From Saprospirales bacterium (GTDB lineage Bacteria; Bacteroidota; Bacteroidia; Chitinophagales; JADJOU01): a DNA stretch of 45,127 nucleotides. Position 1 is the stretch's first letter. Each line of letters opens with the position of its first letter. The position numbers were made by a program, and so were the translations under genes. The DNA lies in the NCBI GenBank assembly GCA_947441115.1, contig CANESS010000003.1:1-45127 (forward strand), given 5' to 3'. The notes under the pieces are model-generated. The model was not told the DNA's origin and did no database searches. It saw only the letters and a program-made list of their open reading frames with translations. This document shows, in pieces, positions 1-45,127 of the stretch.

Positions 1-351
1 ATGTCTCTCCACATCATAGGCTGCCCTACCCTGCGCGAGCCCAATGGACTAGCTATGAGCAGCCGAAACATGCGCCTATCAGAAGATGGCAAACAAAAAG
101 CGGGTGATATCTATCCAGTCTTAGATTTTATTCGAACACATCGTATGAAAGCTACGCCAGAGGACATACTAGCTCAGGCAAAAGATAAGATAGTCTCAAA
201 AGGCTACTGGGATTTGGAATATTTAGAACTACGAAATGCACATGACCTCTCAGAGATAGACCTACAGCAGTGGCAGGAAGGTGTGGATTATGTAGCCCTC
301 TATGCCGGATGGCTAGAAGGAGTGCGGCTGATAGATAATCTCAGTCTGTAA
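1..351 (+). CDS. panC: Pantoate--beta-alanine ligase, C-terminal part (5' end outside window)
   Basis: PanC makes pantothenate from pantoate and beta-alanine using ATP in the cytoplasm. The visible 116 residues contain the family signature CPTLREPNGLAMSSRN near residues 8-23. In PanC this motif lies in the second half of a protein of about 280 residues, so the first 160 or so residues lie upstream of the window. The ATG at base 1 is therefore an internal Met, not the start. The C-terminus (VALYAGWLEGVRLIDN) is family-typical and ends in TAA at 349-351. The next 340 bases hold only a gene remnant. Identity is secure from the motif. Confidence 0.93.
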   Translation: MSLHIIGCPTLREPNGLAMSSRNMRLSEDGKQKAGDIYPVLDFIRTHRMKATPEDILAQAKDKIVSKGYWDLEYLELRNAHDLSEIDLQQWQEGVDYVALYAGWLEGVRLIDNLSL

Positions 352-369
352 AAGTCTGTCATCATAGCT

Positions 370-453
370 CATCTTTCCGACATGGCGGGTCATCTATCCG
401 TCATCATGCTTCATTTATTCGTCATGGTGGCTCATCTATTCGTCATGGTGGCT
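370..453 (+). repeat. Four tandem copies of a 21-bp unit
   Basis: The units are 370-390, 391-411, 412-432 and 433-453. The last two are nearly identical (catYtattcgtcatggtggct) and the first two are more diverged. The period is a multiple of three and in frame with the PEBP remnant, encoding a heptapeptide like SSIRHGG. A partial fifth copy may precede 370. The gradient of divergence suggests successive slippage duplications. Confidence 0.85.
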
Positions 454-647
454 ATAGCTATGGAGGTCCATGTCCGCCAGTAGGTCATGGTATTCATAAA
501 TATACGATGACTATTTATGCCCTAGATATAGAAAAGTTAGATTTAAACTAAGACACTAATGCGGCTATTGTAGGATTTAATATAAACGCTCATACGATAG
601 AAAAAGCAAGCTTAGTTTTTGTATTACAAAAGATAGTCGATTATTCC

Positions 648-655
648 TATCTTTG
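648..655 (+). promoter_or_regulatory. Putative -7 box (TATCTTTG) for the T9SS cargo gene
   Basis: This is a perfect match to the Bacteroidota -7 consensus TAnnTTTG, about 40 bases before the ATG at 695. A TTTG lies at 618-621, but the 26-base gap is longer than usual for the -33 element. It sits inside the PEBP remnant, so the match could also be chance. Confidence 0.35.
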
Positions 656-694
656 TGATAATCAATTTACTTAAAAAAATTCACTAAAATCTTA

Positions 695-3600
695 ATGAAG
701 CTCATTTTTACTTTATTTGTTTTATTCCTATGCTGCGAATTGGTGGCATCGCATCTGAATGCAGATAAAACTCACTTAGGTCAGCAATCCAACTTGGGCT
801 TTGAAAAGAATCTAGGACAGGTGCGAGGGGAAGACAAAGACCTCGTCCAGTATTTCTATAAATCTGGGAATCTCACTGTGTTTTTAAATAAAAAAGGACT
901 GACGTATCAGTTTGATCAATGGGAACCTATAAGCCAGACAACAGATAAAAAAACAAACTCCAAACATGAGTCCTATCGAATGGATATGGAGCTCAGCGGA
1001 GCGAATTATTCTGCTACAATTATAGAAGAAGAGCCTCTAACGAGCTATACTAACTATTATAATTTCAATATTCTCAACGTAAATTCATATAAAAAAATTA
1101 CCTATAAAAATATCTACCCGAATATTGACTGGGTCATTTATTTCAATTCATCAGACTCCAAAAAAGAGCAATTCCTGAAATATGATTTCTTGGTACACCC
1201 TGGTGGAAAGCCTGAGCAGATAAAACTAAAAATAAAGTGGGCTGAACAGGCGAATATAGATGGTCAAGGAAATTTACACTTGATGAATTCTCTAGGGAAA
1301 ATTATAGAGGCTAAGCCTATAAGTTATCAAGATCAGACGATTCCGATAGCATCTTCATTTGAATTAAACCAAGACATTCTAAGTTTTCGACTTGGGAGCT
1401 ACGACCCAACAAAAACCTTGACAATAGACCCACTGCTGCAGTGGGCGACCTACTATGGTGGTGGTGCACTGGAGAGGGGCGGATTCACGACTATAGATGG
1501 TTCTGGATTTGTATACTTATGTGGCCACACAGCTTCTACTACTACGATAGCTTCTGGAGGTCATCAGACTGCCTATGGGGGTGGTTTAAATGATGCCTTT
1601 TTAGTCAAGTTTAATTCCTCTGGAGTACGTCAATGGGCGACCTATTATGGAGGTACGGATGATGATAGAGGCGCCTTCTGCCATGTAGATAAAAACAATA
1701 ATGTATATCTCTGTGGGACAACACTCTCGACAGCGAGTATGGCCTCTGGGGGTCATCAAAATACACATGGTGGTGATCGAGATGGTTTTCTAGTCAAGTT
1801 TAATGCAGCAGGCACCCGCCAATGGGCGACCTACTATGGTGGTAGCAATCACGAAGATCATACTACCTGCGCTACGGATACTGGGCTCAATGTGTATATG
1901 GCTGGAACAACAGAATCGAACAATAATATCTTTGCGACTGGAGGATTTCAAAATACATTTGGTAATCTGACTGATGCTTATTTGGTCAAATTTAATGCGA
2001 GTGGAACCCGCCAATGGGGAACCTACTATGGCGGTACAAACTTCGATGAGGGCGCGCAATGCGCAGTAGATAAGCAAGGCAGCGTCTTTCTTTGCGGCAC
2101 TACTCAATCTACTACGAATATCTCTGGCTCTGGATTTCAAAATACAAAAAATAGTGGGCGGGATGGTTTCCTAGCGAAGTTCAATCCGAATGGCACTAGA
2201 CAATGGGGGACCTATTATGGAGGTCCGTCTGCTGACTTTGGCAATTCAGTCTGTGTAGATACTTTACTCAATGTTTATTTATCTGGCTTCACTTATTCTA
2301 CCAGTTCGATAGCTAGTGGAGGATTTCAAAATTCCTTTGGAGGTGCGAATGATGCCTATTTAGTAAAATTTAATACGAATGGCTCGAGACTATGGGGAAC
2401 CTACTATGGCGGATCCAACGGTGATTATGGACCACACTGCATTACCGATAAATTTAACAATGTTTATCTCACAGGCTATACGCTCTCGACCAATGCCATT
2501 GCATTTGCAGGCATTAAAAATGTATTTGGTGGTAACATTGAGGGGTTTGTTGCTAAATTTAACCCTAGTGGCACCAGATTCTGGGGAACCTACTATGGCG
2601 GCGCCAATGATGATTATCTCTACTCGAGTGTGCCTGATGGATTTGGAAATATATATTATTCAGGGGTTACCCTTTCCAGTGCGCTCATCTCATCTGGAGG
2701 GCATCAAAATACCTATGGTGGTGCAGAAGATGCCTTTCTAGTCAAAATGTCAGAAGACCCTATTCCATATGTAGAAATATTTAGTAATAAAGGAGATACG
2801 ATCTGCCAAGGAGATAGTATCATATTTTCCAGAACAGACATCAATGGAGGTACGAACCCTAAATATAGATGGTTTAGAAATAACGTACTAGTGGATACTA
2901 CACTAAATTTTAAAAGCGGTGGTTTCTCAACAGGAGATAGTGTCAAGTGTCTAATGATCAGTAATGCTGTAGGATTACTTTACGACTCAGCCTGGAGTTT
3001 GACTATCCGATTTTTCGTGCATCCCAAGAAGTTCACTACACTCAATATTCAGCTCTGTCGACCGCAGACCTATTTTTTCAAAAGTCAAGCGAGAAGTGCG
3101 ACGGGTACAATAATAGATACGCTAGCAAGCAGTAAAGGCTGTGATAGTATAATTACACTCAATCTGACGATGAAAGATACGAGTAGTTTCAATCGATATG
3201 ATACCATCTGCTCCAATCAATCCTTATTTTTTAATGGACTGCCTAGAAGCACAGCGGGCATTTATAAGGATACCTTAGTAGCAGCCAATAGTTGTGATAG
3301 CTTTATTTATTTACATTTATCGATAAAATCGACTACTACCAGAACAATTGACTCCTCTATCTGTCCTAAAAACCCTTACTTCTTTAACGGAGACTGGCGG
3401 ACTGCCTCAGGGACTTATTTAGACACATTAATAAATTATAGGGGCTGTGATAGTTTTATCACGTTAAAACTTACTGTAAAAGCGAATAGCACTAAAACGA
3501 TTGATACCGCTATATGCAGTGGACGCTCCTATTGGTTCAAAGGGCAGAATCGAACAACCACCGGCACATATAGAGATACATTGACCAATAGTGTAGGTTG

Positions 3601-5494
3601 CGATAGTTTTGTTATTTTAAATCTAACTATCAAGGCCTTATCATTGAGAAATCTCCCTGTTACATTGTGTGACAATCAATCTTATGTATTTAAAGGAATA
3701 CCAAGGACTGCAGCAGGAATATATCGAGACACGCTTGTTAACAGTTTAGGCTGTGATTCAATAGTAACTCTCAATCTGACAGTAAATTCTAGAACCTATA
3801 GAACTATTTCTGACACCATCTGCTCTAACCAAGTTTATTCTTTCGATGGAAAAAATTTGAATGTAAGCGGCATTTATTACGATACATTACTAAACAGTAA
3901 AAACTGTGATAGTATTATAACGCTAAACCTATTTGTAAAGTCTATTTCGGCATTCAGCTTCAATCAATCCATTTGCTCAAACTCGAGTTATTTTTTCAAT
4001 GGATTGAATCGCACCACTGCTGGAATATATTTAGACACTCTAGTAAATAGTAGAGGCTGTGATAGCCTTTTCACGATGAACCTCACAATAAAAACTGCGA
4101 GCTCGTTTAGCTATAATCAAGAAATCTGCGTAGGTGATTCTATCCTATTCAATGGGGGTTATAGAAAGGTAAGTGGTACATTTCTAGATACCTTGGTCAA
4201 TAGCCAAGTTTGTGATAGCTTTATTACTTTAAATCTTGTCGTTCGGAATCCATCATTTTATAGTTTCAGCCTATCTCAGTGTAAAAATAATCCATACTTT
4301 TTCAATGGTTCTTTTCGCAATATCAGTGGTATATATAGAGATACATTGACTAATCAATACGGCTGTGATAGCTTTATTACATTAAATTATACTTCAAGAG
4401 ATACATCGAGTTATAGCTTTTCTGCAGAGGTTTGTCAAGGGGGTAGTTACTTATTCGGCAGCATACTCCGCACCGTTTCTGGCACCTACAAATTTACAAC
4501 CTTAAATACTAATGGATGCGATAGTGTTGTCACTTTAAATTTAACTGTTTACCCTACCTATTCTAGAACTATAGATACTAGTGTCTGCATAGGGAATTCC
4601 GTATTTTTCAAAGGCGGATTTATTTCCCTACCAGGAACATACACTGACAGTCTAAAATCCATATATAATTGCGATAGTTTGATTATTCTTAAACTCAACT
4701 ACAGTAACCCATCGTCTAAGAGGCTATACAGAAAATTCTGCCACAATTCAGGCGTTTGGTTTAACGGAATCTTTCAAACTAAAAGTGGTACTTATACTGA
4801 TACACTAGTCAATGCTAAAGGATGTGATAGTTTTTTAACTATGGTCTTATTTAAAGATACGGTGTATGTAAAAAATATTTCAGACTCCATCTGCGCGTAT
4901 GATAGTTTTAACTTCAATGGAAAGTTTTTAAAACTAGCTGGAGTTTATACTGATACGCTGAAAAATGCAGGAGGATGTGATAGTATTATCACGCTCAATT
5001 TAGTTAAATTTAGTCCAAGCACAATTACTCTATCCAAATATATCGCTAATGTCCTAATAACGCAAATTGGATTTCTCTCCTACCAATGGTTTTGGAATAA
5101 TACCTTTCTACCTAATGAAAAACGATACTATGCAGAGGTGAATAAATCTGGCAATTACAAGGTAATAGCATTAGATACCAATAAATGCTTCGCGAGTACT
5201 AATGACTATAATTTTATAACAAGCCGTATTTCTAATCTTAATAATGAGCATTTAGTCTTATTTCCTATCCCGGTCAAGGATAAATTGACTATTGAATTTA
5301 TCAATAGAAGTAAACCAATATCTGGAAGAATTGTTATTTATAATTTAGAGGGCAGAGCCATTCTGGAAAAAATATTTACACAAAATATGAATCCATTAGA
5401 AATAATGGTAGACCAACTTCCTAATGGAAACTATATCTTAGAATGTGGGATTGACACCGAAACAATTCACGAAAAAATATCTATAGAAAGGTAA
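695..5494 (+). CDS. Giant secreted T9SS cargo protein with SBBP and GCDS repeats
   Basis: This is a 1599-residue exported protein of unknown specific function. A signal peptide covers about residues 1-19. A DUF7948-like N-terminal domain follows (FEKNLGQVRG near 37, to about 245). Next come seven SBBP (beta-propeller type) repeats, each opening with a QWxTYYGG motif, at about residues 249-690. An Ig-like stretch (CQGDSIIF) follows. Then 13 repeats of about 50-60 residues, each ending in [GN]CDSxxTLNL, span about 790-1445. A second Ig-like stretch (YQWFWNN) leads to a type IX sorting domain from about 1523 (FPIPVKDKL to the C-terminus). Family knowledge says such proteins cross the outer membrane by T9SS and are anchored or released. 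The role may be adhesion or matrix, which is inference. No operon partner is evident. Confidence 0.88.
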   Translation: MKLIFTLFVLFLCCELVASHLNADKTHLGQQSNLGFEKNLGQVRGEDKDLVQYFYKSGNLTVFLNKKGLTYQFDQWEPISQTTDKKTNSKHESYRMDMELSGANYSATIIEEEPLTSYTNYYNFNILNVNSYKKITYKNIYPNIDWVIYFNSSDSKKEQFLKYDFLVHPGGKPEQIKLKIKWAEQANIDGQGNLHLMNSLGKIIEAKPISYQDQTIPIASSFELNQDILSFRLGSYDPTKTLTIDPLLQWATYYGGGALERGGFTTIDGSGFVYLCGHTASTTTIASGGHQTAYGGGLNDAFLVKFNSSGVRQWATYYGGTDDDRGAFCHVDKNNNVYLCGTTLSTASMASGGHQNTHGGDRDGFLVKFNAAGTRQWATYYGGSNHEDHTTCATDTGLNVYMAGTTESNNNIFATGGFQNTFGNLTDAYLVKFNASGTRQWGTYYGGTNFDEGAQCAVDKQGSVFLCGTTQSTTNISGSGFQNTKNSGRDGFLAKFNPNGTRQWGTYYGGPSADFGNSVCVDTLLNVYLSGFTYSTSSIASGGFQNSFGGANDAYLVKFNTNGSRLWGTYYGGSNGDYGPHCITDKFNNVYLTGYTLSTNAIAFAGIKNVFGGNIEGFVAKFNPSGTRFWGTYYGGANDDYLYSSVPDGFGNIYYSGVTLSSALISSGGHQNTYGGAEDAFLVKMSEDPIPYVEIFSNKGDTICQGDSIIFSRTDINGGTNPKYRWFRNNVLVDTTLNFKSGGFSTGDSVKCLMISNAVGLLYDSAWSLTIRFFVHPKKFTTLNIQLCRPQTYFFKSQARSATGTIIDTLASSKGCDSIITLNLTMKDTSSFNRYDTICSNQSLFFNGLPRSTAGIYKDTLVAANSCDSFIYLHLSIKSTTTRTIDSSICPKNPYFFNGDWRTASGTYLDTLINYRGCDSFITLKLTVKANSTKTIDTAICSGRSYWFKGQNRTTTGTYRDTLTNSVGCDSFVILNLTIKALSLRNLPVTLCDNQSYVFKGIPRTAAGIYRDTLVNSLGCDSIVTLNLTVNSRTYRTISDTICSNQVYSFDGKNLNVSGIYYDTLLNSKNCDSIITLNLFVKSISAFSFNQSICSNSSYFFNGLNRTTAGIYLDTLVNSRGCDSLFTMNLTIKTASSFSYNQEICVGDSILFNGGYRKVSGTFLDTLVNSQVCDSFITLNLVVRNPSFYSFSLSQCKNNPYFFNGSFRNISGIYRDTLTNQYGCDSFITLNYTSRDTSSYSFSAEVCQGGSYLFGSILRTVSGTYKFTTLNTNGCDSVVTLNLTVYPTYSRTIDTSVCIGNSVFFKGGFISLPGTYTDSLKSIYNCDSLIILKLNYSNPSSKRLYRKFCHNSGVWFNGIFQTKSGTYTDTLVNAKGCDSFLTMVLFKDTVYVKNISDSICAYDSFNFNGKFLKLAGVYTDTLKNAGGCDSIITLNLVKFSPSTITLSKYIANVLITQIGFLSYQWFWNNTFLPNEKRYYAEVNKSGNYKVIALDTNKCFASTNDYNFITSRISNLNNEHLVLFPIPVKDKLTIEFINRSKPISGRIVIYNLEGRAILEKIFTQNMNPLEIMVDQLPNGNYILECGIDTETIHEKISIER

Positions 5495-5627
5495 GGAATG
5501 AGTAAGTGTTTTTATATATTATTGTATGGTTTTTTAATTTTAAAATTGATATAAATTATTGTAGTTTTATACACTTAAGGAGTTATAGCTGATTTTTAAA
5601 TTATCTCCTAGTTTAAAACCAAAGTAT

Positions 5628-6203
5628 ATGAAAAAATTAAGTTCGTCAATTCTAATCTTCATTTTCGCAATTTATCTTTCTGCTCAAGATAGAGAGGTTA
5701 ATTCAATAAATGCCTTTAGAAACGAGTTAAATAGTTTAATAAGAGTAAACGAAGAACAACGAGAAACAGTCAGCAGGTTGAAATATGTCATTATAAAAAA
5801 AGAAGAGTCTTTAAAAGTAATATCCAAAGCTGAAAATAAGGGTGAAGAATTTCGAATTCTACTTGGTGTTCAAAGTAAGTCAATTCAAGCCATAGCTAGT
5901 CATAAAATGCTTATTGGTAGCATGGTTAATGAGAAAATAGTGCATAATATTGCCGGATTTCAAAATGCGAATGATGCATTTTTCTTATCACAAGAGTTGC
6001 GAAAACATAATTTAGCTATTTTTTTTGTTACGAGGTATATAAATGGTGTCAGAGATTATAGCTATATATTTGCCCCATATCAGACGCATACTAATTATAC
6101 TCCGCCACATCATAGCTACTATCCGTATGCAACAAAAACAAGACCTTCCAACGTATCTGATCGTGAGCCTGAATTAGTTGAACATAAAAAAATCCCACTG
6201 TAA
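5628..6203 (+). CDS. Secreted protein with SPOR-like region
   Basis: A 191-residue protein with a clear signal peptide (MKKLSSSILIFIFAIYLSAQ). Residues 23-65 look helical or coiled. The stretch from about 75 to 145 (FRILLGVQSKS, later NIAGFQNANDAFFLSQELRK and FFVTRYINGVRD) follows the pattern of SPOR domains, which bind denuded peptidoglycan glycans. In that pattern a strand is followed by a [GF]x.nA..l...L helix and a closing strand with NG.R. The tail (about 148-175) is rich in Tyr, His, Pro and Thr and probably disordered. It lies between the T9SS cargo gene and the Nudix gene on the same strand. The SPOR call is my pattern reading; otherwise it is a hypothetical periplasmic protein. Confidence 0.55.
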   Translation: MKKLSSSILIFIFAIYLSAQDREVNSINAFRNELNSLIRVNEEQRETVSRLKYVIIKKEESLKVISKAENKGEEFRILLGVQSKSIQAIASHKMLIGSMVNEKIVHNIAGFQNANDAFFLSQELRKHNLAIFFVTRYINGVRDYSYIFAPYQTHTNYTPPHHSYYPYATKTRPSNVSDREPELVEHKKIPL

Positions 6204-6245
6204 CAAATAGAAAAGTAATGATTATCAAAAATTAATTGAAAAGCT

Positions 6246-6884
6246 ATGTATACTATAAAATTTGGAGAGAATACACTGCGAATATTAAATGATATAGGTG
6301 CTTTTTCCTTTAAGAAAATAGGTAAAAACAAAGCTGTGGTTTATAATTATACTAAAGCTAAAAAACTAATAGATCTGATTAGAGAAGTCAAGTATTCCAC
6401 CGTAAAAAATCATATCATATTTCATAGTGATACTCAATTAGTTTTTAAAGAATTGGCTAAGAACTTTACCTGTATCAATGCAGGCGGAGGACTCGTCATT
6501 AATGAACAAAATCAAATACTTTTTATTTTTCGAAATGGCAAATGGGATTTACCTAAAGGCAAGATAGAAGCTAATGAAACCAATGAACTAGGAGCCGTGC
6601 GTGAAGTAGAGGAGGAGTGTGGAGTTAAGATTTCAAAACTAGAAGGAAAAATAGATGTTACTTATCACACTTATTTATTAGATAATAAACATATTCTAAA
6701 GTCTAATCATTGGTTTCTGATGCATGCAGATTCTAATCAGAAGCTTATACCTCAGGCCGAAGAGAATATAGAAAAAGTGGAGTGGAAGAAGAAAGAAGAA
6801 ATCGATAGTCTTTTAGAAAATAGCTATGATTCCATAAAAGAACTTATGGAACTTTATAAGAAAGATTTCAAGAAGGACTTATAG
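6246..6884 (+). CDS. Nudix hydrolase with N-terminal extension
   Basis: A 212-residue cytoplasmic protein. The Nudix box (GX5EX7REUXEEXGU) is complete at residues 105-127, reading GKIEANE...GAVREVEEECGV, with the metal-binding REVEEE core intact. WDLPKGK precedes it as in many Nudix enzymes. Such enzymes cleave nucleoside diphosphates linked to another moiety; the substrate cannot be told. About 75 residues precede the catalytic fold and are not recognisable. This layout is seen in other Bacteroidota Nudix proteins. The start ATG at 6246 is 42 bases after the previous stop. The last 6 bases overlap the convergent TPR gene. Confidence 0.88.
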   Translation: MYTIKFGENTLRILNDIGAFSFKKIGKNKAVVYNYTKAKKLIDLIREVKYSTVKNHIIFHSDTQLVFKELAKNFTCINAGGGLVINEQNQILFIFRNGKWDLPKGKIEANETNELGAVREVEEECGVKISKLEGKIDVTYHTYLLDNKHILKSNHWFLMHADSNQKLIPQAEENIEKVEWKKKEEIDSLLENSYDSIKELMELYKKDFKKDL

Positions 6885-7601
6885 GAATTCTGACCTATTC
6901 TGTCTTTTTCGCAGCCAAAAAATTAGGCTAAAGAAAAGTAGAAACCCTAATCCAAGAATGAAAAGCCATTTAGTATCCCAGTTTGTATGATCTGCAAGAT
7001 ACTTCTTTGCCATAGCATTGCCAGGTTCGATAGATAGCGCTTGTTTTAAATCATCTTGAGCATCCTCTTTATTTCCCAGCTTAGCACGAATTTCTGCTCT
7101 ATTTACATAGTATTGTGCCTGCTTTTCATCTAGAAGAATGGCTGTGCCATAGAGCTGGTCGGCATGCTCATAGTTGCCACGTAGAAACTGACTATTTCCC
7201 CAATTGGCGTAAAACTCCGATCGTCTAGAGTTAAGTCTTACCGCGTTTTTGAAACAAAACTCTGCAGAATCATAATGCTTCAAATTAGTAAAGCACAAAC
7301 CTAGCATATGCCAACTGCTCTCATCATTTTCTTGAAGTGCTAGCACATTTTTAAACATAATAGAGGCCTTTTGGTATGACTTCATATCATACTCTATCTT
7401 CGCTCTATAGTATTTACATTCATCATTTTTAGGATTTAATAAAATACAACTATCTAGTTTTTCTTTAGCTAGTAGGAGATCTTTGGCCTGATACAACTGA
7501 GAACCATAATACATAAGCGTATCAGAGTATGCAAGTGTCTGTGACTTTAGAATGAAAGTGCTAAATAATACTTGGAAAACAATTGATAATGTATATTTCA
7601 T
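6879..7601 (-). CDS. TPR-repeat protein, signal peptide and C-terminal membrane anchor
   Basis: The 240-residue product has an N-terminal export signal (LSIVFQVLFSTFILKSQTLA). At least four tetratricopeptide repeats follow between about residues 30 and 200 (for example NDESSWHMLGLCFTNLKHYD and RSEFYANWGNSQFLRGNYEH). A hydrophobic segment at about 213-232 (WLFILGLGFLLFFSLIFWL) with a basic tail ends the protein. TPRs scaffold protein-protein contacts, and the topology implies the repeats face the periplasm. No partner can be named. It lies 14 bases downstream of rmuC on the same strand, so co-transcription is likely. Confidence 0.8.
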   Translation of the reverse strand: MKYTLSIVFQVLFSTFILKSQTLAYSDTLMYYGSQLYQAKDLLLAKEKLDSCILLNPKNDECKYYRAKIEYDMKSYQKASIMFKNVLALQENDESSWHMLGLCFTNLKHYDSAEFCFKNAVRLNSRRSEFYANWGNSQFLRGNYEHADQLYGTAILLDEKQAQYYVNRAEIRAKLGNKEDAQDDLKQALSIEPGNAMAKKYLADHTNWDTKWLFILGLGFLLFFSLIFWLRKRQNRSEFL

Positions 7602-7615
7602 AAAATAGTTTTTAT

Positions 7616-8959
7616 TTATATATCTACATCTGACTCAGAATCCTCTATATCTGCTCTTCGCAAAATACTCTCTGGCAGTGCCTTCTTAGCTTTTGCTCCC
7701 ATTTTCTTTAATTTTTCTATGCTATGAATGATGTTTCCACGACCATCCACGAGTTTATTCATAGCCTCTGTATATTCCTTTTTAGAATCATCTATTCTCT
7801 TTCCTATTTGTATGAGATCAGTAACGAATCCTTCAAACTTGTCATAAAGTGCGCCTGCTTGTCGTGCAATTTCCAAAGCATTTTCTTGCTGCTTTTGATT
7901 GACCCACATGGAATCTATGGTACGCAAAGTAGCTAATAGAGTCGAAGGAGTCACAATGACAATATTCTTTTCAAAAGCTTTGTTATAAAGCGATGTATCT
8001 GAATTAATGGCGAGTGAAAATGCAGTCTCTATTGGAATAAACATGAGCACGAAATCAGGAGACTCCATTTGGTAGAGATCTTGATAATTTTTTTCACTCA
8101 GCTGATCTATATGTCTTTTGATAGACTGGAGATGCATAGAAAGCATTTCTTCTTTGGTGACATCTTCTTCCTCATTGATATAGCGCTCATAGCTCACCAA
8201 GGATACTTTAGAATCTACGATCATCTTTTTCCCATCCGGGAGATTGATCACTATATCTGGAAATACTTTGGCTCCATCTACTGTATCAAAACTCTTTTGC
8301 ACGAAATATTCACGATCCTTTTCGAGTCCAGATTTTTCAAGCACTTTTTCTAAAATCATTTCCCCCCAGTTTCCCTGCATTTTAGCATCCCCCTTGAGTG
8401 CCTTCGTAAGATTTAGTGTCTCTCGACTCATCTGCTCGTGCACTTCACGTAGACCTCTTATCTGTTGGTGCAGTGCTGCATTAAATCCTATATTTTCCTT
8501 ATGGGTATCCTCCACTTTCTTCTCAAAAAGAAGTATTTTCTCTTGTAATGGTGATAATATAGTTTTTAGATTTTCTTTATTCTGCTCGGTAAATTTGTTC
8601 GATTTCTCCTCTAAAATTTTATTTGCTAGAAGCTCAAAATCTTTTGTAAACCGCTCTTGTAACTTCTCTACTTCTTGTTTTTGTTCGGTTAATTTGACTA
8701 ATAATCCCTCCCCTTCTGTCTGCTTGTGTGCTAGCGTAATTGAAATCTGATCCTTTTCACCTCTTAATCCATCTATTAGCTGCTTGGATTGAATTAATTC
8801 TGATTTTACATGTTCTAGTTCTGAACTTAAAACGAGAATCTTAGACTCTGTCTGATGTGCGCTCTTGCTCACTTTCAATTGGCTAAATAAATAACCTAGA
8901 AACAAGCCTATGATAAGAGAAAACAGTGGGAAAATAAATTGGATAACAACGTCTGACAT
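7616..8959 (-). CDS. rmuC: DNA recombination protein RmuC
   Basis: RmuC-family proteins limit inversions at short inverted repeats and carry a nuclease-like fold. Here a membrane segment (VVIQFIFPLFSLIIGLFLGYLF) is followed by a long coiled coil to about residue 180. The conserved RmuC core comes next (KALKGDAKMQGNWGEMILEK, then FPDIVINLPDGKKMIVDSKV and FVLMFIPIETAF). The open frame extends to 9001. I chose the ATG at 8959 (MSDVVIQF) because it puts the membrane segment at the very N-terminus; the extra 14 residues look non-coding. The length, 447 residues, fits the family. Neither candidate has a clear ribosome site, as is usual here. Confidence 0.92.
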   Translation of the reverse strand: MSDVVIQFIFPLFSLIIGLFLGYLFSQLKVSKSAHQTESKILVLSSELEHVKSELIQSKQLIDGLRGEKDQISITLAHKQTEGEGLLVKLTEQKQEVEKLQERFTKDFELLANKILEEKSNKFTEQNKENLKTILSPLQEKILLFEKKVEDTHKENIGFNAALHQQIRGLREVHEQMSRETLNLTKALKGDAKMQGNWGEMILEKVLEKSGLEKDREYFVQKSFDTVDGAKVFPDIVINLPDGKKMIVDSKVSLVSYERYINEEEDVTKEEMLSMHLQSIKRHIDQLSEKNYQDLYQMESPDFVLMFIPIETAFSLAINSDTSLYNKAFEKNIVIVTPSTLLATLRTIDSMWVNQKQQENALEIARQAGALYDKFEGFVTDLIQIGKRIDDSKKEYTEAMNKLVDGRGNIIHSIEKLKKMGAKAKKALPESILRRADIEDSESDVDI

Positions 8960-9024
8960 CAACATATATTTAGATACAAGAATACGAATAAGAAGCGTCA
9001 AATCTTGTCATAATATAGAATAAA

Positions 9025-9381
9025 TTATACTCCTAATAATTTATAGCGCATAGTCATTGCTATAGTATTGGCTCTAGAAATAGCTTCATCGGTTTTATCA
9101 CCTTCAAAATTTTCTCGTAGGGTAGATTCAAAATGCCTCAACCATATAGGAAAATCTTCTTTTTTTAAAGACAAATGCTGATGGGTCTCCATCATATTTC
9201 TCTTATAACTCAGCGTCCCCAATAAAATAGTAGACCAGAAGCTATATATTCTAGGCATATGCTCCTCCAGATTTAAATTTAAGAAGAGATGATTGATTCT
9301 TTCGTCTGCTAGCAATTTCTGGTAAAATATATCTGAAAACAACTTGACATCGTTTTCAGTTTCTATATCGCTTAACATCAT
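9025..9381 (-). CDS. Group III truncated hemoglobin
   Basis: A 118-residue small globin. The segment KRNMMETHQHLSLKKEDFPI carries the proximal His in the M..H..L context of group III truncated globins. It is followed by the conserved W in FPIWLRHF and the E-x-FxG pattern (LRENFEGDKTDEA). Group III globins bind heme and oxygen or NO, and roles in NO or peroxide handling are proposed for the family. The gene starts one base after the stop of the ABC ATPase, suggesting translational coupling. Two adjacent ATGs (9381 and 9378) could serve as start. Confidence 0.88.
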   Translation of the reverse strand: MMLSDIETENDVKLFSDIFYQKLLADERINHLFLNLNLEEHMPRIYSFWSTILLGTLSYKRNMMETHQHLSLKKEDFPIWLRHFESTLRENFEGDKTDEAISRANTIAMTMRYKLLGV

Positions 9382-9382
9382 C

Positions 9383-11173
9383 TTAAGAAACTTGGCTCAT
9401 TTTTCTTCTTATATCTTCTAGCTCTCCTTTAGGTATAGCACTGATGAGACCTTTCGTATATTCTTTTGTAGGATTATTGTAAATATCATCTGCATACCCT
9501 ATTTCCTCTATTTCGCCTTTATTCATTACGACAATTCTATCACTGATGAACTTGACTACAGATAGGTCATGCGAAATAAATATATAAGAAAATTTAAACT
9601 CTTCTCTTAGTTTGATCAATAGATTTAATACCTGCGCCTGCACAGACACATCTAAGGCCGATACTGATTCATCACAGATGATGAAACTAGGATTTAAGGC
9701 TAAAGCTCTGGCTATGCATATACGCTGACGTTGACCACCTGAAAATTCATGCGGATAGCGGTTAAACTGTTCCGGATTTAGATTGACCTTATCTAACAAT
9801 TCATAGACCTTATCTTTTCTCTCTTTAGGATTATTATATATACCATGTACGGACATTGGCTCCATAATAGCATCCCCTACTGTCATTCTTGGATTGAGAG
9901 AGGAGTATGGATCTTGGAAAATTATTTGCATTTCTTTTCGCAATTCCTTCAAATCTGATTTTGATAAATCTAGAATATTTCTACCCTTATAAATGATTTC
10001 TCCATCATAGGCAGGATTGAGACGCAGAATAGTTTTGCCTAAGGTAGTTTTACCACAACCGCTCTCTCCTACTAGTCCCAGAGTTTCTCCTTCTTTCATT
10101 TTGAAGCTCACATTATCCACCGCTTTCACATAGCCTTTTGGATTGCCAAAAAAGTCTAATTTATTAGGAAACCATACTTTTAAATCTTTAACTTCTAAAA
10201 GCTTAGGAGCTGCTTCCAGCTCTTTTCTTCTCAGTTTGGTTTCTTCTTCGGTTACTACCACTCGTTCTATAGCCTTAGTCAAATCAGATTCGATTTCAAT
10301 TAGCTTTCCATTCTCATCCTTACGCATGAAGTCTTTGATAGTAGGAAGAACTTTAAGACGCTTGGTCAATGGTGGTCTACAAGCTAATAAACCCTTAGTA
10401 TATGGATGCTGTGGATTTTCAAAAATAGATAGAATGGTGCCTTCTTCTACTATTTTACCTTTATACATCACTATAACACGGTCTGCTATTTCCGCTATGA
10501 CACCTAAATCATGCGTAATAAAAATAATAGAAGCTTCAATCTCTCTCTTCAAATCATTCATCAGATTGAGTATAGTCTTCTGAACAGTCACGTCGAGTGC
10601 TGTAGTAGGCTCATCAGCTATCAAAATACCTGGTTTACAACTCATAGCCATAGCTATCATGACACGCTGCTTCTGTCCCCCTGATAACTGATGCGGGTAT
10701 GATGATAAAATGCGACTAGGGTCAGGAAGTTTAACCTGCTCAAATAATTTTAACGTGAGATCTTCTGCTTCTTTCTTGGTTTTATTCTGATGCAGAATAA
10801 TGGCCTCTGCTACTTGATCACCACATGTATAGACAGGATTCAGAGAAGTCATAGGCTCTTGGAAAATCATCGATATTTCATTGCCCCTAATTCTTCTTAA
10901 ATCTTTATCTTCCAATTTAGTAATATCAATGACATCGCCGTCATCCGTATAATATAAAATTTCACCAGACTCTATTCTTCCCGGAGGATTAGGAATAAGG
11001 CGCATAATCGAAAGAGAGGTTACAGACTTTCCGCTACCTGATTCCCCGACAATACCAATCGTTTCTCCACGATATAAAGTAAAGCTTATATCATTCACCG
11101 CGCGAACTTCACCATCATCTGTTTTAAAAGTTGTGACTAGATTTTTAACTTCTAATAATTTTTTCTTCTCCAT
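9383..11173 (-). CDS. Fused dipeptide/oligopeptide-type ABC transporter ATPase (two NBDs)
   Basis: One 596-residue chain carries two complete nucleotide-binding domains of the DppD/DppF (GsiA-like) class. The first domain, about residues 5-265, has Walker A GESGSGKS, signature LSGGQKQR and Walker B ILIADEPTTALD. The second, about 325-590, has GESGCGKTT, FSGGQRQR and FIICDESVSALD. The HPYTKGLLAC-type C-terminal tails seen in oligopeptide ABC proteins are present in both halves. It should power import of peptides or similar solutes. No permease or binding-protein gene is adjacent, so its partners lie elsewhere. All catalytic motifs look intact. Confidence 0.93.
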   Translation of the reverse strand: MEKKKLLEVKNLVTTFKTDDGEVRAVNDISFTLYRGETIGIVGESGSGKSVTSLSIMRLIPNPPGRIESGEILYYTDDGDVIDITKLEDKDLRRIRGNEISMIFQEPMTSLNPVYTCGDQVAEAIILHQNKTKKEAEDLTLKLFEQVKLPDPSRILSSYPHQLSGGQKQRVMIAMAMSCKPGILIADEPTTALDVTVQKTILNLMNDLKREIEASIIFITHDLGVIAEIADRVIVMYKGKIVEEGTILSIFENPQHPYTKGLLACRPPLTKRLKVLPTIKDFMRKDENGKLIEIESDLTKAIERVVVTEEETKLRRKELEAAPKLLEVKDLKVWFPNKLDFFGNPKGYVKAVDNVSFKMKEGETLGLVGESGCGKTTLGKTILRLNPAYDGEIIYKGRNILDLSKSDLKELRKEMQIIFQDPYSSLNPRMTVGDAIMEPMSVHGIYNNPKERKDKVYELLDKVNLNPEQFNRYPHEFSGGQRQRICIARALALNPSFIICDESVSALDVSVQAQVLNLLIKLREEFKFSYIFISHDLSVVKFISDRIVVMNKGEIEEIGYADDIYNNPTKEYTKGLISAIPKGELEDIRRKMSQVS

Positions 11174-11247
11174 TGTTCTATCTATATTAAAACTGCGAAT
11201 GTATACAATTAGGTAAAAATAAATAATTGAACTTAATTCAATGTAAT

Positions 11248-12609
11248 TTACTTTATGATATAGGTTCCTGCATCTCTAAACTTAAAATATCTGGGATTTA
11301 GACTATCATAACAAATTGTTTCCCATATTGTTATCCATTTATCAGTTTCACTCATGTCTTTATTATATTTCCCAACATTATCGACTACAATGATTGAACT
11401 AGATTTACCATTTATTATAGTAGAAATAAGCCATGTTTCAAAAGAAGAACTCCAAAATAATCTAAGATTTTGAAAGTCGTTTTGATTAGCTATTTTAATA
11501 ACCTTTTGCCCGTGATATTCCTTGATTAATTCTTTTAGGTAGTTTACTCTGCCGGTATACTGATGCGAGAGATCTGTAACTCTATGGTTAAAAGCCAAAA
11601 ACATGAGGAGCAGCCAACCAATATGATAATTTTTATTCAAATTAATTGAAAGACAGAAAACGAATATGCAACCCATGAAAAAAATAATTAAGTTATACTG
11701 GACTTCCGAATAGAATAAATCCATATTCATACCATAGCCAATGTATATTAGTAGAATCAAGCTAACAGAATAAACCACTAATATAGCTGATAGAATAAAC
11801 TTTTTAGAGTAGATTAAATATCCTATTGTCAGGATAAAGGCGCATACTAGAAATTTAAAATTTAGGATAAACTTATTATAAATAACTGAGATTTTTAAAC
11901 CCTTTCTCTCTTGAGAAAAGTCATTGAAAAAATGAATTAACTTATCGTTAAACATATTATCATATCCATTTTCAAAAAATATTTTTTTTAACAGTGAGAT
12001 GACTATGAAGATACCAATCTGAAAAATATATTGTCTTCTATATTCAGGTTTTTCAAAAAATAAAATGAAAAAATAAAATGAAAAAATAAATAAGATTAAT
12101 GGATGCATAAAAACTAAGGAAACAACAAATCCCAGATTAAGCAAGTGTAAATAATAGAATTTCTTTGAATTGACAAGCTGCCATTCCAAAAATGAAACAT
12201 AAACTATGAACCATGAAATGCCCTGAACTAATTCACACTGTGGCCAATAAAAAGAGTGCCCAACGATTAGGAAGTGATATATTAAAAATAAAATAGCATT
12301 TTTTCTATCCTTAAATACGAATGCAATGAATACATAACAAATCCCATATACTATAGGAAACGAAGCAGAATAAATCCGAGCAATTGTTTCAAGAGAAAAA
12401 TTTAATTTGACTCCAATTAATGGGAAAATCTGGGTAAAAAAAGCAAGGTAACGATTTACTTGAATCGTTAAATCTTCTGATCGAACTATACTAAATAATT
12501 GAAAAGCAGAATCTATCATAGAAACTCTTTCCATGTAATAGACTAGCGCTAAAAGAATATAGAACAAAAAGTAAATTACTCCGAAAATTTGTATAAATCG
12601 GATACTCAT
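11248..12609 (-). CDS. Polytopic membrane protein of unknown function
   Basis: I do not recognise a family with confidence. The 453-residue product has about ten or more hydrophobic segments from residue 5 to 345. A C-terminal soluble part of about 100 residues follows (YHGQKVIKIANQNDFQNLRL onward), probably extracytoplasmic. The layout, with an acidic/aromatic loop after the first helix and a trailing soluble domain, resembles membrane glycosyltransferases of the GT-C class, but no catalytic motif is clear. Base composition is noticeably more AT-rich than its neighbours. It starts 7 bases after sucB and is probably transcribed with it. Confidence 0.7.
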   Translation of the reverse strand: MSIRFIQIFGVIYFLFYILLALVYYMERVSMIDSAFQLFSIVRSEDLTIQVNRYLAFFTQIFPLIGVKLNFSLETIARIYSASFPIVYGICYVFIAFVFKDRKNAILFLIYHFLIVGHSFYWPQCELVQGISWFIVYVSFLEWQLVNSKKFYYLHLLNLGFVVSLVFMHPLILFIFSFYFFILFFEKPEYRRQYIFQIGIFIVISLLKKIFFENGYDNMFNDKLIHFFNDFSQERKGLKISVIYNKFILNFKFLVCAFILTIGYLIYSKKFILSAILVVYSVSLILLIYIGYGMNMDLFYSEVQYNLIIFFMGCIFVFCLSINLNKNYHIGWLLLMFLAFNHRVTDLSHQYTGRVNYLKELIKEYHGQKVIKIANQNDFQNLRLFWSSSFETWLISTIINGKSSSIIVVDNVGKYNKDMSETDKWITIWETICYDSLNPRYFKFRDAGTYIIK

Positions 12610-12616
12610 AACTATC

Positions 12617-13885
12617 CTAAAGCATTAATAATGCCTCCACAGGATCAGAACCTATGAGCATTTTTTCGGGATTTTCTAGAAAGTCTTTGACTGTCACTAA
12701 AAAGCCTACACTTTCTTTCCCGTCAATAATTCTGTGGTCATAACTCAGAGCTACGTACATCATGGGTCTTACGACTATTTGTCCGCTCTCTACCATAGGT
12801 CTATCTTGTATTTTATGCATACCTAGTATAGCCGATTGGGGTGGGTTTATAATCGGCGTGCTCATAAGTGATCCGAATACACCCCCGTTGGTGATGGTAA
12901 ATGTACCACCCTCCATGTCTTCCATAGATAGATTGCCATCTCTACCTTTAGCTGCCAAATGAGCTACGGTTTTTTCTATACCATCCATAGTCAGGCTCTC
13001 TGCATTGCGTATTACTGGCACTACAAGACCCTTAGGAGTAGATACGGCTATAGATATATCTGCATAATTATGATAAATGAGTTCCCCTTTTTCGACATCT
13101 ATATACGCATTAACCTCAGGATACTTCATGAGAGCTAGGCTGCATGCCTTGGTGAAGAAGCTCATAAATCCTAGGTTGATACCATGTACTTCTTTAAATT
13201 TATCCTTATACTTAGCTCTAATATCCATAATAGGCTGCATATTCACCTCGTTAAAGGTGGTGAGCATAGCAGTGCTGTTTTTCGCATAGACCAGCCTCTC
13301 AGAGATCACTTTTCTTATTCTAGGCATCTTCTTTACCTCCTCCGCTCTGCTATAAATAGCTTGCGATTTTGAGAGTACTTTAAAGCCATCTTTAATACTA
13401 CTCGTGCCATTTTTTATGGCTAGAATCACATCTTCTTTGGTAATTCGACCATCTTTTCCTGTGCCTAGTATTTGAAAAACATCTAAATTATTCTCCACTA
13501 TCATCTTCTGCGCAGAAGTCGAAGGAGTGGAGCTAGCATAGTGCTTAACCTGAGGAATAGGCTCTGTTGTTTTCTCGGCTTTCACCTCTTTTTGCGGCTG
13601 TGAAGCCTCCTTTTTCGTTTCATCCACTGGTTTCTTAGCTGGAGCGGCGGCACTGGTATCTATTTTAGCTATTAACCCACCTACTTTGACATCATCACCT
13701 TCAGATACTATGAGTTTTATTTGACCAGCCTTTTCAGCGATAAGCTCTTGAGAGGCTTTGTCAGTCTCTACCTCACATAGAGGTTGATCTATAGTTACAT
13801 AATCACCATCCTTGACCAGCCAGGTACCAAGGGTGACTTCAGTGATAGATTCTGCTACATTAGGGATGACAACATCTAGTATCAT
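12617..13885 (-). CDS. sucB: Dihydrolipoyl succinyltransferase-type E2 of a 2-oxoacid dehydrogenase
   Basis: The E2 core of 2-oxoglutarate dehydrogenase transfers succinyl groups from the lipoyl arm to CoA in the TCA cycle. The lipoyl domain is residues 1-77 with the modified Lys43 in [11 protein letters not shown] Pro/Ala/Lys-rich linker leads to a peripheral-subunit-binding domain (about 118-158, [11 protein letters not shown]...[11 protein letters not shown]). The catalytic domain follows, with active-site SYDHRIIDG at 381-389 (His384). Length (422) and lipoyl sequence favour succinyl over acetyl specificity. The E1 gene (sucA) is not adjacent. A perfect -7 box lies 20 bases upstream of the ATG at 13885. 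Confidence 0.9.
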
Positions 13886-13904
13886 GGATATAATTACTTT
13901 TAGG

Positions 13905-13912
13905 CAAATATA
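13905..13912 (-). promoter_or_regulatory. Putative -7 box (TATATTTG) for sucB
   Basis: This is a perfect TAnnTTTG on the minus strand, placing a start site about 12 bases before the sucB ATG. No good -33 TTTG is seen at the usual distance. Confidence 0.45.
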
Positions 13913-14037
13913 GAGAGTATCTCGCTGAATTCACGCTAAGATTTGCTAAATTGAGCCAACTCAATAGGTATACAAATTAAGCCACAACATTTCGACAATA
14001 TGTGGATGACTGTTCCCATGATTTTAAACTATACAAG

Positions 14038-14045
14038 TATTTTTG
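14038..14045 (+). promoter_or_regulatory. Putative -7 box (TATTTTTG) for thyA
   Basis: A perfect TAnnTTTG box lies 20 bases before the ATG at 14066 and inside the open frame that extends to 14000. It implies a leader of about 14 bases and supports 14066 as the thyA start. Confidence 0.45.
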
Positions 14046-14065
14046 TATTCAAAGACACTGAAAAA

Positions 14066-14947
14066 ATGCGAACATACTTAGATTTACTAGATAAAATCCT
14101 TCAGGATGGTACGGATAAAAGTGACAGAACTGGAGTAGGGACGCGAAGTCTATTTGGCTATCAAATGCGATTTAATCTCAATGAAGGTTTCCCTCTCGTG
14201 ACAACGAAGGAATTACATTTGAAATCAATTATATATGAATTACTCTGGTTTCTTAAGGGAGAAACCAACATAAAATATTTGATAGACAATGGTGTAGGGA
14301 TATGGAATGATTGGCCTTTTGAGAACTATAAGAAAAATGAGACTTATCAAAGCGAGACTATCCAGGAATTTGCTAAAAAAATAAAAGAAGATAGCGTTTT
14401 TGCAGATAAATGGGGAGAGCTAGGTCCTGTATACGGTCGTCAATGGAGGCATTGGGAAGGACTCAATGGTGTCAAGGTGGATCAGATAGTAGACCTAATG
14501 ACACAGCTAAAGAACAATCCCGATTCTAGGCGACATATAGTCAGTGCTTGGAACCCAACCGAGATAGGCAATATGGCCTTGCCTCCTTGCCATTGTTTAT
14601 TTCAATTCTATATAGCCGATGAAAAACTCAGCTGCCATCTTTATCAGCGCAGTGCTGATGTATTTCTCGGAGTACCCTTCAATATAGCCTCTTATTCACT
14701 TTTTACGTATATGATTGCACATGTCTTAGATTTAAAACTAGGTGATTTTGTGCATACTTTCGGAGATGTCCATTTATATCACAACCATATAGATCAAGCG
14801 AAGCTTCAGCTGTCGCGAGAGCCATTCCCTCTTCCGAGTCTTCATTTTAGGAGAAAAATAGACTCTATTTTTGATTTTGGATATGAAGATATCGAAATTA
14901 GAGACTATCAATTTCACCCAAAAATCAAAGCCGAAGTAGCTGTATAA
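14066..14947 (+). CDS. thyA: Thymidylate synthase
   Basis: ThyA methylates dUMP to dTMP with methylenetetrahydrofolate in the cytoplasm. The catalytic Cys is residue 175 in [11 protein letters not shown], and [12 protein letters not shown] at the N-terminus and [18 protein letters not shown] are family signatures. The protein has 293 residues, longer than the 264-residue E. coli enzyme because of an insertion of about 30 residues (around [19 protein letters not shown]), as in some larger ThyA proteins. The open frame runs back to 14000, but alignment with the family N-terminus ([16 protein letters not shown]) and the promoter box at 14038 favour this start. The next gene follows 11 bases later. 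Confidence 0.95.
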
Positions 14948-14958
14948 AAAACTACTCT

Positions 14959-16329
14959 ATGAAATATAGTTTCCTAATTTTAATTACCCTTATTCACCCC
15001 AGCCTGCATGCCCAGAAAAAGGTAAAGATTGATACTAGTCTGAAACCCTTGCAGTATCTACTCCATATACTAGATACCACCAATGTCAAAATAAACAATC
15101 TAAAATTTCAAGGACTCAAATCATCTTTAGGCAGGTTTAATATCCAAGTAGATTCATTTGAAATTAAAGAAGGAATCGTTTTTACCACAGGAAATTTGAA
15201 CACCTTAGGCGGGGGAAATAAAACACCTGGAACCAGTGGTCTAGCCTGGGACAATAAATATAGATTTAAAGGCGATAGAGATTTAGGAAAATTATCAAGA
15301 GGTAAAGTCTGCGATCAAGTATATATAGAATTTGACTTTATTCCACTTGAAAATGAAATAAAATTCAATTATATTTTTGCTTCTGAGGAATATAAAGAGT
15401 ATGTCGGAAGTCGATTTAATGATGTGTTTGGATTTATCATTACAGGAGATGGAAATTTTTATAAAAACTTAGCACTCATACCTGAAACTAGGACACCGGT
15501 AACTATTAATAATGTAAATCACTTAAGAAACAACCAATATTTTATAAATAATGCATGCTTTGTTAACTCCAATATTAAGAAAGACGTTGTAGACGACCTA
15601 GAGCCAAGAGAGCCTTTTATTAAGGATATTATCGGTAGACTTTTCGGAGCTAAGTCGAAAGATTTTTCGGTAGACGATGTCGAACGAAAGACACTCAATG
15701 CTGAACTTTTTAATAATATTGAGTTTGACGGACTGACTCGAAAATTAACTGCTAGTTGCTTTTTGACGCCATATAAGGTATATCATATGAAAATAGCCAT
15801 TGGAGATATTGGAGATCCCATGTTTGATAGCGGCGTGTTTCTCGAATACCAATCTTTTACTGCACAAAAAAACCCGAAAGCTCCTTATTTCAAAAACTAT
15901 GAAAATTTAAGAGAGGAAATCAATTTTGATAGTCTATTTCAGTTAAAGCTAATCACGCCAATCACCATTGATTCCCCTAAGCAAATTGAAGAAAAATTTG
16001 AAATAACCAATATTAATTTTGAATATAACAAATTTGATATTCCTGATTCAAGTCAAATAGATGTGAGAGAGCTCGCTATTTATCTTAATAAGAATAAAGA
16101 TTATCGAGTCCACCTCCTAGGCTATACTGATAATATAGGGACAATAGACTATAATCAAAAATTATCTGAACAACGCGCCAAAACAGTAAAAAAATTGTTG
16201 CTCGAAAACGGCGTGGAAGAAGACCGAATCAATTATATAGGCAACAACCATGACAATCCACTAGCTAGCAATGAAAGTGAGCATGGCAGAGCTAAAAATA
16301 GACGAGTAGAGATAGTAGTATTGGAATAA
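14959..16329 (+). CDS. Choice-of-anchor L domain protein with OmpA-like C-terminus
   Basis: A 456-residue exported protein. The signal peptide is about residues 1-18 (FLILITLIHPSLHAQ). Residues about 50-310 match the choice-of-anchor L pattern: FEIKEGIVFTTGN, then VYIEFDFIPLENEIKFNYIF, ASEEYKEYVGSRFNDVFGFI. The C-terminal 110 or so residues form an OmpA/MotB peptidoglycan-binding domain (INFEYNKFDIPDSS, LLGYTDNIGTIDYNQKLSEQ RA.., NRRVEIVV). Choice-of-anchor L domains usually sit on large surface proteins with T9SS or other anchors; here the anchor would be the cell wall. It is probably periplasmic, held at peptidoglycan. It may be co-transcribed with thyA, with an 11-base gap. Confidence 0.82.
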   Translation: MKYSFLILITLIHPSLHAQKKVKIDTSLKPLQYLLHILDTTNVKINNLKFQGLKSSLGRFNIQVDSFEIKEGIVFTTGNLNTLGGGNKTPGTSGLAWDNKYRFKGDRDLGKLSRGKVCDQVYIEFDFIPLENEIKFNYIFASEEYKEYVGSRFNDVFGFIITGDGNFYKNLALIPETRTPVTINNVNHLRNNQYFINNACFVNSNIKKDVVDDLEPREPFIKDIIGRLFGAKSKDFSVDDVERKTLNAELFNNIEFDGLTRKLTASCFLTPYKVYHMKIAIGDIGDPMFDSGVFLEYQSFTAQKNPKAPYFKNYENLREEINFDSLFQLKLITPITIDSPKQIEEKFEITNINFEYNKFDIPDSSQIDVRELAIYLNKNKDYRVHLLGYTDNIGTIDYNQKLSEQRAKTVKKLLLENGVEEDRINYIGNNHDNPLASNESEHGRAKNRRVEIVVLE

Positions 16330-16339
16330 AAACCGCCAG

Positions 16340-17122
16340 CAAAGCAAACACTTAGAAAATGAGCTAGGCTATATCTAACATAGAAATTTCATTCGAATTT
16401 ACAATATTAACAGACTCATTAATAAATAAATTTTTATAAAAACAATTGACTGTAGCCTGAATATTGTCAACTATATAACAAAAAGTGCGCGACTAGGAGG
16501 TATCTCCATATATAGTTAATAATTCTTCTAAAAAGGCAGCATGCATAATTTTTTCATCACGAAATCCTTGTTCTGCATAGGTCCATAGGTACTGAAAAAT
16601 CTGAACAGAGTATATTCCATCCAAACTCTTTATTATAACTTCACAGATAAGCCTCAGCAACATTTTTCAATATAGCATATGACAGTCTGGAGTTCAACGA
16701 TGTGGTTTTCTCATGCTGAGGCTGCTCAAATGGCTCTGCATATACTTTGCTGCTGGAAGAGAATTAAATTCTTTTTACCCAAGTAGACACAGATAACATC
16801 AAACTAGAATCTATTCCTTTAATATAATTAAATACCAAAATGAGACTATCTATTGTTCTTTTTACACCTACAACTGCAGCATAGTGAAATGAAAAATCAA
16901 ACTAAAAATAAGTCATGAAAGTAGATATCTACTTTTTATCATTGACAACGCACACAATGAATCTATAATTTATTGGGGGGATTTTTAGGTAAATTCGGCC
17001 TCGTTCCTGCCAGTAAATTGTCTGCGGCTGCAATAAAGTTATCTCTATCTTCAAATAGCTTATCTACCAAACAACTCCCTACCTAACCAGCAGCTCCAAT
17101 AACAAATATTCTACTTTTTTAA
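16340..17122 (-). pseudogene. NAD-dependent sugar-nucleotide epimerase/dehydratase, full-length wreck
   Basis: Joining frames on the minus strand gives an almost complete extended-SDR sugar epimerase. Near 17110 the Rossmann motif reads RIFVIGAAG, stop, VGS. Then come AADNLLAGTRPNLPKNP (about 17000), FHYAAVVGVKRTID (about 16880), SSSSKVYAEPFEQPQHEKTT (about 16755), LSYAILKNVAEAYL with the catalytic YxxxK (about 16690), TYGPMQNKDFV (about 16590) and SRTFCYIVDNIQATVNCFY (about 16480). It has at least five in-frame stops and several frameshifts. It follows rmlA on the same strand and was probably the next gene of a sugar-nucleotide operon. UDP-glucose 4-epimerase-like or UDP-glucuronate decarboxylase-like activity cannot be separated. 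This remnant fills the 826-base gap. Confidence 0.8.
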
Positions 17123-17155
17123 TGCTTACTTTGACTTTCAGAGGTTGGCCTGAAC

Positions 17156-18025
17156 TTAAAATTTCTCGTTTGCTACGTCCAATAAATACTGTCCATACCC
17201 ACTTTTTGTAAGGGGCTCTGCGATTTTCAAAAGCTGAGTTCTATCGATAAAGCCTTTTCTATAGGCGATCTCCTCTATACATCCGATTTTAAATCCTTGA
17301 CGATTTTCTATAACCTGCACAAATTGGGAAGCCTGCATCAAAGATTCATGCGTACCGGTATCTAGCCAAGCAGTGCCTCTCTCCAATATACTGACATTTA
17401 GCTTACCATTTTCTAGATAGATTCTATTCAAATCAGTAATTTCATACTCTCCTCTAGTTCCTGGCTTTAAATTCTTAGCGAACTCTACCACTGAATTATC
17501 ATAAAAATAAAGTCCTGGCACAGCATAATTAGACTTGGGAGTGGAAGGCTTTTCTTCCAGACTAATCGCTTTTTTATTCTCATCAAATTCTACGACACCA
17601 TATCGCTCTGGATCTGAAACTCTATAGGCATATATGATACCACCTTCTGGATCATTATTCTTTTCAAGTAATTTTCCAAGACCTGCACCATAGAAAATGT
17701 TATCCCCAAGAATTAAGGCAGATTTATCATTGCCTATAAATTTCTCCCCAATAACAAAAGCTTGAGCCAGTCCATTCGGAATTTCCTGAACAGCATAGGA
17801 AAATTTACAACCAATCTGACTTCCGTCTCCCAATAATCTTTCAAACTGAGGTAAATCATTAGGGGTAGAAATAATTAATATCTCACGTATACCACTGAGC
17901 AATAGTGTGGATAGAGGATAATAAATCATGGGCTTATCGTAGATAGGCATGATCTGCTTGCTAATAGCATAAGTAATTGGATACAATCTTGTACCACTGC
18001 CACCTGCCAGTATTATTCCTTTCAT
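17156..18025 (-). CDS. rmlA: Glucose-1-phosphate thymidylyltransferase
   Basis: RmlA joins dTTP and glucose-1-phosphate to dTDP-glucose, the first step of dTDP-rhamnose and related sugars for surface glycans. The N-terminal nucleotidyltransferase signature [11 protein letters not shown] is at residues 8-18, followed by [36 protein letters not shown] and [13 protein letters not shown] are further family motifs. At 289 residues it is the usual size. No other rml gene is next to it, and the gene downstream is the ruined epimerase. It starts 12 bases after the TlpA-like gene. Catalytic residues appear intact. Confidence 0.95.
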
Positions 18026-18037
18026 GTAAATTAAATT

Positions 18038-19204
18038 TTACTTTATCAATTTTTGTATTTCAGCATCCAGTGCAGGACCACGAAGGTCTTTTGCTGCTAT
18101 TTTACCTGATTTATCTAGAAGGTATGTCTTAGGAATATAACTGACATCAAAGGTAGAGGAAGCTACGCCGCCTGCCATATTATCTGAAAAATGTGTTTTC
18201 CAAATCAATCCATCCTGGCCTATTGCAGCTTTCCATTTTGCCAAATCTTGGTCTTGTGAAATACTCAATATGACTAAACCTCTATCTTTATATTTATTAT
18301 AGGCCGCCACCACATTTGGGTTTTCCATTCTGCATGGTCTGCACCAGCTTGCCCAGAAATCCATTAATACAATTTTTCCTTTGAATGAAGATAACTTCAC
18401 CTTTGAACCATCATCTTTTACTAGGTCAATATCAGGAGCTAAAGAACCAACATCCAGTTTAATTTTGGATTCAGCCATTTTCTTTTGCATATCTAGATTA
18501 TTAACGATCGCTTGAAAATCTTTTGTATACTGTGAGTTTGGCAATTCTTTGGTCATCTTATCAGCATATAGTCTGATATCCTGTGTCAATTGCTCAGGGA
18601 CTGCTTGATTCTGAAACTGCTGCAGCATGACTGAATATAAGTAATATTTCGTCATCAGGTTCTTTGATGTTTGAATCACCCCAGTGACATATTTATTGAA
18701 ATTATCATTCTTACTATTAATCTGCACCCCTATTTCCTCAGACTCTTTTGAGTTTGGATCTTTTTGAGAGAGGGCATTATACTGCTGATACAGCTGCCCG
18801 ATATCAGCCTGATGCGCGCCGAAATTTTTCAATAAGTCTTGGAATTCCTTCTGAGCTTCATTGCTTGTGACACTGTAACTCACAGGATTCTTTTCATCCA
18901 ATGTTGCTTGAATTAGTTCTCTCTTATTGAGACTAAGAAACCAAAATAATTCGCCTTGTGGATTATTCGCTCGTATTCTCAAACGATAAAAACCAAGACC
19001 TTCAATTGACCCTTTCAATGTGAATAGTCCATTCTTTAGGATAGAACTATCTATCATCTTAATCTCTGTATGAGAGATACGCTCTAAATATATAGATTGA
19101 GCGGCAGTATTATTAAGTTTGCCATTGATTACATAATCGTCTCCACCAATTGCATTGCAATTTGTTAAAATAATGGTCAAAAAAGCAAATAGTATTCTCT
19201 TCAT
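18038..19204 (-). CDS. TlpA-family thiol:disulfide lipoprotein with DUF4369-like domain
   Basis: The 388-residue product starts with a lipoprotein signal (FLTIILTNC, lipobox Cys at about 16), so it is likely lipid-anchored in the periplasm. Residues about 25-125 match the DUF4369 pattern found in front of many Bacteroidota thioredoxins (YVINGKLNNTAAQSIYLE). A helical middle region follows. The thioredoxin-like domain is about 250-388 with the redox motif WASWCRPC. It probably reduces or exchanges disulfides of exported proteins; the exact target is unknown. A -7 box lies at 19251-19258. Confidence 0.9.
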   Translation of the reverse strand: MKRILFAFLTIILTNCNAIGGDDYVINGKLNNTAAQSIYLERISHTEIKMIDSSILKNGLFTLKGSIEGLGFYRLRIRANNPQGELFWFLSLNKRELIQATLDEKNPVSYSVTSNEAQKEFQDLLKNFGAHQADIGQLYQQYNALSQKDPNSKESEEIGVQINSKNDNFNKYVTGVIQTSKNLMTKYYLYSVMLQQFQNQAVPEQLTQDIRLYADKMTKELPNSQYTKDFQAIVNNLDMQKKMAESKIKLDVGSLAPDIDLVKDDGSKVKLSSFKGKIVLMDFWASWCRPCRMENPNVVAAYNKYKDRGLVILSISQDQDLAKWKAAIGQDGLIWKTHFSDNMAGGVASSTFDVSYIPKTYLLDKSGKIAAKDLRGPALDAEIQKLIK

Positions 19205-19250
19205 TTTTTTATGTTTTATTTTATTAAAAATATAATTTAATAGTGTAATA

Positions 19251-19258
19251 CAAAAATA
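19251..19258 (-). promoter_or_regulatory. Putative -7 box (TATTTTTG) for the TlpA-like gene
   Basis: This perfect TAnnTTTG sits between the murI stop (19271) and the TlpA-like start (19204), giving a leader of about 40 bases. It suggests the TlpA-like gene can be transcribed separately from murI. The region is very AT-rich, so chance matches are possible. Confidence 0.38.
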
Positions 19259-19270
19259 TTGAATATTAGA

Positions 19271-20068
19271 TTAAAGCTTCACTTCTTTTAGGCTAATCTT
19301 AGTACCAAAAAATTTTTCGGCTGATTTTTCAAAATTTTTAGTTAAATCAGAAACAATATAGTCATTTTCTTTTTCCCTGTTTTGGCTCAGAAGTTCTTCC
19401 TTAGCTAAAATGACTTTTAACTTTTCTGCCACTACAGGACCGGATAATAGAAGCTTGACTTTATGCTGATAATACTCAGATATATCATCCGCTATCAGCG
19501 GATAATGAGTGCATGCTAAAACGAGAGCATCAATATCTGCCAGCTTTGAGTCGCTCAGATATTTGCCTATTATGGTATAAGAGATTTCATCATGGATAAA
19601 GTTCTCTTCAATCATAGAAGCTAATAGTGGTGTAGCCATAACTGTATAATCTTGACTGGGTGCCCTGCGCTGAAGTTTATCTTGATATACATTTGAGTCC
19701 ACTGTTCCCCGAGTAGCTATAATACCTATTTTTTTATATGAGGAGCCTACAATGATCTCTATCATTGGGTCTATAACATTAATAATCGGAACTTGGCCTT
19801 CATAAAGAAGTTTCAAATGATTATAAGCGACTGCCGATGCTGTATTGCATGCTATGACCACCGCTTTACATTTTTTCTCTTCAATAAGGTATTGAGTAAT
19901 TTTAGTCGAAAATTCTTGAATCAACTCTGGAGATTTCTCACCATAAGGCATGTGCTCTGAGTCTCCAAAATAAACTAGATGCTCATTTGGTAAGAGACTA
20001 GAAATAGCATTGGCGACCGTAAGGCCGCCAATACCACTATCAAAAATCCCTATACTCTGAGAGCTCAA
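19271..20068 (-). CDS. murI: Glutamate racemase
   Basis: MurI converts L- to D-glutamate for peptidoglycan. Both catalytic cysteines are present: Cys74 in IACNTASA and Cys186 in LACTHYPL. The N-terminal GIFDSGIGGLTV and YFGDSEHMPYGEKS are diagnostic. The start is TTG at 20068: an in-frame stop lies four codons upstream, and no ATG precedes the essential GIFDSG motif. It begins 15 bases after the second skp gene, so the three genes probably form an operon, an order common in Bacteroidota. Confidence 0.95.
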   Translation of the reverse strand: MSSQSIGIFDSGIGGLTVANAISSLLPNEHLVYFGDSEHMPYGEKSPELIQEFSTKITQYLIEEKKCKAVVIACNTASAVAYNHLKLLYEGQVPIINVIDPMIEIIVGSSYKKIGIIATRGTVDSNVYQDKLQRRAPSQDYTVMATPLLASMIEENFIHDEISYTIIGKYLSDSKLADIDALVLACTHYPLIADDISEYYQHKVKLLLSGPVVAEKLKVILAKEELLSQNREKENDYIVSDLTKNFEKSAEKFFGTKISLKEVKL

Positions 20069-20083
20069 AAGGAAATATTATAA

Positions 20084-20632
20084 TTATTTTTTACCCCCTA
20101 TTGCAGGTGTTGCAGTATTCGTGGCTGGAGTCAAAGGAATGCCCATCTTAGTCTTTGTAGCATCAGTGATATCGTCTCCTTTAGGAAACACGATCATACC
20201 ACCAGCAGATACATCAAATACGTGACTGTAGCCTCTTTCTGTTGCTACAACCTCAATCATTTTCTTAGCCTTCTCTAAGATTGGAACTGAAAGTGTTTGT
20301 TCCATTTGCTGAACTTCTTTCTGAGCAGACTGCTCGAACTTTTCAATTCTCTTTTGTAAATCCTGTAATTCCGCCACCTTAGCTTCTTCTATTGCAGTCA
20401 TTTTTTGAGGATTAATACCTTTTAGCTCTGCCATTTTGGTTTCATATTGCTTGTACATAGTTTCTAATTGCTTACTTAATTCGGCACTTTTCTCTTGTAT
20501 TTTCGCTTGCAATGCTTTAGTCTCAGGCATACTCATTACTAATTCATTCGAATTGACAGTAGCTGTTTTCACCTGTGCACTCGCTGTAATTGCCATAAAA
20601 CCAGCCAATAAAATTAAAATTTGTTTTTTCAT
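20084..20632 (-). CDS. OmpH/Skp-family periplasmic chaperone (second copy)
   Basis: Skp holds unfolded outer-membrane proteins in the periplasm for delivery to BAM. The 182-residue product has a signal peptide (LILLAGFMAITASAQ), a central charged coiled coil (about 40-125) and the family C-terminal part (ILEKAKKMIEVVATERGYSH, VFDVSAGGMIVFP). The C-terminal tail is Thr/Pro/Ala-rich. It follows a paralog by 56 bases. Family knowledge says tandem ompH genes next to murI are common in Bacteroidota. Confidence 0.9.
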   Translation of the reverse strand: MKKQILILLAGFMAITASAQVKTATVNSNELVMSMPETKALQAKIQEKSAELSKQLETMYKQYETKMAELKGINPQKMTAIEEAKVAELQDLQKRIEKFEQSAQKEVQQMEQTLSVPILEKAKKMIEVVATERGYSHVFDVSAGGMIVFPKGDDITDATKTKMGIPLTPATNTATPAIGGKK

Positions 20633-20688
20633 TTGTTTGTTTATAAAATTGATTATTAATATTTTTATTGCAATAATAAGTAATTAAT

Positions 20689-21195
20689 CTAATTACCCAT
20701 AGCTTTTATAACTTCTTCACTTATATTTAATCTAGGATTACTAAAAAGCACCGTATTACCACTACTTTTGTCTAACACCATATCATAAGATTTAGCTTGA
20801 GCTATCTTTTGTATTTCTTCAATCATTTTATTCATTATCGGTTGAAGAAGTTCTTGTCTTTTCTTAAATAATTCACCATTAGGTCCAAATCTTTTCTGTT
20901 GGAGTGAAGCCACTTCCTTTTCTTTTATTTCTATTTCTAGAATTTTCTCTTGCTTCATCTGAGTAGTGTATAATGATTGCTCAGCTTGAAATTTTTTATA
21001 AATAGACTCTAATTCACTCATTCTATCTTCAATATCTTTCTGCCAATCTTGAGATTGTTTTTCTAGTTTCTCATTAGCTGCAGTATATGACTTCAACTTT
21101 GAAAAAATATACTCTGATTCTACTAGTGCTACCTTTTGGGCTTGACTGGACAAAGAAGCCAGTACTAAAATAGAAAATAAAATAACTTTGTTCAT
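20689..21195 (-). CDS. OmpH/Skp-family periplasmic chaperone (first copy)
   Basis: A 168-residue exported protein (signal LFSILVLASLSSQAQ) with an opening strand KVALVESEYIFSKLKSY, typical of the family. A long coiled coil (about 40-120) and a closing IAQAKSYDMVLDKSSGNTVL complete the Skp fold. It shares only the general pattern with its neighbour at 20084, so the duplication is old. It probably starts the skp-skp-murI transcript. Upstream is the unrelated DUF4249 gene rather than bamA. Confidence 0.9.
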   Translation of the reverse strand: MNKVILFSILVLASLSSQAQKVALVESEYIFSKLKSYTAANEKLEKQSQDWQKDIEDRMSELESIYKKFQAEQSLYTTQMKQEKILEIEIKEKEVASLQQKRFGPNGELFKKRQELLQPIMNKMIEEIQKIAQAKSYDMVLDKSSGNTVLFSNPRLNISEEVIKAMGN

Positions 21196-21269
21196 ATTGT
21201 TAATTTTAATATTTAGAGTTACTAAAATAGATAAGATTTAGTCTTTAGATACTTAAAAATTTATAAAAC

Positions 21270-22055
21270 CTATGGGACAATAAACTTTTTAGTCTTACGC
21301 GAGTGAGCACTAAAATAACCTAAGACCTCGCCACCAGTTATATTCGTTGGAGGATTTGTGGGAGAGGCGCTTTCATTTCCGCCGCTTACGGCTGCTTGAT
21401 TTTGAATTAAAATATTCCAATAGTTGAAATTAGCTTTATCCATGCCTAAAAATATAAAATCACCAGAGTCTCCCTTCTTAAACACTTCTCTAAAGGCCGA
21501 AAACCGCCACTTAGAACCGTTGATTAATTTATCGTCTGATACATAATTAAACTCAGGAACGCGTCCATTTTTACGCACAAAATAGCGGTAATAATTTTCC
21601 TCATTAATTGGTTCATTTATTACAATGGTAGGATTTATGTTTTCCTGGGTTAAAAAGAAAAAGAAATAAAAACTATCTATTAGTGGACTGGAATTGAGCT
21701 TAGACTCCGCGGAATAGACACCTGAGTTATCATTGACTGTTAGGAAGTATGTATTCCCCACCTTGCCTTGAATAGAAGTCGTTTTATATATTCCATCCAT
21801 GTGCTTTACTAGAGAATCTCTATTTCCTTCATTATCAGCAATAATAACTAAATTAGGCGTATGAGGTAAAAAAGTAGTGGAACTGCCAAATTTAGTAGAT
21901 CGAGATAGCTTTACATAGTAGGGACCTGCGCCATCATGAACTTCTCCTTCAATAATTAGTTTATTGACATCTTCCGCCAATGCTATATCAATTCGCTCCT
22001 TGCAGGAGAAGAGTGATACAATAAATATAAATGAGATACAATATTTTATAGACAT
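21270..22055 (-). CDS. DUF4249-family lipoprotein, partner of the TonB receptor
   Basis: The 261-residue product has a lipoprotein signal (IFIVSLFSC, Cys about 18). It then follows the DUF4249 pattern: LIIEGEVHDGAGPYYVKLSR, TPNLVIIADNEGNRDSL, GKVGNTYFLTVND and a later KWRFSAFREV. DUF4249 genes are typically encoded right behind a TonB-dependent receptor, as here with a 6-base gap, and are thought to be a surface or periplasmic partner of the transporter. The ligand is unknown. It is somewhat shorter than many members. Confidence 0.85.
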   Translation of the reverse strand: MSIKYCISFIFIVSLFSCKERIDIALAEDVNKLIIEGEVHDGAGPYYVKLSRSTKFGSSTTFLPHTPNLVIIADNEGNRDSLVKHMDGIYKTTSIQGKVGNTYFLTVNDNSGVYSAESKLNSSPLIDSFYFFFFLTQENINPTIVINEPINEENYYRYFVRKNGRVPEFNYVSDDKLINGSKWRFSAFREVFKKGDSGDFIFLGMDKANFNYWNILIQNQAAVSGGNESASPTNPPTNITGGEVLGYFSAHSRKTKKFIVP

Positions 22056-22061
22056 ATCGAA

Positions 22062-24440
22062 TTATTTAATTTCTAATGAACTAGCTTTTCTAGGTTTAAA
22101 TTTGAAATTGTAGGTAATGGACGGTACCTGAGCGAATAGGTAAGTCTTTTCAGCATAGGTTTCGCTGAGCTGAGCATCATATAAAAAGTCTATCTGGAAA
22201 GCATTTCTAGCTCCTAACACATTGTAGATAGAGAAACTCAATTCATGCTCCCAATTTCTAGTCTTCTTTAAAGACCAATTTAGTGCTAAATCTACCCTGG
22301 TATAGTTTGGAAACCGATCCTTATTTCTTTTATCATAGGAGGTATATACAATGCCTGGATCCCCAGGATTACCTGATATATCTCCAGATACACTATATTT
22401 ACCTGTAGGATAATTAGTAGCATTTCCTGTATAATAAACTAAGACTCCAGAAATATTGACCTTTTCAGATAAATCATACATGGCCACCACACTCACGTCA
22501 TGAGTTCTGTCAAATCTAAATGGAAACCATTCTCCCTCGTCAATACCCTCAAAGCTTCGCTCCGTTCTAGCGAGTGTATAACTTATCCAGCCGGTTAACT
22601 TACCCACTCTCTTTTTCAAGTAAAACTCAGCTCCATATGCTCTACCAATACCATAGATTAAGTCTTTTTCTACAGTTTCGTTTGCTCTTAGTATTGTACC
22701 CGGTTTATAATCTACCTGATTTTGTAAATGCTTATAGTATCCTTCGAAGGATGCTTCAAACATATCATTAGCAAAGTTGAAAAAATAACCAGCAGATACT
22801 TGATCTGAAATTCCTGGCCTAATATTTCTAGAGGTCAGCACCCATCTATCTGTAGGAGATCCCGCACTCGTATTACTTAGCTGCTGAATATACTGCACAT
22901 TTCTAGAATATGCAAATTTGATAGATCTATCTTCGCCTAGGCTATAATTTAATGAAACCCGGGGTTCAGGGTTAAAATAAGACCGATCTAACTGTCTATC
23001 CTTTAGTTTAGTGGTATCTAAAACTCTGCCAGCAGCATCGAAGGAATACAGGTTATTGGCTCCTGCTAAGGTAAATAATGTAAATCGCATACCGTAATTG
23101 ATTTTCAATTTCGAACTGATGGTATGTTCATTTTGAATGTACAATACATTCTCCCATCCATTACTTCTATTCAAACCGCGCTTAGCGATGAGCGTATCCG
23201 TACTCTCGATATCACCCGGAACTACATTATGCCAAGTAGAGATACCTCCCATTTTTATTCGATTCTTACTATTTAAGAAATAATCGTAATCCTGCTTCAA
23301 ACTATAATTATTTAAAATAGAATTCACTTTTAAGTCAAAATTATTAACACCAATTTTGACTTGGTAATTAAAATTATTATAAATGAAAGAAGTATTGGAA
23401 AATACCCTATCACTTATAATTCGATTCCAACGAGTGGTAGCTGTCACATTGCCATATTGAATGCCGAATGCATCTGCCAAACCGAAATGATCATTCCCGA
23501 AATAACCAGAAAAATAAATTCGATCCTTCTTGGAAACTTGAAAATTCGTCTTTAAATTTAAATCATAAAAAAACAAGGTACTTTTCTTAGCTACAGAATC
23601 ACTCGCTAGAAAGAGGAACGCATCCGCATAGGTTCGCCTTCCTGATACAAAAAAGGAACTTTTATCTTTTTGTATCGGTCCTTCTGCATAGAACCGTGAA
23701 GCTATAAGCCCAATACCTCCGCCAAATTCATAATTTTTATTATTACCCTCTTTCATTTTCACATCAATAACAGATGACAGTCTACCCCCATATTCCGCAG
23801 GCATATTTCCTTTGTAGAGGGTAAGGTCTTTCAGTGCATCAGAATTAAAAGTAGAAAAGAAACCTAATAAATGAGACGCATTATAAACAGGAGCTTCATC
23901 TAGTAAAATAAGATTCTGATCAGCACCCCCACCTCGAACGATGATTCCTGATGCACCTTCTTGCTGCGGCATAACTCCTGGCAACAATTGGATAGATTTC
24001 AATACATCGCGTTCTCCCAAAATTATTGGAATTTTATCTAACTCCTTGAGATCTACTTGGATTTTTCCCATCTGTACCTCATCTGTTAGTTTTTGTTTCT
24101 TTTTGCCAGAAACTGTAACTTGCTTAATCGTTTTGGCCTTCTTCTTTAAACCAAAATTTCTCTTGAGGTTATCTACCAAATTAATATCCTCTAATCTTTC
24201 CTCGTAGCCAATAAATTTGATTTTAATTTTTTGATTTCCTTTAGGCACAGATAGAGAAAAATAACCGTAAGTGTTCGTTGCTATTCCGATACCTGGAAAT
24301 TCTGGCGCAGATACGATAGCTCCTGTAATGGTTTCGCCGCTCTCTGCATCTGTAATTGTTCCGCTGAGGTTTATATTCTGTGCTTGTATACTTAAAGACA
24401 ACATCAATAAACTAAAAGAGAATAATAATTTCGTAATCAT
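22062..24440 (-). CDS. TonB-dependent receptor with carboxypeptidase-like N-domain
   Basis: A 792-residue outer-membrane importer. A signal peptide (LLFSFSLLMLSLSIQAQ) is followed by a carboxypeptidase-regulatory-like domain (NLSGTITDAESGETITGAIV, about 23-105). The plug is about 130-235 (DVLKSIQLLPGV, GIIVRGGGADQNLILLDEAP, YGGRLSSVIDVKMKEG). The rest is the beta-barrel, closing near SITYNFKFKP. Energy would come from TonB/ExbBD. The substrate cannot be told from sequence. The coupled DUF4249 gene indicates the DUF4249-associated subclass rather than SusCD. A -7 box lies at 24456. Confidence 0.92.
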   Translation of the reverse strand: MITKLLFSFSLLMLSLSIQAQNINLSGTITDAESGETITGAIVSAPEFPGIGIATNTYGYFSLSVPKGNQKIKIKFIGYEERLEDINLVDNLKRNFGLKKKAKTIKQVTVSGKKKQKLTDEVQMGKIQVDLKELDKIPIILGERDVLKSIQLLPGVMPQQEGASGIIVRGGGADQNLILLDEAPVYNASHLLGFFSTFNSDALKDLTLYKGNMPAEYGGRLSSVIDVKMKEGNNKNYEFGGGIGLIASRFYAEGPIQKDKSSFFVSGRRTYADAFLFLASDSVAKKSTLFFYDLNLKTNFQVSKKDRIYFSGYFGNDHFGLADAFGIQYGNVTATTRWNRIISDRVFSNTSFIYNNFNYQVKIGVNNFDLKVNSILNNYSLKQDYDYFLNSKNRIKMGGISTWHNVVPGDIESTDTLIAKRGLNRSNGWENVLYIQNEHTISSKLKINYGMRFTLFTLAGANNLYSFDAAGRVLDTTKLKDRQLDRSYFNPEPRVSLNYSLGEDRSIKFAYSRNVQYIQQLSNTSAGSPTDRWVLTSRNIRPGISDQVSAGYFFNFANDMFEASFEGYYKHLQNQVDYKPGTILRANETVEKDLIYGIGRAYGAEFYLKKRVGKLTGWISYTLARTERSFEGIDEGEWFPFRFDRTHDVSVVAMYDLSEKVNISGVLVYYTGNATNYPTGKYSVSGDISGNPGDPGIVYTSYDKRNKDRFPNYTRVDLALNWSLKKTRNWEHELSFSIYNVLGARNAFQIDFLYDAQLSETYAEKTYLFAQVPSITYNFKFKPRKASSLEIK

Positions 24441-24455
24441 AAAATAATTAAGTTA

Positions 24456-24463
24456 CAAATTTA
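24456..24463 (-). promoter_or_regulatory. Putative -7 box (TAAATTTG) for the TonB receptor/DUF4249 pair
   Basis: Perfect TAnnTTTG on the minus strand 16 bases upstream of the receptor ATG, implying a very short leader. No clear -33 element. Confidence 0.4.
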
Positions 24464-24505
24464 AGATGGAGGAAACGGAGTGTATGAGTAAAAATCTTTA
24501 AGATT

Positions 24506-25168
24506 TTAACAATTTGATTTTAAGTAATCTAATATCTCCCAATGTGAATTAAATGACTTAGAAACCATAGAATTATACAACTCATTGGTCTTATTGCACT
24601 CCTCGGGTAAACCTAGAACTTTTAATCCGGCAGCATGTGCAGCTTTGACTCCATTCATACTATCTTCTATCACGATTATATTCTCCTTTGGCAGCTCTAT
24701 ATAGTTTAATGCTGAATGATAGACTGCTGGATTGGGTTTACCCCATTCCTCATCATAGGCAGTAAATTTTCGCTCAAAAAACTCATCTATGCCTACAAAG
24801 CGAACAATATTTTCATAAACATACTCCGATGAAGAGGTCACTAAGCAGCGTCTCCACCCTTTTTCTTTTATCCAGTCTATCAATTCTTTTAACCCATCCA
24901 TAGGTTCTCCTCGCTCATAGACTAGACGTACGACCTCTTTCTCTATTTCATGTCCTATCTCCGCTAGGTCGCAGGTAAAACCATGCTTAGACATATGCAT
25001 ATTAACCACTTCGGTAGTCTTCAATCCTGTACTTTGGTTCACATCATCTTCTGTGAGTTCTATATTAAATCTCTCCTTAAATATCTTATGTTCGGCTTCT
25101 CTCCAGAAAGGCTCTGAGAAGACAAGAACCCCATCCATATCGAAGAAAATAGCTCGAATTTCTTGCAT
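24506..25168 (-). CDS. HAD-superfamily sugar-phosphatase (HxpB-like)
   Basis: A 220-residue cytoplasmic HAD hydrolase. Motif I is FFDMDGVLV (nucleophile Asp10, acid Asp12), motif II is the Ser in CLVTSSS, motif III is the Lys in WGKPNPAVY, and motif IV is VIEDSMNGV. The helical cap and the FSEPFWREAE stretch after motif I resemble hexitol phosphatase HxpB / beta-phosphoglucomutase-like enzymes. It probably dephosphorylates a sugar or sugar-alcohol phosphate; the substrate is uncertain. It stands alone between the TonB receptor and a 277-base gap. Confidence 0.85.
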   Translation of the reverse strand: MQEIRAIFFDMDGVLVFSEPFWREAEHKIFKERFNIELTEDDVNQSTGLKTTEVVNMHMSKHGFTCDLAEIGHEIEKEVVRLVYERGEPMDGLKELIDWIKEKGWRRCLVTSSSEYVYENIVRFVGIDEFFERKFTAYDEEWGKPNPAVYHSALNYIELPKENIIVIEDSMNGVKAAHAAGLKVLGLPEECNKTNELYNSMVSKSFNSHWEILDYLKSNC

Positions 25169-25445
25169 TTTTTTTGATTAATATATAATTTTTACTTTAA
25201 ATGATTGATTGATGGCTTTGTACAAATTGGCAACAATTGATAGGATACTACTCCATTCAAGATCTTACGACCTTGAATCTTTGCTGCGTTCGATTCTATT
25301 ACTAAGTTTGCATTTGTATCAATGTGGTAACACCTTAATAGGCGGAGAATCCTTGCCCTCTACAATATACTCTATATCTCTTTAGCTTTTTTTTACAAAA
25401 CTAGTCAATTCTCTTGTCATTCGCAAACTTTTTCACTTCGAAAAA

Positions 25446-26195
25446 TTAGTCATTTGAAATACACTTCAAAAATCGCCAATTTCCGCTCAAGTCTTTTCTT
25501 TTTTCTATTTGAAATGCGCTGAATTCCTCCAACTGAATGGTTTGACTGGTTTCGAAATAGACAAGACCGTTTGGATGGAGGTATGAAGTAGCTAATTTTA
25601 AGATTTGTTTATAAAAAATGAATGGGTCATTTTCTACGAATAAGGCTAAATGCGGCTCATAATCTATCACTGAAGAAGTCATGTTCTTATTTTCTTCCTG
25701 TGGAATATAAGGTGGATTGGAAACTATAATATCAAAGTTCGCTAACTGAGACCATAGATGTGCATTCATAATATCTTGCTGAATAAAATTTATGTTTAAA
25801 TCAAGATGAACAGAATTTTTTTTAGCTATTTCTAATGCCGCACCCGAAACATCTATAGCTGTTACTTCGGTATCAACTAATTTAGATTTTAAGGCTAAAG
25901 CAATACAACCACTGCCTGTACCTACATCCAGTATTTTTAATCCAGACCTAGTTTGATTCTCATTCAAAATAAGTTCGACTAGCTCTTCGGTCTCTGGACG
26001 GGGAATTAAGGTATCCTTGCTGACTTCAATTTTCAGTCCATAAAAATAGGTATAGCCAAGTATATAATCTATGGGCTCACCTTGATTAAGACGTAAAATA
26101 ATTTCATCTAATGGAATGGCTGGATTTTCCTTTTCAATATATTGTAAAAGAAAGCGTTTTTCGGACTCGGAAAAAATATCGGATATTAGTGCCAC
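25446..26195 (-). CDS. prmC: Peptide chain release factor glutamine methyltransferase
   Basis: PrmC methylates the GGQ glutamine of release factors RF1 and RF2. The SAM site ILDVGTGSGCIAL is at about 88-100 and the substrate motif NPPY at 160-163. An N-terminal helical part includes the conserved PIDYILGYTYFYG and LIPRPETEEL. The start is GTG at 26195: the codon before it is a stop (TGA), so no earlier start is possible. At 249 residues it is slightly short, with a reduced N-terminal domain. Confidence 0.93.
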   Translation of the reverse strand: MALISDIFSESEKRFLLQYIEKENPAIPLDEIILRLNQGEPIDYILGYTYFYGLKIEVSKDTLIPRPETEELVELILNENQTRSGLKILDVGTGSGCIALALKSKLVDTEVTAIDVSGAALEIAKKNSVHLDLNINFIQQDIMNAHLWSQLANFDIIVSNPPYIPQEENKNMTSSVIDYEPHLALFVENDPFIFYKQILKLATSYLHPNGLVYFETSQTIQLEEFSAFQIEKRKDLSGNWRFLKCISND

Positions 26196-26349
26196 TCATT
26201 CATGAATTAAATCAACTATACAGTGTTTTGCTATTCCTTAGAATTGTCATTAAGATTCGATAAAGTATGATTCAATTTGACAGCTTTCAAGGTCATAATA
26301 CATTGAAAGGCAAGGAATCTTCTCATCGCCTTATCATCACAACAACCAA

Positions 26350-28164
26350 TCAACCACCTGCCTTCTGAGCAGCCTTCTTTCTTTCATTCTCATCGAGATG
26401 AATTTTACGCAGACGCATAGATTTTGGAGTTAACTCCAAATATTCGTCTTTCTCTACATACTCCATGGACTCTTCGAGTGAAAAATCTATTTTAGGTGGA
26501 AGTCCTACGTTATCGTCCTTACCTGCAGCGCGGAAATTGGTCAATTGCTTTGCAGTACATACATTCACTATCAAATCACCGGGGCGAATCTGCTCTCCTA
26601 TCACCTGGCCAGCATAGATTTGATCTCCTGCATCAATGAAAAAGCGGCCTCTATCTTTCAATTTATCCATAGAATAGCCTGTAGCCATTCCGGTATCTTT
26701 TGAAATCATAACACCGTTGATTCTAGCTGGTATCTCCCCTTTCATCGGTTCGTAATCCTTAAATCTATGCGCAATGATAGCTTGACCACCAGACTGAGTC
26801 AGAGCAGTACTTCTAAATCCGTTCAGACCTCTCGTAGGTATTTCAAACTCCAAACGCTGCATATCACCTTTGGTAAACATAGCTTTCATCTCCCCTTTTC
26901 TCTGAGAGACTAATTCTATGATTTTCCCAGCAAACTCCTCAGGTACATCTACCGTCAATGATTCAATCGGTTCACATTTCTTACCATTAATTTCTCTGAT
27001 GATAACCTGTGGCTGACCTACTTGTAACTCATAGCCCTCTCTTCGCATAGTTTCTAGCAATACAGACAAATGGAGAATGCCACGTCCGTAGACCAAAAAA
27101 GAGTCGGGAGAAGCTGTATCATGCACCTTGAGTGCAAGGTTTTTTTCTAGTTCTTTATGCAATCTTTCTCTAATGTGTCGAGAAGTAACGAATTTACCTT
27201 CTTTACCGAAAAATGGTGAATTATTGATCGTGAAGATCATACTCATCGTAGGCTCGTCTATTTTGATTCTCTCCAAGGCTTCTGGATTTTCAAAATCTGC
27301 TATGGTATCTCCAATTTCAAAATCTTCAATCCCAGTCACAGCTACTATTTCACCCGCTTCGGCTTTAGCTACCTTTACTTTTCCCATACCTTCAAAGACA
27401 TAGACCTCTTTAGTCCTCATTTTCTTAATAGAACCATCTGCCTTCATCAATGAAATAGGTTGATTTTCTTCTATAGTTCCTCTTTCAATGCGTCCTACAG
27501 CTATTCGACCAGTATAATTAGAGAAATCAAGTGATGTAATTTGCAATTGTAAATTTCCTTGACTTATATTAGGACATGGTATTTCGCTGATAATGGTATC
27601 AAAAATGATATTCACATTATCTGTAGGTTTTTTGAAGTCCTCGCTCATCCAACCTTGTTTGGCAGATCCATAAATGGTTTTAAAGTCTAGCTGCTCTTGT
27701 GTAGCTTCTAGATTGAAAAATAAGTCAAATACGTCTTCATAAGCCTGTTCTGGATTGCAATTTGGCTTGTCCACTTTATTTACGATAACAATCGCTTTCT
27801 TACCGAGTGCTAGCGCCTTCTGAGTAACAAAACGTGTCTGCGGCATTGGACCTTCAAATGCATCGCATAAAAGCAATACCCCATCCGCCATATTTAATAC
27901 TCTCTCTACCTCCCCACCAAAGTCCGAGTGACCTGGTGTATCAATAATATTAATTTTGTGTCCTTTCCAATTAACTGCTACATTTTTAGCTAGGATCGTT
28001 ATTCCTCTCTCTCGCTCTTGGTCATTATTGTCCAGAATAAGTTCATTCATCTGTTGGTTATCTCTAAATAGCATGGCTGCATGCAGCATTTTATCTACCA
28101 AAGTCGTTTTACCGTGGTCAACGTGGGCTATAATAGCAATGTTTCTAATTTTTTCTACACTCAC
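26350..28164 (-). CDS. typA: Ribosome-associated GTPase TypA/BipA
   Basis: TypA is a translational GTPase related to EF-G that helps 50S assembly and growth under stress or cold. The G-domain has G1 AHVDHGKTT (about 13-21), RGITI in switch [13 protein letters not shown] as G3, and NKVDKPNC as G4. Domains II, III and V and the TypA-specific C-terminal part follow, and the total of 604 residues is standard. The start is GTG at 28164, which gives the correct N-terminus directly before the G-domain. A -7 box about 97 bases upstream suggests a leader of about 90 bases. Confidence 0.96.
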
Positions 28165-28260
28165 TTTAATGAATTAATCTTGATAAATTAGCAATTAAAA
28201 ATTCTCCAAACCATTCTATTAAGTGATTGAGAATTAAGAATTACCTTTTTTAATGGGGTG

Positions 28261-28268
28261 CAAAAGTA
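28261..28268 (-). promoter_or_regulatory. Putative -7 box (TACTTTTG) for typA
   Basis: Perfect TAnnTTTG on the minus strand. It would leave a leader of about 90 bases before the typA GTG. No convincing -33 box is seen. Confidence 0.38.
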
Positions 28269-28342
28269 GTGTAAAATAAATAGAACAGAGGCTAAAAGTT
28301 GGAAATTTACGATTCCTTAATGACTAGAAACTTGTAAAACGC

Positions 28343-29056
28343 TTAAACATACTTCCTCAAAATCTCCAACGCCTTCTGAAAGTCTTTCGGAAAGGGCGAC
28401 TGAATATCTATCACCTCCTCGGTGAAAGGATGATAAAATCGCATAGTGCGTGCATGAAGTGATAAGCGCTGAATAATAGAGCGCTCGTCTTCTTTTCCCT
28501 TGTAGTTTTTGATAAATCGTGATATGAATATGCCATTTTGCAAATTGTACAGGGGATCAAAAGCCAATGGACAGCCTAAAAACTGAGCATGAACTCTGAT
28601 CTGGTGGGTACGACCTGTTTCGATTTGAAATGAGACTAAACTGTGTCTTTTATACTTTTCTTCTACTCTATAGTGAGATACCGCACGCTTTCCTTTACCT
28701 TGAAAAGCGACTCGATAAGTCCCCTTCACATTAGGGTGTTCGTCTAGAAAGTTTTCTATCGTATCTTCGTCTAATTTAGGTGTACCGAATAGAATAGCCA
28801 TGTATTCTTTAAATATCTCATGGGATTCGAATAGCATAGACATGGCTCGTTGTGCTTCCTCCCCTTTCGCAAATAGGAGAATACCCGATGTATCTTTATC
28901 AATCCTATGTACCAGCCTCAAATCCTGATATTTTGCTTTAAAATAAGAATAGATGTCCTCTTCCTCACCATTTCGAGGTGGGATAGATAAAACTCCGCTG
29001 GGTTTATCTACTGCTAGAAAATAATCATCTTCAAAAAGAGTGGAAATGAGTTTCAA
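28343..29056 (-). CDS. RluA-family pseudouridine synthase
   Basis: A 237-residue RNA-modifying enzyme that isomerises uridine in rRNA or tRNA. The active-site motif is LVHRIDKDTSGILLF with catalytic Asp53, preceded by FLAVDKPSGVLS. The C-terminal signature RTHQIRVHAQFLGCPL is present. There is no N-terminal S4 domain, so it resembles the RluA/TruC-like short form rather than RluC/D; the target base is unknown. The start is TTG at 29056, with an in-frame stop two codons upstream and no usable ATG before the DKPSG motif. Confidence 0.9.
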   Translation of the reverse strand: MKLISTLFEDDYFLAVDKPSGVLSIPPRNGEEEDIYSYFKAKYQDLRLVHRIDKDTSGILLFAKGEEAQRAMSMLFESHEIFKEYMAILFGTPKLDEDTIENFLDEHPNVKGTYRVAFQGKGKRAVSHYRVEEKYKRHSLVSFQIETGRTHQIRVHAQFLGCPLAFDPLYNLQNGIFISRFIKNYKGKEDERSIIQRLSLHARTMRFYHPFTEEVIDIQSPFPKDFQKALEILRKYV

Positions 29057-29180
29057 TGCTCAGCTTTATTTTGCTTAATTTAATTAAACGTACAAAAATA
29101 GTCTAATTTAATTTCTAAATGAGGGGAGATATTGCACTTGTTTTGGTTTGCTAAAGACAAGACAAGATTGGACGGAATAT

Positions 29181-29214
29181 AAAACAGGGCAGCAATAACA
29201 TGCTACCCTGTTTT
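29181..29214 (-). terminator. Rho-independent terminator after ahcY
   Basis: A 13-bp stem (aaaacagggYagc / gctaccctgtttt) with an 8-base loop and one G-T pair lies 29 bases past the ahcY stop. A-rich and T-rich flanks on both sides would let it work in either direction. Confidence 0.8.
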
Positions 29215-29242
29215 ATATTTATTAGAAGCTATTCAATGAATA

Positions 29243-30568
29243 TTAGTATCTATAAGCATCTTGTTTGTATGGACCCTCAACTGGCACACCAATATATGCG
29301 GCTTGATCACTTCTTAAAGTTTCTAATTCTACTCCGATTTTTTCTAAATGAAGTCTTGCTACTTTCTCATCCAGATGTTTTGGCAATACGTATACATCGT
29401 TTTTATACGCTGCTGAATTTTGCCATAGTTCTAACTGAGCCAATGTTTGATTCGTAAACGAATTAGACATCACGAATGAAGGATGGCCTGTAGCACAACC
29501 TAAATTCACTAATCTACCTTCTGCCAATACTAATAAATCTCTACCATCAATCGTATACATATCTACTTGAGGTTTGATCTCTACTTTTGAAGCACCATGG
29601 GTTTTGTTTAACCATGCCATATCAATTTCATTGTCGAAATGACCAATATTACAAACTATAGCTTTATCTTTCAATTTTGAGAAATGCTCTCCTCTGACGA
29701 TATCTTTATTTCCTGTAGCAGTTACTACGATATCGACATCACCTATTACATTCTCAAGTTTTTTTACTGCAAATCCTTCCATAGCTGCTTGTAATGCACA
29801 TATAGGGTCAATTTCTGTAACAGTCACTCGGACACCAGCATTTTTTAATGAAACTGCAGATCCTTTGCCTACATCGCCATATCCACAAACTACTGCTGTT
29901 TTGCCCATTAACATAATATCTGTAGCTCTACGAATAGCGTCTACAAGTGATTCTGTACAGCCATATTTATTATCAAACTTAGATTTTGTTACAGAATCAT
30001 TGATATTAATAGCAGGAATTGGAAGTGTACCATTTTTTACTCTTTCATGAAGTCTATGCACACCCGTCGTCGTCTCTTCTGAGATACCTCTGATATCTTT
30101 TGCCAAATCTGGATACTTATCTAAAACTAAATTAGTCAAATCCCCACCGTCATCCAATATCATGTTCAACGGCTTACCGTCTTTAAATGCATGCAATGTC
30201 TGCTCTATACACCAGTCAAATTCTTGTTCATTCATTCCTTTCCATGCAAATACTGGTATACCTGCAGCAGCTATGGCCGCAGCAGCATGATCCTGTGTTG
30301 AAAAAATATTACATGATGACCACGTAACATCTGCACCTAATTCTATTAATGTTTCTATAAGAACTGCTGTTTGAATAGTCATATGAAGACAACCTGCAAT
30401 GTTTGCACCAGTCAATGGTTTAGAAGCTCCGAATTCTTTTCTGAGAGACATAAGGCCCGGCATTTCTGCTTCAGCCAGTCTGATTTCTTTTCTTCCCCAC
30501 TCAGCTAGGGAAATGTCCTTTACTTTGTAATTCATTGTACTAGAAGTTGATTGAGATTGACTTGTCAT
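29243..30568 (-). CDS. ahcY: Adenosylhomocysteinase (S-adenosylhomocysteine hydrolase)
   Basis: AhcY splits S-adenosylhomocysteine into adenosine and homocysteine, relieving product inhibition of methyltransferases. The 441-residue product carries [17 protein letters not shown] near the N-terminus, the NAD-binding motif [18 protein letters not shown], and the C-terminal [10 protein letters not shown] that reaches the partner active site in the tetramer. ATG at 30568. The upstream region has a -7 box but no structured leader that looks like an SAH riboswitch. A strong terminator follows. Confidence 0.97.
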
Positions 30569-30596
30569 TATTATCGTAATTTAAAATTTACGGCTA

Positions 30597-30604
30597 CAAA
30601 AATA
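30597..30604 (-). promoter_or_regulatory. Putative -7 box (TATTTTTG) for ahcY
   Basis: Perfect TAnnTTTG about 29 bases upstream of the ahcY ATG on the minus strand. The surrounding DNA is AT-rich and no -33 box at the standard gap was seen. Confidence 0.38.
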
Positions 30605-30709
30605 TAACAAAAAAAATTAATTTGAACTATATACAAATAAACGGAGGCTAATTGACAGAGTTTAGATAAATTTACATACTTTTTAACTAAATGGCTTATT
30701 TCCGAAATT

Positions 30710-31072
30710 ATGAAATCTCCAAAATTTTCTTTTCTTTTATTTATCGTATTTTTTCTATCATGCAACGATGCCGAACAAAAAAAACTAATTCAGGGGAAAT
30801 GGATCTGCACTGATTGGAAAGTGAGAGGTGAATCCAAATCAAAGGATCAGGTCAACGTAGAATTTAATTTTCAAGATGGTGGACAGTATGAATACAATAA
30901 TGCAAGTCTCCATGAAAAAGGTAGCTATAAAATACAAGGCGGCAAGCTATATACCACCCCAGAAAATGAACTGGAAATGTTAGTGGACATTGAAAAACTG
31001 ACTACCGATACCTTGATTTTTAATATGAGTCGAGGAGGCACACCTGAATCGATGCTTTTAGTCAGAAATTAG
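30710..31072 (+). CDS. Small lipocalin-like lipoprotein
   Basis: The 120-residue product has a lipoprotein signal with lipobox FFLSC (Cys about 18). A small beta-rich domain follows (LIQGKWICTDWKV, FNFQDGGQYEYNN, EKGSYKIQGGKLYTT). The pattern of G-x-W opening and alternating strands is that of the lipocalin-like (DUF-type) domains common in Bacteroidota lipoproteins. The ligand is unknown. It is divergent from ahcY and converges on acs with a 4-base overlap of the ends. Confidence 0.72.
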   Translation: MKSPKFSFLLFIVFFLSCNDAEQKKLIQGKWICTDWKVRGESKSKDQVNVEFNFQDGGQYEYNNASLHEKGSYKIQGGKLYTTPENELEMLVDIEKLTTDTLIFNMSRGGTPESMLLVRN

Positions 31073-32958
31073 ATTCTTCCTTCACTTATTTTTTCTACGA
31101 CACTAGGGTCAATAAGGGTGGTGACGTCTCCTAAGTTGGAGATATCCCCTTCGGCTATTTTTCTTAGAATTCTGCGCATTATTTTTCCACTTCGCGTTTT
31201 TGGTAGCCCAGGCACAAATTGTATTTTATCAGGCTTAGCTATAGGTCCAATTTCCCTAACTAAAGTTTCTATAATTGATTTTTTAGTATCATCATTTGGC
31301 ATGGCATGACTCTCTAAAATGACAAAAGCATATATCCCTTGCCCTTTGATATCATGCGAAAAACCAACTACCGCAGTTTCTATGACTGCAGGATTTTCAT
31401 CGATCGCATTTTCAATCTCGGCCGTACCGAATCTATGACCAGAAACATTGATGACATCATCCACTCGACCTATGATTCGATAGCGACCAGCTTTATCACG
31501 ATGCACACCATCGCCTGTAAAATATTTATTTTCATAGGTTGCGAAATAATTAATTCGGCATCGCTCATGGTCACCATAGGTAGTTCTAAAAATAGAAGGC
31601 CATGGATAATCAATGCAAAGATATCCCTCCACATCATTTCCAACAATAGGTAGACCATCTGGGGTCACAATGCTCGGTTGAATACCAGGCATAGGATAAC
31701 CTGCAAAGCTAGCTGGAGACTCCGTCACACCCGCCATAGTAGTAATCATTATCCCACCAGTCTCAGTTTGCCACCAAGTATCGACTACGGGACATCTGTC
31801 TTTACCTACGTGACGCTCAAACCAGTGATATGCTTCTTCATTTATCGGCTCTCCTACACTACCTAGTTTTCGAAGAGAATTTAAATTATGCTTATCTACT
31901 GGGGCAGAACCATAAGCCATGAGAGAGCGAATTGCGGTAGGTGCAGTATAGAAAATATTGACTTTATGTTTGTCACAGACAGACCAGAATCTATCCACTT
32001 CTGGATAGGTCGGAATTCCTTCAAACATAAGAGTTGTAGCGCCATTGGCAAGTGGCCCGTAGATGATATAACTATGTCCTGTGATCCAGCCTATATCGGC
32101 AGTACACCAATGAATTTCATCAGGCTCATATTGGAATACATTAGCAAAGGTATAGGCAGAATAAACCATATATCCACCGCAGGTATGAACAACTCCTTTT
32201 GGCTTCCCCGTTGATCCAGAGGTATAGAGTATAAACAACATGTCTTCGCTATCCATTTCTTCTGCTGCACATTCGCTAGAAATACCTTGATTCGCCTCAT
32301 GATACCAAAAATCTCTCTCTGATACCATATTCACGTTGGTATTCATCCGATTGATGACAAGAATTTTTTTAATGAAATCTACTTTATCTAATGCGCCATC
32401 TACAATTTCTTTTATATTCATCGCCTTAGATCCACGATTCATGCCATCAGAGGTTATGATAAACTCAACTTTTGCATCGATCAATCGATCCGCTATAGCA
32501 CTCGATGAAAACCCAGCAAAAACGACACTATGTGCAGCACCTATTCTGGCGCAAGCCAAAACTGCGAAAGCTAATTCTGGTATCATAGGAAGATAAATAC
32601 AAACTCTATCTCCTTTCTTCACCCCCAAATTTTTCAATACATTGGCCATCAAACAAACTTCGTGATAAAGTTGTCTGTAGGTAAAAGTTTTATAGATCTC
32701 ATTCACCTCGTTAGGTTCCCAAATGATAGCCACCTTATCTGGCTGACTAGCTAAATGCCTATCAATGCAGTTTTCCGTAATATTCAATTTCCCATTGACA
32801 AACCATTTTACGTTCGGCTCGCTAAAGTTCCAATCTAGTGTCTTATCCCATTTTTTCTTCCATTGAAAATTAGACGCAATTTCATCCCAAAACAAGTCAG
32901 GGGTCTCTATGCTTTTCTTATAAGCGGTTTCATATTCTGCTATGGTTCTTATTCGCAT
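31069..32958 (-). CDS. acs: Acetyl-CoA synthetase
   Basis: Acs activates acetate to acetyl-CoA via acetyl-AMP. Visible motifs are the P-loop-like YTSGSTGKPKGV, the adenylate motif VVDTWWQTETGG, the hinge region TGDGVHRDKAGRY and the catalytic, acetylation-sensitive Lys in PKTRSGKIMRRILRK. The open frame extends to 32994. I chose the ATG at 32958 (MRIRTIAEYE) because it matches the family N-terminus better and reduces the overlap with the upstream pnuC from 46 to 10 bases. This gives 629 residues, close to the usual size. It is probably co-transcribed with pnuC. Confidence 0.94.
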   Translation of the reverse strand: MRIRTIAEYETAYKKSIETPDLFWDEIASNFQWKKKWDKTLDWNFSEPNVKWFVNGKLNITENCIDRHLASQPDKVAIIWEPNEVNEIYKTFTYRQLYHEVCLMANVLKNLGVKKGDRVCIYLPMIPELAFAVLACARIGAAHSVVFAGFSSSAIADRLIDAKVEFIITSDGMNRGSKAMNIKEIVDGALDKVDFIKKILVINRMNTNVNMVSERDFWYHEANQGISSECAAEEMDSEDMLFILYTSGSTGKPKGVVHTCGGYMVYSAYTFANVFQYEPDEIHWCTADIGWITGHSYIIYGPLANGATTLMFEGIPTYPEVDRFWSVCDKHKVNIFYTAPTAIRSLMAYGSAPVDKHNLNSLRKLGSVGEPINEEAYHWFERHVGKDRCPVVDTWWQTETGGIMITTMAGVTESPASFAGYPMPGIQPSIVTPDGLPIVGNDVEGYLCIDYPWPSIFRTTYGDHERCRINYFATYENKYFTGDGVHRDKAGRYRIIGRVDDVINVSGHRFGTAEIENAIDENPAVIETAVVGFSHDIKGQGIYAFVILESHAMPNDDTKKSIIETLVREIGPIAKPDKIQFVPGLPKTRSGKIMRRILRKIAEGDISNLGDVTTLIDPSVVEKISEGRI

Positions 32959-33578
32959 AAAAATACATTTATTTTTTTTCTCCATTGTTTCCAACCGATT
33001 ATAGCTAATGCAAAGAAAACGCTATATTGAATCGAGGTAATAGCATATCCTTTAATATAAAACAAGCATATGGCTAAGGCATTCCCTAAAATCCAGAAAA
33101 CCCAATTTTCTATTCTCTTCTTGGCCATTAAAAACATAGCGACCAAAAACAAGGAGGTGCATATGGCATCTATCCAATTGATAGCTGGAATATTTTTAAC
33201 AGAATCGTACTTGAAATAATATATTCCTAGCACTAGTATGAAACCGCCAATAAACAAAAATGCCATTTGGATTAGAATAAAATCTTGTTTTGGGTTTTCC
33301 TCATTAGCTTTTTCATCGTATTGCAGCCATGCCCACCAACCATATAAACTCATAATGGTATAATATGCATTAATTAGCATATCACCATAAAGTCCCCATT
33401 GAAATAAAAGAAAAGTGTATAAAACTGTGCTTACAATGCCCACAGGATAAACCCAAATCCGTTTATTAATCGCAAAAATCACAGATACAATACCTGCGCA
33501 GGTAGCCAATAACTCTAGCACAATCTGCAATGAAGAATACGTTTGATAAGGTATAAAAAGTTTTTGAATGAATTCCAT
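32949..33578 (-). CDS. pnuC: Nicotinamide riboside transporter PnuC
   Basis: PnuC is an inner-membrane facilitator that imports nicotinamide riboside (or related vitamins) for NAD synthesis. The 209-residue product has about seven hydrophobic segments. It carries the PnuC features AINWIDAICTSLFLVAMFLM, then KKRIENWVFWILGNALAI and the earlier SLYGWWAWLQY. Its end overlaps the acs start by 10 bases, so the two are translationally close. No riboswitch-like structure is visible in the very short leader. The substrate could instead be another B-vitamin nucleoside, as the family includes PnuT and PnuX. Confidence 0.9.
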   Translation of the reverse strand: MEFIQKLFIPYQTYSSLQIVLELLATCAGIVSVIFAINKRIWVYPVGIVSTVLYTFLLFQWGLYGDMLINAYYTIMSLYGWWAWLQYDEKANEENPKQDFILIQMAFLFIGGFILVLGIYYFKYDSVKNIPAINWIDAICTSLFLVAMFLMAKKRIENWVFWILGNALAICLFYIKGYAITSIQYSVFFALAIIGWKQWRKKINVFLCE

Positions 33579-33594
33579 AATTTAACGTAGTAGA

Positions 33595-33602
33595 CAAATA
33601 TA
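33595..33602 (-). promoter_or_regulatory. Putative -7 box (TATATTTG) for pnuC-acs
   Basis: Perfect TAnnTTTG on the minus strand, 17 bases from the pnuC ATG. A weak TTG-like -33 element may lie 16 bases further upstream. Confidence 0.45.
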
Positions 33603-33664
33603 GTATTTATCTAGTTAACAAGCTACTGACATAAGAAATCTATAAATAATGACCTAAATACTTG

Positions 33665-33672
33665 TAAATTTG
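33665..33672 (+). promoter_or_regulatory. Putative -7 box (TAAATTTG) for the plus-strand genes
   Basis: Perfect TAnnTTTG on the plus strand, 131 bases before the small ORF at 33796 and 63 bases from the divergent pnuC box. Together they would make a divergent promoter pair in this 397-base gap. Confidence 0.38.
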
Positions 33673-33795
33673 TCTAATTAACAATTTAAATGAATGAAAT
33701 AGTAACTAATTAGAACATCTTCTCGTCAAAATTAAAGTCAATTTAGGTCATTTATAAATATAATGTATGACCATTTCAAGAAAAGTTGTTCTAGA

Positions 33796-33921
33796 ATGCC
33801 CAAGTATAACATTTTATTGTTACTATTTACACTAGTCTGCTTGGTCTTGCCTTCTCATTTTGATTGGTTGCTGCCTATCGGACATATAGATGATGCGGTT
33901 AGTAATATATTTTCTCACTAA
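33796..33921 (+). CDS. Small hydrophobic ORF, 41 residues
   Basis: The ATG at 33796 opens a 41-codon frame with a strong hydrophobic stretch (YNILLLLFTLVCLVLP) followed by HFDWLLPIGHIDDAVSNIFS and TAA. The second half faintly recalls the DUF1232/YkvA pattern (a P.D.IP.....GYLDD turn), but it is shorter than that family. It could be a small membrane protein or the end of a decayed gene. Codon use looks coding-like, and the next gene on the same strand starts 54 bases later. Low certainty. Confidence 0.4.
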   Translation: MPKYNILLLLFTLVCLVLPSHFDWLLPIGHIDDAVSNIFSH

Positions 33922-33975
33922 ACATGTTAAAAAATAAATTGGTAAACATCAAAACTGGAAATTGAGTGACAATCT

Positions 33976-34512
33976 ATGAAAAAACTACTTAGCTTCTTAA
34001 TTCTCTGTATACTAATATTGCCATTCATAGGCATACTAGGGCTGCGTATGGAGATTAAAGAAATGAAGCGTATTGTAAAAAAAGAAATACTCTCTAAGTT
34101 AAGTCATGAAGAGACTCAAGATGTATGGATCAAGATTTCCGAATTTGAAACTAATTCTAAAATTATATACCATAAAATAGATAATGAACTAGAAATTGGG
34201 GGTGAAATGTATGATATTATTTCTGTAGTGAAAGATGGTGAATTTCTAAAATACACTTGCTACCTTGACCATAAAGAGAGCAGTCTAAGGAAAAAAATCA
34301 AACAATCTTTAGCTGACTTATTCGCTCAAAATCCATTAAAATCAGATAAAACTAAAAGTATACTCGTTTTCTTAAAGAATCTCATTTGTCAGTATCCCTG
34401 TTCATTTCTACACAATAGATGGTCAACGAAGGGGATAACTTTGTCCTATCATGTAATTCATTTGATAGGTAACAATTTCTCCGCATTAAAGCCTCCACCT
34501 CCAGAATTCTGA
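33976..34512 (+). CDS. Small membrane-anchored protein paired with a TonB receptor
   Basis: The 178-residue product has one N-terminal membrane or signal segment (LLSFLILCILILPFIGILGL). A charged stalk follows, then a small domain with IGGEMYDIISVVKDGEFLKY, TCYLDHKESSL, and a tail ending KPPPPEF. I recall similar unnamed Bacteroidota proteins (a YDI...YC..D..E core and a C-terminal poly-Pro tail) encoded just before TonB-dependent receptors, as here. The function is unknown; a role in the receptor's metal or heme handling is inference. Two Cys (LICQYPC) lie in the C-terminal half. Confidence 0.65.
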   Translation: MKKLLSFLILCILILPFIGILGLRMEIKEMKRIVKKEILSKLSHEETQDVWIKISEFETNSKIIYHKIDNELEIGGEMYDIISVVKDGEFLKYTCYLDHKESSLRKKIKQSLADLFAQNPLKSDKTKSILVFLKNLICQYPCSFLHNRWSTKGITLSYHVIHLIGNNFSALKPPPPEF

Positions 34513-34524
34513 ATTTAATTTTTC

Positions 34525-34551
34525 CTCTTAGTATTATAAATTGACTAAGAG
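34525..34551 (+). terminator. Hairpin between the small membrane protein and the TonB receptor
   Basis: A perfect 8-bp inverted repeat (CTCTTAGT / ACTAAGAG) with an 11-base loop is followed by TTATATAATTG. The T-tract is weak, so it may be a partial terminator or attenuator rather than a full stop. Confidence 0.4.
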
Positions 34552-34612
34552 TTATATAATTGTGTCAGATGACATGATAAAATTTATTATTCAGAACATT
34601 TAATTGATTATA

Positions 34613-36817
34613 ATGAAACTATTAATATTTAGCATACTTATAGGGTCTGCGTCCCTAGTAATTGCGCAGGAAAATAAACTTATCAAAGAAGTCGTGATCT
34701 CAGGAGCTAAAAAAGAGACCGAAAAGCAGGAGATATCTCAGACTATTGATATTATTTCACAAAAGGAACTTCAATTTAACTCCGCAGGCAATACAGGCGA
34801 TGCCCTTCAAAATACAGGGATGATCACCGTTCAGCAAAGTCAGAATGGAGGAGGAAGTCCTATAATTAGAGGATTTGAGGCCAATAGAATAGGCATAGTG
34901 GTAGATGGGGTGCGCATGAATACCGCTATATTCAGAGGTGGTCATTTACAAAATGTGCTGCGTGTAGATAATGGACAACTAGATCGAGCTGAAGTATTTT
35001 ATGGAGCTGGATCTACGCTCTATGGTAGTGATGCTTTAGGTGGTGTTTTGAACTTTATGACGATAAAACCTAAACTAAGCAAAGGCCTCAAAGGAGAAGT
35101 TTTCGCAAGATATGCTTCGGCACAAAATGAAAAAACAGGTGGATTTACATTAAATTATGGTAAAGAAAAATGGGCGAGTGTGACAGCATTTACCTATACC
35201 GATTTTGGAAACTTGATGGCAGGCAATATGAGAGATCCTCAATTTGGAAATTGGGGCAAAAGGCTCTATACTCAGGCTCGAATAAACAACCGCGACACCA
35301 TGTTGCCCAATGCAAATCCTAACGAACAAAATCCTACTGGCTATATTCAATATAATGTTTTACAGAAATTTTTATTTCAGCCGAATGAGAGTTCCTCACA
35401 TTTATTGAATTTTCAATACTCAAACTCAAGCGATGTAGCTCGCTATGACCGTCTAACGGAGAAAACAAATAATAATATAATAGATGCAAACCCGCAGACA
35501 AATAGATTTAGTAGTGCTGAATGGTATTATGGACCCGAAGCAAGACTCATGGCAGCATATACTCTGCAGAAAAATGAGAACTTTATTTTTTCAGATAATT
35601 ATAGACTGACACTAGCCTATCAAAACTATAAAGAGAGCAGGAATACTAGAAACTTTGGGAATAACAATTTCCGTTCACAACTTGAAAACGTAGATGTAGC
35701 ATCTGTTAATTTCGATTTATATAAAACCTATAAAAGTCATCAACTAACCTATGGATTGGAGTTGAATAATAACTGGGTAGCTAGTTCTGTGAAGCGGTTC
35801 AATATATTGACAGGTGCTCCGAGCTATGCATCCACGCGCTATCCAGATGGGGGATCTCGCACAGGCACATACTCTGCTTATGTTCAGGATATATGGCAAT
35901 TATCTAAAGATCTAGCCTATTTAAATATGGGGGCAAGATACTCTTACAATACAATCTCATCCACTATCAATGATACCAATAGAAAATATAGGTCATTTGA
36001 TTTGAACAACCATGCTTACTCACTAAATGCTGGTCTAAGTTTAATTCCCACCAAGAGCAATAAGATAACTATTAATTTTAGCACTGGATATCGCACGCCA
36101 AACCTAGATGATGTAACTAAAGTATTTGACAATACTAATTGGATACAAGTGAATGACCCTAACTTAAAACCAGAGTTGGCAATGAATTATGAAATAAATT
36201 CCTGGAATAAATTGGCAGAGAATTGTACAATAGAGTTCGGTGGCTATTATACTAAAGTTTTAGATTATATTATCAATGAGCCGACTAGAATCAACGGTGT
36301 TAGTTTTGAGACCATTGATGGTATTAACTATAACTATCAGCGACTAGGCAATGCTGCCTCAGCTCATCTGCTCGGTTTTTATGGTGGATATCGTTTCGCT
36401 CCGCATAAAAACTGGGAGCTCATAGGTAATCTAAACTATACTTATGGTCGATATCGAGAGAATAATACAGCGGCTGAGGTGCCCTTAGATCATATTCCTC
36501 CGCTATCAGGCAGATTTGCAATTAAATATCTTTTTAAAAAAAATCAAATAGAATTATCCATGCTCATGAATGGAGCTAAATTAAGTGATGACTATAGCAA
36601 TACTGGCGAGGATAACCAAAACAAGTCTGCTAATCCGGTCAATGGATATAACCCATCCTGGCATATTCTCAACTTAAGGACTCAGTATGAAATCAACAAA
36701 AACTTATTAGTTCAGGCTGCACTTGAAAATATTTTTGATACACATTACAGAGTTTTTACATCAGGGTTATCTTCCCCAGGCCGCTCACTAAGATTAACGC
36801 TTAGAGCTAGCTTTTAA
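34613..36817 (+). CDS. TonB-dependent receptor, heme/transferrin-type
   Basis: A 734-residue outer-membrane importer. The frame opens at a TTG (34604), but the ATG at 34613 gives a proper signal peptide (MKLLIFSILIGSASLVIAQ). The plug domain includes IIRGFEANRIGIVVDGVRMN, LRVDNGQLDRAEVFYGAGST and LYGSDALGGVLNFMT, the pattern of the hemoglobin/transferrin/lactoferrin receptor class. There is no carboxypeptidase-like N-domain, unlike the receptor at 22062. The barrel ends in RSLRLTLRASF with a terminal aromatic residue. Heme, a metal complex or another ligand is possible. It is probably co-expressed with the small membrane protein upstream. A terminator follows. Confidence 0.9.
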   Translation: MKLLIFSILIGSASLVIAQENKLIKEVVISGAKKETEKQEISQTIDIISQKELQFNSAGNTGDALQNTGMITVQQSQNGGGSPIIRGFEANRIGIVVDGVRMNTAIFRGGHLQNVLRVDNGQLDRAEVFYGAGSTLYGSDALGGVLNFMTIKPKLSKGLKGEVFARYASAQNEKTGGFTLNYGKEKWASVTAFTYTDFGNLMAGNMRDPQFGNWGKRLYTQARINNRDTMLPNANPNEQNPTGYIQYNVLQKFLFQPNESSSHLLNFQYSNSSDVARYDRLTEKTNNNIIDANPQTNRFSSAEWYYGPEARLMAAYTLQKNENFIFSDNYRLTLAYQNYKESRNTRNFGNNNFRSQLENVDVASVNFDLYKTYKSHQLTYGLELNNNWVASSVKRFNILTGAPSYASTRYPDGGSRTGTYSAYVQDIWQLSKDLAYLNMGARYSYNTISSTINDTNRKYRSFDLNNHAYSLNAGLSLIPTKSNKITINFSTGYRTPNLDDVTKVFDNTNWIQVNDPNLKPELAMNYEINSWNKLAENCTIEFGGYYTKVLDYIINEPTRINGVSFETIDGINYNYQRLGNAASAHLLGFYGGYRFAPHKNWELIGNLNYTYGRYRENNTAAEVPLDHIPPLSGRFAIKYLFKKNQIELSMLMNGAKLSDDYSNTGEDNQNKSANPVNGYNPSWHILNLRTQYEINKNLLVQAALENIFDTHYRVFTSGLSSPGRSLRLTLRASF

Positions 36818-36841
36818 GCCCTGATTGTTAAATTTATGCAG

Positions 36842-36877
36842 GCCTCTTAACTTAAAATTTCCATAATTTTGAGAGGC
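36842..36877 (+). terminator. Hairpin terminator after the TonB receptor
   Basis: Arms GCCTCT...AAAATT and AATTTTGAGAGGC form a stem with a small bulge, followed by the T-rich TTATTTTATAAT. It lies 25 bases past the stop at 36817. Confidence 0.6.
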
Positions 36878-36991
36878 TTATTTTATAATAATATCCCAGG
36901 AAATGACATAGTTAGAAAATGAAAACTTCTATTATTTAAATTTAATGCCTTATAAGGCAACAATATATTATAAATCCGACAGGAGACAGTT

Positions 36992-37681
36992 TTGCCATAT
37001 TTATATATACTATACAGAAAATTTTGTGTACTTTTTTACTCACTAGACCCCGAGAACAAATCTTTTTTAGAAATGGGGGTTAAATTAAATGGAAGAGTAT
37101 ATCAGGATATCGCTGATGAGAATCTTGAAATTCACCTTTTGGCAGAAGGTTGTGATGATTTTAGTGCAAGAGCTACTGATAAATATTTATCTGAAAATTC
37201 GGTTTATTGAGATTATTCAAAAAGACTTTAGTCATTAATCTCTAGAAAAAAGAACTAGATAATATCATAGATAAAATTAATAATGAAATAGGTGAGTTTG
37301 AAATACCCGCAACTGCTCTAAATCAGATGAACAAATTAGCTATTCTCTTAAAAGAAGAATAGAGATATTAAAATCGAATAGAGTTCACTCAAAGACTACC
37401 GAGGAGAAAATGGCACTAATCAAACTTTATCGCAAAAGCGCTCTGAACAGATTCTAAATTTCTTGAAGAATACAGGCGTTTATGCCAATCAAATGGTAGT
37501 CAAGGGTTAGGGTGAAACTAAACTACTAAATGAATATTTAGACGGAGTCACATCTACAGAAGAACAGCATGAGGAGAATAAACCTACTGAATTCAGGATT
37601 TTGGAAATTATGAGTAAAGCAGCTAACCCCAATGAACCTCCAGCTGACTTCAAGACTCAAGAACCTGAAAAAAGGCCATAA
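36992..37681 (+). pseudogene. Decayed OmpA-family gene
   Basis: Joining frames gives an OmpA/MotB C-terminal domain: EFEIPATALNQMNKLAILLK (about 37270-37350), then in a shifted frame GTNQTLSQKRSEQILNFLKN and TGVYANQMVVKG, an in-frame TAG at 37508-37510, GETKLLN, and TEEQHEENKPTEFRILEI, ending at TAA 37679-37681. Before it, an open stretch from 36992 (LNGRVYQDIADENLEIHLLA) may be part of the same gene's upstream domain. At least one frameshift near 37360 and several stops are needed, so it is not functional as read. It fills most of the gap 36818-37787. Confidence 0.75.
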
Positions 37682-37787
37682 CCAAAATAAATGAAGGAAG
37701 AGCCTGCAAGGACTAATCAACAATTTGTGAATAGTTTACATGCTGATTAGGACCTAAAATCTATAACTTTACGGCTTAATATCAATT

Positions 37788-39050
37788 ATGAGTGTAGATG
37801 TATTGCTAGGTCTTCAATGGGGAGACGAAGGTAAAGGAAAAATAGTCGATTTTTTAGCAGGTCATTATGACTTTATAGCTAGGTATCAAGGTGGTCCGAA
37901 TGCGGGACACACAATTTATCTCAATGGAGAAAAATTTGTATTACACACTATCCCTTCTGGGATTTTTCACCATAAGATAGGAAATATTATTGGAAATGGT
38001 GTAGTCATAAATCCAATAACCCTCTTAAGTGAAATAAGAAATTTAGAAGCGGCGGGTATTAACGTCAAAAGCAAGCTTTATATAGCTAAGAAAGCTAGTC
38101 TAATTTTGCCCACACATATAGAGCTAGACAAAGCCTCTGAGCAAAAGCGCGGAGATGCCAAAATAGGTAGCACACTGCGCGGTATTTCCCCTGCCTACAT
38201 GGATAGAACAGGCAGAAATGCTTTGAAAATAGGTGAAATCTTTAGCTCTAATTTTATTGAAAAATACAACTCTCTTAGAGACAAACACCTTGAAATGATC
38301 AGTTCAATGGGATATACTGCTGACTTATCTGCCGAAAAGGCGTGGATAGAGAGCTTGGAGCTACTTAAGAACTATAGTTTTATCGATTGTGAACAATATG
38401 TCAATCAACAATTACAGCAAGGAAAAAAGATCTTAGCAGAAGGCGCTCAAGGAGCCATGCTAGATATAGATTATGGTACGTATCCGTTTGTCACTTCCTC
38501 CAATACCATAACTGGAGGGGTATGTGCTGGCCTAGGCGTGGCACCCCAGAAAATCAAGGAGGTCTATGGTATCACGAAAGCATATTGTACTAGAGTAGGT
38601 TCTGGACCCTTCCCTACCGAACTACACGATGAGATAGGAGAAAAACTAAGAAAAGAAGGCGGTGAGTTTGGCGCTACTACTGGACGACCTAGACGCTGCG
38701 GATGGATTGATTTTGTAGCGCTTCGCTATGCATGCATGCTCAATGGCGTAACGAAGTTGTGCATAACTAAAATAGATGTATTGAACAATTTTGAAGAAAT
38801 AGGTTACTGCAATGAATATAAGATAGGTTCAGAAATTAGCCATAATATGCCATCTTACCTCACAGATGATATTTCTACACCGATACAATTTGCCAAAGGA
38901 TGGAATACAGACATAACAGTAGGCAGTGGATATGACCACCTAAACGAGAATGTAAAAAACTATGTACAACTCATAGAAGAAAAATTAGGAGTTAAAGCTA
39001 ATCTAGTATCTGTAGGACCAGGCAGAGATGAGTTATTCGAAATAAATTAG
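37788..39050 (+). CDS. purA: Adenylosuccinate synthetase
   Basis: PurA joins IMP and aspartate with GTP to adenylosuccinate, the first committed step to AMP. The N-terminal P-loop GLQWGDEGKGKIVDFL (8-23) and GPNAGHTI with the catalytic His are present. GSTLRGISPAYMDRTGRNAL binds IMP, GATTGRPRRCGWIDF lies in the C-terminal half, and VSVGPGRDE closes the protein. At 420 residues it is standard. A weak -7-like TAACTTTA lies at 37764, about 24 bases before the ATG. folD follows after 25 bases, so the two purine/one-carbon genes likely share a transcript. Confidence 0.97.
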   Translation: MSVDVLLGLQWGDEGKGKIVDFLAGHYDFIARYQGGPNAGHTIYLNGEKFVLHTIPSGIFHHKIGNIIGNGVVINPITLLSEIRNLEAAGINVKSKLYIAKKASLILPTHIELDKASEQKRGDAKIGSTLRGISPAYMDRTGRNALKIGEIFSSNFIEKYNSLRDKHLEMISSMGYTADLSAEKAWIESLELLKNYSFIDCEQYVNQQLQQGKKILAEGAQGAMLDIDYGTYPFVTSSNTITGGVCAGLGVAPQKIKEVYGITKAYCTRVGSGPFPTELHDEIGEKLRKEGGEFGATTGRPRRCGWIDFVALRYACMLNGVTKLCITKIDVLNNFEEIGYCNEYKIGSEISHNMPSYLTDDISTPIQFAKGWNTDITVGSGYDHLNENVKNYVQLIEEKLGVKANLVSVGPGRDELFEIN

Positions 39051-39075
39051 CGAACTAAAAAGTTATCCTAAAGAC

Positions 39076-39963
39076 ATGCAAATATTAAATGGTCAGGAAC
39101 TATCTAAGCAAATCCAAGCGGAAATAAAATTGGAAGTAGACGCTATGATAGCTAATGAACAGAGGCCTCCGCACCTTGCAGCAATACTTGTAGGAGAAGA
39201 TGGTGCTAGTCAGACCTATGTCGATAACAAAATAAAAAGCTGTAAAGAATGCGGTTTTCAATCTACAATGATTAGAAAAGAGGCTAGCCTTTCTGAAAAT
39301 GAATTAATGGATATTATAGAAACCCTCAATAATGATGCCAGTGTGGATGGATTTATAATTCAATTGCCTCTTCCTAAGCATATTAATGAGAATAAAATTT
39401 TACTTCACATAAGTCCAGACAAAGATGTGGATGGATTCACTCCACACAGCATAGGACTTATGACTTTAGGCTTAGATGGATTCAAACCTGCCACTCCATT
39501 CGGTATATTAAAAATGCTAGAGCGCTATAAAATAGAAACTAAGGGAAAACGCTGTATCGTAGTAGGTAGAAGTAATATAGTAGGTAAGCCGATTGGTATC
39601 ATGCTAGGACAGAATAATCCAGTTGGAAATTGCACGGTGACTATACTCAATTCACACACACCAGATATAGAAAAATACACTAGAGAAGCAGACATACTAA
39701 TAGTAGCCATAGGTAAACCTAAAATGGTAACCGCTGATATGGTGAAAGAAGGTGCTGTGGTTATCGATGTCGGTATCACTAGAGTCAAAGATGATTCAAA
39801 AAAAGGCTTTCACCTAGAAGGAGATGTGGACTATGCTCATGTGGCAGAAAAATGCTCGTACATAACTCCTGTGCCAGGGGGTGTAGGCCCCATGACCGTG
39901 ACCATGCTTCTATTCAATACGCTACAATCTAGAAAAAATAAATTGAAGGCTCTAACCGCCTAA
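39076..39963 (+). CDS. folD: Bifunctional methylenetetrahydrofolate dehydrogenase/cyclohydrolase
   Basis: FolD interconverts methylene-, methenyl- and 10-formyl-tetrahydrofolate, supplying one-carbon units to purine synthesis. YVDNKIKSCKECGF carries the catalytic Lys, and IQLPLPKHINENKIL with DKDVDGFTPHSIG and GRSNIVGKPIGIMLGQN are signature motifs. The C-terminal TPVPGGVGPMTVTMLL completes the family pattern. The length of 295 residues is normal. Its last four bases overlap the end of the convergent queE. The link with purA and with thyA elsewhere in the window is metabolic, not positional. Confidence 0.97.
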   Translation: MQILNGQELSKQIQAEIKLEVDAMIANEQRPPHLAAILVGEDGASQTYVDNKIKSCKECGFQSTMIRKEASLSENELMDIIETLNNDASVDGFIIQLPLPKHINENKILLHISPDKDVDGFTPHSIGLMTLGLDGFKPATPFGILKMLERYKIETKGKRCIVVGRSNIVGKPIGIMLGQNNPVGNCTVTILNSHTPDIEKYTREADILIVAIGKPKMVTADMVKEGAVVIDVGITRVKDDSKKGFHLEGDVDYAHVAEKCSYITPVPGGVGPMTVTMLLFNTLQSRKNKLKALTA

Positions 39964-40556
39964 TCAATCCCTAAATACTTGTGAGTCTGTAGCGACAGTC
40001 TCCACCTAGGATTTTCTTTTACAAATTCTATACAAAGAGGCTCTAATTCCTTACGAACGTCCCATTCTGGCTGAATATAAAGCAAAGCACCCTGTCTCAT
40101 ATTATTCTCCAAGTCTTTTGCCCATCGCAGATCATTTTTATGCGCTATGATCATTTTCAGTTCACTGGTATGAGAATAAAATTCTTCTAAATGCTTTTTG
40201 AACCGTTTAGGAGAAAAGGTAACCCAATCCCACAAACCTGTCAAGGTATTTGTTCCTGAGGTTTCTATATGCGCACGCTTGCCTAGCTTTTTGATTTCAG
40301 CAGTCAAGGGTCCTAAATCATACAAACTAGGCTCTCCACCTGTGATAACAACTATCTCTGCAGGTGAATTCGCTAACCATTTGTTTATAACTTCTAATGA
40401 ATACGATGGATGCAAAGCCTCGTCCCAACTCTCCTTTACATCACACCATGTGCAACCCACATCGCAACCTGCTAGGCGTATGAAATAAGCCGCACTGCCA
40501 GACCAATAACCCTCCCCTTGGATTGTATAGAAATGTTCCATGACTGGATAGCTCAT
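39960..40556 (-). CDS. queE: 7-carboxy-7-deazaguanine synthase (radical SAM)
   Basis: QueE makes 7-carboxy-7-deazaguanine for queuosine tRNA modification. The radical SAM cluster motif is the QueE-type CX3CX2C in AGCDVGCTWCDVKESWD, preceded by the FYTIQGEGYWSG substrate-loop pattern. VVITGGEPSLYDL matches the GGEP motif. The ORF could open at TTG 40565, but ATG 40556 (MSYPVMEHFYTIQGEG) is the simpler start. At about 198 residues it is typical. Other queuosine genes (queC, queD, queF) are not in the window. It starts 23 bases after ccmF ends. Confidence 0.93.
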   Translation of the reverse strand: MSYPVMEHFYTIQGEGYWSGSAAYFIRLAGCDVGCTWCDVKESWDEALHPSYSLEVINKWLANSPAEIVVITGGEPSLYDLGPLTAEIKKLGKRAHIETSGTNTLTGLWDWVTFSPKRFKKHLEEFYSHTSELKMIIAHKNDLRWAKDLENNMRQGALLYIQPEWDVRKELEPLCIEFVKENPRWRLSLQTHKYLGID

Positions 40557-40578
40557 CTGAGACAATGTATTGAGTTTT

Positions 40579-43032
40579 TTATTTCTTAAATTTTCTTCGA
40601 TAAACCATACTCATCAATGAACCGATGGTCATTAATATACAACCAAACCATAAAATTTGAATATACGGGAACTCTAAAACTTTTAATATAATCCAGTCAT
40701 TAGAGCTACCATTATCCTCTACAGAGAAATGAAATTCATGAGCCTCAGGAACTATATTGACTAGATTTATACGGAGTGATTTATCCTTAGATACGGATAC
40801 CGGATTATCAAAACTTTTACTTGTAAGACTTAGTTTGTAGTAAATCTCTATTGGTTCTTCTTTGCCGTCTAGGTCGCATACTCTCAGATAGGCCTTGAGT
40901 TCTATATCTTTATTAGATTTATTTTCTGACGAAAACACCTTATCAAAAACCACGAACTTGGAACCTGTATAGAATGTATCTTTCAATTTAATTTTCTTAA
41001 TAATTGCTTTCCCTTTTTTATCGGTATCATCCGGCACAGAGCTCACATGAGAAAATACATCCTTATTCCAGAAACTCTTAATCCCTGGCTCAGGATTCAA
41101 TCTATTATTTTCACCTTCCTTAATGATTTTAGCTTCAGGATATATGACAAATGAATCGGCTAGATTATTCCTATCTTGAAATAACACTCTATATTTTTCT
41201 CCTTTAAATACATCTGATTTACCTTGATACGTCACCCAATAATCTCCCATTGCCTCCCTCTTATCGAGCAGAAGTAAGGTATTGCTGGACTGCTCTTCTA
41301 TACTAAATTCTTTTCCTAAATCGATCCCAGCCATATTTTGAGATATAGCCTTTTTCTGATACTGGGAAATAAGCGCACCCAATACCAATAAACCAAAACC
41401 TATGTGAGCAATACTTCCACCCCAATACAGTTTTTGTCCATTTCTCAATTGAGAAAACAAATACCATATGGAGAGCACTATCATAGTCAGCGAACTGACA
41501 AACAACATGAGATAGGTAGATAAAAACTTCACAGTTAGTTTATAGGTTTTTACCTCCAATATATACTCCTGAAAAGGCTCTATTTTAGTACGATATAAAT
41601 GAATGGAGGTCACTACTAATGCGATGATCAATGCAATGCCCAGTTGTTTAAAAACTTTGATTGCCTTTGTATTCTTATAGCTTAGCCAGAGGGAAATAGC
41701 CATAAGCGAAGTAACTAGAATGGCAAACCAGATCTGAATACTATTGTAATGATCATTTGCGTTGATAGGCGGTGCAAGTTTTTCTTTGAACTCGAATAGT
41801 TTATTCCAAACAGGAATAGAGGTGGTAAAGCTAATCTGAAGCGCAGATACAACTATGAAAAGTACGCCCATAAACATCCAAAATTCTCGACTTCTAGTAT
41901 GCTCTTCTTGCTTTATATCCGGAATTTTAGACCAATAAAATGCCATCAGTAAAAAAGCCGGAATCAAAAGTATCCCAAGAAAAACAAGCAGCTGACCTGT
42001 CATTCCAAGATCGGTAAATGAATGCACTGAGCTATCTCCTAAAATACCACTGCGTGTGAGAAACGTAGAATATAGCACGAAACCGAATCCAAGTATTAGC
42101 AATGTATATGTTGCTTTTAGACTGTGACCGGTAGATTTAAAAATAAGAAGTGTATGTAAACCCGCCACTAAAAATAGCCACGGCACTAAGCTCGCATTCT
42201 CTACGGGATCCCATGCCCAGAAACCACCGAAACTCAATGCTTCATAAGCCCATTTACCACCCATCAATATACCTGTACCCAAGGCAGCTACGGAGAATAA
42301 AGACCAGCTGTTGACCTCACGTGTCCAGCTAGTAAAATCTCTTTTTACTAGCGACGATAAAGCAAAGCTAAACGGAATAGATGCACTAGCAAAGCCTAGG
42401 AAAAGCACTGGCGGATGAATGACCATCCAATAATTTTGTAGTAGAATATTAAGGCCATTCCCATCTTTAATTAACGCTAAATAATTCGGATTACTCAATA
42501 TAGGAATACTCATTTCATCGCGCAGGAGAATAAAAGGATTCATCCCGATCAATTTTCCAAAAACATCAACGCCCAGTATCATAGTAAGCAATAATGCTTG
42601 GATAAGCATAAGCACTGCCAAGGCTCCTAGCTTAGTATCATTGGATTTTCTAACTAGAAAATAACCCAAAATGGCCTGCCAAACTATCCATAGAATAAAA
42701 CTACCTTCCTGACCCTCCCACATAGCAGATAGAATATAGTACCATGGTAGTTCCCTAGAGGAATGTCGCCAGATATAATGATATTCGAAATACTGACCTT
42801 TGAAAAGAAATATAAGTAGTAAAAAAATACCAAAAACTGAAGCCAAGTGAACCCAAAAGAAAGCCTTTATCTGCTTGAGCTGGCTTTCATTTTTTTCTAT
42901 TGATAAAAAATGCTTTAGTCCGAGTATAAATAGGAATAAAGATGTAACAAACGCTGTAATGATGAATAGATGGCCTAAATGACCATAAAACAAATGCTCA
43001 TTTAGATAAAAATTGTCTGTAAATTGCCTCAC
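40579..43032 (-). CDS. ccmF: CcmF/CcsA-family cytochrome c heme lyase
   Basis: This inner-membrane protein attaches heme to apocytochrome c in the periplasm. The 817-residue product has about 15 hydrophobic segments. The heme-handling WWD-type motif reads GGFWAWDPVENASLVPWL. IHPPVLFLGF and STFLTRSGILGDSSVHSF are typical of CcmF, as is the N-terminal SAMWEGQEGSFILW. A periplasmic C-terminal part of about 200 residues is followed by a final membrane helix. The start is GTG at 43032 after a leader of about 85 bases; no ATG lies near the required N-terminus. Other ccm genes are not seen here. Confidence 0.9.
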   Translation of the reverse strand: MRQFTDNFYLNEHLFYGHLGHLFIITAFVTSLFLFILGLKHFLSIEKNESQLKQIKAFFWVHLASVFGIFLLLIFLFKGQYFEYHYIWRHSSRELPWYYILSAMWEGQEGSFILWIVWQAILGYFLVRKSNDTKLGALAVLMLIQALLLTMILGVDVFGKLIGMNPFILLRDEMSIPILSNPNYLALIKDGNGLNILLQNYWMVIHPPVLFLGFASASIPFSFALSSLVKRDFTSWTREVNSWSLFSVAALGTGILMGGKWAYEALSFGGFWAWDPVENASLVPWLFLVAGLHTLLIFKSTGHSLKATYTLLILGFGFVLYSTFLTRSGILGDSSVHSFTDLGMTGQLLVFLGILLIPAFLLMAFYWSKIPDIKQEEHTRSREFWMFMGVLFIVVSALQISFTTSIPVWNKLFEFKEKLAPPINANDHYNSIQIWFAILVTSLMAISLWLSYKNTKAIKVFKQLGIALIIALVVTSIHLYRTKIEPFQEYILEVKTYKLTVKFLSTYLMLFVSSLTMIVLSIWYLFSQLRNGQKLYWGGSIAHIGFGLLVLGALISQYQKKAISQNMAGIDLGKEFSIEEQSSNTLLLLDKREAMGDYWVTYQGKSDVFKGEKYRVLFQDRNNLADSFVIYPEAKIIKEGENNRLNPEPGIKSFWNKDVFSHVSSVPDDTDKKGKAIIKKIKLKDTFYTGSKFVVFDKVFSSENKSNKDIELKAYLRVCDLDGKEEPIEIYYKLSLTSKSFDNPVSVSKDKSLRINLVNIVPEAHEFHFSVEDNGSSNDWIILKVLEFPYIQILWFGCILMTIGSLMSMVYRRKFKK

Positions 43033-43123
43033 GTTATACTATTTATAAAAAAATACTCGATACTTAACTCCTAAATCTTCTGCAGTTAAAGAACTTTATC
43101 CTTAACCGCGCTGCGAATTATCG

Positions 43124-43131
43124 ACAAATCT
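43124..43131 (-). promoter_or_regulatory. Putative -7 box (TAGATTTG) for ccmF
   Basis: Perfect TAnnTTTG on the minus strand in the 175-base gap between ccmF and the arginase-fold gene. It implies a leader of about 85 bases. Confidence 0.35.
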
Positions 43132-43207
43132 AATACCTTTCTAATAAGTGAATAATCAAAAAAGATTAACGGAATAAGGCTACAGCATTATAGATAATCT
43201 CAATTAT

Positions 43208-44374
43208 CTAATGCATTCGTTTCGCAACTAGATTGAATACCCAGCGGGACATTTCACCATGTGCACTAGCATCATAATCCGATTTACTGCAAGGATAGAA
43301 TCTATCTACAACACTCTCATCTAGGGGTAATTCTACCCACCAGTGGTTGGAGAGCTTACTATTCCAAAAGTGAAAAGGTTTAGAGTTAAACTCGCTATGC
43401 TCTACCATATAAACTTGAAAATTATCATACTGGTCAGCTATTTCAGGGGACTCATCTGTTCTATAAGTGTATCCTTCTAGAAAATACCATAGGCTATGCG
43501 CTACCACCTGTGTAGTCAAATGTCTAATATCAAATTGGGGATTGACTTCGTAGATTCCTATAGACTTTACCTTAGAACTCATACCACAGAGTCGGGTTAT
43601 TTGACAGAGTTCATCTGATTGAAACCCATTTGGTGATTGCTGACTGCGCCCTGGAGCATCGCTTTGTTTTATGCAGGATACGTCAATACTCACCATATCG
43701 GCCATTTGAAATATATGAGCCCACTGCGGCACACTATATCTCACCTGACCTAATCTAATAGTCTCAAAAGACATAGAGTCTATGACATCCAATACATTGT
43801 AATTGGTAAAATAAGACTGGTATCCAAACATGGACAAATGAAATAACTGTGGCTGTTCACTAGCCAACAGATGTTGTAAAAAACCATCTGAAGTGATAGT
43901 TTCTTGAGATTTCAATAAATCTATTCGCTCATCTACCACTGTCACCGAAATATTATCCTCGAGACCCTCAAAGCCATTATACTGAGATACCGTTAAATCT
44001 TGACTACCTCCTAATACGATCACAGGTATATTATTTTTATAAATATAACTTAAAACCGCTTCTAACTTCTCATAGGTATCCAATACTTCCTCAGCATCAA
44101 GGATATTTCCTAGATCCAATATTTTTGGCATAGGATTGGGAATATTAAGTCGATAAAAATCTTTTCTAATTTCATCGGGAGCCATATCACAGCTCAGATT
44201 TTTAAAACCCGCCGCTCTGGCCTCTTTGACCCCAATGATAGCTATATCATAATTGGAAAAATCATAGATATCATCTTCTAGAAACTTCACATGATAGCCT
44301 ATTTCATACTGGTGATAATTCTTTTCATCACTGATATACGCCAAGTCTGGCATCTCTAAATATTGCGAAAGCAT
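43208..44374 (-). CDS. Arginase/formimidoylglutamase-fold protein lacking metal ligands
   Basis: The 388-residue product follows the ureohydrolase fold: DIAIIGVKEARAAG near 43, IPVIVLGGSQDLTVSQY (117-132), VTVVDERIDL (144-153), and MVSIDVSCIKQSDAPG (227-242). In active members these positions read GGGHD, DAHxD and SxDxDxxDP and bind two Mn ions. Here His is replaced by Gln125, the His of DAHxD by Arg150, and the last Asp of DxD by Ser233, so metal binding and hydrolysis look unlikely. I recall Bacteroidota relatives annotated as formimidoylglutamase with the same changes. The function is therefore unknown, and the enzyme name should not be transferred. Confidence 0.85.
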   Translation of the reverse strand: MLSQYLEMPDLAYISDEKNYHQYEIGYHVKFLEDDIYDFSNYDIAIIGVKEARAAGFKNLSCDMAPDEIRKDFYRLNIPNPMPKILDLGNILDAEEVLDTYEKLEAVLSYIYKNNIPVIVLGGSQDLTVSQYNGFEGLEDNISVTVVDERIDLLKSQETITSDGFLQHLLASEQPQLFHLSMFGYQSYFTNYNVLDVIDSMSFETIRLGQVRYSVPQWAHIFQMADMVSIDVSCIKQSDAPGRSQQSPNGFQSDELCQITRLCGMSSKVKSIGIYEVNPQFDIRHLTTQVVAHSLWYFLEGYTYRTDESPEIADQYDNFQVYMVEHSEFNSKPFHFWNSKLSNHWWVELPLDESVVDRFYPCSKSDYDASAHGEMSRWVFNLVAKRMH

Positions 44375-44466
44375 TCACAAAATTAAGGTATTATGGCCTA
44401 GAACCTAACGATTGATTCATAACATATTGGTAGAAATTGGATAGAAAATCAAACACTAGTAAAAAT

Positions 44467-44496
44467 AAATAAAGCTCCAAAGTTGGAGCTTTATTT
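44467..44496 (-). terminator. Terminator downstream of tRNA-Leu
   Basis: A perfect 14-bp inverted repeat (aaataaagctccaa / ttggagctttattt) lies 8 bases beyond the tRNA 3' end, with a T-rich tail on the minus strand. It would also work toward the plus strand. Confidence 0.8.
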
Positions 44497-44503
44497 AAAA
44501 AAG

Positions 44504-44587
44504 TACCCGCGACTGGAATCGAACCAGCACTTCCTTGCGAAAACCAGATTTTGAGTCTAGCGCGTCTACCAATTCCGCCACACGGGC
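44504..44587 (-). tRNA. tRNA-Leu (anticodon CAA)
   Basis: On the minus strand the acceptor GCCCGTG pairs with CGCGGGT. The D-arm reads GGCGGAATTGGTAGACGC. The anticodon stem CTAGA/TCTGG encloses the loop CTCAAAA, giving anticodon CAA, which reads UUG. A long class II variable arm (GGTTTTCGCAAGGAAGT) and a normal T-arm with GGTTCGATTCC follow. The 3' CCA is not encoded. All stems pair, so it should be functional. Confidence 0.95.
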
Positions 44588-44639
44588 AGGTACATTTAAT
44601 TTGGAGTGTAAATATATTATAATTCTTTATTTAAAACTC

Positions 44640-44870
44640 CAATTTCTTTCAATCAGTCTTTTCCTCTGGTCGATTTTAAATATTTCTCACGAATTCTAGC
44701 TTCTGACTAAGTATCGAAAGACTCTGTATGTATGATAGACCATGGCATATGTCTTTTTTATATCTATTGCCTCCTCAATTTTGTTCTTTTAATCTTATTT
44801 CAAGATCCTTAGACATTCCTACGTAGGTTCAACAACCTATAATGCTCAGTAAAACATAAACTATTATCAT
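44640..44870 (-). pseudogene. GIY-YIG nuclease-family gene remnant
   Basis: From ATG 44870-44868 the minus strand reads MIIVYVLLSIIGC, a stop, then TYVGMSKDLEIRLKEQN. After a further stop and frame change comes TESFDT, stop, SEARIREKYLKSTRGKD near 44650-44730. This is the small single-domain GIY-YIG family (YVYVLLS...YVGM..DLE.RL..HN, ...EAR.REKYLKS..G..WLK). At least three stops and a frameshift make it dead. It lies between the intact tRNA-Leu and a broken second copy. Free-standing GIY-YIG genes of this type are often found beside tRNAs in Bacteroidota. Confidence 0.75.
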
Positions 44871-44945
44871 CCTTGAAAACCAGATTTTGAGTCTAGTGCG
44901 TCTGCCCATATCTGACGACAGGCAGGAATTCCGCCACACGCTTGC
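44871..44945 (-). pseudogene. Degenerate second copy of tRNA-Leu
   Basis: Bases 44871-44903 and 44927-44940 match the intact tRNA-Leu almost exactly over the anticodon arm, D-arm and part of the acceptor. A 23-base insertion at 44904-44926 breaks the D-arm, two bases of the variable arm are lost, and the T-arm and 3' acceptor are absent. The anticodon stem-loop sequence is unchanged. It is not expected to make a tRNA. Confidence 0.82.
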
Positions 44946-45046
44946 AGATACTAAATTTAGATTTTAAATACAATAGATTTATTTATTAAGAAATCCTTTT
45001 TATTTCTTCCAAACCCTCCAATAAACTATTGACTAATGGTTATAAA

Positions 45047-45076
45047 AAAGTGGCTGTCAAAATTGACAGCCACTTT
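45047..45076 (-). terminator. Terminator of the last (partial) gene
   Basis: A perfect 14-bp inverted repeat (aaagtggctgtcaa / ttgacagccacttt) with a 2-base centre lies 21 bases beyond the stop of the minus-strand gene entering from the right. T-rich sequence follows on the minus strand. Confidence 0.82.
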
Positions 45077-45097
45077 GTGAATAAAATTATTTAATTA

Positions 45098-45127
45098 TTA
45101 CTTTATCACCTGCAGCTTACGCACAAT
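45098..45127 (-). CDS. C-terminal end of a probable T9SS-sorted protein (truncated by window edge)
   Basis: The last nine codons read IVRKLQVIK followed by TAA at 45098-45100 on the minus strand. A closing strand of the form K.V.K..V.K is typical for type IX sorting domains, and the strong terminator just beyond supports a true gene end. Nothing else of the gene is visible, so the assignment rests on a few residues. Confidence 0.5.
   Translation of the reverse strand: MVRKLQVIK

Follow-up and report, generated by a model that had tools for sequence, protein, structure and literature searches.

A decayed GIY-YIG gene between an intact and a broken tRNA-Leu copy: a probable minimal mobile element of bacterial chromosomes

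SegB of phages T4 and T6 is a free-standing GIY-YIG homing endonuclease (PMC13096335, PMC2988022), which is associated with tRNA genes in phages and drives the tandem amplification of tRNA-Tyr together with segB (PMC13096335). It is the closest known system to the locus described here, which lies in a 45,127-nucleotide stretch of DNA from a Saprospirales bacterium (contig CANESS010000003.1, positions 1 to 45,127; hereafter, the window). A literature search, largely of openly accessible papers, retrieved phage SegB and no chromosomal unit combining a GIY-YIG gene, a tRNA gene, and a palindrome. The analyses below indicate that the locus is probably a decayed minimal mobile element of the homing type, composed of a single-domain GIY-YIG gene, a short palindrome, and a partial tRNA gene, and able to spread itself; such an element is apparently undescribed so far.

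An earlier note on this DNA had described a GIY-YIG remnant lying between an intact and a broken tRNA-Leu copy of the same orientation, with its start codon adjoining the broken copy. ARAGORN, Rfam, BLAST, and PF01541 searches confirmed this arrangement (Table 1). The sole tRNA found in the window by ARAGORN is tRNA-Leu(CAA), in concordance with Rfam, and BLAST of this gene against its surroundings returned a second copy in the same orientation (E = 5.7e-11). The shared orientation is also evident from direct repeats, in which 44539-44590 pairs with 44875-44926 and 44571-44584 with 44927-44940. The second copy (44875-44940, minus strand) consists of two blocks that together cover the first ~45 nt of the tRNA; it terminates at ..CTGGTTTTC, the 3' half of the tRNA being missing. 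The earlier description of this copy as broken holds, with one correction: besides being truncated, the copy is interrupted, its blocks being separated by a 20-nt insert (CCTGCCTGTCGTCAGATATG on the minus strand) that had been overlooked. The insert is a degenerate form of the palindrome CCTGCCTGTCGGCAGACAGG, which occupies the equivalent place in a congener (G001). The ATG of the pseudogene (44868-44870) is no more than 5 nt past the end of the broken copy; PF01541 matches the pseudogene in two frames (44760-44867 and 44659-44802, E ~0.002-0.003 each), and its DNA is 77% identical to the live copy of G001. The promoter-like TATATTTACACTCC matches tatatttgcactcc, which precedes each tRNA copy in G001. 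The window gene is the sole CAA isoacceptor of tRNA-Leu detected in its genome (G000, 93% complete); since it was detected only once in a genome of this completeness, the intact copy is presumably essential. A group I intron with a GIY-YIG ORF was considered and rejected, because an Rfam scan of 44300-45127 gave no group I intron match at E values up to 1 and the functional tRNA is uninterrupted.

Table 1. Features of the window locus, and tandem arrays of the related unit in other genomes
Feature	Location	Strand	Basis
Intact tRNA-Leu(CAA), functional copy retained	44503..44587	-	ARAGORN; Rfam RF00005, 53.6 bits
Promoter-like TATATTTACACTCC 5' of the intact tRNA-Leu	44604..44620	-	Sequence and comparison with G001; promoter function inferred
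GIY-YIG pseudogene with frameshift and in-frame stops	44622..44870	-	PF01541, translations, DNA identity to the G001 copy
Broken tRNA-Leu copy, from the D-arm through the anticodon arm	44875..44906	-	Repeat pairing, BLAST
20-nt decayed palindrome within the D-loop of the broken copy	44907..44926	-	Repeats; counterpart CCTGC[C/T]TGTCGGCAGACAGG intact in L067/L261
Broken tRNA-Leu copy, 5' end to D-loop	44927..44940	-	14-nt exact repeat D2
Tandem arrays	G187, tRNA-Pro; G131, tRNA-Leu; G171, tRNA-Lys; G057, tRNA-Glu		

The orthologous site was compared in four congeners and in one species from another genus of the same family. The tRNA-Leu(CAA) loci of these relatives showed live tandem, remnant, or single-tRNA states and no ancient tandem array. 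In G001 the site is live: at least two tandem units, each consisting of the putative promoter, a tRNA-Leu 5' half, and an intact GIY-YIG ORF, end in the promoter and an intact tRNA-Leu. The array is distributed over two contigs, and each 5' half contains two opposed copies of the 20-nt palindrome CCTGC[C/T]TGTCGGCAGACAGG. In G002 the 3' end of the GIY-YIG gene persists as a remnant ahead of the intact tRNA-Leu. G003 has a single tRNA-Leu and neither a GIY-YIG gene nor a broken copy; compared with the window genome, its tRNA-Leu(CAA) segment (L258, G003:C29:17500-18700) is inverted with respect to the genes on either side. G004 and G005 carry a single tRNA-Leu(CAA) in a different context. Duplicates of tRNA-Leu were thus seen only alongside GIY-YIG, in G001 and the window genome. 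The window therefore carries the decayed counterpart of a unit that is still live in a congener.

Related loci occur elsewhere in the genus. The window genome also contains a tRNA-Asn with an intact GIY-YIG gene after it; beyond that gene lies a broken tRNA-Asn split by TCCCGCACGTGCGGGA. Small GIY-YIG genes in G001, G002, and G003 adjoin tRNA-Glu, Val, Lys, Met, Asn, and Leu. At loci with an upstream tRNA, the broken copy recurs beyond the GIY-YIG gene together with a duplicate of the tRNA's terminator. At a tRNA-Met locus of G002 (L117, G002:C21:50400-59200, 6000-6800), palindromes occupy the D-arm and the anticodon arm of several broken copies around one intact tRNA-Met and a GIY-YIG gene. 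At another locus of the same genome (L106, G002:C8:71500-75500, 1740-2307), six tandem tRNA-His 5' halves of ~81 nt, whose anticodon arm is partly replaced by TCCCGCAGGTGCGGGA, lie upstream of an intact tRNA-His, with no GIY-YIG gene nearby. Palindrome-bearing partial copies also adjoin tRNA-Val(TAC) and tRNA-Ala(GGC) in the window genome (L024 and L022); no GIY-YIG gene was found at either place, and these copies are probably older scars. G002 further contains a dispersed repeat of ~10 copies, TTCCGCATTAGAAAATGCAGAATCGATTAAGAATTTG ... TCCCGTACGTACGGGA ... AACTAAATCATATAGTTCGCCACG, with a palindrome at a fixed position (L102, L103, L107, L109, L110, L113, L118-L121), which is probably a separate MITE-like family.

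A profile of four tRNA-linked proteins was then used to search 84,980 species genomes, which yielded 79 loci: 65 in Bacteroidota and the remainder in Ignavibacteriota, Chlorobiota, candidate phyla, or unassigned records. Maribacter and Winogradskyella, genera with cultured marine isolates, are among the carriers of the element. A tRNA lies within 250 nt of the GIY-YIG gene in 68 of the 79 loci and within 412 nt in 75, on the same strand every time, and the remaining four are at contig edges. With a background of 0.036 tRNA/kb, the binomial P for this linkage is ~1e-92; the linkage rate is biased when taken alone, because the survey started from linked proteins. A linkage-independent sample (the best Pfam match per genome, in order- and phylum-wide draws) gave 20/58 tRNA-linked genes, all on the same strand. 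A partial copy of the same tRNA is present across the GIY-YIG gene in 71/75 loci, compared to 0/69 control stretches ~1.5 kb away; in a second set, largely of other isotypes, the tRNA is duplicated in 32/37. At most main-survey loci the broken copy is merely a 5' fragment that is incapable of forming a tRNA. It contains a clean insertion in 53 of the 75 loci, most often of 20 nt. Nineteen of these 53 insertions are exactly CCTGCCTGCCGGCAGGCAGG, found in Bacteroidota, Chlorobiota, and candidate-phylum MAGs, and 31 are strongly palindromic (0.6% of shuffles). Among the 59 loci with a downstream tRNA, 39 have the GIY-YIG stop codon within the tRNA, such that the ORF end overlaps the tRNA 5' end. 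A stop codon inside the tRNA would be removed by tRNA 5' maturation, and the overlap may thereby limit expression of the nuclease. The earlier note had proposed a scar, left when an endonuclease gene moved together with a tRNA gene, or into one, and partly duplicated it; the survey and the congeners support this proposal. Intact members of the family systematically lie between a complete and a broken copy of one tRNA, and the phenomenon reaches further than had been proposed, in that it affects many tRNA species and is confined to one GIY-YIG clade.

This clade was delimited in a tree of 167 GIY-YIG domains, in which a few loci were entered twice. All but one of the 116 checkable members of the linked clade, single-domain GIY-YIG proteins of ~80 aa, are tRNA-linked on the same strand, compared to 0/39 checkable members of the sister clade (40 unlinked rows). 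Linkage changes three times on the tree (30-40 in shuffles), and the branch dividing linked from unlinked proteins has moderate support (SH-aLRT 78). Just two rows labelled as unlinked fall on the linked side: L067 is actually linked, its array being split between contigs, which leaves L069 as the one real exception. Across the protein tree, the isotype of the tRNA switches 33 times (at least 48 in shuffles); the element has thus switched tRNA many times. The class of the palindrome follows the protein, with 5 changes over all loci (at least 18 in shuffles) and 3 outside the main survey (at least 6 in shuffles); for example, palindromes at tRNA-Asn are of the TCCCG or the CCTGCC type according to the protein, not the tRNA. 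Class palindromes were found near 83/114 linked genes, 7/40 unlinked genes, and 3/298 control windows, counts that are descriptive because the classes were defined after the data had been seen. In the unlinked sister clade (e.g., L043, L081, L084, L123, and L126), a strong palindrome lies within ~200 nt in 11/40 cases (~6% in control half-windows), and the partnership with palindromes may be older than the tRNA habit.

The proteins of the linked clade belong to the GIY-YIG superfamily (PF01541, 4.3e-18), of which the window copy itself is a pseudogene. They are ~77-84 aa long, and the GIY-YIG domain spans nearly the whole protein; domain searches, the alignment, and the predicted fold reveal no separate DNA-binding region beside it. 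Y5, Y16, G18, R26, H30, and E62 are invariant in A3, and the catalytic Tyr, Tyr, Arg, His, and Glu positions are kept. Structure prediction yields a putative GIY-YIG fold (pLDDT 93). The nearest solved structures by sequence are UPF0213 (1zg2, 3e-11), 1ywl, and Slx1, and the predicted model is nearest to 1zg2, 6sei, and 7cq2; I-TevI is farther from the clade protein than UPF0213 and Slx1. The nearest structural relatives act on branched DNA. In three congener pairs dN/dS is 0.12-0.26, which shows that the protein is under purifying selection. No close homologue was found among 50,697 phage records, 16 of which match, all below 60% identity, and the clade proteins have no plasmid match. Carriage by phages or plasmids was therefore rejected (0 plasmids, 16 weak phage records, 6 viral contigs).

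Palindromes were also examined independently of the GIY-YIG genes. Each genome of the genus has 8-50 TCCCG..CGGGA sites, compared to 1-12 sites of the reversed control. The exact 20-mer has 35 occurrences in 148 genomes, mostly distant from GIY-YIG genes; it is too rare (12/148 genomes) to serve as a genome-wide marker and was rejected as such. It occurs only in genomes with at least three GIY-YIG matches (12/92 vs. 0/56, Fisher P 0.0025, with the 92/56 split counted by hand). At one solo copy, comparison with a close relative shows a clean insertion of 20 nt. Insertions into tRNA copies fall exactly on cloverleaf arm boundaries in 41/53 cases (10 expected), many of them also being TA^G sites and some being of common ancestry, so that preferences for structure and for sequence are inseparable here. 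In G025, 8 of the 12 exact 20-mers are located within ~32 kb (G025:C2:1200428-1232703). The 20-mer at L231 and L243 is embedded in another repeat, of the GTCATTGCGAGG type, and a degenerate palindrome lies in a terminator-like loop near 1500-1560 of L242; loops of inverted repeats may be preferred targets. The palindromes are short and dispersed, as in REP/RAYT systems. A Y1 (HUH) transposase (PF01797) is absent from G000 and G003, both of which bear palindromes, and a RAYT as the sole mover was accordingly rejected.

We consider a self-spreading element the best explanation of the locus. In such an element, the nuclease would break DNA at or near a tRNA gene, and recombinational repair would bring in the nuclease gene with a duplicate of part of the tRNA gene, so that a complete tRNA and a broken copy end up flanking the nuclease gene. 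A palindrome of ~16-20 nt inserted in the broken copy would abolish tRNA function and would also leave a shorter stretch of homology by which the unit might be lost. Further rounds of the process would generate tandem units of broken tRNA and nuclease gene with one intact tRNA at the end. The element would resemble a free-standing homing endonuclease in its mode of action; membership in that group is not claimed, because the protein has no separate DNA-binding region and cleavage is something we infer. Some findings count against this explanation: the intact tRNA retains the sequence in which palindromes sit in the broken copies, some palindrome-bearing tRNA arrays lack a GIY-YIG gene (tRNA-His, G002), and similar palindromes occur far from any GIY-YIG gene. 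More tentatively, the protein and the palindrome may form a matched enzyme-and-site pair, an evolutionarily unrelated analogue of RAYT and REP, whereby a Slx1-like, structure-specific nuclease would move short palindromes able to form hairpins as well as its own gene and use tRNA genes as landing sites. It is possible, at the same low level of confidence, that tRNA genes are chosen for their hairpin-forming arms or for a TA^G-type site. Such a pairing is suggested by the palindrome class that follows the protein clade, by the occurrence of the same 20-mer in several phyla, by the arm-boundary insertions (which TA^G sites and ancestry may explain in part), and by the solo clean insertion. If such a nuclease acted on hairpins, tRNA arms and palindromes would have a common basis as its targets.

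Mobility is further suggested by filled and empty sites. In genus g22, the tRNA-Arg(TCT) site is filled in G025 and G203 and empty in G204, G205, and G206, where leader, promoter, and tRNA are uninterrupted. The insertion point is exactly between the leader and nucleotide 1 of tRNA-Arg. The filled allele contains an intact tRNA-Arg without a leader of its own; hence, the tRNA must be transcribed through the GIY-YIG gene. As expected of a SegB-like free-standing homing endonuclease, the GIY-YIG gene beside a conserved gene is present at some orthologous sites and absent from others, both here and at tRNA-Leu (G001, G002, and G000 vs. G003). Gain appears the more plausible direction, and the empty sites could be losses. 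Several genomes contain tandem repeats of a broken tRNA plus a GIY-YIG gene, with units of 317-377 nt and one intact tRNA beside each array (Table 1). Each array that was read out has a single intact tRNA, and every additional copy is broken; ARAGORN still calls a tRNA at several broken copies, which retain the cloverleaf but have their anticodon arm replaced. At the loci inspected, the DNA between tRNA copies contains just GIY-YIG genes and no site-specific recombinase. These arrays, together with the purifying selection on the protein and the precedent of SegB in phage T6, would also be expected of a domesticated amplifier that serves its host by varying tRNA dosage, is inherited mostly vertically, and leaves arrays as a by-product of selection on tRNA supply. 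However, the extra copies are all broken and do not raise dosage, the isotype has switched 33 times on the protein tree, and filled and empty sites alternate within one genus, so we regard a host-serving role as unlikely.

A slightly less probable account treats the neighbourhood of tRNA genes as a general hot spot for small genes and repeats, in which slippage produces tandem tRNA copies, copies that have died accumulate palindromes, and the GIY-YIG gene is one passenger. Palindrome-bearing tRNA arrays without GIY-YIG and palindromes dispersed elsewhere are compatible with it. Against it stand the lack of any tRNA linkage among sister-clade GIY-YIG genes of equal size (0/39), the shared strand in 75/75 loci, the agreement of palindrome class with the protein, and the absence of tRNA duplications from control stretches (0/69). 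It is very doubtful that the protein is a toxin acting on tRNA, with the palindrome-bearing broken copy as a decoy or antidote RNA. The one-to-one pairing of gene and tRNA kind and the cloverleaf kept by several broken copies would fit such a system, whereas the closest structural relatives act on branched DNA, the broken copy is mostly a 5' fragment unable to fold as a tRNA, and the duplication in G001 and the window takes in the promoter and thus arose on DNA. Finally, an unrelated GIY-YIG gene lying within an old tandem array of tRNA-Leu would account for the two copies in the window but is contradicted by G003, which like G004 and G005 has one tRNA-Leu(CAA), extra copies existing only with GIY-YIG, and can practically be dismissed.

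If the locus is indeed a decayed self-spreading unit, it belongs to one of the smallest protein-coding mobile elements, with units of ~317-377 nt, which would have spread through Bacteroidota and other phyla by parasitising essential tRNA genes in hosts that survive. The element would account for the broken tRNA copies and palindromes of its carrier genomes, would allow the origin of certain short palindromic repeats to be tested, and would extend to bacterial chromosomes the partnership of GIY-YIG and tRNA recently shown in phages. It would also call for caution in annotation, in that hairpin-bearing tRNA copies may be parts of an element and not tRNAs.

The element resembles SegB in that a GIY-YIG gene lies beside tRNA genes of many isotypes and forms tandem repeats of tRNA and nuclease gene. 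The repeats of SegB rely on microhomology of the tRNA 5' end with the segB 3' end; here, the ORF end overlaps the tRNA 5' end (39/59). Unlike SegB, it is chromosomal, bacterial, and a single domain of ~80 aa, and its extra tRNA copies are disabled by palindromes, whereas the tRNA amplified in T6 is full length. Known GIY-YIG homing enzymes have a separate DNA-binding region, which the clade protein lacks. UPF0213/YhbQ and Slx1 are nearest among solved structures by sequence and fold, but the UPF0213-like proteins sampled fall in the sister clade that is not linked to tRNA, and Slx1 has further domains and a partner. The likeness to REP/RAYT lies in dispersed short palindromes that track the clade of a small nuclease-like protein and in precise insertion; the enzyme here is GIY-YIG, whereas RAYT is a Y1 tyrosine transposase. 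As in integrative elements that target tRNAs, insertion occurs at a tRNA gene, a working tRNA is kept, and a partial gene remains as a repeat. In contrast to those elements, the unit holds only a GIY-YIG gene and no integrase, and in most loci it duplicates the 5' part of the tRNA, to which a palindrome is added.
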